This document shows positions 1 through 64,000 of a DNA stretch of 64,000 nucleotides, in pieces. Each line of letters begins with the position of its first letter. The stretch's first letter is position 1. The stretch lies in assembly GCA_012729455.1 (NCBI GenBank), contig JAAYDC010000006.1, forward strand, positions 215,782-279,781, written 5' to 3'. A program made the translations under genes and the position numbers. The notes beneath the pieces were generated by a model, which saw only the letters and a list, made by a program, of their open reading frames with translations, was not told where the DNA came from and ran no database searches. Source of the DNA: Chloroflexota bacterium. Its GTDB lineage: Bacteria; Chloroflexota; Anaerolineae; UBA1429.

Positions 1-331
1 TGCGGTCGTCGATATCCTGGCGGGTGAGGAGCACCTGGGCAGCCAGCATGCCGTAGAGGTCAAAGTATTCGTCCCACAGGTGCATCAGGCGCCCCTGCCC
101 GATAGCGGCCAGCATTTGTTTGGTGGGGATGTGCTGGCCCTCACAGCTGGCGCCCAGGCGCTCGCGGCCGGCTTGCTGCGCTCCCGAGGTCACCAACACC
201 ACGTCAGTGCCCTGCGTGCGCAAGGCTGCTATCTGGCGTACCAGATCGAGCATCCGCGGCGCACTGAGCTGGCCGGTTCCAGCCGTCAGCGTGCTCGTGC
301 CCACTTTGATGACCATTTTATGCCACGACAT
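1..331 (-). CDS. proB: Glutamate 5-kinase, N-terminal part (cut by window edge)
   Basis: This is the first 110 residues of ProB, which phosphorylates glutamate to gamma-glutamyl phosphate in the first step of cytosolic proline synthesis. The reverse strand reads MSWHKMVIKVGTSTLT, the amino-acid kinase nucleotide-binding start, followed by VVLVTSGAQQAGRERLG, which is the conserved V(S/T)SGA glycine loop of the family. The ATG at 331 is preferred because a GAGGGAG ribosome site lies just upstream; an internal ATG at 316 is the alternative. The C-terminal half, including any PUA domain, lies outside the window. A promoter is visible immediately upstream. Identification is from motifs and is firm despite truncation. 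Confidence 0.88.
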   Translation of the reverse strand, partial: MSWHKMVIKVGTSTLTAGTGQLSAPRMLDLVRQIAALRTQGTDVVLVTSGAQQAGRERLGASCEGQHIPTKQMLAAIGQGRLMHLWDEYFDLYGMLAAQVLLTRQDIDDR

Positions 332-372
332 GCGGGTTCGCTCCCTCTGTTGCGGTATTTGGGAACGCTCCC

Positions 373-402
373 ATTATACCACGCCCAAGAGTGTCGTTCC
401 AA
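373..402 (-). promoter_or_regulatory. Sigma-70-type promoter for proB
   Basis: On the minus strand TTGGAA (397-402) and a perfect TATAAT (373-378) are separated by 18 bases. Transcription would start near 366, about 35 bases upstream of the proB ATG. Confidence 0.6.
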
Positions 403-417
403 GCACCTGCAAGGTTA

Positions 418-447
418 TTGAGCACACTTGCCAGAATGTGCTATACT
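418..447 (+). promoter_or_regulatory. Sigma-70-type promoter for the MFS gene
   Basis: TTGAGC (418-423) and TATACT (442-447) are spaced by 18 bases on the plus strand. The predicted start near 454 leaves a short leader before the ATG at 476. It is divergent from the proB promoter. Confidence 0.55.
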
Positions 448-475
448 TGGCAGCGATGTCAGCCAAAGGAAAGCC

Positions 476-1780
476 ATGCTCAAGTTCAGCCTCCGGCGTT
501 TGTTCGTCGATAGCACCAAACAGGAAGAAAAGGTTGAACGCAACGTCCTGTTGCTCTATCTTGAAATAGCTTTTGCGTCACTGTTAACTGTCGCAGCCTC
601 TTTTAACAGCGCCTATATCCTGCGTTCGGGCGGTTCCAACACCCTCGTTGGTCTGCTCTCGTCGATCCCGGCCCTGATTGCCGCGGTGACTTATATTCCA
701 TCCGCCAGCTTTCTCGAACGGCTCCAAAATGTGCGCCGCTACCTGCTGGGCAGCTTGTTTCTTGCGCGCATCGGCTACCTGTTGATCGCCCTGCTGCCGT
801 TTTTCCTGCACAGGTTGATTCCCGAGATCACGGTTGCCATTCTGATCTCCATGACGGCGTTTTCGGCTTTTTTCGCGACTGCCTTTAGCCCGGTCTTTGG
901 CCAAATTATCCCCGTACGCTCGCGCTCGACGGTCATTTCGTGGCGCGCGATTATCTCGAGCATCACGATCGCGCCGATGATGTTTCTGGCGGGACGCTGG
1001 CTGGTCTCGATCGAGTTCCCGCTAAACTACCAGCTTTTATATATATTTGGTATAACTGGCGGGATGATCAGCCTCTACCTGGTCTCGCGCATCAAGATAC
1101 CCAAATCGACCAAACCCGCGCCAGCGAGTGGTACCAAGCGCAATATCCTGCGCGAGTATAAAGAGCTCATCAGCAAAAATCCGATGTTTATGCGTATTAC
1201 AGTCAACACGCTGCTCCTCAGCCTTGGCGCGTGGATGACAGGTCCTCTCTATATTATCCTTTATGTCAAACAATTAGGGGCAAACGACGGCTGGTTGGGC
1301 TTGGCCAACACGGTATCGTATGTCGGCGTGATCATCGGCTACTGGCTATGGCGCCGGCTGATTCGCCGTTGGGGCGAAAAGCGCTCGCTGTTGATTGCCC
1401 TGCCGCTCGCGATCACCTTTCCCTTTATGGTCTCGCTGGTGCCCAACCTGACGTTTATCCTTTTTGCGGCGATGCTGGTGAATATCGTTAGCCCAGGGGT
1501 TGACCTGAGCCATAGCGTGATCTGGTACTCGCTGCTCCCGCCAGGCCAACAATACTCTGGCACTGCGTTGTATTCGAGCGTGATGAACGTGGGCGCGTTC
1601 GTCGCGCCGCTGATCGGTGTGGCAATCGCTGACAAGATCGGGGTGATCCCTACGTTGTTAATCGGCGGGACGCTGCGTGTGATCGGCGCGGCCGTCTTTT
1701 ATCTCTTCCCTGTCAGTCCGGCTGCCGTTACTGAGACGGCGCCGGCAAGTGAGGTTGCAGGTGATGGCAAAACGGACTGA
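476..1780 (+). CDS. Major facilitator superfamily transporter
   Basis: A 434-residue polytopic membrane protein with about twelve hydrophobic segments, the usual size for MFS. The N-terminus is short and basic (MLKFSLRRLF) and is followed by helices carrying Gly/Pro-rich turns. A positively charged loop with a run of Lys/Arg residues separates the two halves near residue 210. I chose the ATG at 476 because AAAGGA precedes it; an upstream ATG at 428 in the same frame overlaps the promoter and has no ribosome site. Substrate cannot be told from sequence. The tail overlaps a small frameshifted ORF that precedes the next gene. Confidence 0.8.
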   Translation: MLKFSLRRLFVDSTKQEEKVERNVLLLYLEIAFASLLTVAASFNSAYILRSGGSNTLVGLLSSIPALIAAVTYIPSASFLERLQNVRRYLLGSLFLARIGYLLIALLPFFLHRLIPEITVAILISMTAFSAFFATAFSPVFGQIIPVRSRSTVISWRAIISSITIAPMMFLAGRWLVSIEFPLNYQLLYIFGITGGMISLYLVSRIKIPKSTKPAPASGTKRNILREYKELISKNPMFMRITVNTLLLSLGAWMTGPLYIILYVKQLGANDGWLGLANTVSYVGVIIGYWLWRRLIRRWGEKRSLLIALPLAITFPFMVSLVPNLTFILFAAMLVNIVSPGVDLSHSVIWYSLLPPGQQYSGTALYSSVMNVGAFVAPLIGVAIADKIGVIPTLLIGGTLRVIGAAVFYLFPVSPAAVTETAPASEVAGDGKTD

Positions 1781-1947
1781 TCAACGCGTCCTGGCGCTGG
1801 CACGCCACAACAGCCAGATCCGTGAGCGCATCGACGAGATCGAAACGAACATCCGCCAGGCAAGCCGCCGAAATCGGCGAGCATCCTGGCTATGGCGAGG
1901 CGTTCAAGCGCATCCGCCTGCAACATCTGAGACCAAGGAGAGCCTGA
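1764..1947 (+). pseudogene. Possible small frameshifted ORF between the MFS gene and the deacetylase gene
   Basis: An ATG at 1764 opens a reading frame that starts MAKRTDQRVLALARHN and is rich in charged helical residues. The coherent sequence seems to continue after about 1858 in the next frame (QAAEIGEHPGYGEAFKRI) and ends at a TGA (1945-1947) whose last base is the first base of the ATG of the deacetylase gene. The stop/start overlap and the charged helical composition suggest a real gene of about 60 residues with a single-base error or mutation. No family is recognised. It could equally be chance coding. Confidence 0.25.
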
Positions 1948-3188
1948 TGAAGACAATCCGACTATTACCGCTCGTTGGCGCAGTTGTGGCAGCCCTCTGC
2001 CTCAGCGCCTGCACCAAGGCCACTGTGATAGACCTGCACCAGGCCACCATTGCCGCTCAAACCGCAAGCCCACAGGCCCAGGCCCCCACCGACACGAGCC
2101 CCGCCCCCACGGCGGAGCCGACTGTTGCGGCCACTGCCACGCCATCGCCAGAGCCGACCCCCAGCGAGCCCCCCGCGCTGGTGGCCAGCAACCCGATCAA
2201 CGGGGATCTGACCATGTCGGGCGAGCGCCCGATCGTGCTCGAGTTCAACCAGGCGATGGACCAGGCCACCTTGCTGGATAACCTCAGCATCGAGCCGGCC
2301 GTCGAACTCGTCCTAAGCTGGCCTGAACCCAACAAGGCCCAGCTGGTACCGGTGGGCGGTTGGACGGCCGATGCCTACCAGCTGACCCTCAAGGGCAGCG
2401 CCGCGAGCGCTGGCGGACAGACGCTCGGGCAGGATAGCGTAATCGCCTTTGAGACGGGCGGTTATGGCGTTCCGATCCCGATCATCATGTATCACAACAT
2501 CTACACCTACCAGGATATTGCGGATGCCAGCGAAGAGCAGCTGACCTGGACTGTCAGCAAAGAGGCATTCAGCGAGCAGATGCATTACCTGGCGGATAAC
2601 GGCTGGCACACCATCGACAGCGGCCAGATCGCCGATTATTTTGAGGGCGGCACGCTGCCCGCCAAGCCGATCATCGTCTCGATCGACGATGCCTGGATAA
2701 GCCTGTATACAGCCGCCTGGCCGGTCTTTAAAGAGACGGGCTTACGACCCGAAGTGAATGTGGTGGCTGATTTCCCCAACTATGTCGATTATGAAGATTA
2801 CCTGGATTGGGAGCGCCTGCGCGAGCTGCAGAAAGAAGGCGTTTGGTTTGGGGCACACAGTTACAGCCACATGGGACTCTATGAGCTCTCTGCTGAGGAT
2901 TTAGAGCACGAAGTGGTGGACGCCAAAGCCGAAATAGAGAAACAGCTGGGGATTACCCTCGCTTGTTTCTGCTACCCCTATGGCTCATATGATGACAATG
3001 CTATTGTGGCCTTGCAGGCGGCAGGCTTCCGCGCTGGCCTAACACTCAACCCGGTGACTTATCAGGATCCCAGCGAGCCTTTCCGCCTGAACCGCATGCG
3101 CATCGACTATAACACTACCATGGAGCAGTTCATGGGATACCTCGACCTAGATTACAGCCGTGGCCTGTACACACGCACCAGCCGTTAA
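1947..3188 (+). CDS. Lipoprotein with Ig-like and polysaccharide deacetylase (NodB) domains
   Basis: A 413-residue predicted lipoprotein. The signal peptide ends in LCLSAC, so Cys near residue 20 would be lipidated. A low-complexity Pro/Thr/Ala stalk follows (about 35-75), then an Ig-like region of the Big_5 type (about 75-165), and a NodB carbohydrate esterase fold. The NodB motifs are SIDDAW (normally TFDDG), HSYSH as the metal-binding His pair, and CYPYGSYD. The Asp pair is kept but the following Gly is Ala, so activity may be altered. The start was set at 1947 because AAGGAG lies upstream and the lipobox fits. It probably acts on extracellular glycan. It converges on the glycosyltransferase gene with a 4-base overlap. 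Confidence 0.82.
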   Translation: MKTIRLLPLVGAVVAALCLSACTKATVIDLHQATIAAQTASPQAQAPTDTSPAPTAEPTVAATATPSPEPTPSEPPALVASNPINGDLTMSGERPIVLEFNQAMDQATLLDNLSIEPAVELVLSWPEPNKAQLVPVGGWTADAYQLTLKGSAASAGGQTLGQDSVIAFETGGYGVPIPIIMYHNIYTYQDIADASEEQLTWTVSKEAFSEQMHYLADNGWHTIDSGQIADYFEGGTLPAKPIIVSIDDAWISLYTAAWPVFKETGLRPEVNVVADFPNYVDYEDYLDWERLRELQKEGVWFGAHSYSHMGLYELSAEDLEHEVVDAKAEIEKQLGITLACFCYPYGSYDDNAIVALQAAGFRAGLTLNPVTYQDPSEPFRLNRMRIDYNTTMEQFMGYLDLDYSRGLYTRTSR

Positions 3189-4258
3189 GCGCCTAAAACG
3201 CGACGCATGCCCTCCTCAAAGACGTGTTCGTCAAAGCGGAGAGCATATTGCTGCAGAGAGAGCGCGTTGAACTCCATCCCGGCAATGCGGCGCACCGCAT
3301 CTGCCAGCGACTCGGGGGTCGCCTCGCGAAAGTAAACACCGCTGACGCCCTCGACGATCGTATCCAGCGCCCCGCCGGCGGCATACGCCACTACCGGCCG
3401 GCCCATTGCCAGGGCTTCGATTGGCGTCAGCCCGAAATCATCTTCCCCCGGAAAGATAAACGCCCGGCAGCGCGCCATTAACTGGCGCTTTTCGTCATCC
3501 GAGACATAGCCCATAAAGCGCACATTGGAGCGTGCCATGGCCTGCAGTTTGGCCTTGTCGCGCCCCTCGCCCACTACCAGCAGCGGCCAACCCAGCTGGT
3601 TAAAGGCCTGCACCGCCAGGTCGATGCGTTTATAGGGCACCAGACGCGAAACCACCAGGTAATAGTCGTCGGGGGTCTGCGGGGCTTGCAGAGAACCAAT
3701 CTGTACCGGCGGGTAGAGGATCTCTGAATCACGCCGGTATACCTTTTGTATGCGGCGCTGTACGGTGCGCGAGATCGCCAGGAAGTGATCGACGCGGTCG
3801 GCAGCGGCGTGGTCCCACAGGCGCAAATCCTGCAGATAGATCGGCAGCACGGTGCGCGCCAGCCGGCCAATCTGTTCGCGCTCGGCATAGGCCGGGTAGT
3901 TCCACAAAAAGCGCGACGGCGTCATGCAAAACGACACGTGGCGGGTCCCAGAGGAAGTGATCACGCCGTGGGCAAACGAGGTCGTGGCGCTGAGCACAGC
4001 ATCATAACCGCGCAGGTCAAAGCTCTCGAACGCCCACGGGTAAAGCGGCAGGTAGTATTGCGGTTTGGTCTTGGCTAGCGGCAACTTGTTGACGAACGAG
4101 GTACGCACATCCCAGTCGGCATCCTCTGGCGGAAAGACCTTGGGGTTGTAAACCGAGGTATAAATGGGTGCCTCTGGGTACATGCGATGCAGCACCTCCA
4201 GCACGCGCTCAGCACCACCGTATTGGTTCAGAAATGAGCAGATGATCGCCAGACGCAC
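3185..4258 (-). CDS. GT4-family glycosyltransferase
   Basis: A 357-residue GT-B glycosyltransferase. The N-terminal Rossmann-like domain has the acceptor loop NQYGGAERVL, and the C-terminal nucleotide-sugar domain has YLVVSRLVPYKRID, VVGEGRDKAKL, FPGEDDFGLTPIEA (the EX7E motif) and GRPVVAYAAGGA. This is the retaining GT4 layout, often a mannosyl or glucosyl transferase in cell-surface glycan or glycolipid synthesis; donor and acceptor cannot be assigned. GTG at 4258 is chosen because AGAGGAGG sits a few bases upstream and the protein starts in the usual place; longer in-frame extensions run into mnmE. It follows mnmE by 10 bases, so the two are probably co-transcribed. Confidence 0.85.
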   Translation of the reverse strand: MRLAIICSFLNQYGGAERVLEVLHRMYPEAPIYTSVYNPKVFPPEDADWDVRTSFVNKLPLAKTKPQYYLPLYPWAFESFDLRGYDAVLSATTSFAHGVITSSGTRHVSFCMTPSRFLWNYPAYAEREQIGRLARTVLPIYLQDLRLWDHAAADRVDHFLAISRTVQRRIQKVYRRDSEILYPPVQIGSLQAPQTPDDYYLVVSRLVPYKRIDLAVQAFNQLGWPLLVVGEGRDKAKLQAMARSNVRFMGYVSDDEKRQLMARCRAFIFPGEDDFGLTPIEALAMGRPVVAYAAGGALDTIVEGVSGVYFREATPESLADAVRRIAGMEFNALSLQQYALRFDEHVFEEGMRRVLGA

Positions 4259-4268
4259 GGCGCCTCCT

Positions 4269-5618
4269 CTATTTACCGATGCAAAAAGTACTGAAAATGG
4301 TCGCCAGCAGCTCGTTGCTGGCGGTCTCGCCGGTAATCTCACCCAGGGCGTTGAGCGCCTCCTGCAGGTCGGCAGCGAGCATATCAGGGTAGCCACCCGC
4401 AGCCGCAGTCTCCTGTGCGCGCAGCAGACTCTGCTGAACCCTGGCCAGCAAGCCCTGGTGGCGCGGATTGCTCACCAGCGTGCTGTCGTCAGACACCATC
4501 GTGCCCCTCAGTATCAGCTGGCGGATCGCCTCACGCAGGCTATCCAGTCCTGCGCCTGTCAGCGCGGATGTCGCTACATGCTCCACGCCCGGCAGCAGTT
4601 CGTCGTAATCATACAACGGCACCAGGTCAGCTTTGTTGAGTACCAGCAGTGCCGACCGACCGTTGGCAGCTTGCGCGGCCGCCTGATCCGCCGGACTGGG
4701 GGGGATGCTGGCATCCACCACCAGCAGCAACACATCGGCCGCCTCAAGCGCCTGGTGGGCGCGCGCAATACCGAGCTGCTCGATCGGATCAGCCGTCTCT
4801 GCCAAGCCGGCGGTATCAACGAGCTCGACCGGAATGCCGCCGAGATCGATGCTCTCCTGCAGGGTATCGCGGGTGGTGCCGGCGATCGGAGTTACAATAG
4901 CGCGTTCCGAGCCCAGCAGGGCATTCAGCAGGCGGCTCTTGCCCACATTGGGCCGCCCGATGATCACCACGCGCACCCCATTACGGTAAAGGATACCCTG
5001 TTGGGCGCCGCTGAGCAACCGGCCAAGGTGTTCTAGAGCCAGACTCAAGTCAGGAACCAGGTCGCGCTCAGCCACGTCGTCACCAAAATCGATGCTGGCC
5101 TGCAACTGCGCATACACAGAGAGCAGGCGACTGCGCAACGCGCCGACTTCCTGCGACAGCCGGCCGCCCAGCTGCCCCTGAGCGATACGCAGGGCGGCTT
5201 GGGTCTTGGCCAGAATGATATCCTGCACAGCCTCAGCCTGTGCCAGGTCGATGCGGCCATTCAGAAAGGCGCGCAGGGTGAACTCACCCGGCTCTGCCAG
5301 ACGCGCCCCCTGGCACAGCGCCAGCGCCAGCACAGCCTGCAGTACCTGTCCGCCGCCGTGCGTTTGTACCTCGACCACATCCTGGCAAGTATAACTGTGC
5401 GGGGCGGGCATCCACGCCATCAGCACCTCGTCAATGCGCTCAGACGTATCGGGGTCGCGGATCACACCTAGCGTCAGTTTACGCGGTTGTAGGCAATGAC
5501 TGGATAAAAAACAACGTTCGGCAAAGCGCCGTGCCAGCGGTCCCGAAAGGCGCACAATGCCGATCCCGCTGCGCCCGGGCGGAGTCGCCAGGGCAGCGAT
5601 GGTGTCATCGAGGTTCAT
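4269..5618 (-). CDS. mnmE: tRNA uridine-5-carboxymethylaminomethyl modification GTPase
   Basis: MnmE, with MnmG, modifies U34 of certain tRNAs. The 449-residue protein has the N-terminal tetrahydrofolate-binding domain (DTIAALATPPGRSGIG), helical domains, and an inserted G domain with GRPNVGKS, DTAG and NKAD. The C-terminus is CIGK, containing the family's catalytic Cys. I set the start at the ATG at 5618 because MNLDDTIAA aligns with the usual family start and overlaps the DUF951 stop; a GTG at 5645, preceded by GGAG, is an alternative that adds nine residues. The gene is in the order rsmD, DUF951, mnmE, glycosyltransferase, all closely spaced or overlapping. Confidence 0.95.
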   Translation of the reverse strand: MNLDDTIAALATPPGRSGIGIVRLSGPLARRFAERCFLSSHCLQPRKLTLGVIRDPDTSERIDEVLMAWMPAPHSYTCQDVVEVQTHGGGQVLQAVLALALCQGARLAEPGEFTLRAFLNGRIDLAQAEAVQDIILAKTQAALRIAQGQLGGRLSQEVGALRSRLLSVYAQLQASIDFGDDVAERDLVPDLSLALEHLGRLLSGAQQGILYRNGVRVVIIGRPNVGKSRLLNALLGSERAIVTPIAGTTRDTLQESIDLGGIPVELVDTAGLAETADPIEQLGIARAHQALEAADVLLLVVDASIPPSPADQAAAQAANGRSALLVLNKADLVPLYDYDELLPGVEHVATSALTGAGLDSLREAIRQLILRGTMVSDDSTLVSNPRHQGLLARVQQSLLRAQETAAAGGYPDMLAADLQEALNALGEITGETASNELLATIFSTFCIGK

Positions 5619-5835
5619 CGTCGGCTGCGGCGGGCTGGCTGGCACCCGGCTCCAACACTTTTTTCACGCCCTTGAAATACCCGCGGCGCGGCAGCATCAC
5701 ATGGCGCCCGCAGCCCTGGCACTTGATGCCGATATCCGCGCCAATGCGGGTGACGCGCCAGATCTTGCTGCCGCAGGGGTGCAGCTTGCGCAGCTCGACC
5801 AGGTCGCCCACGGTGACATCATACTGCAGCGTCAC
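5605..5835 (-). CDS. DUF951 small protein
   Basis: A 76-residue protein with the DUF951 hallmark: VGDLVELRKLHPCGSK, then IKCQGCGRHVMLPRR and VKKVL. The Cys of HPCG and the CxxC pair probably bind a metal, and the fold is thought to be a small beta barrel. Function is not established; the family often lies near translation and chromosome genes. No in-frame ATG fits, so the GTG at 5835 is chosen, with GGAGGA upstream; this makes a 17-base overlap with rsmD. The last bases overlap the start of mnmE, which suggests translational coupling. Confidence 0.82.
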   Translation of the reverse strand: MTLQYDVTVGDLVELRKLHPCGSKIWRVTRIGADIGIKCQGCGRHVMLPRRGYFKGVKKVLEPGASQPAAADDEPR

Positions 5836-6397
5836 GAGCCGGATCCTCCGCCAGGGGCAAGGTATAAAAGGCCAGCAGGGTGCTGCCATAACGGCGTTCC
5901 TGGGTGGGCACCAGGTGCTGCAGCATCACAGGGTGCATTTCCTTTGGATGTACCTGCACGATTGCCTCACCACCGGGCTTGACCAGCTGCAGCGCATCAG
6001 TCATTGTCAGGGCGCGCGCCCACAGATCGTGATACTGCGGCGGGGCGATGTAGACATAGTCAAAACTTGATGGGGCAAACTGCTCGAGGACACGAAAGGC
6101 ATCGCCCTGATGTAGCTCTGCACCGCCCGTCAGATTGGTAGCCGCCAGGTTACGCTGCAAGATCTGGATTGCGCGATGAGCCTGGTCGACAAAGACTACC
6201 TGCTCAGCGCCGCGGCTGAGGGCCTCGATGCCCACTCCGCCGGTACCGGCAAAAAGATCGAGCCAGACGCTGCCCTGGAGGCGAAACGCCAGGATATCAA
6301 AGAGCGATTCCTTGACCCGATCAGTGATCGGGCGGGTGGTGTCACCAGGTACAGGCAGCAGCCTGTGCCCTTTAGCACTTCCGGCAATAACGCGCAT
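5819..6397 (-). CDS. rsmD: 16S rRNA (guanine-966-N2)-methyltransferase
   Basis: RsmD methylates G966 of 16S rRNA. The 192-residue protein starts MRVIAGSAKGHRL, has the substrate-binding stretch RPITDRVKESLFDIL, the SAM-binding loop DLFAGTGGVGIEALSRGA, and IAPPQY in the position of the (D/N)PPY catalytic motif. The replacement of Asp/Asn by Ala before PP is a noted departure from the textbook motif. The ATG at 6397 is preceded by TTGGAGGA. It opens a cluster with DUF951, mnmE and the glycosyltransferase, driven by the promoter just upstream. Confidence 0.9.
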   Translation of the reverse strand: MRVIAGSAKGHRLLPVPGDTTRPITDRVKESLFDILAFRLQGSVWLDLFAGTGGVGIEALSRGAEQVVFVDQAHRAIQILQRNLAATNLTGGAELHQGDAFRVLEQFAPSSFDYVYIAPPQYHDLWARALTMTDALQLVKPGGEAIVQVHPKEMHPVMLQHLVPTQERRYGSTLLAFYTLPLAEDPARDAAV

Positions 6398-6414
6398 TTT
6401 TCCTCCAAGCAGCT

Positions 6415-6443
6415 ACTCTAGCATGCTCAGGGCAGTGCGTCAA
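6415..6443 (-). promoter_or_regulatory. Promoter for rsmD cluster
   Basis: TTGACG (6438-6443) and TAGAGT (6415-6420) are separated by 17 bases on the minus strand and lie about 20 bases from the rsmD ATG. Confidence 0.6.
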
Positions 6444-6447
6444 TCTT

Positions 6448-6475
6448 TTGACATCGGCAAGCCCATGGCTATCAT
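6448..6475 (+). promoter_or_regulatory. Promoter for deacetylase lipoprotein and rqcH
   Basis: A perfect TTGACA (6448-6453) and TATCAT (6470-6475) with a 16-base spacer on the plus strand. It is back to back with the rsmD promoter, only four bases between the two -35 hexamers. Confidence 0.6.
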
Positions 6476-6498
6476 CATGATATCAAGAAAAGGTTACT

Positions 6499-7455
6499 AT
6501 GCGCTACCGTATTCTGTTTTACATTGGTCTATTGCTTCTGAGTGGATGGCTGCTGATGGGTTGCAGGCCGCCCGAGCTTGTGGCAACCCCCGTAGTCGCC
6601 TCGGAGGGCAGTGCACAGTCAAGCACCACGGCGACGCCTGAGCCCACCGAAACGCCACTGCCCAGCGCCACACCAACAGCTACTAACTCGCCCACACCCA
6701 CAGAAGTGCCGCCTCCAACAGCCACACCCTTGCCACAGCCTACACCGGATGGCCAAATCCGCAGCGTGCGCGTGCCGATCCTGATGTACCACTATATTTC
6801 AGAGTTGCCGCCGGATGCCGATAAATGGCGCGTCGACCTGACGGTCTCGCCCGAAAATTTTGAGAGCCACCTGCGCTGGCTGAGCGAAAATGGCTACCAG
6901 TCGATCACACTGGCTGATCTATTGATGGCATTGCAGACTGGCGCGCCGCTGCCCGAAAAGCCGATTATCATCACCCTGGATGACGGCTACCGCGACGCCT
7001 ATGTGCACGCCTTTCCCCTCCTGAAGCAGTACAACATGCGTGCCACGGTCTTTGTCATCACCAGCCTGCTGGATGAAAACAATGTTGACTTTCTCTCGTG
7101 GGATATGGCTACCGAGATGAGCGCGGCAGGCATCGACATCGAATCGCACACAGTGTATCACCCCGACCTACGCGACTCGGATTACGAGCGCCTGCGCCAC
7201 GAGCTGGTCGAATCGCGTCTGGCGATCGAGGCGCATACCCACATTCCATCGCGCTTTTTGTGTTACCCTTCCGGGCTCTACAACCCCGATGTGATGCAAG
7301 CCGTGCGCGAATCGGGTTATTGGGCGGGCATCACCACCATGCAGGGCACCCTGCATACCAACGCCAACCTTTGGGAGATCAAGCGTGTGCGGGTGCGGGA
7401 TAACGCCACCACCGAACAGCTGCTCGCGCTGATCGCATACCTCGATGCAATGTGA
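6499..7455 (+). CDS. Polysaccharide deacetylase (NodB) lipoprotein
   Basis: A 318-residue lipoprotein. The lipobox is LLMGC near residue 24, followed by a Thr/Pro/Ser-rich stalk to about residue 80 and a complete NodB domain. Motifs seen are VPILMYHYIS, TLDDGYRD (catalytic Asp pair), ESHTVYHPDL (metal His pair) and FLCYPSGLYN. Unlike the paralogue at 1947-3188, the TLDDG motif is intact and no Ig-like domain is present. It probably removes N-acetyl groups from extracellular glycan. AAAAGG precedes the ATG. Its last 11 bases overlap rqcH, so translation may be coupled, though the functions look unrelated. Confidence 0.85.
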   Translation: MRYRILFYIGLLLLSGWLLMGCRPPELVATPVVASEGSAQSSTTATPEPTETPLPSATPTATNSPTPTEVPPPTATPLPQPTPDGQIRSVRVPILMYHYISELPPDADKWRVDLTVSPENFESHLRWLSENGYQSITLADLLMALQTGAPLPEKPIIITLDDGYRDAYVHAFPLLKQYNMRATVFVITSLLDENNVDFLSWDMATEMSAAGIDIESHTVYHPDLRDSDYERLRHELVESRLAIEAHTHIPSRFLCYPSGLYNPDVMQAVRESGYWAGITTMQGTLHTNANLWEIKRVRVRDNATTEQLLALIAYLDAM

Positions 7456-9163
7456 CGCCCTGACGATTGCCGCCCTCTGTCATGAATTCGAGGGTCTGGT
7501 AGGCGGCAGCATCCAGCGCCTGGTGGTAGTGGATGCCCTCACCATCGTGCTTGAAGTGTATATCGGTCGGCGCGAACAGCTGTTGCTTTCGGCTTCCGCC
7601 GATATGCCACTGGTGATGCTCCAGCAAGTTAAAGCACGCCGCGGGGTTGAGACGCCCACTTCCTTTAGCCTGCTGGCTGCCAAGTATGTGCGCGGCGCTC
7701 GTGTGACTGGCATCCGGCAGATTCCCAACGAACGCATCGTGCACCTCAGTCTGCTCAGCCCACAGGGCGCCGTGACGCTGATCTGTGAACTGATGGGGCG
7801 CTATTCGAATATTATCCTCGTGGATGAGCACGGCACGGTGATGGACGCCATCAAGCGCATCCCGCCGTCGCTCAACCGCTACCGCGTGACCTTGCCGCAT
7901 CAGCCCTACGTGCCGCCGCTCTCACAGGCCAAGTTGGAACCTCAGCTGCTCTCGGCGGACGCTTTGGCCCCGCTGTCGGAGCGCCGCGGAACGCCATTGT
8001 GGCGTGCTCTGGTCGATGCAGTGACCGCTACCAGCCCGCTCCTGGCGCGCGAGGCGGTCTTTCGGGCGGTTGGGTCTATCGAGGCAGACGCGAGTGAACT
8101 CGCTGGCAGCGAGACTGCAGTGGCCGAGGTGCTACAGGGGTTGCTGATGCTGCCCAGCACACGTGCCTGGCAGCCCAGTGTCGCCCTGGACGAGTTCGAG
8201 ACTGTTATAGCCTTTGCCTCTTACCAACTGACCCACCTGAACGCGGTGGAGACTATGCCCAGCATGCACGCCGCCGTGCAGCGCTACTTGACGGGCGGTG
8301 AATCGGGCGATGGCTACTTGGCGGTACGCCGGTATCTGCAAGAGCGCTTGAACGAGCAAATCGAGCGCGTGCGATCCCGACAAGCCAACCTCGAACGGCG
8401 GTTGATACCCGAATCCGAGATCGCCGCGCAGCAGACAAATGCCAATGCCATCCTGGCAATGGCCTGGCAGATTGAGCCCGGCCAGCGCGAGCTAATCCTC
8501 TCCCCCGAGATGGCCGCCAGCCTGCTGGGCAGCGACGGAGAACAACCTTTCACCATCCCACTCGACCCAGCCCTTTCGGCCAACGAGAATGCGCAGCATA
8601 TGTTTGCGCAAGTGCGGCGCAAGCAGGCCGCCAACGCGCGCGTTCCCGAGCTGCTGGAGCGTGTCGCCGCAGATTTAGGGTATCTCGAGCAGTTGGGGGC
8701 AGATATCGCGCTGGCTGAATCTCGCCCGGAGCTGGATCTGGTCGGCCAGCAGATCAGCGCCTTTGAGGCGCCCACCAAGCTGCTGCCGCGCAAGGCCAGC
8801 ACGCGCGCTGTTCTGACGGTATCGGGTAGGCGGCATGTGATCCTGGTGGGGCGTTCATCGCTGCAAAACGAGCTGGTAACGTTTCGTATGGCCGCCAGCG
8901 ACGATATGTGGCTGCACGCACATGGGGTACCAGGGGCGCATGTGATCATCCGTTGTGGGCGTGCTGAGCCGGATGGCGACGATCTGCAGCTGGCGGCCAA
9001 CCTGGCCGCCTGGTATAGTACCAACCGCGGCCTGGCCAGGGTTCTGGTAGATTATACGCGCCGCAAGCACGTCACTCACATGCCCGGCGGAAGAGCCGGC
9101 ATGGTCAACTATCGGCGCGAACAGACCCTCGTCGCCTCTGGCGAAGCGCCACCCCTCAGCTGA
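7445..9163 (+). CDS. rqcH: RqcH / NFACT ribosome quality-control protein
   Basis: A 572-residue NFACT protein, the bacterial Rqc2 homologue that binds stalled 50S subunits and directs C-terminal alanine tailing. The N-terminal NFACT-N region has LICELMGRYSNIILVD and MDAIKRIPPSLNRYR. A long coiled-coil region occupies the middle (about 270-430). The C-terminal NFACT-R (DUF814) region has the conserved MWLHAHGVPGAHVII and YTRRKHV. Length fits the family. Older annotation as a fibronectin-binding protein is misleading. It overlaps the preceding lipoprotein gene by 11 bases and converges on the penicillin-binding protein gene with a 6-base gap. Confidence 0.92.
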   Translation: MQCDALTIAALCHEFEGLVGGSIQRLVVVDALTIVLEVYIGRREQLLLSASADMPLVMLQQVKARRGVETPTSFSLLAAKYVRGARVTGIRQIPNERIVHLSLLSPQGAVTLICELMGRYSNIILVDEHGTVMDAIKRIPPSLNRYRVTLPHQPYVPPLSQAKLEPQLLSADALAPLSERRGTPLWRALVDAVTATSPLLAREAVFRAVGSIEADASELAGSETAVAEVLQGLLMLPSTRAWQPSVALDEFETVIAFASYQLTHLNAVETMPSMHAAVQRYLTGGESGDGYLAVRRYLQERLNEQIERVRSRQANLERRLIPESEIAAQQTNANAILAMAWQIEPGQRELILSPEMAASLLGSDGEQPFTIPLDPALSANENAQHMFAQVRRKQAANARVPELLERVAADLGYLEQLGADIALAESRPELDLVGQQISAFEAPTKLLPRKASTRAVLTVSGRRHVILVGRSSLQNELVTFRMAASDDMWLHAHGVPGAHVIIRCGRAEPDGDDLQLAANLAAWYSTNRGLARVLVDYTRRKHVTHMPGGRAGMVNYRREQTLVASGEAPPLS

Positions 9164-9169
9164 GCGAGC

Positions 9170-12070
9170 CTATTCTCTGACAACCCGCACAGTCACCGTC
9201 CCTGTGCTCGTCGAGTTGCCGGCAGTGTCATAAGCCACGGCATAGATGGAATACGAGCCCGGCGAGACGCGTGTGCCCCACGGCGATGTCAGCACCCAGC
9301 GCATGGCATACGGCGACACGGTGGTGTAGCCGATCGAGGCGCCATTCACAAACACCTCAACCTTGTCTATGCCGATGTTATCCGAGGCAGTTACCTGTAC
9401 ATCGACCCACTCATCCACACCCAGGGTAAAGGTCTGGCCATCGTACGGCATCCTTAACAAAATCGAAGGTCCCGACTGGTCCAGGGTAATGTGCGATGTG
9501 TATTGTTTGATGATACCAGAGGTGCTCACCGCTGTCAGACGCAGCGAATACGGGCCATTCAAGCCGGTGGTATCCCAGGTGTCAAGCACGTCGCGCTCGA
9601 CGCGTTCGGCGTGGTCACCGCCGACACGCCACCAGCTGCTCGGGTCCTCCCCTTCACCCGCCTCCAGATACCAGTTTTGCAGGTCGCCAAGCAGCACCGA
9701 GCCGGTGATCGTGATAACACCCCCAGCCACCTTGCCGGTTGCGGGCGAACTGATCACCACCTCCAGCAGGCCATCGGGGCCGTGCACGTCGCAGAATTCA
9801 TCGGGCGGCTGCTCAATCTCGCGGCTGCGCAGATAGTCATCCGCCTCAGGAGCTAACATCATGTAGACCTTTTCATCAACTTCATCCGGCGGGCAGTATT
9901 CGGTAGCCAGCTTTTCCGAAAGGCGGCATATCCGCACCGCGGCATTGATATCGTCAAAGGTGGTCGGTGCGGTACCAGCGATAAACACCTCGCGCTTGGT
10001 TCTGCTCGAATATTGGGTAGGCAGCTTGCCCGAGGTGGCGTCGATGGTCTTGTATTCGAGGCCGTCGGGCACCGGGAAGGGCTCAGCAGGCAACCCCTCG
10101 TGCAGGTAGAGCATCACATTGCGCCACAAGGGAGCCGCCACCTGTGAACCAGTACCCTTGGTCATGGCGGCGTAATCGGTATTGCCCGTCCACACGCCTA
10201 CCGCATACTGGGGAGTGTAACCGATCGTCCAGGCGTCGTGGTAACCATCGGTAGTACCCGTCTTTACGGCCGCCTGGCGATCCGAGATATACAGCGGGCT
10301 GTTATAGCCAAAGAAGGAGGCACGTGCGCTGTTGTCTGAAAGAATGTTATTCACCAGGTAGGCCACCTGCGGCGCAATCACCGTCTGGTGCTGCGGCTGC
10401 TCGTATTCGTAGAGCACGTTACCTTTGGCATCCGTGACCTTTAAGATCGCCACCGGATCAAGCTTGCGGTAGCCTTCCCTGACGTCGGAAGCGGTTACCG
10501 GTGCGCCTACCATCACGCCGGTGTTGGCAAACACTGAAAAGGCATAGGTCATGTCGAGCAGCTTGACCGGGCCGGTTCCCAGTGTCAGCGAAAGCCCGTA
10601 AAAGGAATCATTCAGGTCGTTGATGCCCATGGCGTGCGCAGTATTGATTACATTCTGCACACCCACGTTGTTGATCATCTGCACCGCGGGCACGTTGAGT
10701 GAGGTAGCAAAGGCTTCGCGCAGCAGCACCGGCCCATGGTAAGTGCGGTCCGAGTTCTCGGGCGAGTAGGGCATCGGACGAGGCGGATCTGGAAAGGCGG
10801 TGCGCACGTCGAGCATCATGGTCGCTGCGGTATAGCCCTGCTCAAAAGCGGTAGCATAAGTGAACACTTTAAAGCTCGAACCAGGCTGGCGCGGCGAAAT
10901 CGTCATATTGACTTCGCCGTCGATCTCTTTGTTGTTATAGTCGAGGCTGCCGACCATCGCCAGGATCTCGCCGGTCTTGACATCGATCACCACCACCGAC
11001 GCATTGTGCACATTGTACTTTTCCACCGCTTCGGCGATGCGCTCGCGGGCGATCTGCTCGGTTTGGGCTTGCTTTTCGAGGTCGATGGCGCTGATCACCT
11101 GCAGACCGCCGCCATATACGCGGTCGATGCCGAACCTTTTCTCGAGCAGGCTGCGCACGTATAGCACGTAATGGGGTGCTTCGAGTGCAAAGCCCGAGCG
11201 CGTGGTTATGATGATCTCTTTTTTGGCCGCCAACGCCTCTTCGGGTGTGATGTAACCCTGCGCAGCCATCGTATCCAGCACCAACTCCTGGCGGCGTTTC
11301 GCCTCAATCGGGTTATCCCACGGGTTATAAGCCGGCGCATTGCCGAGCGGCACCAGCATGGCGGATTCTGCCAACGTCAGCTGGCTGGCAGGTTTAGCGA
11401 AATAGGTCTGCGCGGCGGCTTCCACGCCATAGGCAAAGTGTCCGTAAAAGACGGTGTTGAGGTACCACTCGAGGATTTTGTCGCGGCCTTCGTCGCCGGG
11501 GTAGCGTCTCGAGAGCTCATAGGTCAACACCAGCTCTTTGATCTTGCGAGTAAAGTTGCGCTCCATGCGCTCTTCGGGATCAAACATCACGTTCTTGATC
11601 AGCTGCTGCGGGATCGAGCTGCCGCCGCCGGAATCCTCACCCTTGGCCATCGCCACCAGGGCGCGCCCGAGGCCTTCAATGTTGATGCCAGCTGGGTTGC
11701 TATAAAAGGTCTTGTCTTCCATGGCGATGGTGGCATTGCGCAGTGATTCGGGCATCTGCTGCAACGAGATAATCGTGCGGCGCCCACCATCCGGGGCGAT
11801 GATCTCGTAAAGGAGGTGTTGGCCGGTGCGGTCATAGATCCGCGTGGTCTCAAAAGCCGATTCACTCAGGCGCTGCACCTCGCCCGCGTCGGGGAGTTCA
11901 CGGGCATAGGTGGCGTAAACGGTATAGACGCCGCCAACGGCTGCTAAAGCACTCAAGACAACACCCAACACAAGGACAATAGAAAATATCATGACAAAGC
12001 GGAGGACCAGAGGTCCTCCGCTCGATCGTTTTGTCTTGTGCCGATAGCGTCGCCGCAGCATGCGATTCAT
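9170..12070 (-). CDS. Class A penicillin-binding protein (PBP1A type)
   Basis: A 966-residue bifunctional peptidoglycan synthase. A basic cytoplasmic tail and one membrane helix (about 25-50) lead to a GT51 transglycosylase domain with catalytic Glu in AMEDKTFY and the GGSSIPQQLIKN motif. The transpeptidase domain follows, with the SxxK nucleophile in PGSSFK, SLN as SxN, and KTGTTDGYHDAW as KTG. Past residue 740 are extra beta domains, including Ig-like segments with SPATGKVAGG and DNIGIDKVEVFVNG, typical of extracellular additions. Its ATG is four bases after the rpoC stop, so it is probably translated from the rpoC transcript; that pairing is unusual. Confidence 0.94.
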   Translation of the reverse strand: MNRMLRRRYRHKTKRSSGGPLVLRFVMIFSIVLVLGVVLSALAAVGGVYTVYATYARELPDAGEVQRLSESAFETTRIYDRTGQHLLYEIIAPDGGRRTIISLQQMPESLRNATIAMEDKTFYSNPAGINIEGLGRALVAMAKGEDSGGGSSIPQQLIKNVMFDPEERMERNFTRKIKELVLTYELSRRYPGDEGRDKILEWYLNTVFYGHFAYGVEAAAQTYFAKPASQLTLAESAMLVPLGNAPAYNPWDNPIEAKRRQELVLDTMAAQGYITPEEALAAKKEIIITTRSGFALEAPHYVLYVRSLLEKRFGIDRVYGGGLQVISAIDLEKQAQTEQIARERIAEAVEKYNVHNASVVVIDVKTGEILAMVGSLDYNNKEIDGEVNMTISPRQPGSSFKVFTYATAFEQGYTAATMMLDVRTAFPDPPRPMPYSPENSDRTYHGPVLLREAFATSLNVPAVQMINNVGVQNVINTAHAMGINDLNDSFYGLSLTLGTGPVKLLDMTYAFSVFANTGVMVGAPVTASDVREGYRKLDPVAILKVTDAKGNVLYEYEQPQHQTVIAPQVAYLVNNILSDNSARASFFGYNSPLYISDRQAAVKTGTTDGYHDAWTIGYTPQYAVGVWTGNTDYAAMTKGTGSQVAAPLWRNVMLYLHEGLPAEPFPVPDGLEYKTIDATSGKLPTQYSSRTKREVFIAGTAPTTFDDINAAVRICRLSEKLATEYCPPDEVDEKVYMMLAPEADDYLRSREIEQPPDEFCDVHGPDGLLEVVISSPATGKVAGGVITITGSVLLGDLQNWYLEAGEGEDPSSWWRVGGDHAERVERDVLDTWDTTGLNGPYSLRLTAVSTSGIIKQYTSHITLDQSGPSILLRMPYDGQTFTLGVDEWVDVQVTASDNIGIDKVEVFVNGASIGYTTVSPYAMRWVLTSPWGTRVSPGSYSIYAVAYDTAGNSTSTGTVTVRVVRE

Positions 12071-12073
12071 TGG

Positions 12074-15000
12074 TTAATCCTCTGAATCGGTCTCCTCGTA
12101 GTCATAATCGCCGTCGGCATCATTCTCATCCGTGGCACCCGTATCCATCTCGTTGCTGAAAACCAGGTCGTCGGCTTCGCTGTCGTCGCCGCCTTCGATC
12201 CCCATAAAGTCGGGGTCGATCGGTCCTAGGTCGGGGATGATCCCGCCCGTCAGGAACTCGTTGGCGAACTCTCCCAGTACCTCGGCATCTAAGCTGTCGT
12301 CCTCAAAACCATTTCCAAGGGTCGTAACAGGCACGCTCTCCTCGTCGGCAGCCTTAAAGCCGGTACCAGCCGGGATCAGCTTGCCGATAATGACGCTTTC
12401 TTTGAGACCGTGCAGCTTGTCTTCACGCCCCTCGATGGCGGCTGAAGCCAGCACACTGATAGTATGCTGGAACGACGCGGCTGACAAAAAGCTGTCAGTA
12501 TTGAGGGCCGCTTTGGTAATGCCCAGCAACACCGGCTCGGCTGTAGCCGGTTCCCTTTCGCTTTCGATCAGCTCCGAGTTGATCGTCTCGAATTCGAAAC
12601 GGTCGACCCATTGCCCGGGCAGCAGGTCGCTATCGCCCTGATTGACGACGCGCACGCGCCGCTGCATCTGGCGCACGATCACCTCGATATGCTTGTCGTT
12701 GATCGTCACACCCTGGGAGCGGTAGACCTTTTGGATCTCGGCCACCAGGTATTCACGCACCGCATCGACACCCAGGATGGAGAGGATCTCGTGCGGGTTC
12801 TTGGAGCCTTCTGTGATCAGATCACCCGCCTCGACCTGCTGGCCTTCGCTCACGCGCAGGCGTGCCGTCACGGGGATGTCATAGGTGCGGGTTTCTGTGT
12901 CGTCGTACGAGACCATGATACGGCCCTCTTCGAGCGACACACGCCCAGCAACCTTGGCCATAACCTCTTCGCCGCTGGCATCCACACGCGCCAACAGCTG
13001 GCCTTCATTGACCTGGTCGCCATCCTCAACCACTGCCACCGCCTCATCGGGCAGGCTGTGGGCAACGCGCTTGAGGGTCGAAGCCGAGAGCTGCACAGTG
13101 CGCAGCTCGTCTTCGGCAGTGATGTGCACCGAACCGCTGATTTCGGCAATGATGGCTTGCCCTTTGGGGATGCGAGCCTCAAAGAGCTCTTGAACGCGCG
13201 GCAGACCGACGGTAATGTCAGAGGTACCGGCCACACCACCAGTGTGGAAGGTACGCAGCGTCAGCTGTGTGCCGGGCTCACCGATCGACTGGGCCGCTAC
13301 GATGCCGACCGCCTCGCCAATAGCCACTTCCGTACCGCGTGCCAGGTCGCGCCCGTAGCAGTGCGCGCACATGCCATGGCTCAGCGAACAAGTCAGCGGT
13401 GAACGCACCATCACCTCGGTTACTTTGGCGTCGTCGATCTCCTGAGCCAAGTCGTCATCGATCATCACATTGCTTTCGACCAAAATCTCGCCGGTACGCG
13501 GGTTGATCACCGGTGCGGCAGCATAGCGCCCGACGATACGTTCTATCAGGTTGCCAGCCGGCGCTTTGGGATCGTTGACAATCTTGATACCCTGAGTGGT
13601 GCCGCAATCCTCTTCCTGGATGATCACATCCTGGGCAACATCCACCAGGCGGCGAGTAAGATATCCGGCGTCGGCGGTACGCAGGGCGGTATCTGCCAGA
13701 CCCTTGCGCGCGCCATGCGTCGAGATAAAGTACTCGAGCGAGGTCAGCCCCTCGCGAAAGTTCGAACGGATCGGCAGCGCGATAATGCGCCCCGAGGGGT
13801 CAGCCATCAAGCCGCGCATGCCAGCCAGCTGGCGGATGGGGTTCCAGCCGCCTTTGGTCGAGCCCGAGTTGACCATGATGCCGATCGGGCTTAACGGGTC
13901 GAGGCTCTTGGCCACCGCTGCGGTCACGCGGTCGGTCGCCTCTGTCCAGGTCTCGACCGTCTTGGAGTAGCGCTCGCTATCTGTCACCAGTCCGCGGCGG
14001 AATTGGTGCTCGATCTCGGCCACACGCTCGTTAGCCTCTTCGATGATCTCAGACTTGGTCTCTGGGACCTTGATATCATCCAGGGCGATGGTCGTGCCCG
14101 AGAGAGTCGCGTATTTAAAGCCGATATCCTTGATGGCATCCACCAGTTCGGCGGTACCCTCGATACCCAGCTTGCGGTAACCCTCACCGATCAGCTTTTT
14201 GAGACCGCCCTTATCCAGGGTGCGGTTGACGAACCACAACTCGGAAGGAAGAATCTCGTTAAAGAGCACACGGCCGACGGTGGTATCGATGACGCGCACC
14301 TTGTGACGCGGTGTGGGCTGAAAGACGAACTTGATCTTGGCATGCAGGTGCACCTTACCGAGCTCATAGGCCATCTGCACTTCATTAAAGCTGGAAAACA
14401 CCTGGCCTTCGCCGGGCATATCCGGGCGTTCGATGGTGAGATAGTAGCAGCCCAACACCATATCTTTGGAGGGGCCTACCTCGGGCTCGCCGTTGGCCGG
14501 GCGCAGCAGGTTATGGCTCGAAAGCATCAGCTCGCGCGCCTCACGCACAGCTTCGTCGGAAAGCGGCACGTGCACCGCCATCTGGTCGCCGTCAAAGTCG
14601 GCGTTAAAAGCCGAGCACACCAGCGGATGAATCTGGATGGCGCTGCCTTCTACCAGGATCGGCTCAAAGGCCTGGATACCTAGGCGGTGCAGCGTCGGTG
14701 CGCGGTTGAGCAGTACCGGACGGCTCTTGATGATATCCTCGAGCACCTCCCAGATAGGCGGCTCTTCGCGCTCGATCAGGCGCTTGGCGCCCTTGACGTT
14801 GATGGCATAGTTGCGCTCGACCAGTTTGTTCATTACGAACGGACGGAAGAGCTCGAGCGCCATGCGCTTGGGCAGACCGCACTGGTGCAGCTTGAGGTGC
14901 GGACCCACCACGATAACCGAGCGGCCGGAATAGTCGACACGCTTGCCAAGCAGGTTGCGGCGGAAGCGCCCCTGCTTGCCCTTGAGCATGTCCGAAAGCG

Positions 15001-16477
15001 ACTTTAATTGACGGCGACCGCGCAGCGAGATAGCCTTGCCGCGCCGCGAGTTGTCGATCAGCGAGTCGACGGCTTCCTGCAGCATGCGCTTTTCGTTGCG
15101 CACGATCACATCCGGCGCCTGCAGCTTGATCAGGTGCTTGAGCCGGTTGTTGCGGTTCACCACGCGGCGATACAGGTCGTTCAGGTCGCTGGTGGCAAAG
15201 CGCCCGCCATCCAGCTGCACCATCGGGCGCAGCGCCGGCGGAATCACCGGCAGGACCTTCAAGATCATCCATTCGGGACGGTTGCCGGCCTTGCGCAGCG
15301 ATTCGACAATCTGCAGCCGTCGGGTGGCCTTTTTGCGGCGCTGCTTGGACCTGGAGATGTTGATCTCATCACGCAGTTCCTGAGCCAGTTGTTCGAGGTC
15401 GATCTTGGATGTGATAGCATAGATCGCCTCAGCGCCCATGGAGGCTTTGATCACTCGCGGCCAACGCTCGAACAGCTCACGATAACGCGTCTCGTTGAGC
15501 AGCTGGCGCGGACGCAGCATGGTCAGGTCGTCGCGATCCTGATCAAAGCGCAGCTCCGTCTCGATGGTGATCGATTCGATCGCCTCCTGGATCTCGTTCA
15601 TGCGAGCACTTTCTTCGCGCTCGGTCTCCTGGGTTTCGTCCTCTGCTGCGGCGATCAGGCGATCGGCCTCGGTCGTGCGCGTAATGTCGATGTCCGAAAG
15701 CGCGTCTTGCACGGTCTTGTTAAAGGCGCTCAGATGCTCACGGCGGACCACTTCGCCGGCCTTGAGCACTACCTGATCTGTAGCCGCCAGGTGGATATCT
15801 TCGGTGGCGGGCTTATCCAGGTTGGATTCCAGCAGTAAACGCACCCGCGTCGCCTCCGACATCAACGTCTCGGTTTGGGCGTCGCTGGTAGCCTGCAGTT
15901 CACTGCGGATCGACTCGCTCAAGCTTGCCAAAGTAGCGGCACGCGAGGCAGCACGCTCCTGCAGCTCGGTCAACTCGGCACGCAACTCGGCAGTGGCGCT
16001 TTCGATCTCGTGCGCCATCTCTTCATCCATGCGCTTGAGGGCGCGCTCGCGGGCGGTTTCGTCGATATCGGTAATAATGTATTGGGCGTAATAGAGCACG
16101 CGGTCCAGGTTGCGCTGCGAAATATTGAGCAGCAACCCGAGGTAGCTCGGCGAACGGCGTGTATACCAGATGTGCGCGATCGGCGTGGCCAGGCCGATGT
16201 GGCCCATGCGCTCACGACGTACGCGCGACTGGGTTACTTCGACGCCGCACTTGTCGCACTTGATGCCGCGGAAGCGGACCTTTTTATATTTGCCACAGTA
16301 GCACTGGTAATCTTTGGTGGGGCCAAAAATCGCCTCACAGAACAAGCCGTCTTTTTCGGGGCGCAGCCGCCGATAGTTGATCGTTTCAGGCTTGGTAACT
16401 TCACCATATGACCAGGAGAGGATGGTTTCCGGAGAGGCGAGGCTGATCTTGAGCGTCTTGATATCGTTAATTTCCAA
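12074..16477 (-). CDS. rpoC: DNA-directed RNA polymerase subunit beta'
   Basis: The catalytic beta' subunit, 1467 residues. The N-terminal zinc site is CYCGK with a later CDKCG (about residues 59-77). A long acidic, coiled-coil-rich insertion spans about 130-340. The active-site Mg loop [14 protein letters not shown] is intact, and the second zinc site has EEDCGTTQG and [11 protein letters not shown]. The C-terminus ends in an acidic tail. The start is a TTG at 16477 with GGAGGG upstream; no ATG or GTG fits as well. rpoB is not next to it: a GNAT gene lies upstream and rpoC has its own promoter. The penicillin-binding protein gene follows after three bases. Confidence 0.97.
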
Positions 16478-16651
16478 TTTGCCCTCCTACACGATGCGGT
16501 AATTGAGAGTATGAGCGGGCTTATAAACAACAAGAGCTCGGCCTGGAATTTGGGAACGTCGTTATTCCGAGACCGAGTTGGATGAACGGTTTGAGTCGGT
16601 CATAAAACAGGTGTTATCCACCTATTAACAGGGCTTGGCGCGCAGCCTTTT

Positions 16652-16680
16652 ATAATAGCCTAAATGCCTGATTATGGCAA
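16652..16680 (-). promoter_or_regulatory. Promoter for rpoC
   Basis: On the minus strand TTGCCA (16675-16680) and TATTAT (16652-16657) are exactly 17 bases apart; each matches consensus at five of six positions. The leader to the rpoC TTG would be about 168 bases. Nothing else is recognised in the 16478-16651 leader. Confidence 0.6.
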
Positions 16681-16693
16681 ATCAGCGATATGA

Positions 16694-17221
16694 CTATAAC
16701 GCGCGATAAAACAGGAGCGCAACATCGTCGTTAGTATAGTAGCGATCCAAAAAGCCGCCGTAGCGGTAACCGCGTTTAACCACCCCGGCGATCGCCTCGT
16801 CGTTCTTGGTTTGCAACGGTATGATCACCTGGCGCAGACGTGCGCGGCGTGCCCACTCTTCAGCGCTCTGCAGGAGCAGGCTACCGATCCCCTTGCGGCG
16901 GTGCGTTCGATCGACGGCGCAGAATTCGATCCAGCCCGTGTTCGACCAGTTACGTGTGCGCAGATCAATCCAACCGCGCAGCTGGCTGAGATGATCAGCC
17001 ACCAGCATACACTCCGAGTTGCGGCATTCGTTGGCAAGATCCGCCAGCACGCTTGGGTAAGCCACCTCGATGGTACGCGGCAGGCGGGTGCGTTCGATGC
17101 GGGTGTTAAAACAGCCCTCGCTGGAGGCATCGATGACATGCCAAACGTATGCAGTAGCATAGCTGGCATCCATTCGCAGGCAGCGGTCGATATCGCCCTG
17201 GTTGAACTGGCGGATATGCAT
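16694..17221 (-). CDS. GNAT-family N-acetyltransferase
   Basis: A 175-residue GNAT protein. The acetyl-CoA-binding motif A is RTHRRKGIGSLLLQSAEEW (R-x-x-G-x-G/A form), preceded by the beta strand IEFCAVDRT and followed by the C-terminal KRGYRYGGF and YTNDDVALLF strands. The acceptor is unknown; the domain acetylates small molecules or protein N-termini. It starts 16 bases after the MoxR gene on the same strand and may share its transcript. The rpoC promoter lies just downstream of its stop. Confidence 0.8.
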   Translation of the reverse strand: MHIRQFNQGDIDRCLRMDASYATAYVWHVIDASSEGCFNTRIERTRLPRTIEVAYPSVLADLANECRNSECMLVADHLSQLRGWIDLRTRNWSNTGWIEFCAVDRTHRRKGIGSLLLQSAEEWARRARLRQVIIPLQTKNDEAIAGVVKRGYRYGGFLDRYYTNDDVALLFYRAL

Positions 17222-17237
17222 GGGTTCCTTTTATAGC

Positions 17238-18194
17238 TTATTTAGTGGTTCGGCGGCGAGTGCCCGGAACGGGCACTTGATCGAGCACTTCGCGCACTAC
17301 GGCGCGGGTATCCACGTTCTTGATGCGCGCCGAAGGGCTCACAATCAGACGATGCGCCAGCACCGATTCGGCCAGCAGCTTGACATCATCGGGGATCACA
17401 AAATCGCGCCCCAACAGGGCTGCCAATGCCTGGCTGGCATGGTACAGGCCGAGGCTGCCGCGCGGGCTGGCACCCAGGTATACATCGCGATGCTCTCGGG
17501 TGGCGTTGACCAGCGCCACAATGTATTCTTTGATCAGCACATCGGTATAGACCTGGCTGACGGCTTGCTGCGCTTCGATCAGGCGCTCGACTGGTATCAC
17601 CTGCTCGATCAGCTCGATGGGGTGCCCGCTGGTCTGTGCTTCGAGGATCTGCACTTCTTCAGCCGGCTTGGGGTGCCCCAGGCTGATGCGCATCAGAAAG
17701 CGGTCGAGTTGCGCTTCGGGAAGCGGGAAGGTACCTTCATACTCGATCGGGTTCTGGGTAGCCAGCACCAAAAAGGGCGCCGGCATACGGTAAGTGTGCT
17801 CATCCACCGTCACCTGACGCTCTTCCATACACTCGAGCAGGGCAGATTGTGTCTTGGGGGTGGCGCGGTTGACCTCGTCGACGAGTACGATCTGCGCCAT
17901 GATCGGCCCAGGACGGTATTCGAACTGGCGGTTTTGCTGGTTAAAGACGGATACGCCGGTTACATCGGAAGGCAACAGATCGGGCGTGAACTGGATACGC
18001 TGAAAGGTGGAGCCGATCGACTTGGCAATCGTTTTGGCCAGCATCGTCTTGCCAACCCCAGGGACATCCTCGATCAGCACGTGTCCCTGGCAAAGCATAG
18101 CAACCAGCACCATCTGGATTTCGTTATGTTTGCCAATGATGACGCGTTCGACGTTCTGGGTAATGGTATCGCCGACTTGCTGAATCACACCCAT
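17238..18194 (-). CDS. MoxR-family AAA+ ATPase
   Basis: A 318-residue MoxR ATPase. Walker A is [18 protein letters not shown] (about 42-59), Walker B is [20 protein letters not shown], sensor 1 is [13 protein letters not shown], and the C-terminal lid domain carries [17 protein letters not shown]. MoxR ATPases act as chaperones for assembly or metal insertion, usually with a DUF58/VWA partner gene next to them. No such partner is visible here, since the neighbours are GNAT and greA. AGAGGG precedes the ATG at 18194. Confidence 0.9.
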
Positions 18195-18220
18195 ACTATC
18201 AACCCTCTGTATACTGGCTG

Positions 18221-18249
18221 AGGATAGTGCCTTGGGGAGTCCTTGTCAA
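18221..18249 (-). promoter_or_regulatory. Promoter for the MoxR ATPase gene
   Basis: A perfect TTGACA (18244-18249) and TATCCT (18221-18226) with a 17-base spacer on the minus strand, about 25 bases from the ATG. Confidence 0.65.
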
Positions 18250-18260
18250 CAATTGTCAGT

Positions 18261-18289
18261 TTGCTTTTATCGCCATACATGCCTATCAT
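18261..18289 (+). promoter_or_regulatory. Candidate promoter for greA-lysS
   Basis: TTGCTT (18261-18266) and TATCAT (18284-18289) with 17 bases between them on the plus strand. An overlapping CATAAT is an alternative -10. The leader would be roughly 87 bases. Confidence 0.45.
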
Positions 18290-18305
18290 AATGGTGGTTG
18301 TAGGC

Positions 18306-18350
18306 AGCCCCTTGGCCGCGGAGATCCGCGTCCACGGGCTTCTTTTATTA
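18306..18350 (+). terminator. Terminator-like hairpin in the greA leader (possible attenuator)
   Basis: AGCCC (306-310 of this kb) pairs with GGGCT (336-340). Inside it TGG and CGCGG pair with CCGCG and CCA around an AGAT loop. A T-rich run (TCTTTTATTATT) follows at once. It lies between the predicted promoter and the greA ATG, so it would act as a leader terminator. Confidence 0.4.
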
Positions 18351-18382
18351 TTATCGCGAGGTCTCAAGGGACGAGGGACAAG

Positions 18383-18850
18383 ATGGCAGAGCAGGTACAT
18401 TTTCTGACAGCCAACGGCAAGGCCAAGCTCGAGCAAGAACTCGAGTATCTTTTGACTGTTCGCCGCCACGAAGTGGCTGAGAGCCTCAAGGCAGCCGTGG
18501 AAGAAGGCGACCTCACTGAAAACGCCGGCTACGAAGAGACCAAGCGTGAGCAGGCCTTTATCGAGGGCCGTATTCAGGAGCTGGAGTCGATTCTCTTCAG
18601 CGCCCAGGTGCTGACGGAACCCTCTACCGCTTGCTGTGTCTCGTTAGGCGTCTCGGTGACGGTCTCCGAAGAGGGCTACCCGCCCGAGACCTATCAGATC
18701 GTCGGGCGCGCCGAGGCGGATCCGCTCAAAGGGCGCATCTCGAACGAATCGCCCTTAGGAAAAGCCCTGCTGGGCAAGCACATTGGCGACCAGGTCGCCG
18801 TGGTCACTCCGGGCGGCACCACCACCTTTACCATTTTGCAGATCAGCTAA
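18383..18850 (+). CDS. greA: Transcription elongation factor GreA
   Basis: GreA binds the RNA polymerase secondary channel and stimulates cleavage of backtracked transcripts. The 155-residue protein has the N-terminal coiled coil with the acidic tip GDLTENAGYEETKREQA, which holds the catalytic Asp and Glu, and the C-terminal FKBP-like domain with ISNESPLGKALLGKHIGD. GreA usually has about 158 residues. The ATG at 18383 follows GAGGGA. A possible attenuator stands in its leader. lysS follows 14 bases after the stop, so the pair is a likely operon. Confidence 0.96.
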   Translation: MAEQVHFLTANGKAKLEQELEYLLTVRRHEVAESLKAAVEEGDLTENAGYEETKREQAFIEGRIQELESILFSAQVLTEPSTACCVSLGVSVTVSEEGYPPETYQIVGRAEADPLKGRISNESPLGKALLGKHIGDQVAVVTPGGTTTFTILQIS

Positions 18851-18864
18851 GCCAGGGAGCGTAT

Positions 18865-20331
18865 ATGTCTGACCTCGACCAGCGCGGCCAGCGCATCGCC
18901 AAACTCGCCCAACTGCGTGCAGCTGGGGTTGATCCCTACCCGCCGCGCTGCCAGCGCAGCCACACGGCTGCCGAAGCACTCGCAGCATTTGAGCAGGCTG
19001 CCGAAGGCCAGGAAGTCCGCGTCTGTGTAGCTGGCCGCCTCATCTCGCAGCGCCTGATGGGCAAGACCACCTTTGCACACCTGGCCGATGGCAGCGGCCG
19101 CATCCAGGTGATGGCCCGCCAGGACCTGATCGGCGAGGCAGCCTATCAAGCCTTTAAAGAACTCGACCTGGCTGATTTCATCAACGTCAACGGCAAGTTA
19201 TTCCGCACCCGCACCGGCGAGGTGACGGTATTGGTTGATAGTTTCCAGCTGCTCGCCAAGGCATTGAGGCCGCTGCCCGAAAAATGGCACGGCCTGCGCG
19301 ATACCGAGACTCGCTACCGACAGCGCTACCTAGACCTGATCGCCAACGAAGAAGTGCGCCATATTTTCCTTACCCGCACGCGCATCATCAGTGCCATCCG
19401 CCGCTTTCTGGATGCGCGCGGGTTCATCGAGGTGGAGACGCCTATCCTGCAGCCGTTGTATGGCGGGGCTGCCGCACAGCCCTTTACCACCCATCACAAC
19501 GCCCTCGACCAGACTCTCTACCTGCGTATCGCCGACGAGCTATACCTGAAGCGTCTGATCATTGGCGGCTTTGAGCGGGTGTACGAGATCGGCCACAACT
19601 TTCGTAACGAGGGCATCTCGACGCGCCACAACCCCGAGTTCACCGCCATCGAGCTGTATCAGGCTTATGCCGACTATAACGACATCATGGCACTGCTCGA
19701 GGAGCTTTATGCCGAGGTTGCCCAGGAGGTACTCGGCAGCAGTGTGCTGCAATATCAGGGGCAGTTGATCGACCTCACACCCCCGTGGAGGCGCATCAGT
19801 ATGCGCCAAGCGATTCTGGATGCCAGCGGGATCGACATCCTCGAGGCCGACACCTACGACAAGCTCGCTGCGGCCACACAGGCACACGGGCTCAACCTTG
19901 GCAAGCCCGCCAACTGGGGCAAGCTGGTGGAAAAGCTCTTTGAGGAAACCGTCGAGCCCAGCCTGGTGCAGCCCACCTATATTACCGAGTTCCCGTTAGA
20001 TATCTCTCCGCTGGCCAAAAAGACGCCTGCCGATCCCATGTTTGTCGAGCGGTTCGAGTTTTTCATCGCTGGCATGGAGTGCGGTAACGCCTTTACCGAA
20101 CTCAACGATCCGCTCGACCAGCGCGAACGCTTTCAGGCGACCCAGCAGGATTTCAAGTCGGGCGAGGATGAAGCCCATCCGCTGGACGAGGATTTCATCA
20201 TCGCCATGGAGCATGGCATGCCACCCACCGGCGGTCTGGGCTGGGGCATCGACCGCATGGTAATGCTCTTTACCGACCAGGCCTCCATTCGCGAGGTGAT
20301 CCTTTTCCCGCAGCTGCGCTCGCGCGACTGA
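18865..20331 (+). CDS. lysS: Lysyl-tRNA synthetase (class II)
   Basis: A 488-residue class II LysRS. The N-terminal OB-fold anticodon-binding domain includes VCVAGRLISQRLMGKTTF. The catalytic domain has motif 1 near RRFLDARGFIEVETPIL, motif 2 as RNEGISTRHNPEFT, and motif 3 as GGLGWGIDRMVML. HGMPPTGGLG agrees with the usual LysRS signature. Only one synthetase gene is seen in the window. The ATG at 18865 follows CAGGGAG. Transcription ends at the strong hairpin downstream. Confidence 0.97.
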   Translation: MSDLDQRGQRIAKLAQLRAAGVDPYPPRCQRSHTAAEALAAFEQAAEGQEVRVCVAGRLISQRLMGKTTFAHLADGSGRIQVMARQDLIGEAAYQAFKELDLADFINVNGKLFRTRTGEVTVLVDSFQLLAKALRPLPEKWHGLRDTETRYRQRYLDLIANEEVRHIFLTRTRIISAIRRFLDARGFIEVETPILQPLYGGAAAQPFTTHHNALDQTLYLRIADELYLKRLIIGGFERVYEIGHNFRNEGISTRHNPEFTAIELYQAYADYNDIMALLEELYAEVAQEVLGSSVLQYQGQLIDLTPPWRRISMRQAILDASGIDILEADTYDKLAAATQAHGLNLGKPANWGKLVEKLFEETVEPSLVQPTYITEFPLDISPLAKKTPADPMFVERFEFFIAGMECGNAFTELNDPLDQRERFQATQQDFKSGEDEAHPLDEDFIIAMEHGMPPTGGLGWGIDRMVMLFTDQASIREVILFPQLRSRD

Positions 20332-20363
20332 CCATGATAACTGTCCAATTATTACCGAGATAA

Positions 20364-20399
20364 CAAAACCCCGCCTCGCACGATTGAGGCGGGGTTTTG
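20364..20399. terminator. Bidirectional rho-independent terminator
   Basis: A perfect 14-bp stem, 20364-20377 with 20386-20399, has an 8-base loop. The arms are C-AAAA-CCCCGCCTC and its complement, so both strands have a G+C stem followed by a T run. It separates lysS from the converging altronate dehydratase operon. Confidence 0.9.
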
Positions 20400-20410
20400 C
20401 TTGCGGATTA

Positions 20411-21577
20411 CTAGTAGACCGGCCCCACGCGCAGCATCATAAACTCGGCGTGTTCGAGTACCTCGGCCGAAACCTGCTCGCCCCCCGCAACGCGCAGACA
20501 CAGGTCATAGATGCGCTGGCCGACTTGCGCGATGGTCTCCTGCCCCAGGATGATCGTGCCGGCATTCACATCCATATCCTCTGACATGCGCTGATAGGTC
20601 TCGGGGTTGCCCGTCACCTTGATCACCGGTGCGATGGCATTGCCCATCGGGTTGCCGCGCCCGGTGGTAAACACCACAATCTGGGCGCCGGCTGCCACCA
20701 GGCCGGTGACCGAGCAGGGGTCGTTGCCGGGAGTATCCATAAAGGATAGCCCCGCTTTGGTGGGCGGCTGGCCATAGGCGAGCACGTCCACCAGCGGCGA
20801 AGTGCCTCCCTTGAGCACATCGCCGAGTGCTTTTTCTTCCACGGTCGAGATACCGCCCTTGATATTGCCGGGGCTGGGTTGCTTGCCCATAAAGTCTTCA
20901 CCGGTGGCCTTCAAAGCCGCCTCGCACGCCTCGACAGTACGCAGCATGGCAGCTGCGATCTCGGGCGTGATAGCGCGCTCGGCCAGGATGTGTTCTGCGC
21001 CCAGCATCTCGCTGGTCTCAGCCAGGATCACCTTGGCGCCCCGAGCGGCCAGCAGGTCGGAAAAGTGGCCCATAGCAGGATTGGCGGCCATGCCTGAGGT
21101 TGCGTCCGACCCGCCGCACTCGAGTCCGATGGTGAGGGCACTGACGGGCTGCGGCGTGCGCTGCCACTTGTCTACGTCCGCCAGCATGCGCTGGGCAATC
21201 GCCACTCCTTTTTCGACGGCAGCGCGCGTGCTGCCGGATTGCTGGATCCCTACCAGCTCGGCACCCGCCCAGCCCGCGCCGGCACTTGCTGCCAGCTCGG
21301 CGGCGTTGAGACTTTCACAGCCCAGGCTGACTACCACGCTGCCGATCACGTTGGGATGGCGCCCATATTGGCTCAACAGGCGAGTCGCCAGGGTGATATC
21401 GAGCCCGGTCTCGCCGCAGCCGCCGGTGTAATCCAGCAGCATGGCGCCCGGAACCTTGTTCGCGATCAGTTTGGCGGCGTGATTGGCACATCCGCAGGAG
21501 GGAATGATCGCCACCCGGTTGCGCACCCCCACCGAGCCATCCAGACGCAGGTAGCCCATAAAGGTATCTTTAGGCAT
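20411..21577 (-). CDS. uxaA: UxaA-family dehydratase, large (C-terminal) subunit
   Basis: A 388-residue protein of the altronate/galactarate dehydratase C-terminal family. It begins GYLRLDGSVGVRNRVAIIPS, the typical entry into this domain, and carries family motifs such as GCGETG, SLGCESLN, GLECGGSDATSG, FMDTPGNDPCSVTG and TTGRGNPMGNAIAPVIKVTGN. Several conserved Cys/His residues probably bind the catalytic metal. It would dehydrate a sugar acid to a 2-keto-3-deoxy acid, which suits the KDG kinase and KDPG aldolase genes nearby. The exact substrate is not set by sequence. GGAG lies upstream of the ATG. The start overlaps the small subunit gene by eight bases. Confidence 0.88.
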   Translation of the reverse strand: MPKDTFMGYLRLDGSVGVRNRVAIIPSCGCANHAAKLIANKVPGAMLLDYTGGCGETGLDITLATRLLSQYGRHPNVIGSVVVSLGCESLNAAELAASAGAGWAGAELVGIQQSGSTRAAVEKGVAIAQRMLADVDKWQRTPQPVSALTIGLECGGSDATSGMAANPAMGHFSDLLAARGAKVILAETSEMLGAEHILAERAITPEIAAAMLRTVEACEAALKATGEDFMGKQPSPGNIKGGISTVEEKALGDVLKGGTSPLVDVLAYGQPPTKAGLSFMDTPGNDPCSVTGLVAAGAQIVVFTTGRGNPMGNAIAPVIKVTGNPETYQRMSEDMDVNAGTIILGQETIAQVGQRIYDLCLRVAGGEQVSAEVLEHAEFMMLRVGPVY

Positions 21578-21854
21578 GCTTCACCGCTCCTCTCAGGCTG
21601 CGCAGGTTGTGAGTGTGCACGTGCTGGCCGGCACGGATCGCCTGGCTGGCCACCCCAATACTGGCGCCATATTTGATGACATGTTCGCCCTCGGCAATAT
21701 CGCGGATGGCCACCTTGTGTCCCATCGGGACGGTTTCACACGTCTGCAGGGCTGGGATCGCATCCGAGGCTGCCAGCTTAGTACCGGCTGCTAGCACCTG
21801 CAGCGCCGTCACCACTGAATCGCGCGGATTGATTAGCAATACGTTGACCTTCAT
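21570..21854 (-). CDS. UxaA-family dehydratase, small SAF-domain subunit
   Basis: A 94-residue SAF-domain protein matching the N-terminal portion of classical UxaA, here encoded separately. Visible features are LINPRDSVVTALQVLAAGTKL, in part, then VPMGHKVAIRDIAEGEHVIKYG in pieces, and the closing HVHTHNL, which is typical of this family. It pairs with the large subunit to make the active dehydratase. GGAGCAAGT precedes the ATG. It sits between the TauE-like exporter gene and the large subunit in one operon. Confidence 0.88.
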   Translation of the reverse strand: MKVNVLLINPRDSVVTALQVLAAGTKLAASDAIPALQTCETVPMGHKVAIRDIAEGEHVIKYGASIGVASQAIRAGQHVHTHNLRSLRGAVKHA

Positions 21855-21862
21855 ACTTGCTC

Positions 21863-22744
21863 CTAGATGAACAACACCGTTACCAGTTGATACAGTACGA
21901 TCAGGATAGCCAGGATCAGCACATAAACAAAACCCTGTCGGATTTGGGCAGCGTTCATTTTGGCGAGGATGTCGACCCCCAGGCGTGTGCCCAGGCTGCC
22001 CCCTACCAGGAGCGGTATCACCAGGATTAGATTAACATGGTCGGCAAGGGTGTGGGTGACAACGGCGATGATGGCAGTGAAGAGCACGATCACCAGGCTG
22101 GTCGAACTAGCCTGGCGCGTGGGCAGCCCCACCAAATAGACCAGCGCCGGGAAGAGGATCACGCCACCGCCGATGCCCAGCAGACCTGTTAAAAAACCGA
22201 TCGCGAGCCCCAGCAGCGTGACGGCTGGGATCGACAACCGGTTCGGCGCATGGGTACCAAAATCGCTGTAGGGTGGGATGCGTATTTTAGCCAGGTAGCC
22301 TGTGGTGATATCGGCCTGCTCGGGGGCACGGTGTGCTTCACGGCGCATGAGCACTGCAATACCCACCAAAAGCGGCACATAAATGAGCAGCACCCCCAGG
22401 TCAGCCGCCGAGACCGGTCGGTTGTTCAGGGTCAGTTGGCCGAGGCTTTCCAGGTAGCCGAGCAGCCGGGCACCCAGCTGTACGCCGGCATAGTTGCCCC
22501 CCAGCATCACCAGGGCGATCTTTAATGCTGGCGGAGCGCTGCGGCGACGCTCGTAAAGCGAACCAGCCGAAACGCCCAGGATCTGCACCGATGAGGTGCC
22601 CACCGCCGTCGGCATCGGCACCCCCAGGATAACGTGCAGGAGCGGGGTGATCAGGAATCCGCCGCCCACGCCAAAAATGGCCGTCAAGGTTCCAACCACC
22701 AGGCCAATTGCCAGGCTTGTTAACAAAGCCAGCGGACTATTCAT
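21863..22744 (-). CDS. TauE/SafE-family membrane transporter
   Basis: A 293-residue membrane protein with about eight helices and the duplicated TauE/SafE repeat: GTLTAIFGVGGGFLITPLL in the first half and GFLTGLLGIGGGVILFPAL in the second. The family moves sulfonates, sulfite or organic anions. Here it lies between a major facilitator gene and a two-part dehydratase, so export or uptake of a sugar-acid anion is possible; that is inference. The ATG overlaps the TGA of a 39-residue upstream gene (ATGA), which suggests coupling. Confidence 0.87.
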   Translation of the reverse strand: MNSPLALLTSLAIGLVVGTLTAIFGVGGGFLITPLLHVILGVPMPTAVGTSSVQILGVSAGSLYERRRSAPPALKIALVMLGGNYAGVQLGARLLGYLESLGQLTLNNRPVSAADLGVLLIYVPLLVGIAVLMRREAHRAPEQADITTGYLAKIRIPPYSDFGTHAPNRLSIPAVTLLGLAIGFLTGLLGIGGGVILFPALVYLVGLPTRQASSTSLVIVLFTAIIAVVTHTLADHVNLILVIPLLVGGSLGTRLGVDILAKMNAAQIRQGFVYVLILAILIVLYQLVTVLFI

Positions 22745-22860
22745 GACGTGCGTTTACGATTTTTCAGCCAATGGGCAACCTGGTCATATGCCCAGGCACT
22801 GCCGATGCCCCATGTCACCGGCAACACCAGCGCCAAAATTACCTGCAGCCACAAGGACAC
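22741..22860 (-). CDS. Small single-helix membrane protein, 39 residues
   Basis: A short gene read from GTG at 22860, with AGGAGGT exactly placed upstream. The protein begins MSLWLQVILALVLPVTWG and ends in a basic tail, WLKNRKRTS. One transmembrane helix spans about residues 4-24, then an amphipathic stretch. Its TGA overlaps the ATG of the TauE/SafE gene, and its start is 15 bases after the MFS stop, so it is embedded in the operon. The strong ribosome site and coupling argue it is real. It may be a small accessory subunit of one of the flanking carriers. No family is recognised. Confidence 0.65.
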   Translation of the reverse strand: MSLWLQVILALVLPVTWGIGSAWAYDQVAHWLKNRKRTS

Positions 22861-22875
22861 GCGCTACCTCCTGGT

Positions 22876-24057
22876 CTAGATTGCAGCTGGTTCCTGCGGC
22901 TCGGGCGAGCGTTTAATCGCCAGGGTAAAGGGCACCGAGAGCAGGATGATCACCACCACGCCCCAGCACAGCAGTTCGTAGCCAACCTGACGCAGGAGCG
23001 ACCCGGCCACGAGTGCCATGCCTACCGAGGTGATGTGGTTGACACTGACCCCCGAGTTGAGCGTTGGCGCAAGCTCGGATGGCGGTGCAATGCGGTTCAC
23101 ATAGGTCGAAAGCCCGATGCTCAGCATAGTCAGCAGGTTGATCACCACCAGAATGACGCCCAGGATCAGGCCATTGTGAATGGTGGCATAACCCACGAAA
23201 CAGAGTGCCAGAGCCGTATAGCTGGATGTCAGCACGGCACGCTCGCCGATTTGGTCGAGCCAGCGTCCAAAGATCGGCGCCATGATAAAGTTCAGGAGGC
23301 CGCTCGACAGCAGCAGGCTGATCTGCTGGGTCGTGTAGTGATAGTTCTGCACCAGAATCAGGTTGCCAAAGGCGGCAAAAAGCTGGATGCGCGAACCCTC
23401 GAAAAAGGTGAGCACATAATAGAGCCAGTAGCGCTTGCGAAAGAAAAAGCGCGGCTGGGGTATCTTGGTGTCGCCCAGCTCACTCGGCAACCGCAGCAGC
23501 ATTAAAGCTGCGCCCAGGATCAGCACGCCCGCCGTGACAAAGAACCATCTCAGAGGCACCCGGTTGGCCAAGAGCGCGACACCGCCCATCCCCGCCAACG
23601 AGGCCAGCGCCCCCGCCGAAGCCAGCGAGCCCATCACCTGCCCGGAATACTGCTTTTCGACCAGCAGCATGCCGATGGTGCCCTGCAGCGGCAGCCATAC
23701 GTGAAACCCGAGACTGGCGGCAATCGCCGCGGCGATCAGTGCACTATACGAGCCCACCCAGGCATGGAACGCATAGCCGATGCCCATCAGGGCAACCGCT
23801 CCAAAAGCGCGCTTTACCAGCGAAAACCGGCTGAGCAGCGCTGCGATGCCGATCAGCAGCAGCCCGGGGATCTCGCGCAGCCCCTGCAGCCACAGCACCT
23901 GGGTACCGCTCAGGCCCAGCACCTGTACGAAAAAGTTGGTGCTCGAGGCATTCACCACACCGGTACCAAAACCGTTGAAAAAGACGGATATGGCCAGGAT
24001 GATCAGGGAACTGTTCCAGAAAGGAGCCCCGAAAACGCGCCGATTGGGTAGATGCAT
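22876..24057 (-). CDS. Major facilitator superfamily transporter
   Basis: A 393-residue MFS carrier with about twelve helices. It begins [18 protein letters not shown] and ends in a basic tail. The inter-domain loop carries [15 protein letters not shown] set the start at ATG 24057 because a good promoter lies between it and the next upstream ATG (24129), whose ribosome site is also too close. It leads the operon that continues with the 39-residue protein, the TauE/SafE carrier and the two dehydratase subunits, so a sugar-acid or glycan breakdown product is a reasonable but unproven substrate. Confidence 0.82.
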
Positions 24058-24085
24058 GGCCTGCCTGCTACCAATAATAGGCGTG

Positions 24086-24114
24086 ATTCTATCCGCTTGC
24101 GCATGCTTTGCCAA
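24086..24114 (-). promoter_or_regulatory. Promoter for MFS / dehydratase operon
   Basis: TTGGCA (24109-24114) and TAGAAT (24086-24091) with 17 bases between them on the minus strand. The start would fall near 24079, about 20 bases before the MFS ATG. Confidence 0.65.
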
Positions 24115-24120
24115 GTGCGA

Positions 24121-24149
24121 TTGACGCATCAACCCTCCCAGTCTAGACT
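24121..24149 (+). promoter_or_regulatory. Promoter for the alpha/beta hydrolase and HAD genes
   Basis: TTGACG (24121-24126) and TAGACT (24144-24149) with 17 bases between them on the plus strand. Its -35 lies only seven bases from the -35 of the opposing operon promoter, so one regulator could control both. Confidence 0.6.
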
Positions 24150-24174
24150 GCAGAGAGTACGCTGGAGGGGTGAG

Positions 24175-25083
24175 ATGACCGACCATCAAGTTAGACGCCG
24201 CGAACTGTACGAGCTGCTGGGGGACCTGCCGCCGCGTGAGCGCCCGATCGGCGCCGAACTGGTATCGGCCGGCGAGCACAACGGCTACTGGCTGGAAAAG
24301 CTGGTCCTCGACCTCAACGGCATCGAGCCCGTGCCGGCTTATTTTGTACGCCCGATCGAGGCGCGCGAGCCACTTGCCACCGTGTTGTATCATCACGCGC
24401 ACGGCGGTAACTATATCCTCGGTAAGGACGAGCTGCTGGACGGACGCGCGGCGCTGCAAAGCCCTCCCTATGCCCAGGCCCTCACCCAGGCCGGTTATGC
24501 TGCGCTGTGCATCGACACCTGGAATTTCGGCGAGCGCCGCGGACGCACTGAATCAGAATTGTTCAAGGAGATGCTCTGGAACGGCCAGGTGCTGTGGGGC
24601 ATGATGGTCTATGATAGCCTGCGTTGTGTCGACTATCTCATCAGCCGTCCCGATGTGGATGAGGGCCGCATCGCCACGATGGGCATCTCGATGGGTTCGA
24701 CCATGGCATGGTGGCTGGCAGCCCTCGACGAACGGGCCAAGGTGTGTGTCGATCTGTACTGCCTGACGGATTTCCACGAGCTGATCCGCCAGCGCGGACT
24801 GGATGGCCACGGCATCTATTACTATGTGCCCAGCCTGCTCAAGCACTTTGATACGGCCCAGATCAACGCGTTGATCGCTCCGCGTGCCCATCTGGCACTG
24901 GCCGGCACGCTCGACGACCTGACGCCGCCAGCCGGGCTTGACCATATCGATTCACACCTGCGCGAGGTGTATGCCCAGGCGGGCGTGCCAGAGCATTGGC
25001 ACTTGGAGCGTTACGTGACCGGCCACTTTGAGACAGCACATGGCCGCAGCCAGGTGCTGAGCTTCCTTGAGCGCTGGCTGTGA
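24175..25083 (+). CDS. Alpha/beta hydrolase (dienelactone-hydrolase / acetyl-esterase-like)
   Basis: A 302-residue alpha/beta hydrolase. The oxyanion region is [12 protein letters not shown], the nucleophile elbow is MGISMGS (Ser near 172), an Asp of GTLDDLTPP is near 247, and the catalytic His is in GHFETAHG near 283-288. The fold and length resemble esterases that remove acyl groups from sugars. Its place between a sugar-acid dehydratase operon and a sugar phosphatase suggests a carbohydrate esterase role; the substrate is unknown. A GGAGGGG ribosome site precedes ATG 24175. Confidence 0.8.
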
Positions 25084-25096
25084 GGCGGTGGGCAGC

Positions 25097-25759
25097 ATGA
25101 TTGGCATCCTGTGGGATATGGACGGCGTGATCGCCGATACCGGCGAGGCGCACTTCCTGGCATGGCAGATCCTGTATGGCGAGCGCGGCCAAAGCATCAC
25201 TTATGACGAGTTCGCCAAGACCTTTGGCATGTCGAACCTGCCGATCCTGCGCGCGTGGCTGGGCGACGGCGTACCCCTGGAGACGCTGCAGGTCATCTCG
25301 GCGCGCAAAGAAGAGCTCTTTCGCGAGCAGGCCCGCGAGCATACTCGCCTCTTGCCCGGCGTGCTGGAGTGGCTGGAACGCGGACGCGCGCGCGGCTACC
25401 GCCAGGCCGTCGCCAGCTCGGGACCGCTTTCCAACGTGGTGGCGCTGGTGACGGCACTCAACATCCCCGATTATTTCGAGGCGCTCGTCTCGGGTGCCTT
25501 TCTGCCGCGCAGCAAGCCCGATCCGGCTGTGTTTATCCATGCCGCCGGCGCAATCGGGGTGCCCCCGCACGCCTGCCTGGTGATCGAAGACAGCACCGCC
25601 GGCATCCAGGCGGCGCAGGCGGCCGGCATCGCCTGTCTGGCCGTCATGACCACCCACTCGGCCGACAAGCTCACCGGCGCCGACCTGATAGTCGATTCGC
25701 TCTCAGAATTACCCAACGATGCCTTTGAAAGGCTGATCGCAGCAAAAAGAGGGGGCTAG
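25097..25759 (+). CDS. HAD-superfamily sugar phosphatase / beta-phosphoglucomutase-like
   Basis: A 220-residue HAD hydrolase. Motif I is LWDMDGVIADT (nucleophile and acid Asp), the cap domain spans about 16-80, motif II is ASSG, and the C-terminal motifs are RSKPDPAVF (Lys) and CLVIEDSTAGIQAAQAAGI (acidic pair). This arrangement matches beta-phosphoglucomutase-like phosphatases that dephosphorylate sugar phosphates or isomerise them. Substrate cannot be read off. It follows the hydrolase gene by 13 bases in one transcription unit and ends in the terminator hairpin of the converging operon. Confidence 0.87.
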   Translation: MIGILWDMDGVIADTGEAHFLAWQILYGERGQSITYDEFAKTFGMSNLPILRAWLGDGVPLETLQVISARKEELFREQAREHTRLLPGVLEWLERGRARGYRQAVASSGPLSNVVALVTALNIPDYFEALVSGAFLPRSKPDPAVFIHAAGAIGVPPHACLVIEDSTAGIQAAQAAGIACLAVMTTHSADKLTGADLIVDSLSELPNDAFERLIAAKRGG

Positions 25760-25769
25760 CGCCCCCCTC
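25744..25769 (-). terminator. Terminator of the KDPG aldolase / KDG kinase operon
   Basis: GAGGGGG (25749-25755) pairs with CCCCCTC (25763-25769), and a run of five T follows in the minus direction (25744-25748). The hairpin overlaps the end of the HAD gene on the other strand. Confidence 0.8.
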
Positions 25770-25786
25770 CTGGTTGCCTGGTTGGG

Positions 25787-26806
25787 TCAGCGCCGGCTAA
25801 AGATATGTACAGTATGGCCGGCTGGGTCGGGGTTTTTGAGGTAGACAATGCGCGAGGCTGGGCTGCTGACCGGATCCAGCAGTTCGACGCCTTTGGCCTG
25901 CAGGTCTGCCACGGCGGCGTCGAAATCACTTACCTCAACCGCGACGTGCGGCAGACGCCCCACATCGCCCTTCATGATCTCCATACGGCCGTTGCCATCG
26001 CCCGAGACGAAAAAGCCGCCGCTGCTTTCGAGCAGTTTAAAGCCAAAGGTATCGGCATACCAGTGGGCAATCGCCTCGCCCGTCGCCTCTGCCGTCGGAT
26101 AGAAACCGGTGTGCTCGAAACCACTGTAGAGCGACTGTCCACGCGCCTGCCGTACCATCGCCAGGCAGCGGGCGGTCAGGTTGGTCAGGCCCGCCCAATC
26201 CTGCTTGGCGATCAGATCCTTGCGGATCAGGTCCGAGCCCATCCCGATACACGTCACGCCGGCATCGAACCAGCCCTTGATGTTCTCATAGTTGGCCTCG
26301 ACACCGCCGGTAGGCATCAGCTTACTCCACGGGCAGGGGCCCTTGACTGCTTTGATGAACTCGGGGCCGCCGACCTGGGTACCTGGAAAGACCTTGCATA
26401 TCTCGACGCCCAGCTCTTCGGCTGCCGAGATCTCACTGCTGGTGGCACAACCCGGCACATAGGGCGCCTTGCGACGGTTGCACAGCCGCGCCACCTCGGG
26501 GTTGGTGACAGAGCCAACGATAAAGTTGGCTCCCAGGTTTATGTAGAGCGCTGCGGTGCCCACATCCAGCACCGAACCAACCCCTAGGATCACGTCGGGG
26601 TAGTCTTTCTCGGCTTTGACAATCAGCTCGCCAAACACCTGAAAGGCGCGATCGCCGCGGTTGGTGAATTCGATCACCTTGGCTCCGCCAGCCGCCACGG
26701 CCGCCACCACCTGCAGAGCCACTTGGACATCGCCGTGGTAAAAGAGCGGGATCAGGCCGACGCGCTCCATCGTGTTCCAGACCTGCAAACGGCTAAACTT
26801 GGCCAT
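25787..26806 (-). CDS. KDPG aldolase fused to a VOC (glyoxalase-like) domain
   Basis: A 339-residue two-domain protein. Residues 1 to about 210 form a class I KDPG/KHG aldolase: VIEFTNRGD has the family Glu, ICKVFPGTQVGG has the Schiff-base Lys, and LMPTGGV is the phosphate loop. Residues 220-339 form a VOC domain with FEHTGFYPT, a shortened metal-site layout, PHVAVEVSDFDAAVADLQ and HTVHIFSRR. The aldolase splits 2-keto-3-deoxy-6-phosphogluconate to pyruvate and glyceraldehyde 3-phosphate; the added domain may regulate or act on a related keto acid. It follows the KDG kinase gene by 14 bases, and the two together complete uronate catabolism. Confidence 0.87.
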   Translation of the reverse strand: MAKFSRLQVWNTMERVGLIPLFYHGDVQVALQVVAAVAAGGAKVIEFTNRGDRAFQVFGELIVKAEKDYPDVILGVGSVLDVGTAALYINLGANFIVGSVTNPEVARLCNRRKAPYVPGCATSSEISAAEELGVEICKVFPGTQVGGPEFIKAVKGPCPWSKLMPTGGVEANYENIKGWFDAGVTCIGMGSDLIRKDLIAKQDWAGLTNLTARCLAMVRQARGQSLYSGFEHTGFYPTAEATGEAIAHWYADTFGFKLLESSGGFFVSGDGNGRMEIMKGDVGRLPHVAVEVSDFDAAVADLQAKGVELLDPVSSPASRIVYLKNPDPAGHTVHIFSRR

Positions 26807-26820
26807 GGTGAACTCCTTTT

Positions 26821-27852
26821 TCAGCGCGCGACGCGGCCAGAGGCATCGCCGCGCATCAGCTTGGTGACTTCGTTGACAGATACGGCATTAAAATCGCCAA
26901 AGATGGTGTGCTTCAGGCACGAGGCAGCGGTGGCGAAATCGAGCACCCACTGATAGTCGCCCTCGTGTGAGATCAACCCATAGATCAGCCCGCCCATAAA
27001 GGCATCGCCGGCGCCGACCCGGTCGACAATGTGGGTGATGTCGTACTGCGGTGCCTGCCAGAGCTGGCCGCCATGCCATAGCACGGCCGACCAGGTATTG
27101 TGGCTGGCCGAAAGCGAGCCGCGCAGAGTAACAGCAATGGTTTTGAGGTTGGGAAAACGCTCTGCCAGCTGCTCGCACACCGCGCGGTATTTATCCGCCT
27201 CGACTTGCCCGGAGGTCACATCGGTATCGGCGGCATGGATGCCAAAGACCTTGGCGGCATCTTCTTCGTTGCCGATGGCGACATCACAGTAGCGCACCAG
27301 CTCATCCATCACCTCGCCTGCCGGGCGGCCCCACTTCCACAGCTTGGCGCGATAGTTCAGGTCGCACGAGATGATCAGCCCAGCTGATTTGGCGGCCTTT
27401 ACCGCCTCGAGGCACACCTCAGCCGCCCCGCGCGAGATCGCCGGCGTGATGCCCGTCCAGTGAAACCATCCGGCGCCCTGAAAGGCTTTGCCCCAGTCGA
27501 CCATCCCGGGCGCGATCTCGGCGATCGACGATCCTGCGCGGTCGTAAACCACCAGGCTGCTGCGGCTCGAGGCGCCCATCTCGAGGAAATAGATCCCCAG
27601 GCGCTTGCCGCCGGTGATGATCTGGCTGGTATCGACCCCCTGCGCGCTCAGGCTGCGCCGGCAGGCCTCACCCACCTCGTTGGCGGGCAGGCGCGTCACG
27701 TAGGCAACCGGCACGCCATAGTTCGCCAGCGATACCGCCACATTGGCCTCACCGCCGCCGTATATCACGTCGAACGAACTTGCCTGGCTGATGCGCTGAA
27801 AGCCGGGCGGCGAAAGCCGCATCATGATCTCGCCAAAGGTTACGACTCGCAT
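26821..27852 (-). CDS. kdgK: 2-keto-3-deoxygluconate kinase
   Basis: A 343-residue PfkB-family kinase. The N-terminal signature is VTFGEIMMRLSPPGFQRI, typical of KDG kinases, then GGGEANVAVSLANYG as the substrate glycine motif. The C-terminal signature is DRVGAGDAFMGGLIYGL, which carries the catalytic Asp and anion hole. It makes KDPG from KDG for the aldolase next door. PfkB members can be misassigned between KDG, fructose and related sugars, but the context supports KDG. GAGGTG precedes the ATG at 27852. The promoter upstream diverges from the oxidoreductase gene. Confidence 0.86.
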   Translation of the reverse strand: MRVVTFGEIMMRLSPPGFQRISQASSFDVIYGGGEANVAVSLANYGVPVAYVTRLPANEVGEACRRSLSAQGVDTSQIITGGKRLGIYFLEMGASSRSSLVVYDRAGSSIAEIAPGMVDWGKAFQGAGWFHWTGITPAISRGAAEVCLEAVKAAKSAGLIISCDLNYRAKLWKWGRPAGEVMDELVRYCDVAIGNEEDAAKVFGIHAADTDVTSGQVEADKYRAVCEQLAERFPNLKTIAVTLRGSLSASHNTWSAVLWHGGQLWQAPQYDITHIVDRVGAGDAFMGGLIYGLISHEGDYQWVLDFATAASCLKHTIFGDFNAVSVNEVTKLMRGDASGRVAR

Positions 27853-27886
27853 GCTCGCTGCACCTCATGTGTATTCAGGTACGGTT

Positions 27887-27915
27887 ACCTTAGCTGGATT
27901 GCCCGGCAGCGTCAA
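27887..27915 (-). promoter_or_regulatory. Candidate promoter for kdgK operon
   Basis: TTGACG (27910-27915) and TAAGGT (27887-27892) with a 17-base spacer on the minus strand. The -10 is weak. Confidence 0.4.
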
Positions 27916-27924
27916 GCAGCTCGG

Positions 27925-27952
27925 TTGACAATGCCCGAGAGGGGCTTAACAT
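27925..27952 (+). promoter_or_regulatory. Candidate promoter for the Gfo/Idh oxidoreductase
   Basis: A perfect TTGACA (27925-27930) and TAACAT (27947-27952) with 16 bases between them on the plus strand, divergent from the kdgK promoter. Confidence 0.45.
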
Positions 27953-27980
27953 GGCGCATATCTCATCAGGAGTCAGCAAC

Positions 27981-29067
27981 ATGCAACAAGCAGCCATTGT
28001 CGGCCTGGGCGGGATTGGGCGGCTTCATCTATCACGCTACAAGCAGGTGCCCGAGGTGCAGGTCACGGCGATCGGCGACCTAAGGACCGCCGAGATCCGC
28101 CAGGATACCTCGCTCAAGGAGCTCTTTGAGGTGCCCTGGAGGCGGTGCGCTGGTACGACAGTTATCCCGCCTTGCTGGCGCACGAAAAGCCAGCCTTTGT
28201 CGACCTGGGGCTGCCTACCGACGTACACGCCAAGGCGGCCATCGCCTTCCTGACGGCGGCGTGCCGGTGCTGTGCGAAAAACCCATGTCGCTTTCGCTTG
28301 CCGATTGCGACGCCATGATCGCCGCCTCGCGCCAGAGCGGCGCCCCGCTCATGATCGCCCAGTGTATCCGCTTCTGGCCAGAATACCAGTTTCTGAAAGA
28401 TCTCGTGCGGAGCGGTGAGGCCGGCAAACTGCTCTCGCTGCAGATGTGGTGCGGCGGTTCCACCCCCGGCTGGAAGACTACGCACTGGATGAAGGACCCG
28501 GCACGCAGCGGCGGTGCGATCCTCGACCTTCACATCCACGACATTGACTTTCGCCAGTACCTGCTGGGGCTGCCCAAGCGCATCTATGCGTGCGGTGGCT
28601 GTGCGAGCGGCAAGGCGCGCGGGATCGACTATGTGCTCACCAACCTGAATTACGGCGACGGCACCCAGGTATCAGCCTCCAGCCACTGGGCGGATGTCGA
28701 TATGCCCTTTATCGCGCTCTACGAGGTACGTTTCGAGCACGCCTTTGTGCGCCTGGATCCCACCCAACAACCGAGCCTGAGCGTCTATCGCCAGGGCAGT
28801 TCACAGGTTGAGCATTCGACCTTTAGCGAGCTGGATAGCTATACCGGTGAGATCGCCCGCTTTGCCAAGTGCGTGCGCGAGGGGCGCTCGCCTGAGCGCT
28901 ACTTGCCAGTCGAGGCGCGCAACTCGGTCGCTATCATCATGGCGGCCAAGGCCTCGATCGCCAGCGGTCAGCCCGAACCGATGGCCAACTACCTGGCCTG
29001 GGTTGAGTGGCGCCTCAAGAGCCGGACCATGTGTCCGGCTCTTGCTGTATCCAGGGGAATTCGGTGA
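27981..29067 (+). pseudogene. Gfo/Idh/MocA-family oxidoreductase with two frameshifts
   Basis: An NAD(P)-dependent sugar oxidoreductase of the Gfo/Idh/MocA family whose frame is broken twice. Segment 1 from ATG 27981 has the Rossmann start MQQAAIVGLGGIGRLHLSRY. After about 28137 the frame changes and reads EAVRWYDSYPALLAHE and VDLGLPTDVHAKAAIA. Near 28250 it changes again to GVPVLCEKPMSLS, which holds the conserved EKP Lys, and runs to 29067 (STPGWKTTHWMKDPARSGGA, LDLHIHDIDF). Both shifts look like single missing bases. Everything between is well conserved. It may be a recent pseudogene or a sequencing error. AGGAG precedes the ATG. Confidence 0.75.
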
Positions 29068-31003
29068 TGCGCAGCTTGGCCGCGCCATATGGGATCAGCT
29101 CGATTTCCTCGGTATCTGTGCTCGCCGGCAGGGGACTTTCAGGCACGGTACCCGCCGAATTGTGCTCGAGCTGCCAACCCGGCACGCGGCTGCCCCTGGC
29201 GTGCAAGACTACCGGCGGTGATTCACGCTCATAGACCTGGCGCCCCAACGGGTGTTCGCTCACCTGAAAACTGTTGGCCGGAACGGCTGTATCGAGCACC
29301 AGAGCATAGTTCCATGCGCTGACCGGTGCTGCCCAGCGGTTGTCGTAGGGCTGGTCGCCATCGGGAGTCTGCCAGTCGACCTCAGGCGCCAGCGAATAGA
29401 TCAGTGGTCCGCGCCGCACACTGGCCGAGTTATGCAGCCCGTGCAGGATACGCACCTCCATCGGCATATAGAGCTCGACCACGTCACCCTCGCGCCAGAC
29501 ACGCGATATGCGGTGCCAACTGCCAGAAGCAGGCCGTGCTTTGCCCTCGGAGGTGTGTACCTGGGCGCCCTCGCACCAGCAGGGAATGCGCAACTCCAGC
29601 GCCAGTTCGACCGGCTGGCTGGTGTGGATCATCAGGTGTATGCGCTCGCGAAAAGGATACTCGGTTTCTTCCACGATCTCGAACGGCACACCGTTCACCT
29701 CGGTATTAACCCGGCAGGGTCCGTAACACATCGCACTCAGCCCGCCCTGGGCGTTGCGCAGCCACAGGTTGCGCACATATTTGGGCCAACCCTGATGATA
29801 GTTGGCGGTACAGCAGCCAAAGTTGGGCTCCAAGCCAAACAGGTTGGCATCGTCGCTGTTATCGTACCAGGCGCGCTCCGCACGGCTCACCAGCACCTGG
29901 TTGGGCTGCTGATCATACTGGTGGCCCCACATATCGTCAGTAAAGGCCGCCGGTAGCGTGTTGTATGCCAGCACCTCGGCCCAGTCAGCCAGAGGGATCG
30001 AGGCCGCGTCAATCTGCATGAGCTGCTGCAGGCTGTAGAGCGCCTCGACCACCGCGCAGGTCTCGGTGCCCTGGGTGGGCTCGCGCCCCGAAAGGTGCTC
30101 GTCGCCGCTAAAGATGCCGCTGGAGAGCCCGTGGTATCGCAGCAGCTGGGCAATCCCTTCACGAGCCGCCTCGAGGTGTGCCTCATCACCGCTCAGCAGA
30201 TAAACCAGGGCGGGCTGTTTGAGCGCCATCGCCAGGTTGACGACATGATGGGTATGATAGCGCCCTGTTTCCTGATAGGCTGCCACTGCCTTGCCGCGCG
30301 CTTCGGGGTCGATATCGTGCAGCGCACGGATGAATTTCAACACATCCTGATACTCGCGCATTGGGCGCACATACGGCCATGTGCGGAACAAGGTCGTCCA
30401 GTCGATCGTCTGCGCGCAGATACGCCGCGCCAGGTCGATCAGTTCCGCATCGCCAGTGCGGCGGTAGAGCCAAAAAAGCATCAGCATGTTCTCACCGCCG
30501 CGCGCCGCTGCCCAGCTTGCGAGGGGTTGTTCATCGATGTGCGCCGACTGGTAGGCAAAATAGCGCTGCATAAAGGGAATAACGCGCGCGTCGCCGGTGA
30601 CTTCCTGATATTGGGTTAGCACCTTGAGCATCACCATGCGCGGCCACCAGTCGGTGTTGCTTGGGGGACCGAAAAAGCCGTCGGCGCGCTGGCTGCCGAG
30701 CGACCAGTCGATCCAGCGCTGAGCGCGCGCGATCAGTACCTCATCCTCAAGCAAATAAGCCAGCGGCACCAGGCCATCCAGGTAGTAAGGGCCGCGTTCC
30801 CAGTTCTCACCCTCCCCGCCCAGCCAGCCGTTGTTGGCTCCAACCGATCCCCACACCTCTTCGATGTGCCCGCTGAGCCCGTTTGCCTGGATGCGCAACT
30901 GATCGGCCAGCCAGCCATTCGGCATGACCTGGCCAAGGGGCAAGACCTCGCGCTCTAGCGCCCCCAAGGCGCTGTGACGTGTGGATGTTTGGTTGTACTG
31001 CAT
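29015..31003 (-). CDS. GH127-family beta-L-arabinofuranosidase-like glycosidase
   Basis: A 662-residue glycoside hydrolase of the GH127 (DUF1680) kind. The (alpha/alpha) barrel runs to about residue 430 and beta domains follow. GTETCAVVEALYS holds the family Glu and first Cys (about 314 and 316), and NFGCCTANYHQGWPK holds the Cys pair (about 397-398), one the expected nucleophile with Zn ligands. NNGWLGGEGENWERGPYYLD is the typical substrate-binding start. No signal peptide is seen, so it likely acts on imported oligosaccharides. The frame is intact, in contrast to its neighbours. AGGTGG precedes the ATG. Its 3' end overlaps the oxidoreductase 3' end in a hairpin. Confidence 0.87.
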   Translation of the reverse strand: MQYNQTSTRHSALGALEREVLPLGQVMPNGWLADQLRIQANGLSGHIEEVWGSVGANNGWLGGEGENWERGPYYLDGLVPLAYLLEDEVLIARAQRWIDWSLGSQRADGFFGPPSNTDWWPRMVMLKVLTQYQEVTGDARVIPFMQRYFAYQSAHIDEQPLASWAAARGGENMLMLFWLYRRTGDAELIDLARRICAQTIDWTTLFRTWPYVRPMREYQDVLKFIRALHDIDPEARGKAVAAYQETGRYHTHHVVNLAMALKQPALVYLLSGDEAHLEAAREGIAQLLRYHGLSSGIFSGDEHLSGREPTQGTETCAVVEALYSLQQLMQIDAASIPLADWAEVLAYNTLPAAFTDDMWGHQYDQQPNQVLVSRAERAWYDNSDDANLFGLEPNFGCCTANYHQGWPKYVRNLWLRNAQGGLSAMCYGPCRVNTEVNGVPFEIVEETEYPFRERIHLMIHTSQPVELALELRIPCWCEGAQVHTSEGKARPASGSWHRISRVWREGDVVELYMPMEVRILHGLHNSASVRRGPLIYSLAPEVDWQTPDGDQPYDNRWAAPVSAWNYALVLDTAVPANSFQVSEHPLGRQVYERESPPVVLHARGSRVPGWQLEHNSAGTVPESPLPASTDTEEIELIPYGAAKLRITEFPWIQQEPDTWSGS
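29017..29043. terminator. Hairpin between converging oxidoreductase and GH127 genes
   Basis: A perfect 11-bp stem (29017-29027 with 29033-29043) and a 5-base loop. AAGAGCCGGAC is the first arm. It lies inside the last codons of both genes and may end transcription in both directions. The T runs are short. Confidence 0.55.
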
Positions 31004-31014
31004 GGGGCCACCTG

Positions 31015-31043
31015 TTGACGCGCTCCTGGCTGGCAGTTACGAT
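31015..31043 (+). promoter_or_regulatory. Promoter for the 31-36 kb glycan genes
   Basis: TTGACG (31015-31020) and TACGAT (31038-31043) with 17 bases between them on the plus strand. It overlaps the leader of the opposing GH127 gene. Confidence 0.5.
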
Positions 31044-31044
31044 C

Positions 31045-31073
31045 ATTATGCCTGAGCCATTCAGGCCCGGCAA
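31045..31073 (-). promoter_or_regulatory. Promoter for GH127 gene
   Basis: TTGCCG (31068-31073) and CATAAT (31045-31050) with 17 bases between them on the minus strand, directly beside the plus-strand promoter. Confidence 0.5.
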
Positions 31074-31093
31074 ACGATGCGCAGGAGGACGCC

Positions 31094-32774
31094 ATGATCT
31101 CGACTACTGATTTTCAGATCGGGGTAGAGAGTATCCTTCCGGGCGAAGCGGATTGGTTCGCCACTATCTATGGCTGCTGGTTTGGCAAGTACTTTTCCGA
31201 GGCGCAGCTGCAGATGGCCCTGCGTGAAGTAGGTGCACAATTCACCCTCTTTTACGACTCGTTGGCGCCAAAGAAGCCCGATGCCTGCCGGCGCATTGCC
31301 GAGATGTGCACTCGCCTCGAGCTGCCCTTTCTCTACAACAACACCTATGGCGATATCTATGGTCCCTGGCTGGAAGGCACCGGGCGTGCCGAGTACCGCC
31401 CTGAGGACCTGACGCGCGCGGCTCAGACGGGCTTGTTTCGCGGCGTGGTGTGGGATGAAGTCGAGCACCGTCAGCTGCACGGTACCGACACGGGCGGCCT
31501 GCCCTATTTCATCGACGCGCGCGGCAAGAGCCCCGTACAGTGCTATGACGAGCTGGTAGCTGCCGTTTCGCACGCTACCTCCGCCTATGCCGCCTGTGGC
31601 GCCGAGAACGTCGCCGAGATGGTCTTTCCGGTGCTGATGCACGAGCTGGCGCGTGGAGGCATGCATCCGGCACCCAAGGTACTCAAAGAATCGTTCAACC
31701 CGTTGGTGCTGGCGATCGCCATGGGAGCAGCCCTGCAATACGACCGCCAGCTATGGGCAGTGGCGGATCTGTGGGGACTGGTATCTTTCTGGGGCAGCTT
31801 GTTCACTGGCGCCTATGAAGGCGCTCCGGCACACAGCCCCGACGAATACCTCTCGTCACTCTTGTTGTGCTATTGGATGGGCCTGGATGCCGTCTACACC
31901 GAAGGGCTCTACAACCTGATCGTGCCCGTACACACCACCCAGGCCGAGTGGGACGACCTGGTCGCCAACATGATTCGCCATCGCGGCCAGTCAAACCCGC
32001 TGGTGCTGGATTATCGATGGCAAGCTGCACCGCTGGTTCAGCCGTGAGTATGTGCCCGCTCATCCGCGCGGCTTTACCTTTCGCGATGTGCCCCCCGAGG
32101 TCGCCATCATCTGCCTGCCCGATTCGACCTGGGCGAGCCGCGGGGGCAGTGCCTGGGCTAGCCACGATACCTTGTTCGGGCCGGGCGGTCCCCCAAAAGA
32201 GGCGCGCCACGAGGCCTATCTGGATGCGATTCATCTGCTGACCCATGGTCAGGTGCCGCGCACCGGTCTGACAATGCACAACCAGCCCTACAGTGCACTG
32301 GTAAATGACATCGCCGAGGCCATCTCGGCCGCCAACGACCCCGCGGATTATCCGTACCAGGATTTCCACAGCGGTTTCTGCGCCCTGAACGGCCTAGTGG
32401 TGTTTGACCACACAGTTACCCACCAACTGGAGGGTATCCCGCTCCTGATTTGCACCGGCGAGCTGCTCAGCCCCGACACACAGGCCGCCATCACTGACAG
32501 TGTCACTCGGGGAGCGCGTTGTCTGGCGCTGCCGCATTTATTGCCGCAGGTAGCCCATGGCCGTGGCCACGACCAGCCCTGTCTGGTGCAGGATGGCGCG
32601 GGCGCGTACCTCTTTACCGACGACCTGATGAGCGACGCGGCGCGCGCGTTTATCGCCCCGCACCTGGGGCCCAGCGATGCTGTGCGCTACAGGTTCGCCA
32701 ACTTTTGTGTTACCATGCAACCCATCAACGGCGACGAACGCCGTCTGCGCGTACAGGTTGATCGTTACGAGTAG
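31094..32774 (+). pseudogene. Unknown ~560-residue protein with one frameshift
   Basis: A protein I cannot assign to a family. The first frame reads from ATG 31094, after GCAGGAGG, to a stop at 32047. At about 32008 the sequence continues coherently in the next frame (IIDGKLHRWFSREYV) to 32774. One extra G near 32008 explains the break. The N-terminal part is rich in aromatic and acidic residues, with FRGVVWDEVEHRQ as a candidate acidic catalytic region, suggestive of a TIM-barrel glycosidase. The C-terminal part looks like a beta/alpha domain. It leads a plus-strand unit with the archaemetzincin-like and GH38 genes. Confidence 0.55.
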
Positions 32775-32789
32775 ATAGTTGGCTGGACC

Positions 32790-33506
32790 ATGTTAAAGTT
32801 TATCTCGGTTTTCTGGATCGATGCCGTCAGCGAGGCGGAATATACCGCCGCGACGCAAGCCATGGAGCAGATGATCATGCACCTGACGCTGCGCACGCCC
32901 AGCGCGCTGGAACATCCGCCTTTGAGGCTGCGCCTGTATGGCAACTGGTTCATCCCTGCCTTGATGCCGCATGCCCCCTACTGGGGCATCCAGTGGTATG
33001 TGGATCAAACCTACCAGGCTGAACTGGACCGCGTGATCGCCCCCGATCTGCTTGAGCTGATCCGCAAAGAACCCTGGCAGGAGGCGTCTCCGCATTATGA
33101 CCTGGTGATGATCGACTTGCCGCTCACCGATATGCCCGCCCCGCTGGCGCGTTTGCGCTCGGACTATGCCACCCTCTCCAACAGCCTGCACGGCCTGGCG
33201 GCGGTGATTTCGGTCAACGAAGTGCGCAAACTGCACAGCCTGGAGCAGGAGGCCGGCATACGCCGTCTGGCGCGCCACGCTCTTGGGCATATGCTGGGGG
33301 CGATTGATCTTGCTCGGCAGGAGCAGGTTGAACGGCGCGGCACCGAGATGCACTGCACCAACCGCTGCGTGATGCGCCACGCTGCCGATGCCGCCGAGCT
33401 GGCCGAACTGGCTCAGGATGAAGCCGCCCTGGAGTGGGATTTTTGCCCTCTGTGTACCCGCAGCCTGGATAGCCTGTTCAAACATGAAATATTCTCAAGC
33501 AACTGA
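32790..33506 (+). CDS. Archaemetzincin-like protein with altered active site
   Basis: A 238-residue protein resembling archaemetzincin metallopeptidases. The family signature is HExxHxxGxxHC, then C-x-M and CxxC. Here residues 163-167 are HALGH, then MLG, a 17-residue insertion, then MHCTNRCVM (188-195) and CPLC (219-222). Upstream GLAAVISVNEVR and YDLVMIDLPLTD fit the beta strands before the active site. The catalytic Glu is Ala (codon GCT at 33279), so peptidase activity is doubtful although the metal His and the Cys zinc site are kept. The frame is intact. It starts 15 bases after the unknown gene and ends 15 bases before the GH38 gene. The match is motif-based. Confidence 0.55.
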   Translation: MLKFISVFWIDAVSEAEYTAATQAMEQMIMHLTLRTPSALEHPPLRLRLYGNWFIPALMPHAPYWGIQWYVDQTYQAELDRVIAPDLLELIRKEPWQEASPHYDLVMIDLPLTDMPAPLARLRSDYATLSNSLHGLAAVISVNEVRKLHSLEQEAGIRRLARHALGHMLGAIDLARQEQVERRGTEMHCTNRCVMRHAADAAELAELAQDEAALEWDFCPLCTRSLDSLFKHEIFSSN

Positions 33507-33521
33507 CCCAGGAGGATCCCC

Positions 33522-36500
33522 ATGCGCCTGACATTACGCCGCCTGAGCGCTCGCCTTGCCGAGGTCAACAGCCGCATCGCCCGCCGGGTGGCGCCCATCA
33601 CCGGCTGGCGCCTCCTGCCAGAAGCTGAGACGACCCGCCAGATCCCCGCCGATGATGACCCGCGCTGGCAGCCCTTTGCTATTGGCGATTGGTGGGGCGC
33701 CGACGAGAACCTCACGCACGCTTGGTTTGCATGTGAGGTAGCCCGCCGAATGGGGCGCCGAAGCAGCCCTGCGGCTGCGCCTGGGTGAGACCAACCGGCG
33801 CGAATACCCCGAGGCACTGGCTTATCTCGATGGCCAGCCGCACCAGGGGATCGACCGCAACCACGAGATCCTGCGCCTGGATAGCGATTCGGCCGGCAAA
33901 AAGCTCCGGGTGGCACTGGAGGCCTGGCGCGGACGCAACTATAGCGCCGAACGCTTCTGGCAGGCTGACCTGGTATGCCTCGATGAGGTTGCCAACGCCT
34001 TTTACTATGACGCCCTGGTGGCGCTCGAGGTAAGCAAGATCCTGCCCGAAACCGACTATACCCGCATCCGCCTGCTGGATATCCTCGAGCGTGCTATCGC
34101 CCAAATCGATTACTCTGAGCCGATTGGCGACGCCTTTTATGCCAGCCTCGTGCAAGCCCAAAACACCCTGCGGGAGCTGCTCGCGGCCGAACAGCTGGCC
34201 CCAAACGCGAAAAGGTGTGCGCCATCGGGCACGCCCACATCGATGTGGCCTGGCTATGGCCTTTGGCCCAAACCCGCCAGAAGACGGCGCGCACCTTTAG
34301 CACCGCCCTGCGCATGATGGAGCGTTACCCGAGTTACCGCTTTATCTCCAGCCAGGCGCAGCTGTATCAGTACATCCAGCAGGATTACCCCGAGGTGCTT
34401 GCTCAGATCCAGGAGCGCGTGCGCGAGGGGCGCTGGGAGGTCAACGGCGGCACCTGGGTCGAAATGGACACCAACGTTACCAGCGGTGAATCGCTGGTAC
34501 GCCAGTTCCTTTACGGTCGGCAGTTTTTCCGCGAGCTCTTTGGTCAGGATGGCACCATCCTGTGGCTGCCGGACGTCTTTGGGTACAGCGGTGCCTTGCC
34601 GCAAATCATCCAGCAGGCCGGCATGCGCTACTTTATGACTACCAAGATCAGCTGGAACCAGTATAACCGCTTCCCCTACGACACCTTTTACTGGCAGGGC
34701 ATCGACGGCACTCGGGTGCTGACTCACTTTGCCACCACGCCCTCGGATACCTGGTTTTATACCTATAACGGCTACCTGCGCCCAAAGGAGGTACAGGGCA
34801 CCTGGGATGCCAACTCCGGACACGCTTTTACCGATGAAGTGCTGATGAGCTATGGCTTTGGCGATGGCGGCGGCGGCCCAACCCCCGACATGGTCGAGCA
34901 GGGCGTCCGGTTGGCCAACACCCCCGGCGCGCCTCAGTTGGTGATGGATACCGCCCAGGCCTTTTTCGAGCGCCTGGAAGACAAGGTGGCCGATAAAGCG
35001 TTGCCGGTGTGGAACGGCGAGCTCTATCTCGAATATCACCGCGGCACGCTCACCTCACAGGCCCAAAACAAGCGTGCGAACCGCAAGAGCGAGATCCTCT
35101 ACCACCAGGCAGAGGCGGTAGCCGCCGCCGCGGCGCTGCTGGGCGAGCCCTATCCCTCTCAGGAGCTGCTGCGCGGCTGGCGCCTGATTCTGCTCAACCA
35201 GTTTCACGATATTCTGCCGGGCTCATCGATCCGCCCAGTGTATGAGGACTGCACACGTGACTATGCCGAGATCCGCGCCATCGGCGAGCAAGTGCGCGAC
35301 GGATCCGCCGCGGCCATCGCGCGGCGCGCCACCAACGATTCGCACGCCCTCGTGGTGTTCAACACCAACAGCTTTGCGCTGACCGACCTGGTGACGCTGA
35401 GCACTCCCGAAGGCCTGGCAACGCCGGTACTGATCGACTGCAGCACTGGCAACCGCCTGTTGATCCAGGCGGTCGAGCATGGCTGGCTGGCGCTGGTGCC
35501 GGATATTCCCGCTTACGGCTACAAGGTGCTGGCCTGGCAAGACGCTGCGGGTACGGTAAAAGTAGAGGTTCCCGGTGAGTTGACCGTTTCATCCAGCCAC
35601 ATCGAGACCCCCTTCCTGCGCCTGATGCTGGCTCCGGACGGCTCGCTGGCGAGCTGTTATGACAAGCACGCCCAGCGCGAGGTGCTGGCAGACGGTCAGC
35701 GCGGCAACCTGCTGCAGGCTTTTGAAGACAAACCGCTCGGCAACGATGCCTGGATATCGACATTTTTTACCTTGACAAGTGCTGGGAGATCGACGACCTC
35801 GAGAGCATTCGCGTGGTGGAAAGCGGTCCGCTAAGGGTCAGCCTCGAGCTGGTGCGTCGCTGGCGCCACTCGTGCATTACCCAGCGCATCCACGCCTACC
35901 AGCACACCACGCGCATCGATTTCGATACCGAGGTCGACTGGCACGAACACCACATCCTCCTAAAGGCCGCCTTCCCAGCTGCCATTCACAGCACCAGCGC
36001 CACCTACGAGATCCAGTTCGGCGCCCTCGAGCGCCCCACCCACTGGAACACCTCGTGGGATTACGCGCGCTTTGAGGTGTGCGGGCATCGCTGGGCTGAC
36101 CTCTCGGAGGGCGACTATGGCGTGAGCCTGCTCAACGACTGCAAGTACGGCCACGACATCAAAGACAACGTCCTGCGTCTGACGCTGATCAAGTCAGCCA
36201 CCTCGCCGACCCAGAGGCGGACCAGGGGTTACATCGCTTTACCTATGCGCTCCTTCTGCACCAGGGTGACTGGCGCAGCCAAACGGTCGCACAGGCTGCC
36301 ATGCTCAACAACCCGCCCTTTGCCTTCGTTGCGCGCGGTAATGGCACTACTGCCGACCTGCCGGCAGCCGTGAGTCTGGTTTTGTGCAGCAGCGCGCATG
36401 TGGTGGTGGATACCATCAAGCAGGCCGAGGATGGTAACGGGTTGATCGTGCGCATGTACGAGGCATATGGCCAGCGCGGACCGGTAACTCTCGCCTTTGC

Positions 36501-36633
36501 CAGGCCGATCCGCCGGGCAATTTTGTGCAACCTGATCGAGGAAAATGGCGAGGATCTGCGCACCGAGGGCAAGAGCCTGACCCTCAGCCTGACGCCGTAT
36601 CAGCTGCGCTCGCTGCGCGTTGAGCTGTTATAG
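33522..36633 (+). pseudogene. GH38 alpha-mannosidase with four frameshifts
   Basis: A GH38 alpha-mannosidase of about 1037 residues broken into five frames. Segment 1 starts MRLTLRRLSARL after AGGAGG. An extra A near 33740 shifts it to PAEWGAEAALRLRLGE. A missing base near 34208 restores KVCAIGHAHIDVAWLWPLA, the catalytic and zinc-binding start of the domain. This frame carries WLPDVFGYSGALPQI, with the nucleophile Asp. A missing G near 35752 leads into DIDIFYLDKCWEIDD, and a missing base near 36210 into DPEADQGLHRFTYALLLHQ, ending at 36633. The sequence between breaks is conserved. It would release alpha-mannose from imported glycans. It overlaps purN by six bases. Confidence 0.82.
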
Positions 36634-37236
36634 CTCGGGGAGGCTTTTCAGCACGTCGCGAATCGCCGCCGGGTAAATACAATGCTCGGCGGCGTGCATG
36701 CGCGCCTCCAGCGTCTCCAAGGTGTCTTCCGGAAGGATCGGCACCTCGACTTGGCTCACCACCGGCCCCTCGTCGACGCCTTCATCCGGCGCATAATGCA
36801 CCATGATGCCGGTGTGGCGGATTTCGCCGCGCTGATAAGCCTCATAGGCTCGCTGGATGGCGTGCATACCCGGGAATGTGCCGGGCAACGCCGGGTGAAT
36901 GTTGATCACGCGCCGTTCGTAGCGCCCTAAAAACGCCATACTCAGGATGTGCATCCAGCCGGCTAGCACCACCAGGTCGGGGCAGTAGGGCGCGAGCAGG
37001 GTTGCCAAGTCGGCGTCATACTCGCGGCGGTTGCGGCCTTCGACCACATAGGGCTTGAGGGGATGATAGATCGCCGGGATACCGCGCTGCAGAGCACGCC
37101 CCAGGGCGCCGGCATCTTTGCGGTTGACCAGCACCACCGCCACACGCACATCCTCCAGCTCCCCCGAGGCACACGCATCCATAATAGCCTGCAGGTTGGA
37201 GCCATTGCCTGAAGCCAGCACCGCCAGGCGTCTCAA
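36628..37236 (-). CDS. purN: Phosphoribosylglycinamide formyltransferase (folate-dependent)
   Basis: PurN adds a formyl group from 10-formyl-THF to GAR. The 202-residue protein begins RRLAVLASGNGSNLQAI, the phosphate-binding loop, and has VINIHPALPGTFPG with the catalytic His, TGIMVHYAPDEGVDEGPVV with catalytic Asp, and LEARMHAAEHCIYPAAI. Length is typical. Its start overlaps the purM stop by four bases and it is the last gene of the purine operon. Confidence 0.95.
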   Translation of the reverse strand: MRRLAVLASGNGSNLQAIMDACASGELEDVRVAVVLVNRKDAGALGRALQRGIPAIYHPLKPYVVEGRNRREYDADLATLLAPYCPDLVVLAGWMHILSMAFLGRYERRVINIHPALPGTFPGMHAIQRAYEAYQRGEIRHTGIMVHYAPDEGVDEGPVVSQVEVPILPEDTLETLEARMHAAEHCIYPAAIRDVLKSLPEL

Positions 37237-38261
37237 CGCAGCACCACCCGTTCGTCACCTGCGGTTGCGACCACCCGCCCGATTTGGCGGGCAGTGTCGC
37301 CAGCGGCGGCGATGGCTGCCTCAGCGTCACCGGCTGCCACCACGGCAACCATACCAATGCCCATGTTAAAGACGCGGTACATCTCGTCGTGGTCGATGTG
37401 TCCCTCGCGTTCGATCAGCCTGAAGAGCTCGGGTGCTTCCCAGTTTCCGCGCTCCAGCTCGATGCCCAGCCCATCCGGCAGGATACGCGGCAGGTTATCG
37501 ATAAACCCGCCGCCGGTAATGTGCGCTAACCCCTTGACGCTCACCTGTGCGCGCAGCCGGCGCACGTCGTCGAGGTAGGACCGATGCGGACGCACCAAGG
37601 CATCGCCCAGCGGTTCACCCAGCAACTCGGCATACATGCCATAGGTTTCGGCCGGAAACACACGCCGGATGAGGCTAAAGCCGTTGGTGTGCGGACCGCT
37701 GGAGGGCAGCCCGACCAACATATCGCCTTCGGCTATCGTAGAGCCGTCGATCATGTTGGCACGGTTGACCAGCCCCACAATGGTACCAACCAGGTCGAGC
37801 TCGCCGGGCAGATAGACGCCGGGCATTTCGGCCGTTTCGCCGCCCAAAAGTGCACAGCCGGCCTCACGGCAGGCCGCCGCCGCCCCCGAGACCACCTCAG
37901 CCACCAGCTGCGGGTCGAGCTCGGGCATGGCGATGTAATCCAGGAAAAAGAGCGGCTCGGCGCCCTGCACGAGGATGTCGTTAACGCAATGGTTGACGAT
38001 GTCCATCCCCAGGCTTTGGTAGCTGCCCAGAGCGCTCGCTACCATCGTCTTAGTGCCCACCCCATCGGTGGAAGCCACCAGGGTGGGCGCATCCATCTCC
38101 TTTAACCGCGAGACATCATATAACCCGCCAAAGGCGCCGATCCCCAACAGCACCTCGGGACCATAGGTCGAGCGGACTGCCTGGCTCATCAGGCGTACGA
38201 CCTGGTTACCGGCATCCAGGTTGATGCCAGCTGCCCGATATGCGTTCGCGCTAGGGGTCAT
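37233..38261 (-). CDS. purM: Phosphoribosylformylglycinamidine cyclo-ligase (AIR synthetase)
   Basis: PurM closes FGAM to AIR with ATP. The 342-residue protein has ASTDGVGTKTMVA, the conserved substrate loop, HCVNDILVQGAEPLFFLDYIA in part, GGETAEMPGVY, DMLVGLPSSGPHTNGFSLIR and AHITGGGFIDNLPR. These are the PurM/PurL superfamily ATP and metal motifs. GGGAGGT precedes the ATG at 38261. purD ends one base upstream and purN starts within its last codons, so the operon is contiguous. Confidence 0.96.
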   Translation of the reverse strand: MTPSANAYRAAGINLDAGNQVVRLMSQAVRSTYGPEVLLGIGAFGGLYDVSRLKEMDAPTLVASTDGVGTKTMVASALGSYQSLGMDIVNHCVNDILVQGAEPLFFLDYIAMPELDPQLVAEVVSGAAAACREAGCALLGGETAEMPGVYLPGELDLVGTIVGLVNRANMIDGSTIAEGDMLVGLPSSGPHTNGFSLIRRVFPAETYGMYAELLGEPLGDALVRPHRSYLDDVRRLRAQVSVKGLAHITGGGFIDNLPRILPDGLGIELERGNWEAPELFRLIEREGHIDHDEMYRVFNMGIGMVAVVAAGDAEAAIAAAGDTARQIGRVVATAGDERVVLR

Positions 38262-38262
38262 T

Positions 38263-39543
38263 TTATACCTCCCGTGCCAAGCCTTTGGCTGCTATATCGT
38301 GACGATAGCGCATATCCTGCCAGCGGATCATCCCGGCAGCGCGATAAGCCAGCTGTTGAGCGCTAGCCAGATCGTCCGCCACGGCCGTCACGCCCAAAAC
38401 ACGTCCGCCAGCGGTAACGACCTGGTCGTCCTCGCGGCGGGTGCCGGCGTGAAAGACAGTCACCTCGGACAAGGCTTCGGCCTCTGCAAGGCCAGTGATC
38501 AGGACGCCCTTGCGATAACTGCCCGGGTAGCCTCCCGCGGCGAGTACCACACACACCGCGCTGGCATCCTTCCAGACAATCGGCAGCTGTGCCAGGGTGC
38601 CGTTCAGACACGCCTGCATCACCTGCACCAGGCTGGTCTCGAGCAACGGCAGGATCACCTGCGTTTCCGGGTCGCCAAAGCGGCAGTTGAACTCGAGCAC
38701 ATGGATATCCTGCTCCCCGAGCATCAGGCCGGCGTACAGCACGCCCTTGTATGGGGTGCCGCGCGCTGCCATGCCATCTAGCACGGGCTGCAGCACACGC
38801 TGGCGCACAAAGCCGAGCTGGGCATCGTCCAGGAGCGGCGCCGGCGCATAGGCGCCCATCCCGCCAGTGTTGGGGCCGCGATCGCCGTCATAGGCGGCTT
38901 TATGGTCCTGCGCCAGGACCATCGGCACCGCGACAGTGCCATCGCAAAAGGCCAGCACCGAAACTTCCTGACCGCTTAGGAACTCTTCGATCACCACCTC
39001 GTCGCCAGCAGCGCCAAAATCCCGAGCACGCATGATGCTATCCAGGGCGGCACGCGCCTCGTCATGGGTCTGGCAGATGATCACACCCTTGCCGGCCGCC
39101 AGACCGGTGGCCTTGACCACCAGCGGCAACGGCTGGGTTTGGGCATATTCCCAGGCAGCCTCGTATGCGTCAAACGCGCGGTGCGCAGCGGTGGGAATGC
39201 CGTTTTCGACCATGAACTGTTTGCTAAAGACCTTGGAGCCCTCCAGCTGGGCAGCCGCGGCGACTGGTCCAAAAGCCGCGACGCCCTCCTGCTGCAGGCG
39301 GTCGACCAGTCCGAGCGCCAGCGGCACCTCGGGGCCAACTACCACCAGGTCGATCGCCTCGCGGCACGCAAAATCTGTGAGGCCGGCCAGGTCATCGGCT
39401 GCCAGCGGTACCGTCTGGGCCAGACTGTCCGTACCGCCATTGCCCGGGGCGATATAGAGCTCGCCCGCCTCAGGGCAGTGCCGCAACGCCCACAGCAGGG
39501 CGTGTTCGCGTCCGCCAGAACCGACTACCAGGATGCGTATCAC
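38263..39543 (-). CDS. purD: Phosphoribosylamine-glycine ligase
   Basis: PurD joins glycine to phosphoribosylamine with ATP. The 426-residue ATP-grasp enzyme begins IRILVVGSGGREHALLWAL, has PGNGGTDSLA, VVGPEVPLALGLVDRL, the ATP-grasp lid motif LVVKATGLAAGKGVII, GDRGPNTGGMGAYAP, and FNCRFGDPETQVILP. Length is normal. The start is GTG at 39543, which overlaps the TGA of purF (GTGA), so translation is likely coupled. Confidence 0.96.
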   Translation of the reverse strand: MIRILVVGSGGREHALLWALRHCPEAGELYIAPGNGGTDSLAQTVPLAADDLAGLTDFACREAIDLVVVGPEVPLALGLVDRLQQEGVAAFGPVAAAAQLEGSKVFSKQFMVENGIPTAAHRAFDAYEAAWEYAQTQPLPLVVKATGLAAGKGVIICQTHDEARAALDSIMRARDFGAAGDEVVIEEFLSGQEVSVLAFCDGTVAVPMVLAQDHKAAYDGDRGPNTGGMGAYAPAPLLDDAQLGFVRQRVLQPVLDGMAARGTPYKGVLYAGLMLGEQDIHVLEFNCRFGDPETQVILPLLETSLVQVMQACLNGTLAQLPIVWKDASAVCVVLAAGGYPGSYRKGVLITGLAEAEALSEVTVFHAGTRREDDQVVTAGGRVLGVTAVADDLASAQQLAYRAAGMIRWQDMRYRHDIAAKGLAREV

Positions 39544-40994
39544 GAGCTGCCCGCCCCCGACTGTGATTCTTTGGGCACGAATCCGCCTGCCTTTTGTCGG
39601 AAGAGATACTCACCGCTGAAACAGGCCACGCAAAAGTTGCCCTGCGGGCGCGCGGCAGCCTTGATCATGCCGTCGATACTGAGGAACCCGAGTGTATCCG
39701 CTCCCACCATCTGACGGATCCCTTCGACCGACATGCGGTGGGCGATCAGCTCGTCATAGGTAGCCATGTCGACCCCCATAAAGCAGGGATGCTCGATCGG
39801 CGCCGAGGAGATGCGCAGATGCACTTCGGCCGCACCGGCCGCGCGCAGCATATCCACAATCGGCTTGCTGGTGGTGCCGCGCACGATCGAGTCATCCACC
39901 ACCACCAGGCGTTTGCCCGCCAGCACGCGGCTGAGAGTGTTGAACTTTAATGCCACACCGGCTTTGCGCAGGTGGTCATCGGGCTGGATAAAGGTACGCC
40001 CGATATAGCGGTTCTTTACAAAACCCTCGGAATAGGGGATGCCCGATTCGAGGGCATAACCGATGGCATGCGCCGTAGCAGAATCCGGCACGCCCATCAC
40101 CAGATCAGCCTCGACAGGATGCTCGCGCGCAAGCTCGCGCCCCAGTTCCTGGCGTACTTCGTGGATCAGTTGCCCGTCGATGATGCTGTCGGGGCGCGCA
40201 AAATAGATGTATTCAAAGATGCACAGATTAGGCTTGCCGGCAGGCACGCCCTGGATGATGCGCATGCCGTCTTTATCGACGATGACGATCTCGCCGGGCT
40301 GGATCTCGCGGATCTCGCTCGCCCCAAGGGTCTGCAAGGCACACGTTTCGGAGGCGATCATCCAGCCTTGATGGAGCTTGCCGACCGAGAGCGGACGGAA
40401 ACCCCACGGGTCGCGCACGCCGTACAGCGCGTCGCGGGTGAGGATCGTCAGGCAATAAGCGCCCATCGCCTTTTCCATCAGCTGCTTGATGCGCTCGAGC
40501 CAGGTATCGCCCGTACTGCCCACCAGCACCTGCAACAGCGTCTCGGTGTCGGATTTGGAGGTCAGCCCCACCCCGCGCGCAAAGAGCTCCTGGCGCAGCT
40601 CGCCCGAGTTGACCAGGTTGCCATTGTGTGAGATGGCGATCGGCCCGAGGGCGGATTCGAGGCGAAACGGCCCGGCGCTGACGCGACGCGATGAATCGGC
40701 CGTCGAGTAACGCACATGGCCGATGCCGATATGGCCCTGGAGGGGCGCCAGGTTGGTCTCGTTAAAAACCTGCGAAACCAGTCCCATCTCTTTATAGATC
40801 GTCAGGTTCTGTCCATCCGAGACGGCAATGCCGGCCGATTCCTGGCCGCGGTGTTGCAGGGCATAGAGGGCGAAAAAGGTCAGGCGCGCTGCATCTGCGC
40901 CGGGCAAATAGATGCCAAATACCCCGCACTCTTCGTGCGGATGATCATCCGCGCTTGCCTCCGGCGCACAAGCCAGCAGGTGAGGTTCGATCAC
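39540..40994 (-). CDS. purF: Amidophosphoribosyltransferase
   Basis: PurF makes phosphoribosylamine from PRPP and glutamine. The 484-residue protein has a 22-residue leader before Cys of ECGVFGIY, which is the glutaminase nucleophile after propeptide removal. ALQHRGQESAGIAV and GIGHVRYST continue that domain. The PRTase loop is LVVVDDSIVRGTTSK. The C-terminal NFCVACFSGEY gives the CxxC that, with other Cys residues, ligates a 4Fe-4S cluster in the Bacillus-type enzyme. The start is GTG at 40994 within a GTGA overlap with purE. It lies between purE and purD in the operon. Confidence 0.96.
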   Translation of the reverse strand: MIEPHLLACAPEASADDHPHEECGVFGIYLPGADAARLTFFALYALQHRGQESAGIAVSDGQNLTIYKEMGLVSQVFNETNLAPLQGHIGIGHVRYSTADSSRRVSAGPFRLESALGPIAISHNGNLVNSGELRQELFARGVGLTSKSDTETLLQVLVGSTGDTWLERIKQLMEKAMGAYCLTILTRDALYGVRDPWGFRPLSVGKLHQGWMIASETCALQTLGASEIREIQPGEIVIVDKDGMRIIQGVPAGKPNLCIFEYIYFARPDSIIDGQLIHEVRQELGRELAREHPVEADLVMGVPDSATAHAIGYALESGIPYSEGFVKNRYIGRTFIQPDDHLRKAGVALKFNTLSRVLAGKRLVVVDDSIVRGTTSKPIVDMLRAAGAAEVHLRISSAPIEHPCFMGVDMATYDELIAHRMSVEGIRQMVGADTLGFLSIDGMIKAAARPQGNFCVACFSGEYLFRQKAGGFVPKESQSGAGSS

Positions 40995-41464
40995 AAGTAA
41001 CTCCTATCTGCCGCGATCACGGCGTCCGTCATCTCTTGTTGATATTGGGCTACGCGTGCGCGCAGGGCTTCATCGCTCAGCGCCAGGATCTTGGCGGCCG
41101 CCAGGGCGGCATTTTCGGGTTCGGTAACCACCATTGGGGCCACCCCGCTGGGCATGCGCAGCGACGAGTAGAGGTCGGCCCCGCCAAAGGCGGTGCTGGG
41201 AGGCGGACAGGCGATTACCGGGAAGGTGACGTTGGCATCCACCATGCCGCTGAGGGCATTCGAGCGCCCGGCGATGGTCACCAGCACGGTTGGTTCATCG
41301 GCCGAAAGGCCAGAGATAATCCCCAACAGATGCTGCACGCTTTTGTGGGCCGAGGCCACCCGCACCTGGTAGGGGATGGCAAACCGCTCGAGGGTCGCCT
41401 TGATCTTTACCGCGATCTCGTCGTCGGCCTTGGATCCCATCAGGATCAATACCCGTCCCGCCAT
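40991..41464 (-). CDS. purE: Class II (CO2-using) AIR carboxylase
   Basis: A 157-residue PurE. The motif AGRSNALSGMVDANVTF and ACPPPSTAFGGADLYSSLRM (20 residues) resembles the carboxylase domain of animal PAICS rather than class I PurE, whose equivalent is AGAAAHLPGM. VASAHKSV keeps the catalytic His region. Class II enzymes carboxylate AIR directly with CO2 and need no PurK, and none is found in the operon. purC lies immediately upstream, in the same order as the two halves of PAICS. GAGGAGG precedes the ATG. Its stop overlaps the purF GTG. The class II call is from residue patterns recalled from animal PAICS. Confidence 0.85.
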   Translation of the reverse strand: MAGRVLILMGSKADDEIAVKIKATLERFAIPYQVRVASAHKSVQHLLGIISGLSADEPTVLVTIAGRSNALSGMVDANVTFPVIACPPPSTAFGGADLYSSLRMPSGVAPMVVTEPENAALAAAKILALSDEALRARVAQYQQEMTDAVIAADRSYL

Positions 41465-41482
41465 CGTAACCTCCTCAGCCGA

Positions 41483-42244
41483 TTACTCTTCGACGAACTG
41501 GTCGGTCAGGTCGGCTACTTGCTGATATTTGATCAACAGCTCGCGCAGGCGCTCATCTGTGACCTCGGGCATGTTGCGATAGATCTGTTTGTCGAGCATC
41601 TTGTTCTTGTCGCCGCCCGGCCAGATGCGCCAGGAGTCGTTATCGATCACATCCGCCACCATCAGGCGGCCGTTTTGGTCGCGCCCGAACTCGATCTTGC
41701 AATCCACCAGGGTCACATCCTGAGCAGCCCATTCGCGCTCGAGGATCTCGAACACCCTGCGGCCCGTCTCGTGCATAAAGGCGATCTCATCGGCAGTCGC
41801 CAACCCCAGATCCTGGATCTCTGCATCTGTGACCTGCGGATCGTGGCGGGCATCGTCCTTTAAAAAGGTCTCGACCAGGACCGGGTCAAAGCGGTCTCCC
41901 TCGGACGAGCCCAGCACACGCTTGAGGTACGAGCCGGTAGCGATACGGCGCATGACCACCTCGAGCGGTACCATCGTGCAGCGGTTCACCAGGTTGATGT
42001 TGGGCGCCACCATGCCGATATAGTGCGTGCGGATGCCCTCCAGCTCGAGCAGGTAAAAGACGTTCGAGTTAGTGCGGCACGCCAGAATGCCCTTGCCAGG
42101 CAGCTCGTTGCGGCGCGCGCCATCGCCGGCGGTGATACCATCTTTGTGCAGCATATACACCAGATGATCTTTACCCGGGAAGGCATAGATGACCTTGGTC
42201 TTGCCCTCTGCCAGTTTGTCGCCAAATTCGATTCCGGACGTCAT
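41483..42244 (-). CDS. purC: SAICAR synthetase (PAICS-like PurC)
   Basis: PurC joins CAIR to aspartate. The 253-residue protein has LAEGKTKVIYAF, KDGITAGDGARRNELPGKG, MRRIATGSYLKRVLG, ILEREWAAQDVTLVDCKIEF and VADVIDNDSWRIWPGGDKNK. These match animal PAICS N-terminal domains, including the extra ARRN loop and the DNDSWR block, more than typical bacterial PurC. The ATG at 42244 is favoured because GGGAG lies upstream; an ATG at 42259 overlaps the purB stop and would put that ribosome site inside the gene. purE follows after 18 bases. Confidence 0.93.
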   Translation of the reverse strand: MTSGIEFGDKLAEGKTKVIYAFPGKDHLVYMLHKDGITAGDGARRNELPGKGILACRTNSNVFYLLELEGIRTHYIGMVAPNINLVNRCTMVPLEVVMRRIATGSYLKRVLGSSEGDRFDPVLVETFLKDDARHDPQVTDAEIQDLGLATADEIAFMHETGRRVFEILEREWAAQDVTLVDCKIEFGRDQNGRLMVADVIDNDSWRIWPGGDKNKMLDKQIYRNMPEVTDERLRELLIKYQQVADLTDQFVEE

Positions 42245-42258
42245 GCTTTTATCTCCCA

Positions 42259-43671
42259 TCAGGATTCGTCCTGTTCGCTCAATTCCAGGCGGATCACACG
42301 TGCCAGGTCGCGGCTGCGCCGGGGGGCATCGCCCACGCCAGCACCATCCGCCATAATGCGGCGTATCTCGTCGCCCGTTATATACTGCGTCAGGGCTGCG
42401 TCAGCCGCCAGCAGCTCAGCCAGAGGGTTGGCTTCGCCAGCTTCGACGGCTGCCCAGGCCCGCATACTGGCGGTACGGATCGTCTCGTGCATGATCTGAC
42501 GATCGGCTCCCGCCAGCACCAGAGCCATCAGCAGGCTTTCGGTAGCGGCAAAAGGGCCAAAGCGCTGCATTCCGCGCTGGATGGCAGCCCGGTTAATGCG
42601 CAAGCCCTCGACGATGCGCAGGACGCGCCTGAGGATCTCTTCGACCGCCAGAAAGCCCTCCGGCAAGATGCTGCGGCGGTTGGCGGAATCATCCAGGGTA
42701 CGCTCGAGCGCCGAAAGGGCAGCGTTATCCCAGGCCGCCCGTGGCAGACCCGCCACTACGCGTGCCATTGAGCAGATCGATTCGGCCTGTATCGGGTTAC
42801 GCTTGAATGGCATGGCTGAGGAGCCCACCTGTTGGCGACCGAAAGGCTCGGCCACCTCGCCAAAGGAGGGCGATTGCTGCAGCCGCAGGTCAAAGGCGAA
42901 CTTGTAGGCCGATTGGGCAATCCCTGCCAGCACGGAGAGCACCTGGTAATCCTGCTTGCGCGGATGGGTCTGAGTGCTGACCGGCACCGCCTCGAGCCCC
43001 AGGGACTGCATCACACGCTCCTCGAGTTGCTCGGGGGTGCAGTTACTGCCTGCCAGCAAGTGCGCATACGAGGCAGAGGTGCCCACAGCGCCCTTCAAGC
43101 CCTTGCCGCGGATGGCAGCACGCGCCTCGCACAGGGCGCGGTAATCGTCCAGGAAATCCTGACCATACTGCGCCAGACGGTAGCCGAGGGTGGTCGGCTC
43201 AGCCGGCTGCAGATGGGTATAGGCCATCGTAACCGTATCGGCCTCAGCCTCGATACGCGCCGCCAGGGCGCTCAAGACCTTATTCAACAGCGCGAGCAGC
43301 ATGTCGCAGGCATCGCGCATTCTCAGCGCATCGGCGTTATCTTCGATATCCATGCTGGTAGCGCCCAGATGGATGATCGCCCCGCCCACAGGGCATTGTT
43401 CGGCATAGGTACGCACCTCAGCCATCAAATCGTGGTGCAGATCGCGCTCGAACTCCTGAGCGCGCTCCCAGTCGATATCCCCCTGGTGAGCACGCAACTC
43501 GGCTAATTGCTCGCTCGTCACCAAACCCGCCTCGGACTGGGCCTCGGCCAAGGCTACCCAGATACGGCGCCAGATGCGGCGTTTTTCAACTTCCGACCAT
43601 AGCTGGCGCATGGCGTCGCTGCCATAACGCCAGCCAAAGGGAGATTGGTAAGTTTCCTGTGGGTGTTCCAT
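42259..43671 (-). CDS. purB: Adenylosuccinate lyase
   Basis: PurB removes fumarate from SAICAR and adenylosuccinate. The 470-residue fumarase/aspartase-family protein has VGGAIIHLGATSMDIEDNAD (20 residues) in the first active-site region, TMAYTHLQPAEPTTLGYRLA in the second, and the signature QVGSSAMPFKRNPIQAESIC with the catalytic Ser. The N-terminal half is typical of the eukaryote-like long lyase. It starts three bases after the purQ stop and its stop touches the start codon region of purC. Confidence 0.95.
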   Translation of the reverse strand: MEHPQETYQSPFGWRYGSDAMRQLWSEVEKRRIWRRIWVALAEAQSEAGLVTSEQLAELRAHQGDIDWERAQEFERDLHHDLMAEVRTYAEQCPVGGAIIHLGATSMDIEDNADALRMRDACDMLLALLNKVLSALAARIEAEADTVTMAYTHLQPAEPTTLGYRLAQYGQDFLDDYRALCEARAAIRGKGLKGAVGTSASYAHLLAGSNCTPEQLEERVMQSLGLEAVPVSTQTHPRKQDYQVLSVLAGIAQSAYKFAFDLRLQQSPSFGEVAEPFGRQQVGSSAMPFKRNPIQAESICSMARVVAGLPRAAWDNAALSALERTLDDSANRRSILPEGFLAVEEILRRVLRIVEGLRINRAAIQRGMQRFGPFAATESLLMALVLAGADRQIMHETIRTASMRAWAAVEAGEANPLAELLAADAALTQYITGDEIRRIMADGAGVGDAPRRSRDLARVIRLELSEQDES

Positions 43672-43674
43672 CGT

Positions 43675-44454
43675 CTATATAAACTGTGCTGCGGCGCGTA
43701 CGCCGTTGCTAAAGAGCACCAGACCGCGGTTGCCGCTCGCACCGGCCGTCCAGCGCGGATGCTGCTGAGCTATGATGTGGTTCTCGGGATGCGGCATCAA
43801 GCCCATCACGTTGCCGGCAGCGTTACAAATGCCGGCGATGTCCGATTGCGAACCACTCGGGTTGGCCGGATAGCCAGCCGGCGACGCTCCATCTTCCGTG
43901 ACATAGTAGAGCGCCACCAGCCCTTTATCGGAGAGAGCCTGCAACGCAGCCTCGTCTGGAGCAACCAGGCGTCCCTCGCCGTGTGCCACCGGGCAAAAGA
44001 TGTCTTCCTCCATACCAGCAGTAAAGAGCGAGCGGCTGTTGGCAGCCGGGCGCAGACGCACCCAACGGCACTCGAATTTGGCGCTGACGTTGTTGGTGAG
44101 TGTAACGCGCTGCTCGGGCGCTGGCCCGGGCAGATAACCGGCTTTGACCAGGGTCTGGAAGCCGTTACAGATACCCAGAACCGGTTTGCCGGCTGCCACA
44201 AAGGCATCCAGTTGCGCGCGGAAGCGGTGCACGAGGTCGGTAGCCCATAACCTGCCGGCGCCGAGGTCATCACCATAGGAGAATCCGCCCGGCACCACCA
44301 GCATCTGGTAGGCTTCCAGCGATTTGCTGCCCGCGGCGAGTTGGTTGATGTGCACGATCTCGGGATCGCCGCCCGCCATCTGGCAAGCCAGCGCAATATC
44401 TCGGTCGCGATTGGTACCGGGGGCATGCAGGATCATCACACGTGCTAACGTCAT
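43675..44454 (-). CDS. purQ: FGAM synthase glutaminase subunit
   Basis: PurQ supplies ammonia to PurL. The 259-residue class I glutamine amidotransferase has MILHAPGTNRDRDIALACQ, VVPGGFSYGDDLGAG, PVLGICNGFQTLVKAGYLPG with nucleophile Cys, and GLMPHPENH with the catalytic His. It is longer than common 227-residue bacterial PurQ. The ATG overlaps the purL TGA (ATGA), so the two subunits are translated together. Confidence 0.95.
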   Translation of the reverse strand: MTLARVMILHAPGTNRDRDIALACQMAGGDPEIVHINQLAAGSKSLEAYQMLVVPGGFSYGDDLGAGRLWATDLVHRFRAQLDAFVAAGKPVLGICNGFQTLVKAGYLPGPAPEQRVTLTNNVSAKFECRWVRLRPAANSRSLFTAGMEEDIFCPVAHGEGRLVAPDEAALQALSDKGLVALYYVTEDGASPAGYPANPSGSQSDIAGICNAAGNVMGLMPHPENHIIAQQHPRWTAGASGNRGLVLFSNGVRAAAQFI

Positions 44455-47366
44455 GCTTGCTCCTTCCCGCCGATATGGCCGTTAAAAGCCTGGACCAACT
44501 CGGTCACCTCCAGATCGATGGCGTTGCCTGCCAGCCCGGCGATCACCAGGCGCGCCTCAGCCGTCACCTCACCCAAAGCCCCCCACGGCAAGTCCCCCAT
44601 GGCCGTTTCAAAGGCTGCCGCATGTTCAGGAGCAACCTCGACCACGTAGCGGCTGAGGGACTCGCTGAATAGCAGCCACGCGTCTTCGCGCGCCGCCTGC
44701 GGCGGGCAGGGCAGCTCCTGCAGCGATACCTGCGCCCCCAGCCGGCCGGCAAGAGCCATCTCGGCTAGGGCAGCTGCCAGACCGCCCTCCGAACAGTCGT
44801 GGCAGGCGCGCACCAGGCTGGCGGCGATGGCCTTGTGCAAGGCGGCGGCGATAGCCGGTCCCTGCGCGGCGGCACGCGGCACCGAACTGCCCACCTCACC
44901 GTGCAGACGATAGTAATACGATCCACCCAACTCGGGGCGAGTTTCGCCCACGACATACAGGCAGTTTCCGGCAGCTTTAAAATCCATGCTGCAACTGCGA
45001 CGCACATCCGGCACGATGCCAATCGCCGAGATCAGCAACGAGGGCGGAATCGCCACCTGCTGGCCGGAAACCGTATCAAGGTACTCGTTATTGAGGCTGT
45101 CTTTGCCCGAAATAAAGGGTGTGCCGAACTGCAGCGCGCCATCGTAGCAGCCCTGGCAGGCACGCACCAGCGAGCCCATGCGGTCGGGCAGTTTGGGGTT
45201 GCCCCAGCAAAAGTTATCCAGGATAGCCACCTGGGCAGGATCAGCCCCCACACACACCACGTTGCGCACCGCCTCGTCGATGGCGGCTACCGCCATGGCA
45301 TGCGGATCGATTTCGCCATAGGCGGGGTTAATGCCGCAGCCCAGCGCGAATCCACGCCAGCTCTCGCTGGCATCTAGCGGACGGATGACGGCGCCGTCGG
45401 AGGGGCCATCCAAGTGCAGCCCTACAAAGGGCTTGATGAACGTACCGCCCTGCACTTCGTGGTCGTACTTGCGCACCACATCTTCTTTACTGCGTAGGTT
45501 GGGATGTGCCATGATCGCAAGCAGGTCCTCGCCCAGGCTGGTGGCGGGCGTGAGCACAGGGTCGGCCTCGCGCCGTTCGACCCAGACGCCCTTGAGGGTG
45601 CGGCGCGGAACGCCCTTGTGTAAAAAGCGCATCTCGAGGTCGGCCACGAGCTCGTCCTCGTATTTGAGGAGCAAGCGTCCACGGGTGCCAAAGGTGCCGA
45701 TCACGGTCATTTCAACCGAAAAATGCTCGCACACCTGGCGCACTGCCGCCTCGTTGGAGGGGCTGACGGCGATGACCATGCGCTCCTGGGCTTCCGAGAG
45801 CCAGATTTCCCAAGGCTGCAGACCGTCGTACTTTAACGGTACACGCTCCAGGTTGACCTCGACGCCAGTCGCTTCGCCCATCTCGCTGACAGCTGAGGAG
45901 AGTCCGCCGGCACCGCAATCGGTGATGGCATTATACAGCCGCCGATCTCGGCAAACCAGCAGAGCATCCAGCACCATTTTCTCGACAATCGGATTGCCGA
46001 TCTGCACCGCGCCGCCAGACGTTTCGCCGGTTTCGTCGGTCAGCTCGATCGACGAAAAGGTCGCCCCATGCAGGCCGTCACGGCCGGTGCGTCCGCCCAG
46101 GACGACCACCAGGTCGCCGGGTTGGGCTTGAGAAACGTGCAGCCCGCGCGGGGCAATGCCCACACACCCGCAATAGACCAGCGGGTTGGCAACGTAGCCG
46201 GGCTCAAAGAGGATCGCACCATTCACGGTGGGAATGCCCATCTTGTTGCCATAATCTTCGACACCGTCCACCACGCCGTTATAGATGCGTCGCGGATGCA
46301 GCACACCGGCCGGCAGATCCTCAGGCGGGATATCCAACGGGCCAAAGCAGAAAACGTCGGTGTTGGCGATCGGCCGTGCAGAGACTCCCATGATATCGCG
46401 CACCACTCCGCCCACACCTGTGTTGGCACCGCCAAAAGGCTCCAGGGCAGAAGGATGGTTGTGGGTTTCGGCCTTGAATGAGATCTCGAACTGCTCATCG
46501 AAGGCGATAATACCGGCATTATCGACAAAGGCTGAGAGCACCCAAGGGGCGTTGATCTGGTTGGTGGCCGCCTGCAGATAGGTTTTGATCAGCGAATCGA
46601 TGCGCTGCTCACGCGTGCCATCGGCAGTCTCTTCGCGATACTCGACAATCCCCTTGAAGGTTTTGTGCACACAATGCTCTGACCAGGTCTGGGCGATGCT
46701 CTCGAGCTCGACGTCGGTCGGCTCGCGCCCCGCCTCACGATAGTAAGCCTGCACGGCGTGCATCTCAGCCAGATCAAGCGAGAGCAGGCGCACCCTGGAG
46801 AGCCCTAGCAGGGCGTCATCGTCCAGTTCGCGCAGGGGTACGGTTTCGACGCGTATATGCGCTGTCGCATGCGGCGTGCCGATGTGCGGGGGCAGCGCGC
46901 CGAGGGCGTAAAACTCGATCACCTGGTTACAGAGCAGGTGATCGGCGATCTGCTGCAGCACCTCTGGGCTCAGGGCGCCCTCGCTGGCGATGCGGTAGCT
47001 GACGGCGGTCGAGGCAGCCGAAAGGCCGCGGATGCCCAGCAGGTATGCGCGCGCCACCAGGTTATCTGCCACCGTATCGGTGACGCCCTGCAGCAGCCCC
47101 ACCTCGATGCGCTGCTCGCCGGGATTGACCGCGAGCGGGGCATCCCAATCGCTCGCCACCGCGCGCTCGATGATGCGGTCGGCCAGCAGTTCCCTCGACA
47201 GGCGCTCAACCTCCATATCGCTCAACGCGCCATAGAGAAAATAGAGCGGATGGCGCTTTACATAGCGCACGCTCTGGATGCCCAGCGCGCGAATATCGCT
47301 CAAGGGGAAATCGGTCGGCGCCTCATCGGCGCGAGGCAGTACCTCGATGCGTACCAATCGCTCCAA
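44451..47366 (-). CDS. purL: FGAM synthase with fused N-terminal PurS-like repeats
   Basis: PurL converts FGAR to FGAM. The 971-residue protein combines two PurS-like modules (about 1-75 and 85-160, the second with VGLLQGVTDTVADNLVARAY and CNQVIEFYAL) with a full PurL core. Core motifs include TWSEHCVHKTFKG, KAETHNHPSALEPFGGANTG (20 residues), DGLHGATFSS, and SGKDSLNNEY. PurS and PurQ are usually separate genes in bacteria with a short PurL; here PurS is fused and PurQ is separate. The start is TTG at 47366, with AGGAGG upstream; no ATG fits. It follows guaB by 28 bases and overlaps purQ. Confidence 0.94.
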   Translation of the reverse strand: MERLVRIEVLPRADEAPTDFPLSDIRALGIQSVRYVKRHPLYFLYGALSDMEVERLSRELLADRIIERAVASDWDAPLAVNPGEQRIEVGLLQGVTDTVADNLVARAYLLGIRGLSAASTAVSYRIASEGALSPEVLQQIADHLLCNQVIEFYALGALPPHIGTPHATAHIRVETVPLRELDDDALLGLSRVRLLSLDLAEMHAVQAYYREAGREPTDVELESIAQTWSEHCVHKTFKGIVEYREETADGTREQRIDSLIKTYLQAATNQINAPWVLSAFVDNAGIIAFDEQFEISFKAETHNHPSALEPFGGANTGVGGVVRDIMGVSARPIANTDVFCFGPLDIPPEDLPAGVLHPRRIYNGVVDGVEDYGNKMGIPTVNGAILFEPGYVANPLVYCGCVGIAPRGLHVSQAQPGDLVVVLGGRTGRDGLHGATFSSIELTDETGETSGGAVQIGNPIVEKMVLDALLVCRDRRLYNAITDCGAGGLSSAVSEMGEATGVEVNLERVPLKYDGLQPWEIWLSEAQERMVIAVSPSNEAAVRQVCEHFSVEMTVIGTFGTRGRLLLKYEDELVADLEMRFLHKGVPRRTLKGVWVERREADPVLTPATSLGEDLLAIMAHPNLRSKEDVVRKYDHEVQGGTFIKPFVGLHLDGPSDGAVIRPLDASESWRGFALGCGINPAYGEIDPHAMAVAAIDEAVRNVVCVGADPAQVAILDNFCWGNPKLPDRMGSLVRACQGCYDGALQFGTPFISGKDSLNNEYLDTVSGQQVAIPPSLLISAIGIVPDVRRSCSMDFKAAGNCLYVVGETRPELGGSYYYRLHGEVGSSVPRAAAQGPAIAAALHKAIAASLVRACHDCSEGGLAAALAEMALAGRLGAQVSLQELPCPPQAAREDAWLLFSESLSRYVVEVAPEHAAAFETAMGDLPWGALGEVTAEARLVIAGLAGNAIDLEVTELVQAFNGHIGGKEQA

Positions 47367-47394
47367 TTTATTCCTCCTAGGATACCCCTTCTTG

Positions 47395-48897
47395 CTAGAG
47401 GTTGACCTGATAGTTGGGCGCCTCTTTGGTAAGCATCACGCTGTGCGGGTGGCTCTCGATAAATCCGGCATTGGTGATGCGGATAAAGTTGGATTTCTCC
47501 ACTAGCTCGGGCAGGTTGGCGGCCCCGACATAGCCCATGCCGGAGCGCAACCCACCCACCAGCTGAAAGATCGCGTCGCTGAGGCGACCGCGGTAAGCGA
47601 TGCGCCCCTCGATGCCTTCCGGCACCGACTTGCCGCTTGAGCGGTTGGCGATATCACCGCGCTGCGCCTCGATGGAGGTTTGGCCGGTGGCATAGCGGTC
47701 GCGACCATAACCACGCAAAGCAGCCACCGAGCCCATCCCGCGGTATTCCTTGAATCGGCGCCCTTCATAGATCACGATCTCGCCGGGGCTTTCGTCGAGT
47801 GCGGCTAACAGGTTGCCCAGCATCACGGCGCGGGCGCCGGCTGCCATGGCTTTGACAATATCGCCCGAATAACGGATGCCGCCATCAGCGATCACCCCCA
47901 CCCCCAGCGCGGCGGCCGCCTGAGAACACTCGAGTACCGCCGTCAGTTGCGGCATGCCTACTCCAGCTACTATGCGCGTGGTGCAGATCGAACCAGCCCC
48001 CACGCCCACCTTGATGCCATCAGCACCCGCCTTGATGAGCGCCTCGGTGCCTTCGGGGGTCACCACGTTGCCGGCCAGGATGCCGATCTCGGGATAGAGC
48101 TCGCGGATGCGCTGCACAGCCTTGATCACCATGCGCGAGTGCCCATGCGCGGTATCGAATGAGAGCACATCAACGCCGCGCTCCACCAAGGCTTTGGCGC
48201 GTTCCTCCATATCAGGGCCCACTCCTAGAGCCGCGCCCACCCGCAGGCGGCCACTATCATCCAGTGCAGCGTTGGGATAATCGCGCTTTTTCTGGATATC
48301 CTTGACGGTGATCAGCCCCACCAGGTTAAAATTGTCGTCCACCAACGGTAGCTTTTCGATGCGGTGCTTTTGCAGGATCGCCTGGGCTTCGGCCAAGGTA
48401 GTGCCCAGCGGCGCCGTCACCAGGTCTTCAGATGTCATAAAGTCGTGGACGGGGCGGTGGTCTTCGGTGGCAAAGCGGATATCACGGTTGGTGAGGATGC
48501 CGACCAGGCGTGTGCCCACCGTAATGGGCACCCCCGAGATATGATAGTTGGCCATGATCTCTTTGGCTTGCGCCAACAGCGCGTCTGGCGGCAGGGTGAT
48601 CGGGTCGACGATCATGCCCGATTCGCTGCGCTTGACCTTGTCGACTTCGGTGGCCTGGAAATCGATCGAGCAATTGCGATGGATAATGCCCAACCCGCCC
48701 TCGCGCGCCAGGGCGATCGCCATGCGCGCCTCGGTGACGGTGTCCATCGCTGCCGAAAGCACGGGGATGTTGAGCCGGAGCTTGTTAGTCAGCTGGGTGC
48801 TGATATCGATATCGGCGGGCAAGACATCCGAGATTCCTGGAACCAGGAGAACGTCATCAAAGGTGAGACCTTCACGTGTGACTGTCCGGACTTGCAT
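47395..48897 (-). CDS. guaB: IMP dehydrogenase
   Basis: GuaB oxidises IMP to XMP for guanine nucleotides. The 500-residue protein has the (beta/alpha)8 start [19 protein letters not shown], two CBS domains (about 95-205, with [10 protein letters not shown] and [11 protein letters not shown]), the catalytic Cys loop [19 protein letters not shown], and [16 protein letters not shown] before the flap. Cys lies near 310. GGGAGGG precedes the ATG. It is downstream of the purA remnant and leads into purL. A hairpin stands just upstream. Confidence 0.97.
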
Positions 48898-48920
48898 GCT
48901 TGTCCCTCCCTATAATAGGT

Positions 48921-48946
48921 TTCGCCCGTTCAGGTGAACAGGCGAA
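48921..48946. repeat. Inverted repeat upstream of guaB
   Basis: TTCGCCCGTTC (48921-48931) and GAACAGGCGAA (48936-48946) form an 11-bp imperfect palindrome with a 4-base centre. It sits between purA remnant and guaB, 25 bases from the guaB ATG. It could be an operator or a weak intercistronic hairpin. Confidence 0.5.
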
Positions 48947-48979
48947 TCCCTTAACACTGGATTGGCCAGCGCTTGGCCG

Positions 48980-49464
48980 TTAAGGCTCGGCGCTCACCGA
49001 GACCGGATAAATGGGTACTTGAATAACTCGGCGACACGCTCGCAGTAGGCGCGGGCATTGGCGGGCAGTTCCTGCAAGGCGCATGAGCTGTCCATCGGCT
49101 GATCCCAGCCGCGCATGCTCTCATAGATCGGTTCAGCCGCGTGTGGCATCGCCGTTTGCATCGGCAGATCATCAACGACCTGGCCATTGGGCAGGCGATA
49201 CGCCACGCATGGCTGGATTGTATCCAATCCGGCGAGAACATCCAAGCGCGCCAGCGCCAGGCCTGAAAAGCCGTTGATACGGCAGGTATCGTGCAAACCC
49301 ACAATATCGATCCATTCATCAGTGGCATCCGCCAGCTCAGGAGGGAAAGGCTCCATGCCCACCCGTGAGGTATTCATCTAGACGACTCCTACCACCTCGG
49401 CAAGGTGATCGACGATCTTGCCCTCATCGCCCCACTGCACCCCAATCACGATGCTCGCTAGCAT
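48980..49464 (-). pseudogene. purA: purA (adenylosuccinate synthetase) remnant
   Basis: A degraded PurA. From ATG 49464 the frame reads MLASIVIGVQWGDEGKIVDH, the GTP-binding start, but GK is missing from the GDEGKGK loop. It then jumps to EVVGVV, a TAG stop (49378-49380), and NTSRVGMEPFPPEL, which normally lies some 260 residues later. About 20 residues are also missing before IDIVGLHDTCRINGF. Near 49017 a lost base moves the end PIYPVSVSAEP to another frame, stopping at 48980. Intact PurA has about 430 residues; this has about 150. It cannot be active. It lies first in the purine operon with a good promoter. Confidence 0.88.
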
Positions 49465-49476
49465 GTATCCCTCTGG

Positions 49477-49516
49477 GGAAAAAACAAACGTCCCCTCAAA
49501 ATGGTTCGAGGAGACG
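49477..49516 (-). terminator. Leader terminator / attenuator of the purine operon
   Basis: On the minus strand CGTCTCCTC pairs with GAGGGGACG (49508-49516 with 49489-49497), with a 10-base loop. A T-rich run, TTTGTTTTTT, follows to about 49477. It lies after the promoter and before the purA remnant start, so it would cut transcription in the leader. No known riboswitch is recognised in the roughly 66-base leader. Confidence 0.65.
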
Positions 49517-49549
49517 CCTGTGTCGCGGCAATATATATTTACGCAGGCG

Positions 49550-49578
49550 AGTATAGCACAAGCATTTGAAGATGGCAA
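49550..49578 (-). promoter_or_regulatory. Promoter of the purine operon
   Basis: TTGCCA (49573-49578) and TATACT (49550-49555) with 17 bases between them on the minus strand. Transcription would start near 49543. Confidence 0.7.
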
Positions 49579-49601
49579 CTGCTAGATGGATTCGCTATAA
49601 T
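49573..49601 (+). promoter_or_regulatory. Divergent promoter for the Cys/His protein
   Basis: A perfect TATAAT (49596-49601) lies 17 bases from TGGCAA (49573-49578) on the plus strand. That hexamer is the same six base pairs as the -35 of the opposing purine operon promoter. Its -35 is weak. Confidence 0.5.
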
Positions 49602-49618
49602 GAGAGCGAGGTGCACCC

Positions 49619-50374
49619 ATGAGAGATAGTCCCGGGAAACACACGCCCTACTTTGAGCTGCTCGAAGCGCAGGATAAGCCTGGCTGCCCGATCTGCCGCA
49701 TGATCAACCGCGCCACCGACCGCTACCTCGACAGCCTGCTGTATGAGGCCGTGCTCGACCCGGACGTGCGCGCCAAAACCAAAGCGACGCACGGTTTTTG
49801 CGCCGACCATGTCGAGATGCTGGGCGAACGGCCCGGGCGGGCGTTGGGCATCGCGCTGATCTACCGCGATATCATCCGCGCAGCCGCCGATGCTGCCGAC
49901 CGGCCTACGCCCCCCAGCGGTAAACTGCTGGATACCTTGCGCGGCAAAAACCGCCCCGGTGCTTTGGCGGCGGATAGCCTGCGCCACGATCAGGCCTGCC
50001 CAGCCTGCCTGATCGGGCGCGAGGCGGAAGTAAACTATACCTCGTTGATGCTGGCACACATCGAGGATCCCGAGTTCCATGCTGCCTATGCCGCCGGTGA
50101 GGGCATCTGCCTGCCGCACCTGATTGCCGTGTTAGAGCGCGCCGGCACCGAAGAAGAGGTGCGTGCCATCGTCGGCCCCCAGGTGGTACGCTACCGCCAC
50201 ATGCTCAGCGAGCTGGACGAGTTTATCCGCAAGCGCGACCACCGCTTCCGCCACGAACCAATGGGCGAAGAGGGCGACGTGTGGCTGCGCGCCATGAACG
50301 CCGTGGTAGGCGGCGCCGGATGGGGTTTAACAGCCCGCTCAGGCGGGAGGCGCACCAACCCGCTCGAGCGCTAA
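49619..50374 (+). CDS. Tandem CPxC...CxxH protein (DUF6062-like)
   Basis: A 251-residue soluble protein with a repeated pattern. CPICR (Cys 23 and 26) is followed 35 residues later by GFCADH (Cys 61, His 64), and CPACL (127, 130) by GICLPH (164, 167). Each set could form a Cys3His zinc or cluster site. The first block has YEAVLDPDVRAKTKATHGFC, close to DUF6062 proteins, whose function is unknown. The C-terminal tail is basic with a Gly-rich stretch. It is single, transcribed away from the purine operon. The ATG at 49619 sits 18 bases after a perfect -10. Confidence 0.7.
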   Translation: MRDSPGKHTPYFELLEAQDKPGCPICRMINRATDRYLDSLLYEAVLDPDVRAKTKATHGFCADHVEMLGERPGRALGIALIYRDIIRAAADAADRPTPPSGKLLDTLRGKNRPGALAADSLRHDQACPACLIGREAEVNYTSLMLAHIEDPEFHAAYAAGEGICLPHLIAVLERAGTEEEVRAIVGPQVVRYRHMLSELDEFIRKRDHRFRHEPMGEEGDVWLRAMNAVVGGAGWGLTARSGGRRTNPLER

Positions 50375-50375
50375 G

Positions 50376-51479
50376 CTAGTCGGCTGCGACGCTGATCTCG
50401 ACCTCGTAATCGAGCGGCACCAGCTGCACCCAGGTTTTACCGGGCTTGAGCGCGATCTCGTTGCCTGATGCATCGTAAAAGACGATCGGCTCGTGCGGAT
50501 CCCCCAGCTTCCAGGTGCCCTCGATTACCACACCATCGCGCAGCACCTGCAGCCTACCGCTGCCCTCCAGGATGATGTTGATCGATGTGGCGCCGATGGA
50601 ATCCTCAACGATGTCTGTCGGGCGGTGCTCGGCAAACAATATCACCACGTTGGCAGCCGAGATCTGCTTGCCATCCAGCGCATCGGTATGCGGGATGCCC
50701 TCGTCCCAGCGCAGGTACAACCCGCTGGCCGGGTCGTAGCGCCAGTCGACATAGCAGTGGTGGGGATAGGGGATGTGCACAGCCAGCGCCGGCTTGCCTT
50801 TTGGCTTATCCGGGCTAAAGACATAGCTGCGGATGGTAGTGGTGATCTCCAGGTCGCGCGCTTTTAAATAGTCGCGCAGTTCCTTGGTACTCGAATACAT
50901 GCGTCCGCGGTAGTCATAGCCGCTTAACGAGTGATAAGGCAAGCCGTGAAAGAACTCGTCGAGGTTGACGACATCCGTCTGACTGTAGGCCCAACGCACG
51001 CCGTCGCTGGCTCCCGTATTGACGATAGCGGCGTTGTATTGCTGTCCCAGATAGATACCGCTCAGGCGCGCGCTGCGCAGCGGACGTAGGCGCTCAGCCT
51101 CGCTTTCGAGGAATAACGCTGTAAAGCGCGTATCCCACCAGCCCTCCATGACCTCCTCGTAGACCATGTCGGCCTGCCCGAGGCCTTCCTGCGGGCGGAT
51201 TGCGGGGTCGTTGCCGATGCGCACTGCCAGGATACGCCGTTCGATGAGGGCTGTGCTGGTAATCGGCATCCCCGTCAGCGGGCTGACCAGGGGGGTCGCG
51301 GTTGGTGTGGGGGTAATAGTAGGAACCAGCGTCTCAGTTGCCGTTGGTGTGACGATTGCTGTAGGTGTAGCAGTGGGCTCAGGGTTCGGCGTCGCAGCTG
51401 CCTGGCATCCTGCCAAACCAACACCCACCAACATGATAAGCAAGATAGCCAAGGCGTACAGCAACCGGTTACCCTTCAT
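50376..51479 (-). CDS. DUF3048-family lipoprotein
   Basis: A 367-residue lipoprotein of the DUF3048 (YerB) family. The signal has a hydrophobic stretch ending LAGCQ, so Cys near residue 25 is lipidated. A Thr/Pro/Ala stalk runs to about 65. The domain starts VSPLTGMPI, then VYEEVMEGWWDTRFTAL and LRSARLSGI, and the C-terminal half has VVILFAEHRPTDI and PIVFYDASGNEIALKPGKTW (20 residues). The family is linked to cell-envelope functions in Gram-positive bacteria; the role is not proven. AAGGAGG precedes the ATG. It has its own promoter. Confidence 0.85.
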   Translation of the reverse strand: MKGNRLLYALAILLIMLVGVGLAGCQAAATPNPEPTATPTAIVTPTATETLVPTITPTPTATPLVSPLTGMPITSTALIERRILAVRIGNDPAIRPQEGLGQADMVYEEVMEGWWDTRFTALFLESEAERLRPLRSARLSGIYLGQQYNAAIVNTGASDGVRWAYSQTDVVNLDEFFHGLPYHSLSGYDYRGRMYSSTKELRDYLKARDLEITTTIRSYVFSPDKPKGKPALAVHIPYPHHCYVDWRYDPASGLYLRWDEGIPHTDALDGKQISAANVVILFAEHRPTDIVEDSIGATSINIILEGSGRLQVLRDGVVIEGTWKLGDPHEPIVFYDASGNEIALKPGKTWVQLVPLDYEVEISVAAD

Positions 51480-51503
51480 AACGCCTCCTTATCAGGTGCA
51501 AGT

Positions 51504-51531
51504 ATTATAAGCCTATCCGGGTGTGCTCCAA
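51504..51531 (-). promoter_or_regulatory. Promoter for the DUF3048 lipoprotein
   Basis: TTGGAG (51526-51531) and a perfect TATAAT (51504-51509) with a 16-base spacer on the minus strand. Confidence 0.6.
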
Positions 51532-51539
51532 GCGCTCAG

Positions 51540-51568
51540 TTGACACTCACGCCTGATGCAGCTAAGAT
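51540..51568 (+). promoter_or_regulatory. Promoter of the cobalamin riboswitch operon
   Basis: A perfect TTGACA (51540-51545) and TAAGAT (51563-51568) with 17 bases between them on the plus strand. The start near 51575 lies just before the riboswitch P1 stem. Confidence 0.65.
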
Positions 51569-51586
51569 AGCGCCAATTTACTCTAC

Positions 51587-51702
51587 CGAATGGGTTGCAG
51601 CCGGCCCGGATGCTGGCTGTGGTTAACGGGGGAAGCCGGTCAAGTCCGGCACTGTCGCGCAACTGTAAGCTCATCGAGCAAGTCAGGTTACCCGCCCATT
51701 CT
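51587..51702 (+). ncRNA. Cobalamin (B12) riboswitch
   Basis: The leader has the core of the B12 element: GGGGGAAGCCGG, then TCCGGCAC, GCGCAACTGTAAGC and AAGTCAGGTTACCCGCC. P1 is formed by GAATGGG (51588-51594) and CCCATTC (51695-51701). A terminator and then the adenosyltransferase gene follow, so B12 binding would stop transcription. Confidence 0.93.
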
Positions 51703-51754
51703 GGATGCACGCTCGGCCTCGCGTAAGGGCAATGGCGGCAGGCTTGCCCGCGCC

Positions 51755-51778
51755 ATCCTGCTGAGAGCAGGATTTTTG
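51755..51778 (+). terminator. Riboswitch expression-platform terminator
   Basis: ATCCTGC (51755-51761) pairs with GCAGGAT (51767-51773) around a TGAGA loop, and TTTTTG follows. It lies 18 bases before the cobO ATG. Confidence 0.85.
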
Positions 51779-51795
51779 TTTATTAAAGGAGCATC

Positions 51796-52335
51796 ATGGA
51801 AATTCCTCAGACTGGCTGGGGCGGCCGCGGCCTGGTACAGCTCTATACCGGCAACGGAAAAGGCAAAACCACCGCGGCGCTCGGCCTGGTGCTGCGTGCT
51901 GCCGGGTGGGGGCTGCGCAGTTATATCGCCCAGTTTCTTAAAGGACAGGATTACGGCGAACTGCACAGCGTCGCCCGTCTGGCACCCCTGATCGTGCTGG
52001 AGCAGTTTGGCACGCCCAACTGTGTGCGCACTCCCAGCGCCCAAGACCGCGCTCTGGCTCACAGCGGCCTTGTGCGTGCCCAACAGGCGCTCACGGGCGG
52101 CAAGTTTACCATTGTAATCCTCGATGAAATCTGTGCCGCGCTCAGTTTAGGACTCGTGGCGCTGGACGAGGTTACCGCCTTGATCGACAACCGCCCGCCG
52201 GATGTCGAGCTGGTGCTGACCGGCCGAAACGCCCCACCCGAGTTGGTGGAGCGCGCCGATCTGGTTACCGAGATGACCGAGATCCGTCACCCCTATAGCC
52301 GCGGCATCGGCGCGCGCGTCGGCATCGAGCGATGA
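51796..52335 (+). CDS. cobO: Cob(I)yrinic acid a,c-diamide adenosyltransferase
   Basis: This BtuR/CobO enzyme adds the 5'-deoxyadenosyl group of ATP to reduced corrinoid. The 179-residue protein has the P-loop VQLYTGNGKGKTTAALG and FTIVILDEICAALSLGL, with Walker-B-like acidic residues, and VELVLTGRNAPPELVERADL. The N-terminus is slightly shorter than E. coli BtuR. An AAAGGAG site precedes the ATG, and the gene starts right after the riboswitch terminator. Its stop overlaps the start of ecfT (ATGA). Confidence 0.93.
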   Translation: MEIPQTGWGGRGLVQLYTGNGKGKTTAALGLVLRAAGWGLRSYIAQFLKGQDYGELHSVARLAPLIVLEQFGTPNCVRTPSAQDRALAHSGLVRAQQALTGGKFTIVILDEICAALSLGLVALDEVTALIDNRPPDVELVLTGRNAPPELVERADLVTEMTEIRHPYSRGIGARVGIER

Positions 52336-53408
52336 GGCTGCACCCCATCAGCTGGGTCATGTGGGCCCTCGGCGCCGCCACCTGTGCGCTGTTAACGCGC
52401 AATCCGCTCTACCTGGTGCTAATCGGGCTATCGGCCGGCCTGGTGATGTTGACAGCGGGCACCCGGACGCAAGCGCGCAGCTGGCAGCAGTTGCTCAAGC
52501 TTGGCGCAGTGGTGTGGTTGGTGACGATCCCCTTTAATGCCCTGATGCTGCATGCGGGAAAGCACGTTTTGCTGCACCTGCCGCAAACGTGGCCGCTGAT
52601 CGGCGGCAACATCACCCTTGAGGCGGTACTCTTTGGTGCAGCCGCCGGTCTTGCCCTCTGGGTGCTCCTGCTGATATTCAGTGCCTTTAACATCGCGCTG
52701 GATTCCTCCGAACTGATCCGCCTGATACCGCCAGCCTTTTATCAGGTGGGACTGATCACGTCGATCGGCCTTACCTATGTGCCGCAGATGCTCAAGAGCT
52801 CGCTAGAGATCCGCGAGGCGCAGCGCGTGCGCGGGCACCGCTTTCGTTCATGGCGCGATACTACCCCGCTGGTGATGCCGTTGGTGACCTCCAGTCTGGA
52901 ACGCGCCATGCAGCTGGCCGAATCGATGGAGGCGCGCGGCTTTGGCGGCAGCGGTCAGGAGCAGACCACCCGCCAGCAGCTCTTTAATAGCCTGCTGGCG
53001 CTATGCGGTATGGCTTTGCTGGTGGCAGTGCTTGGTATCCAGCTGTGGCTGCGGCAGTACCCCTGGTGGCTGGTAGGCTTGTTTGTACTGGCGCTTGGCT
53101 TGCTGGGGATGGCCATCTTGCGCCAATCGCGCGCGGCACGCCGCAGCCGCTACCGTCCGCGACGCTGGCACTCGGTCGATACCCTGCTGACAGCCGGCGC
53201 ACTCATCGCCGCAGCGAGCATGCTGGCAGCACGCATCGTGGGCGGCACGCATCTGCAATACTATCCCTTCCCGCCCAATGGCCTGCTGCCCGGATTCACG
53301 CCTTGGGTCGGCGTAGCTATGCTCTTTTTGGCGCTGCCAGCCCTGGTGAGCCTGGCACTGGCTCCTGCCCCACCATCACGCCGAACCGAGGAGGGCGTAC
53401 CGCAATGA
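52332..53408 (+). CDS. ecfT: ECF transporter transmembrane T component
   Basis: The T component of an energy-coupling factor importer, 358 residues with about seven or eight helices. The C-terminal half of the T domain has the coupling helices with KSSLEIREAQRVRGHRF and ALQLAESMEARGFGG-like sequence near 205-215 (here MQLAESMEARGFGG). It joins two ATPases to a substrate-binding S component. The gene overlaps cobO and ecfA by ATGA at both ends. Extra C-terminal helices after the coupling region make it longer than typical 265-residue EcfT. Confidence 0.9.
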   Translation: MRLHPISWVMWALGAATCALLTRNPLYLVLIGLSAGLVMLTAGTRTQARSWQQLLKLGAVVWLVTIPFNALMLHAGKHVLLHLPQTWPLIGGNITLEAVLFGAAAGLALWVLLLIFSAFNIALDSSELIRLIPPAFYQVGLITSIGLTYVPQMLKSSLEIREAQRVRGHRFRSWRDTTPLVMPLVTSSLERAMQLAESMEARGFGGSGQEQTTRQQLFNSLLALCGMALLVAVLGIQLWLRQYPWWLVGLFVLALGLLGMAILRQSRAARRSRYRPRRWHSVDTLLTAGALIAAASMLAARIVGGTHLQYYPFPPNGLLPGFTPWVGVAMLFLALPALVSLALAPAPPSRRTEEGVPQ

Positions 53409-55000
53409 TCACGCTGGAGCATCTGACCTATACCTACCCGCAGGCCAGCCAGCCGGTGCTGAACGACCTGTCGCTCGAGATCGACGATGGCGACTTTGTC
53501 TTGGTTGCGGGTCCCTCCGGTAGCGGCAAATCGACCCTGCTGCGCTGCCTGAACGGCCTGGTGCCGCATTTTTACGGCGGTCACCTGACGGGTAGCGTGC
53601 GGGTGGCGGGGGTCAACCCGGTAGCGGAGAGCCCGCGGCGCATGGCTGGGATCGTGGGGATGGTCTTTCAGGACCCCGAGACGCAGTTTGTCGTGGATAC
53701 CGTCGAATCCGAGCTGGTGTTTGCCATGGAAAACGCCAATGTGCCGCCGGCCGACATGCGCCGGCGTGTCGAGGAGGTGCTCGACCAGCTCAACATCACT
53801 CCGCTGCGCCAGCGCCGCATCAGCACCCTATCGGGGGGCGAAAAGCAGCGCGTAGCAATCGCCGCGATCCTGACGCTGCGCCCGCAGGTGCTGGTGCTGG
53901 ATGAGCCCACCTCGCAGCTCGATCCGCAGGCCGCCGAAGAGGTGCTGATCGCCCTGCGCCAGCTCAACACCGACCTGGGGATGACGATCATCCTCAGTGA
54001 GCACCGCCTGGAGCGCGTGGTACAGTTTGCCGACCGCCTGCTATATCTGCCTGGCCAGGGTGGTGATTTAATAGACGGCACCCCGCAGGAGGTCCTGCGG
54101 CATATGCCGGCCGTGCCGCCTTTGGCCGACCTGGGCCGCCAGGTGGGCTGGCGACCGCTACCCCTCACCATCCGCGAGGCGCGCCGCTACCCGCCTTTGC
54201 CCCTCAAGGCTGATACGGGCAGCCCCGCCCAACCCGAACGAGCCGGCGAGCCAGCCATCCGCATCGAAAAGCTGCACTATGCTTACGGCGGCACACCCGC
54301 CCTGGCCGGCATCGATCTGCAGACCTGGGGCGGCAAGGTGGTGGCGCTGATGGGACGCAACGGCTCTGGCAAGAGCACATTGCTCAAGCATCTGGTGGGG
54401 CTGCTGAGCCCTCAAAGTGGTCGGGTGCTGGTAATGGGCCAGGATACGCGCAAGGTTGATACTGAAGAGCTTGTCAAGCTGGTGGGTTATGTGCCGCAGA
54501 ACCCCAACAGCCTGCTCTTTGCGGATACAGTGGCTGACGAACTCGCCTTTACGCGGCGCGCCCACAGCCTGCCGGATCATGACCCCGGCGAGCTGCTCAA
54601 AGCCCTGCATCTGGGCGGACTGCGCGAGCGCTACCCGCGCGACCTCTCGGTGGGTGAGCGCCAGCGCGTGGCTTTGGCCGCGATCCTGGCAGCCGAGCCG
54701 CAGATTATCCTGCTGGACGAGCCCACCCGTGGCTTGGATTATGCCCAGAAGGGCTTGCTGGAGGAGATTCTGCACGCCGAAAAGCGCGCCGGGCACTGTG
54801 TGATCGTGGTAACCCACGATGTCGAGCTGGCGGCTGCCTGTGCCGACCGAGTGGTAATCCTCGCGGATGGGCAGGTGATCGAAGATGGCCCGACCGGCGC
54901 GGTGATGGCGCGCTCGCTGGTTTTCAGTTCGCAGATGGTCAAACTGCTGCGCGACGAACGCTACCTGACGGTGCCCGACGTGCTCAGGGACCTGGCATGA
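53405..55000 (+). CDS. ecfA: ECF transporter double ATPase (A-A' fusion)
   Basis: A 531-residue protein with two complete ABC ATPase domains. Domain 1 has GPSGSGKSTLLR, MVFQDPETQFVVDTV, STLSGGEKQRVAIAA and VLVLDEPTSQLDP. Domain 2 (from about 290) has MGRNGSGKSTLLKHL, YVPQNPNSLLF, LSVGERQRVALAAI and ILLDEPTRGLD. The second signature has Val instead of Gly. In a single polypeptide they replace the usual EcfA and EcfA'. It drives uptake with the T and S components. Starts at ATG 53405 in an ATGA overlap and ends in one with the S gene. Confidence 0.93.
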   Translation: MITLEHLTYTYPQASQPVLNDLSLEIDDGDFVLVAGPSGSGKSTLLRCLNGLVPHFYGGHLTGSVRVAGVNPVAESPRRMAGIVGMVFQDPETQFVVDTVESELVFAMENANVPPADMRRRVEEVLDQLNITPLRQRRISTLSGGEKQRVAIAAILTLRPQVLVLDEPTSQLDPQAAEEVLIALRQLNTDLGMTIILSEHRLERVVQFADRLLYLPGQGGDLIDGTPQEVLRHMPAVPPLADLGRQVGWRPLPLTIREARRYPPLPLKADTGSPAQPERAGEPAIRIEKLHYAYGGTPALAGIDLQTWGGKVVALMGRNGSGKSTLLKHLVGLLSPQSGRVLVMGQDTRKVDTEELVKLVGYVPQNPNSLLFADTVADELAFTRRAHSLPDHDPGELLKALHLGGLRERYPRDLSVGERQRVALAAILAAEPQIILLDEPTRGLDYAQKGLLEEILHAEKRAGHCVIVVTHDVELAAACADRVVILADGQVIEDGPTGAVMARSLVFSSQMVKLLRDERYLTVPDVLRDLA

Positions 55001-55779
55001 GAACATTACGAGCCGTCAACAACGCTGCCATGGCGCTGGCCAGTCTGATAGGGCTGGTGGCGTTTCTGTATCCCTTTTTTAACCTAAACCTTGACCAGGG
55101 AGACCCAAACTGGGGCGCGCACTCCCAGGATGCCCCGCTTTTGATGGTGATACTGGTGGTCGTCAGCCTGGTGAGCCTGATGGCAACCCTTAGCTCAGGG
55201 CGCATGAACTCGAAAACGATCGCCATGCTGGGTATTCTCACGGCGGTAAACGCGGTTCTGCGGGCGGTGCCGGGACCAGCCGGGTTTTCAGCCATGTATG
55301 TGCTGCCGATCGTGGCTGGCTACGTCTTTGGCAGCCACTTTGGCTTTTTACTGGGCACGCTTTCGGTCATGGTCTCAGCGCTGATCGGCGCGGGCGTCGG
55401 CCCCTGGCTGCCCTACCAGATGATTGCCGTAGGATGGATCGGCTTGAGTTCGGGTTGGCTGCCCAAACTCGCAGACCGTCGGCTCGAACTGGGTATGCTG
55501 GTGGTGTGGGGGGTGCTGTGGGGCATCCTGTTTGGCGCCCTGATGAACTTGTGGTTCTGGCCCTTTATCTATCAGGAGCAGCAGGCCAACATGTACTGGC
55601 AGCCCGGACTGGGCTTGGGTGAGGGTCTCCGACGTTACGCGGTGTTTTACCTGGCCACGTCGGCTTGGTGGGATCTGGCAGGCGCGGTTGGCAACGCCCT
55701 GTTGGTGGGGTTATTTGGCATGCCGCTCTTGAAGCTGCTGAAACGCTTTCAGCGGCGCTTTTTCTTTAAAGTTGATTAA
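54997..55779 (+). CDS. ECF transporter S component, probably cobalamin-specific
   Basis: A 260-residue membrane protein with about six to seven helices. GRMNSKTIAMLGILTAVNAV and MYVLPIVAGYVFGSHFGFLL resemble S-component helices 1 and 2, and GFFGALM-like GILFGALMNLWFWPFIYQEQ is a loop before the last helices. CbrT-type proteins bring in cobalamin in similar operons, and the B12 riboswitch and cobO upstream point to cobalamin or cobinamide. The ATG at 54997 overlaps the ecfA stop (ATGA). The gene is the last in the operon. Confidence 0.83.
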   Translation: MRTLRAVNNAAMALASLIGLVAFLYPFFNLNLDQGDPNWGAHSQDAPLLMVILVVVSLVSLMATLSSGRMNSKTIAMLGILTAVNAVLRAVPGPAGFSAMYVLPIVAGYVFGSHFGFLLGTLSVMVSALIGAGVGPWLPYQMIAVGWIGLSSGWLPKLADRRLELGMLVVWGVLWGILFGALMNLWFWPFIYQEQQANMYWQPGLGLGEGLRRYAVFYLATSAWWDLAGAVGNALLVGLFGMPLLKLLKRFQRRFFFKVD

Positions 55780-55786
55780 CCCGGCC

Positions 55787-56638
55787 TCAGAGTTGGGGCT
55801 TTTGCACCAGCAGTGCCCCGATCATACCCTCTCCGCCATGCGAAGAGATTACCGCACCCGCCTCGACGACGGTAATCTGCTCACGTGGGATACACCCCAC
55901 CTCGGCCAGCTGGTCGGCAAAGGCCTCGGCCACATCGGGGACGCGGGTGTGCATCACCGCGGCACATTCAGCCGGGGCCAAGGGCGCAAGACGCTCGAGC
56001 ATATAGTCGAGCCCGCGCCGGAAGGTGCGCACGACCTTGGCAAAGCGAAGTGCGCCATCTTCGACCACCACCACCGGCTTGATCTGAAAGCTCTTGGCCA
56101 CACGGTCAAACAGGTGAATGATCGAGGCTGCCCGTCCGCCCTGGCGCAGGCGGTCAAGGGTATCGAGCTGCACCAACGCGGTTGTACGCTGTAACATACC
56201 GTTGATCAGCTGCAGGGCTCCGGCACAGTCGCCACCTTCACGCGCATAACGCCCGGCTGCCAGCACCTGAATCGCCTGCAGGCGCGAAACGCCGCGTGAA
56301 TCGTGCACCCACACGCCCTGCATGCCCTCGGCAGCCTGCTGTGCGGCCTGGTAGGTACCACTGAGCCGGGTAGAGAGGGTGATGCACAGCACGTCGCAGC
56401 CGCGGTCGAGCGCAGCCTGAAAGGTCTCTTGAAAGGCTCCCACCGCCGGTTGTGAGGTCGAAACGGTTTTACCGCGCACCAGTTCAAAGTACTGATCGCG
56501 CGTCAGGTCGGTCTCTGGCACCGTCAGGTCGCCGCCGATCGTCACAGCTAACGGCACAACCTCGATCTGCAACTCGGCAGCCTCGGCAGCCGTCAGGTCG
56601 GCCGAGGAATCTGTCACAATACACAACGGACGTCCCAT
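55787..56638 (-). CDS. DegV-family fatty-acid-binding protein
   Basis: A 283-residue DegV protein. The motif VTDSSADLTAAEAAEL and STSQPAVGAFQETFQAAL hold the lipid-binding residues, and TLSTRLSGTYQAAQQAA and LQLDTLDRLRQGGRAA continue the first domain. DegV proteins bind fatty acids, and act with fatty acid kinase FakA in Gram-positive bacteria. The ATG at 56638 overlaps the last base of the upstream acetyltransferase stop (TGATG). An in-frame TTG at 56641 would add one residue. The C-terminal Cys/Gly region is SSHGGEGMIGA. Confidence 0.9.
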   Translation of the reverse strand: MGRPLCIVTDSSADLTAAEAAELQIEVVPLAVTIGGDLTVPETDLTRDQYFELVRGKTVSTSQPAVGAFQETFQAALDRGCDVLCITLSTRLSGTYQAAQQAAEGMQGVWVHDSRGVSRLQAIQVLAAGRYAREGGDCAGALQLINGMLQRTTALVQLDTLDRLRQGGRAASIIHLFDRVAKSFQIKPVVVVEDGALRFAKVVRTFRRGLDYMLERLAPLAPAECAAVMHTRVPDVAEAFADQLAEVGCIPREQITVVEAGAVISSHGGEGMIGALLVQKPQL

Positions 56639-57786
56639 CAATCTCCGATCCCCAGGTCATACATGCGGTAGCGGCGGTACTCCTTGCCGCCCACTCGCTC
56701 GATGCCCCGGATCATGGCAAAGTTGTCCTCCAGGATCCAGGACATCTCTGCCCACTTCATGCCCATTTCGACCGCACGCTGCAGGCCTTCGCGATAAAAG
56801 AGCGCTTCAACACCCTTCAGACGATGCTCTTCGAGCACGCCCATAATCAATACGCGCAAACCGTCGATACGCGGCTTGTAGCGCAGATAGTTAATCCAAC
56901 CAAAGGGCAGCAACCTGCCGCCCAGATGCATTGCCACCTGGCAGAAATCGGGCAGGGCGATAAACACACCCACCGGCTCGTCTTCGATAAAAGCAAGGTA
57001 GGTCAGGTTCCAGTTGGCGATCGTTCTGAGGTTTTCGACCAGGACATCGAACTCGCTGTCCGACATCGGCAGCGCGCCCCAGTTCTTTTGCCAGGCCTTG
57101 CGATAGATCGGCTTGGCCAGCTCCACGTCTTCTTCCAGTCGGCGCGGATTGATGTGCCGCATGCGCACCTGGTAGCGGTTTTCGGCGATCTTGGCTGCTC
57201 CGCTGATCTGCGGCGGCAGGTTTTCGAGGTTCGGCCCCATCAGTGCCAGGTCGATCTTGAACGCCAACAAGTCCTTGGCCTTCTTAAAGCCAAAGCGCTC
57301 GACAAAATCCAGGTAATAGGCCGGGTTATAGGTCATCATCAGCACCGGCGGGCCGGGTTCACCGCCCACCAGCAGTCCGACCTCTTCGTTGATGTTGAGG
57401 TTGGTTGGGCCGCGCATCACATCGCGCCCCTTGGCGCGCAGCCAGTCGCGCGCTGCCACAAAGAGCGCCTCGGCCACGGCATAGTCATTGATGCACTCGA
57501 ACTCGCCCCAGAAACCAATGTTTTCGCCCCAAACTTGCTCGTGCTTGGGGTTATCGATGGCCGCGATAGTGCCGACCACCTCGTCATCGCGCGTCGCGAG
57601 GAAGAACTGGGTCGAGGCATACTCATAAAAGGGGTTGCGCTGCGGATCAAAGTGGTGCATCCGCTCTTTGATCAACGGCGGTACCCAATGTGGGTCTTCT
57701 TTGTAGAGCTTGAACGGGAACATCACAAAGCGGTGCAGCTGGGCGCGGTTTTGCACTGGCTGAATCAGGATCTCACTGGATTTCAT
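56638..57786 (-). CDS. GNAT-like acetyltransferase of unknown acceptor
   Basis: A 382-residue protein with two GNAT-like halves. The first has FFLATRDDEVVGTIAAIDN, the strand and turn of the acetyl-CoA region, and GPTNLNINEEVGLLVGG; the second has NLTYLAFIEDEPVGVFIALP and GVLEEHRLKGVEALFYREGL, followed by MSWILEDNFAMIRGIERVGG. Similar proteins occur in many bacteria without known function. I set the start at ATG 57786 because GGAAAG precedes it; a longer frame runs into the opposite promoter. Its stop touches the degV start. Confidence 0.72.
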   Translation of the reverse strand: MKSSEILIQPVQNRAQLHRFVMFPFKLYKEDPHWVPPLIKERMHHFDPQRNPFYEYASTQFFLATRDDEVVGTIAAIDNPKHEQVWGENIGFWGEFECINDYAVAEALFVAARDWLRAKGRDVMRGPTNLNINEEVGLLVGGEPGPPVLMMTYNPAYYLDFVERFGFKKAKDLLAFKIDLALMGPNLENLPPQISGAAKIAENRYQVRMRHINPRRLEEDVELAKPIYRKAWQKNWGALPMSDSEFDVLVENLRTIANWNLTYLAFIEDEPVGVFIALPDFCQVAMHLGGRLLPFGWINYLRYKPRIDGLRVLIMGVLEEHRLKGVEALFYREGLQRAVEMGMKWAEMSWILEDNFAMIRGIERVGGKEYRRYRMYDLGIGD

Positions 57787-57834
57787 GGGCTCAACTTTCC
57801 ATGTGTGTTTCCGGACCGGATTGTTATATCGCGC

Positions 57835-57862
57835 ATTATACTTAACCCCAATACAGGTGCAA
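57835..57862 (-). promoter_or_regulatory. Promoter for the acetyltransferase/DegV unit
   Basis: TTGCAC (57857-57862) and a perfect TATAAT (57835-57840) with 16 bases between them on the minus strand. Confidence 0.55.
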
Positions 57863-57894
57863 TCGTTTTGTAGTCGATAGTGAATACTGTAGGC

Positions 57895-57900
57895 TATAAT
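57895..57900 (+). promoter_or_regulatory. Candidate -10 for the beta-CASP gene
   Basis: A perfect TATAAT lies 28 bases before the ATG on the plus strand. No clear -35 hexamer is found at 16 to 18 bases. Confidence 0.4.
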
Positions 57901-57928
57901 GGAACCCCGGCAAGGAACAGGAGTCACG

Positions 57929-59335
57929 ATGGAAATCAGTTTTTATGGTGCTGCAGAAGGTGTAACAGGTTCGCAGCATCTGGTCAAGGTGAATGGCAAA
58001 CAGATCCTGCTCGATTGTGGGCTCTATCAGGGCCAGCGCGACGAATCCTTTATGCGTAACCGCACCCTACCCTACGATGCCTCAAAGGTCGACGTGATGG
58101 TACTCTCGCACGCCCATATCGACCACTCTGGCAACCTGCCCAACCTGGTTGCCAGCGGGTACCATGGCCCGATCTATGCCACTTCAGCCACGCGCGATCT
58201 GTGCAACATCATGCTGCGCGATTCGGCCAGGATCATGCGCGAGGATACCGAGTACCTCAACAGCGAGCGCCGCAAGAGCGGACAACCCTTGTTGACGCCG
58301 ACCTATAGCATGGCGGATACCATGCAAGCCCTATCGCTTTTTCATTCACTCGAATACCAAACCGCCTTTGAGATCGCCCCCGGAGTGCGGCTGACCTTTT
58401 ATGATGCCGGCCACATCCTTGGCTCAGCGGTGGTGCTGCTGGAGGTTGACGAAGAGAACCGCCATACTAGGCTGCTGTATTCCGGCGACCTGGGCCGCAA
58501 TGGTATGCTGCTCTTGAGAGACCCGGTAATCGTGCCCAACATCGACTACCTGATCCTCGAAAGCACCTATGGTGCGCGCAAGCACCCGCCCATTGAGCAG
58601 GCCGAAGCCCAGCTGGGGGAGATCGTGCGCGAGACGATCAAGCGCCGCGGTAAGGTGATCATCCCGTCCTTTTCAGTCGGACGTACCCAGGAGCTGGTCT
58701 ATGCGTTGCATCGTCTGAACGTGGCGGGGCGCATCCCCAAGGTGCCCATTTATGTCGATTCGCCGATGGCCTTTAGCGCGACCGAAGTGTTCCGGCTGCA
58801 TCCTGAATCGTTTGATAAAGACACCTATGACTTTATGACCAAGCACCAGGATCCCTTTAGCTTTGACAACCTGCACTACGTGCGGCGCGCTAAAGAGTCA
58901 GCCAAGCTGACGCGCGACCAAAAGGCCAAGGTAGTCATCAGTGCCTCGGGAATGGCCGAGTTTGGGCGCATCCTGCAGCACCTGGCGCGCAATATTGGCG
59001 ACAAACGCAACACAGTTCTCTTTGTGGGTTACCAGGCTGAGGATACCCTCGGCACTCGCATCAAGGCGGGGGATCGCATGGTGCCGATCCTGGGGAGTAA
59101 TTACCGCGTGCGCGCACAAGTGTGTGTGATCGACGCCTTTTCGGCTCACGCCGACCAAACCGACCTGGTCAACTATGTACGCGGCGCCAATGGGCATCTC
59201 CGGCAGATATTCTTGGTGCACGGCGAGCTGGAAGGCATCCGCGGACTGAAAACAGCCCTCGGCGAGGCGGGGTTTGAGCAGGTTACGATACCAAAGCTCG
59301 GCGAGACGGTGCGGCTGGTCGCTGAGCAGAGCTAA
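57929..59335 (+). CDS. Beta-CASP metallo-beta-lactamase RNA nuclease
   Basis: A 468-residue beta-CASP protein. The metallo-beta-lactamase domain has LSHAHIDHSGNLP (the HxHxDH metal site), LTFYDAGHILGSAVV and LLYSGDLGRNGM. The beta-CASP cap is about 170-370, and the end has VVISASGMAEFGRI, SAHADQTDL and FLVHGELEGIRGL. The architecture matches bacterial RNA exonuclease/endonuclease proteins of the MBL fold (YsfA or CPSF73-like). The ATG at 57929 follows AAGGAACAGGAG. It probably ends in the hairpin just after its stop. Confidence 0.9.
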   Translation: MEISFYGAAEGVTGSQHLVKVNGKQILLDCGLYQGQRDESFMRNRTLPYDASKVDVMVLSHAHIDHSGNLPNLVASGYHGPIYATSATRDLCNIMLRDSARIMREDTEYLNSERRKSGQPLLTPTYSMADTMQALSLFHSLEYQTAFEIAPGVRLTFYDAGHILGSAVVLLEVDEENRHTRLLYSGDLGRNGMLLLRDPVIVPNIDYLILESTYGARKHPPIEQAEAQLGEIVRETIKRRGKVIIPSFSVGRTQELVYALHRLNVAGRIPKVPIYVDSPMAFSATEVFRLHPESFDKDTYDFMTKHQDPFSFDNLHYVRRAKESAKLTRDQKAKVVISASGMAEFGRILQHLARNIGDKRNTVLFVGYQAEDTLGTRIKAGDRMVPILGSNYRVRAQVCVIDAFSAHADQTDLVNYVRGANGHLRQIFLVHGELEGIRGLKTALGEAGFEQVTIPKLGETVRLVAEQS

Positions 59336-59349
59336 ACGGCTCTGCCTTT
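59326..59349 (+). terminator. Terminator after the beta-CASP gene
   Basis: GCAGAGC (59326-59332) pairs with GCTCTGC (59339-59345) around a 6-base loop, followed by CTTT. The T run is short. It lies against the converging DUF402 stop. Confidence 0.5.
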
Positions 59350-59812
59350 AGCGCGCGTCAAAGGGAGTGCGGCGCGCGGCTGCCCACTTCTGCAAGTACT
59401 GCAGCTCTGACAGGCAGCGCGCACGGGTTTCGTCATCCAGCGCGAGCTGCTCAAACTCGGCTTCGTCCAGCACCTGCTGGGTGCCGTCGGGCAGCACCAC
59501 CAGGTCGAGTGACAGGTCGCGCCAGAGGATCACCCCCTCGCCGAACTCGTTGATCGCGATGTTGCAGTACCACCCCTTGAAGCTGTCATCGGGGCGGCGC
59601 AGCTCAAAGATATTGATCCATCTGTGGCGATAATAGTATTCAATGATGCGGTCGTTGGGCTCAAATGCCAGGGCACCGACATCAACGGCCGGCAGGCGAT
59701 CCCAGATACAATCCACCACCACCTGTTCGCTATCGGACGCGAGCAGCACGCCGCTGTAGCGGTAGCGCCCTTTGCCGGCGGCCGTCGCCTTGATCAACGT
59801 GATGGCGCTCAT
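59348..59812 (-). CDS. DUF402 protein
   Basis: A 154-residue protein of the DUF402 fold. DRIIEYYYRHRWINIFEL, GWYCNIAIN and LSLDLVVLPDGTQQVLDEAE (20 residues) are the family pattern, with a conserved Asp pair and RWxNxF. Some members are nucleotide phosphatases. It starts in an ATGA overlap with the ATPase gene, so it belongs to the TPP-riboswitch operon and may act on thiamine or its pyrimidine phosphates. That last point is inference. Confidence 0.83.
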   Translation of the reverse strand: MSAITLIKATAAGKGRYRYSGVLLASDSEQVVVDCIWDRLPAVDVGALAFEPNDRIIEYYYRHRWINIFELRRPDDSFKGWYCNIAINEFGEGVILWRDLSLDLVVLPDGTQQVLDEAEFEQLALDDETRARCLSELQYLQKWAAARRTPFDAR

Positions 59813-60558
59813 ACGCCCAAAGCCTGCAGGAGCGTGGTGCGGTACTCGCCAAAGAGGCGATCGTTCACCATCTCCTCACGGCGCGGGCGAGGCAGCTCGA
59901 TCCGGGTGGTCTGCACGATCGTGCCGGGGCGCGGCGACATCACATGCACCTCATCCGCCAGGTAAATGGCTTCGTCGATATCATGCGTCACAAAGATGAT
60001 CGTGTGGTTCAGGCGCGACCAGACCTCCAACAGCCAGCTGCGCATGGTGCGGCGGGTGAGGGCATCCAGCGCGCCAAAGGGCTCGTCGAGCAGGATCAGT
60101 TCCTGCTGGCATAGGACAGTACGCAGCAAAGCCGCGCGCTGGCGCATCCCCACCGAGAGCGCCGACGGGTAGGCATCTTCAAAGCCATCCAGCCCGAAAA
60201 GGGGCAAGAGCTCGCGTGCCTGTGCGCGAGCGCGTTCCAGCGGCTGGCCACTGACCTCGGGTCCCAGCAATAGATTACCGAGCAGGGTGCGCCAGGGCAG
60301 CAGCAGGTCACGCTGCAGCATATAGCCGACCCGCCCAAGTCGTTTAGCCGATGGGTCGCCTTCCAGGACGATCGTGCCCGTATCGGGCTCCATCAGACCG
60401 CAGATCAGGTTGAGCAGGGTGCTCTTACCGCAACCACTGGGGCCGATCAGGGTGATAAAGGCACCCTGGTCGACCGTCAGCGATACGTCGTGGATAGCCT
60501 GCACGATCGTCATGCCATCCACGCGAAAGCTCTTGCTGATGTGGCTTACCTCGATCAT
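59809..60558 (-). CDS. thiZ: ABC transporter ATPase, thiamine-precursor type
   Basis: A 249-residue ATPase of the NitT/TauT class. Walker A is GPSGCGKSTLLN, Q-loop is MLQRDLLLPWRTLLGN, the signature is LSVGMRQRAALLR (Val replaces the first Gly), Walker B is LILLDEPFGALDALT and the switch His is in VTHDIDEA. The start is ATG 60558, seven bases after the binding-protein stop; longer frames lie inside that gene. With ThiX and ThiY it would import a pyrimidine precursor. The name rests on the TPP riboswitch and thiN at the head of the operon. Confidence 0.85.
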   Translation of the reverse strand: MIEVSHISKSFRVDGMTIVQAIHDVSLTVDQGAFITLIGPSGCGKSTLLNLICGLMEPDTGTIVLEGDPSAKRLGRVGYMLQRDLLLPWRTLLGNLLLGPEVSGQPLERARAQARELLPLFGLDGFEDAYPSALSVGMRQRAALLRTVLCQQELILLDEPFGALDALTRRTMRSWLLEVWSRLNHTIIFVTHDIDEAIYLADEVHVMSPRPGTIVQTTRIELPRPRREEMVNDRLFGEYRTTLLQALGV

Positions 60559-60565
60559 GCGCGGC

Positions 60566-61543
60566 TCACTTGGGCAGATAGTCGTTGGTGAACGCGGCGT
60601 TGGTGTCAATAGGCTTCTCAAGCAACCCTTGGGCGACCATCCAGTCGGTAAAGGCCTGCCACACCTTGGGCTTTTGCTGGCCCCAGGCGGATGCGTCGTC
60701 GATGTAACGCGGGCTGATCCACACCTGGCTGGCACGCACCAACTCAGCATCGCTTTCGGGGGCGTGCTTGAGCAGAATATCGGCTGCCTCAGCCGGATTA
60801 GCCGCCGCGTATTCATAGCCGCGCGCGGTAGCACGCATAAAGCGCGTCACCAGGTCGGATTTGTCTTTCAAGGTGGCCTCACCAGCCACCACAACAGGAG
60901 TGTAATAATCGGGCACGCAGTCACCATACAGCGGAAAAGTGGTGAGTTCTTGGCCCATCAGGCCGGCGTTGATGCCATCCCAGCCCTCAAAGAGCCAGAC
61001 GATATCGACGTGCTTGCCAAAGAGTGCCGGCAGGAGATCAAAACCGACGTCAACGAACTCGACCTTGTTGATATCACCGCCGTCGCAGGCCATCATGGCG
61101 CTCAGGATCGGCTTTTCGATCGGCAGCCCACTGGAGGCGAACAGTTTGCCCTCGAAATCCCTGGGTCGCGTGATGCCGCTATCGACCAGGACGGCAAATG
61201 CCGAGGTATTGTGCTGGATGATGGTACCGATCGAGATCACCGGGATGCCGGTGGAGCGCGCAATAGTCAGCTCTTCCTGAAAGCTGACGCCAAACTCTGT
61301 CTGACCGGCTGCCACCTGCTTGAGCGCTGCCGATGGGTCGGAAGGGATCTGGATATTCAGGTCGATGCCCTCTTCGGCGTACCAGCCCTTTTCGAGGGCG
61401 GTATAAAAGCCAGTGTGGTTGGTATTGGGCACCCAGTCGAGCGAGAGGGTGGCCTTTTCGAGCCCCTTTTGAGGGGCATCACAACCGCTCAGGAGAAGCG
61501 CCAACAACAGGATCGGTATCAGCCAACGCGTATTCTTGTTTAT
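60566..61543 (-). CDS. thiY: ABC substrate-binding lipoprotein (ThiY/NMT1-like), AUA start
   Basis: A 325-residue binding protein. The frame opens with codons for NKNTRWLIPILLLALLLSGC, a perfect lipoprotein signal with lipobox LLSGC, but its first codon is ATA (61541-61543) overlapping the permease TAA. An AAAGG lies in the normal place. No ATG or GTG fits upstream; the first ordinary alternative is a TTG at 61507 and would remove half the signal. The mature part has LSLDWVPNTNHTGFY, EEGIDLNIQ and WLFEGWDG, as in NMT1/THI5-like pyrimidine-binding proteins. It could start from a rare AUA codon, or the G of ATGA is miscalled. Confidence 0.8.
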   Translation of the reverse strand: MNKNTRWLIPILLLALLLSGCDAPQKGLEKATLSLDWVPNTNHTGFYTALEKGWYAEEGIDLNIQIPSDPSAALKQVAAGQTEFGVSFQEELTIARSTGIPVISIGTIIQHNTSAFAVLVDSGITRPRDFEGKLFASSGLPIEKPILSAMMACDGGDINKVEFVDVGFDLLPALFGKHVDIVWLFEGWDGINAGLMGQELTTFPLYGDCVPDYYTPVVVAGEATLKDKSDLVTRFMRATARGYEYAAANPAEAADILLKHAPESDAELVRASQVWISPRYIDDASAWGQQKPKVWQAFTDWMVAQGLLEKPIDTNAAFTNDYLPK

Positions 61544-62388
61544 GATGTTTTACCTTTCGTATCAACTTCTTCCCATTTTTCCTGATGTGCAGCGCGATAG
61601 TACCAGCCCAACAGGCGACGTTCGAGCAGGCTGACGGACGCAAAGAGCGCCAAGCTCAGCAGGGCGGTGATCAGGATACTCACAAAAACCCAGTCGGTGC
61701 GGAACGAGTTGGTAGCACGCAGCATAAAGATGCCTAGGCCGGCACTGGCGCCCACCCACTCCCCCAGAATCGCCCCCACCACGCTATAGGTGACGGCAAT
61801 GCGCACCCCCGAAAACAGCGAGGGCAGTGCGTCCGGCAGCCTGACCTTGAACAGAATAGCCTGCCGGCTGGCGCCCATGGTGCTCAGCAGGTTAACCAGC
61901 TCTCCATCGGTGGCGCGCAGTCCATCTGCTGTGCTCACCACGATCGGAAAGAAACACACCAGCGCCACCACCAGCACCTTGGGCAGCAACCCATAGCCCA
62001 GCCAGATCACCAGCAACGGGGCGATGGCTACGGTCGGCACAGTCTGCGAGGCCACCAGCAGCGGATACAGGGCATTGTTTATCAGGGGCGAGGCATCGAT
62101 CAGCATCCCCAAACCAAAGCCCACCGCCAGCGCCAGCGCAAAACCCAACAAGGTCTCGGTGGCTGTCTGCAAGACATGCGGCCACAGCAAGCTGCGCGCA
62201 TCCCAGCCGGCGCTGGCGATGTCGCTGGGCGCCGGCAGGAGCCACTTGTCGACGTTTCCCACTCGCACGCCCAGCTGCCAGATGACCAGCAGCGTGAGCA
62301 CCAGCACCAACGGCGGCAGGACGCGCGCCATTGTACGGCGTGCGCGAATGCGCTGTTCCAGGCTCTTATCCAGGTGTGACTCTAGCAT
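61540..62388 (-). CDS. thiX: ABC transporter permease, thiamine-precursor type
   Basis: A 282-residue binding-protein-dependent permease with five or six helices after a basic N-terminus. ASQTVPTVAIAPLLVIWLGY is the conserved transmembrane segment, and STMGASRQAILFKVRLPDAL (20 residues) is the EAA-type loop that contacts the ATPase. It resembles NitT/TauT/SsuC permeases and pairs with ThiY and ThiZ. Its start overlaps the thiN end by 23 bases, and its TAA shares bases with the ATA start of the binding-protein gene. Confidence 0.86.
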   Translation of the reverse strand: MLESHLDKSLEQRIRARRTMARVLPPLVLVLTLLVIWQLGVRVGNVDKWLLPAPSDIASAGWDARSLLWPHVLQTATETLLGFALALAVGFGLGMLIDASPLINNALYPLLVASQTVPTVAIAPLLVIWLGYGLLPKVLVVALVCFFPIVVSTADGLRATDGELVNLLSTMGASRQAILFKVRLPDALPSLFSGVRIAVTYSVVGAILGEWVGASAGLGIFMLRATNSFRTDWVFVSILITALLSLALFASVSLLERRLLGWYYRAAHQEKWEEVDTKGKTS

Positions 62389-63043
62389 CGCACCGCTCCG
62401 CGGGGGTGTGCACCACCAGTAAGGTGCCGCTGCCGGTCTCGATCGTAGCTCGCGGTTCGGTGAGTTCGTTACTCACCCCGCGCGCTGCCCCATAGGTGAG
62501 GGTGTCGCCTGATAGCGCATAGAGCAAGCCGCTGGTAACAATGCCGATCGCGGCACCTGCCAGCGGGATGAGCGAGACCACATCGCCCACCGCACCATCC
62601 ACGATGGTAAGACTGTGCGCCAGATAGCACGACGAGCGCCCGTCATAGATGCGCACATGGCGGCCTTCCAGCGCCGGCAGGCTCAACAGCATCAGGTTGG
62701 CGAGGGCATGATCGATGCGCCCGCCCAGGGCACCCAGGAGCACGATCTCACGCGCACCGCGGCGCACGGCCTCGATAAGGGCCAGCTCGGTATCGGTTTC
62801 GTCTTTGATGGGGCTATAGTGCAGAACCTCGCAGCCATGCTGTTCACAGGCTGCCAGCACGTCGGGGGTGACGGAATCCAGGTCGCCAACCAGAACGTGC
62901 GGATAGATGCCCAGCGACACCAGAGCGTTGGCGCCGCCATCCGCCGCGATGATCAGCTCGGCGGCTTCCAGCACGGCCAGCTCACCAGACGAGCCTTTTA
63001 GCTCTCCGTTAGCGACCACGGCGCAGATCGATAAAGCTTGCAT
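62366..63043 (-). CDS. thiN: Thiamine pyrophosphokinase
   Basis: ThiN makes thiamine pyrophosphate from thiamine and ATP. The 225-residue protein has IAADGGANALVSLGIYPHVL, GDLDSVTPDVLAACE, ETDTELALIEAVRRGA and GALGGRIDHALANLMLL, the thiamine- and nucleotide-binding motifs. The C-terminal domain has RGVSNEL. ATG 63043 follows CAGGAGCAGC; a TTG at 63058 lies in the terminator tail. It is the first gene after the TPP riboswitch, as expected. Confidence 0.92.
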   Translation of the reverse strand: MQALSICAVVANGELKGSSGELAVLEAAELIIAADGGANALVSLGIYPHVLVGDLDSVTPDVLAACEQHGCEVLHYSPIKDETDTELALIEAVRRGAREIVLLGALGGRIDHALANLMLLSLPALEGRHVRIYDGRSSCYLAHSLTIVDGAVGDVVSLIPLAGAAIGIVTSGLLYALSGDTLTYGAARGVSNELTEPRATIETGSGTLLVVHTPAERCDARVTPG

Positions 63044-63056
63044 GCTGCTCCTGAAC

Positions 63057-63089
63057 AAACAAAAAAACGCCGGCCTGGGTAGGTCCGGC
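63057..63089 (-). terminator. TPP riboswitch expression-platform terminator
   Basis: CGCCGG (63084-63089) pairs with CCGGCG (63067-63072), and seven or more T follow in the minus direction. It sits between the riboswitch and the thiN ribosome site. Confidence 0.88.
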
Positions 63090-63105
63090 GATCTGTTCTG
63101 GCTCC

Positions 63106-63195
63106 ATCGCTTCCCTACGCTGGCATTACCCAGGTCAGGTTCGTGGGGTCGATGGTGGTTCCATCCTCTCAGCCCATGGGGCTCCCCCAGCTAGT
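63106..63195 (-). ncRNA. TPP (thiamine pyrophosphate) riboswitch
   Basis: The minus strand carries the THI element: CTGGGGGAGCC, GGGCTGAGAGGATGG, GACCC, then GAACCTGACCTGGGTAATGC and CAGCGTAGGGAAGC. These are the conserved pyrimidine- and phosphate-binding helices. With the terminator it represses thiN-thiXYZ when TPP is high. Confidence 0.95.
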
Positions 63196-63201
63196 GTCCA
63201 C

Positions 63202-63229
63202 ATTATAATGTTTTATGTGCCCCCGTCAA
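63202..63229 (-). promoter_or_regulatory. Promoter of the TPP riboswitch operon
   Basis: TTGACG (63224-63229) and a perfect TATAAT (63202-63207) with a 16-base spacer on the minus strand. The start near 63195 is at the riboswitch edge. Confidence 0.72.
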
Positions 63230-63361
63230 CCTTTCGGGCGGATCGAGACCCTGCACAATGCGCTCGACCGCGCGGGCACAGCCGGAGCAGGCCATGCCGA
63301 TAATGGACGGCGTCTGGTTCGCCGCGTCAACCTCCTGAAGAACCTGATCAGGTTTTCCTAA
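63203..63361 (-). pseudogene. HMA-like peptide or gene fragment
   Basis: A short reading frame that ends at TAA 63203 carries IIGMACSGCARAVERIV, matching the GM-x-C-x-x-C heavy-metal-associated motif and the helix after it. The frame has no usable start near its AGGAGG sequence; the first ATG (63295) gives only 30 residues and has no site. It opens after a TAG and its end overlaps the TPP-operon promoter. It could be a remnant of a metal chaperone, or chance. Confidence 0.3.
63341..63354. repeat. 14-bp perfect palindrome
   Basis: AACCTGATCAGGTT is its own reverse complement. It lies in the gap between the SDR stop and the HMA-like fragment. It has the size of a dimeric repressor site, but no regulator gene is visible here. 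Confidence 0.6.
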
Positions 63362-63385
63362 CTAGTTTAGTAAAAAACCGCGTAC

Positions 63386-64000
63386 TTACATCAAGCCCTG
63401 GTAAGAGCCGCCGTCAAAGGGCAAGGAGGCGCCGGTAATATAGCTCGCCTGCTCGGATGCCAGGTAAGCGACCAGTGCGCCGAACTCTGACGGTGTGCCC
63501 ATGCGCCCCATCAGGATGCTGGCCTCCATCTCGCGGATAACCTCCTCGGGAGTACGCTGGCTGGCTCTGGCCTTGGATTCTGCCAGCGCCTTGATACGGT
63601 CGGTAAGGGTATAGCCCGGGCAGATATTGTTGACCGTCACGCCGAACTCAGCCACCTGGGCCGAGAGGGTCTTGGCCATCGCCACCAGGCCGGTGCGCAC
63701 TGCGTTGGAAAGGATCAGGTCAGGCAGCGGCTGCTTGACGCCAATCGATGTGATATTAATGATGCGCCCCCACCCGCGCTCACACATGTCCGGCAGCACC
63801 AGCTGGCACAGGCGCACGGCACTCATAAAGTTGAGCGTAAAGGCCTTGAACCAGGCATCGTCGTCCATCTCGACAAACTTGCCCGGCGGCGGGCCGCCGG
63901 CGTTGTTCACCAGAATATCGACAGGCCCGAGGGTTTGCACGGTCTGCTCAAAGGCGTTGATCAGGTCGGCAGATTCGGCGGCGTCGGCACGCACCGCCAT
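63386..64000 (-). CDS. SDR-family oxidoreductase, C-terminal part (cut by window edge)
   Basis: A short-chain dehydrogenase whose N-terminal glycine loop lies beyond the window; at least 204 residues are present. VDILVNNAGGPPPGKF holds the NNAG motif, RIINITSIGVKQPLPDL the catalytic Ser with altered Tyr neighbourhood, and the region after it has LILSNAVRTGLVAMAKTLSA, where the usual YxxxK is not obvious (SNAVRTG is in its place). The end is GASLPFDGGSYQGLM. A changed catalytic Tyr is typical of some sugar or ketoacyl SDR subfamilies. The substrate is unknown. The methionine at the very edge is probably internal. Confidence 0.85.
   Translation of the reverse strand: MAVRADAAESADLINAFEQTVQTLGPVDILVNNAGGPPPGKFVEMDDDAWFKAFTLNFMSAVRLCQLVLPDMCERGWGRIINITSIGVKQPLPDLILSNAVRTGLVAMAKTLSAQVAEFGVTVNNICPGYTLTDRIKALAESKARASQRTPEEVIREMEASILMGRMGTPSEFGALVAYLASEQASYITGASLPFDGGSYQGLM

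Follow-up and report, generated by a model that had tools for sequence, protein, structure and literature searches.

Results and Discussion

Organization of the locus

We have analysed a 64,000 nt stretch of Chloroflexota DNA, referred to here as the window, in which a gene encoding a pseudo-archaemetzincin occupies positions 32790..33506 of the + strand. The open reading frame encodes 238 aa followed by a stop codon, its homologues have intact frames, and its GC content of 0.65/0.42/0.75 by codon position is a normal coding pattern. The segment most conserved in a 52-member alignment, E94-P95-W96-Q97 ... H102-x-D104 (33069..33101, +), precedes the motif HALGHMLG at residues 163-170 (33276..33299, +), formerly HExxHxxG, in which the catalytic Glu has been replaced by Ala. 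The Ala is encoded by GCT at codon 164, two base changes away from Glu, and in this as in the extent of the frame and the position of the motif the first-pass annotation was exact. The 17 residues between G170 and the third His (residues 171-187; 33300..33350, +) had been described as an insertion of that length; the count is correct but the net insertion is only 15, as canonical archaemetzincins (HxxGxxHC) have two residues at this point. E186 (33345..33347, +), two residues before the third His, is an acidic position, Glu or Asp in members with the complete His triad. The third His, the first Cys pair and the Met-turn Met follow in H188-C189-x3-C193-V-M195 (33351..33374, +), which reads H188-C189-T-N-R-C193-V-M195 in the window copy, and C219-P-L-C222 (33444..33455, +) provides the second Cys pair of the Cys4 zinc site, so that the MHC, C-V-M and CPLC elements previously recognised are all present. 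The protein terminates with Asn238 immediately before the stop codon (33501..33506, +). HALGHMLG is not a chance motif, since the 52 homologues, window copy included, have the same frame, Cys pattern and invariant residues.

The gene is flanked in the window and in a sister genus (G001) by genes for a 566-aa protein of no Pfam family and for a GH38 alpha-mannosidase, and GH127 and Gfo/Idh genes are close by. The upstream gene (31094-32774, +) carries one frameshift near 32018 in the window and is intact in G001. Compared with the G001 copy, which is intact and encodes 1042 aa, the GH38 gene (33522-36627, +) has at least four frameshifts; several of the breaks lie near short homopolymers, and either assembly indels or recent pseudogenisation may be responsible. 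Convergent to the gene is a compact purine biosynthesis operon (36628-43671, -) encoding PurN, PurM, PurD, PurE and PurC together with amidophosphoribosyltransferase-like and PurB-like genes, an arrangement kept in the majority of same-family genomes that were examined. Scans of the region for promoters, terminators and Rfam families detected nothing above chance.

Location within a glycan catabolic unit had been considered informative, a view which did not survive comparison between lineages. The combination of GH38, GH127 and Gfo/Idh genes is confined to the window and G001, while in six other genomes of the same GTDB family the gene directly adjoins the convergent pur operon (PurN, PurM, PurD onward) and in one further genome (L060) neither the glycan neighbours nor the pur operon are beside it. 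In other lineages different housekeeping genes adjoin it, of the argS/nadE type, trpS with an aminopeptidase-like gene, cyclophilin with an NDK-like gene, or ribosomal-protein regions; neighbours were named by Pfam in the window and G001 and by eye from the sequences elsewhere. Thus, the glycan unit gives no pointer to function because the neighbours differ among lineages. The neighbourhood comparison found no partner or operon conserved across lineages, and an operon partner was rejected as neighbours vary between them.

Relationship to the archaemetzincins

Descent from the archaemetzincins (M54) is evident at the level of the family profile. An hhalign comparison of this profile with nine bona fide M54 proteins from the same class gave a probability of 97% and an E value of 1.1e-10, compared with 0.49 for the reversed profile and 0.024 for the best of 30 column shuffles. 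The signal comes from the C-terminal half (E 4.6e-11); taken by itself, the N-terminal half has no detectable homology to M54 (E 0.088). In an hmmsearch of the PDB the family profile matched the Archaeoglobus fulgidus archaemetzincin 3zvs first (E 5e-4), the alignment covering the strand that leads into the active helix as well as the His helix, HC, C-x-M and C-x-x-C. Individual members matched PF07998 (7/14, best E 6e-5) and NF033823 (11/14, best E 7.9e-7). The assignment proposed in the first-pass annotation therefore holds for the family, although the profile search suggested there is not significant for the window protein alone, which has no above-threshold match in Pfam or NCBIfam and reaches only E 0.73 with NF033823, under the curated cut-off. 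Shallow AlphaFold models of the window protein and a same-family relative (L017) had pLDDT values of 38.5 and 34.6, respectively, and are uninterpretable.

The family is represented here by 52 usable sequences, including the window copy, from 11 GTDB families of the Chloroflexota. Relatives were detected in 9/15 genomes of the GTDB family to which the window belongs, its own genome counted, in 24/396 genomes of its class and in 33/400 of its phylum. A genome-wide scan with the window sequence alone retrieved one same-family relative, L017 from an Anaerolineae MAG, a record which places the protein group in the Chloroflexota; no relatives were found on viral contigs or plasmids. Each GTDB family with at least two members forms one clade in the gene tree of the 52 sequences, which indicates mainly vertical inheritance. 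No paper describing this group was found in the open-access literature, and from its sequences it is a previously unnamed Chloroflexota family descended from the archaemetzincin zinc proteases.

Loss of the catalytic Glu

HExxH is absent from all 52 members. Position 164 is occupied by Ala, His, Ser, Asn, Gln, Gly, Cys, Tyr or Arg, and once by Glu, in a member (L030) from which both flanking His are gone. In contrast, the canonical M54 proteins checked in the Chloroflexota all have HE..H, so the two groups separate cleanly and the missing Glu is a trait of the family, not of a decayed allele. The two types can coexist, as one relative (G002) carries both a canonical M54 protein and a pseudo-archaemetzincin; no canonical M54 protein was found in the genome containing the window. 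Loss of the Glu preceded diversification of the family, and metzincin-type zinc-dependent peptide hydrolysis is therefore not expected of its members.

For close relatives in three groups, Nei-Gojobori dN/dS values were 0.04-0.15; among these groups are two genera of family f52 whose members have no ligand His. The old active site is thus not needed for the protein to be functional. A complete Cys4 site is found in 49/52 members, and P95, W96, Q97, H102, D104, S141, G166, C193 and C219 are conserved in 52/52, E94 in 51/52, and W9, G51, W53 and Y70 in 51/51 (one truncated row left out). The last residue before the stop codon is Asn in 48/52 members and Ser in 4/52, while all three stop codons are used after it, so the exact C-terminus is itself constrained; this suggests a functional C-terminal residue or a recognition tail. 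In three members of family f26 (L014, L125 and L127) the insertion is largely lost, neither the third His nor the first Cys remains, and C-x-x-C has changed to C-x-x-H, which may reflect a switch of the structural zinc site. The family is thus strongly conserved despite loss of the Glu, and its function is probably not proteolytic.

A probable zinc-stabilised binding protein

The reading we favour, with a probability of about 0.62, is that the gene encodes a vertically inherited, non-peptidase M54 homologue retained as a zinc-stabilised binding protein, analogous to CarG of Myxococcus but not its orthologue. The C-terminal half keeps the M54 layout of former active-site helix, Met-turn and Cys4 zinc site, and the protein would be a soluble binding or scaffold protein stabilised by the Cys4 zinc. 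Its working surface would be formed by the highly conserved N-terminal half (G-x-W, W-Y, E-P-W-Q-x4-H-x-D) and by the C-terminal Asn, which is fixed. In the window lineage a second metal is probably held by H163, H167 and H188 with E186 beside it, forming a structural or ligand-sensing site, and the protein may act as CarG does, as a dead archaemetzincin that binds a partner protein. The sequences show homology, absence of the Glu, selection and joint retention of residues, and metal occupancy, lack of activity and partner binding are what we infer from them. Partner binding has against it that the lineages share neither a partner gene nor an operon. The earlier suggestion of a metal-binding pseudo-protease or a new activity was sound with respect to archaemetzincin descent and conserved loss of the Glu, but gains nothing from the glycan context.

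Retention of the His ligands, previously reported for the window copy, is correct for that protein but does not extend to the family, as at least one of the three His is lost in 32/52 members. H163 and H167 are both present in 22/52 members, H188 accompanies them in 20 of these 22 and is found in none of the 30 members lacking the HxxxH pair, suggesting that the metal site is kept or lost as a unit. The 20 members with a complete triad come from five GTDB families (f1, f8, f24, f65 and f80) and all have an acidic residue at position 186 (Glu in 18, Asp in two), compared with only 3/32 members without the triad, most of the others having Arg. This association implies a single site that includes the His following the insertion, and suggests, from residue co-occurrence, E186 as a candidate replacement carboxylate. 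The protein could accordingly be viewed as a remodelled metalloenzyme in which E/D186 of the inserted loop substitutes for the lost carboxylate (H-x3-H...[E/D]-x-H) in hydrolysis or other metal chemistry, lineages without the triad being secondarily inactive. While Fisher's test gives P 1e-11 for the association, it ignores relatedness; on the tree the triad state changed at least four times, which favours such a site, but the independent contrasts number only 3-4, each of them neutral or consistent, which is not enough for phylogenetic significance, and the association is thus suggestive and unproven. In addition, E186 could be a second-shell residue or fourth metal ligand, and strong purifying selection in triad-less lineages implies that the site is not the only function of the family. 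We therefore regard a remodelled enzyme as unlikely, and a relocated carboxylate, with HExxHxxGxxH turned into HxxGH...(insertion)...[E/D]-x-H-C and the inserted loop contributing the acid beside the third His, is doubtful to the same degree. If true, it would define a new class of metalloenzyme or metal sensor, the relocated site being ancestral and lost as a unit in at least some Chloroflexota lineages in which the scaffold is still strongly selected.

Conservation of the N-terminal half raises the question of a new active site or small-molecule pocket formed there by E94, Q97, H102, D104, W53, W69 and Y70, unrelated to the old zinc site. These residues are conserved in 50-52 of the 52 members, above the old active site except for G166 and two Cys, and lie in the half without detectable M54 homology. 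Invariant Trp, Tyr, Pro and Gly are, however, equally expected of a binding surface or fold core, and we consider such a site or pocket rather improbable.

The window copy itself evolves faster than its sister. Its branch in the gene tree is 1.05 long compared with 0.23 in the sister, it is about 50% identical to two outgroups where the sister is 60% identical, with pur proteins nearly equal, and it has lost 12 of the 66 residues that do not vary among the eight remaining members of the same GTDB family. The long branch and lost residues, together with frameshifts in both flanking genes, are what would be expected if it were the decaying pseudogene of a formerly active protease. Against this, its frame is intact, it retains 19/19 family invariants with all His and Cys ligands, and no relative possesses the HExxH from which such an allele would have decayed. 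A decayed allele, raised as an alternative in the first-pass annotation, is thus very unlikely and was rejected on the family-wide absence of the Glu and the retained invariants. The window copy is probably functional because all 19 invariants are retained, and is perhaps under relaxed or changed constraint. Convergence on an HxxxH and zinc-ribbon arrangement by a protein that is not an archaemetzincin, which would fit the lack of a match for the window protein alone and the unalignable N-terminal half, can scarcely be reconciled with the controlled family-level matches to M54.

Intermediate stages are preserved within the family, from triad plus relocated acid through partial loss to complete loss with Cys4 kept, which make the role of the archaemetzincin scaffold without proteolysis testable. 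Such proteins should not be annotated as metalloproteases. Non-proteolytic roles of the fold are of wider interest since even for the canonical archaemetzincins AfAmzA and MkAmzA standard assays detected no peptidase activity (PMC3427221).

Comparison with known archaemetzincins and CarG

Canonical M54 proteins (PF07998, NF033823; AfAmzA 3zvs/4a3w/4axq, MkAmzA 2x7m) share with this family the C-terminal AV(I/M)S-x-x-R(L/V) strand, a His helix with H-x-x-G-H, HC, the C-x-M Met-turn and C-x-x-C, and thereby the Cys4 zinc site C-x3/4-C-x-M...C-x-x-C. The family differs in lacking the catalytic Glu of HExxHxxG, in the third His, which is displaced from HxxGxxHC by the net insertion, in a spacing of 23 rather than 17 from Met to C-x-x-C, in the absence of the FSN motif and in the N-terminal half, which does not align by profile.

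A parallel is provided by CarG of Myxococcus xanthus (NF033824), in which Gln replaces the Glu (HQxxH) and which has no protease activity, contains two zinc and binds CarD (PMC8156234, PMC4374960, PMC3427221). The family is nevertheless not CarG, since NF033824 was matched by only 2/14 members with a best E value of 0.25, and the window copy gave no match. CarG retains the canonical HxxExxHC spacing in place of an insertion, is reported from myxobacteria only, and has a gene coupled to carD; no such neighbour was recognised for the Chloroflexota family. A standalone CarD-type protein is present in 12/15 family-positive and 18/46 family-negative genomes; this co-occurrence was rejected as it is driven by the GTDB family of the window, in which all 15 genomes have standalone CarD. 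The three family-positive genomes without it indicate that a CarD partner is not general. CarG does resemble the family in being bacterial and in combining a replaced Glu with three His and a Cys4 site, a combination found in the window copy and 19 other members, and a Glu takes the place of the Gly of HxxxHxxG both in CarG and in some relatives (f65, f80). The Chloroflexota proteins would thus join CarG as a second group of catalytically dead archaemetzincins in bacteria, from a different phylum.
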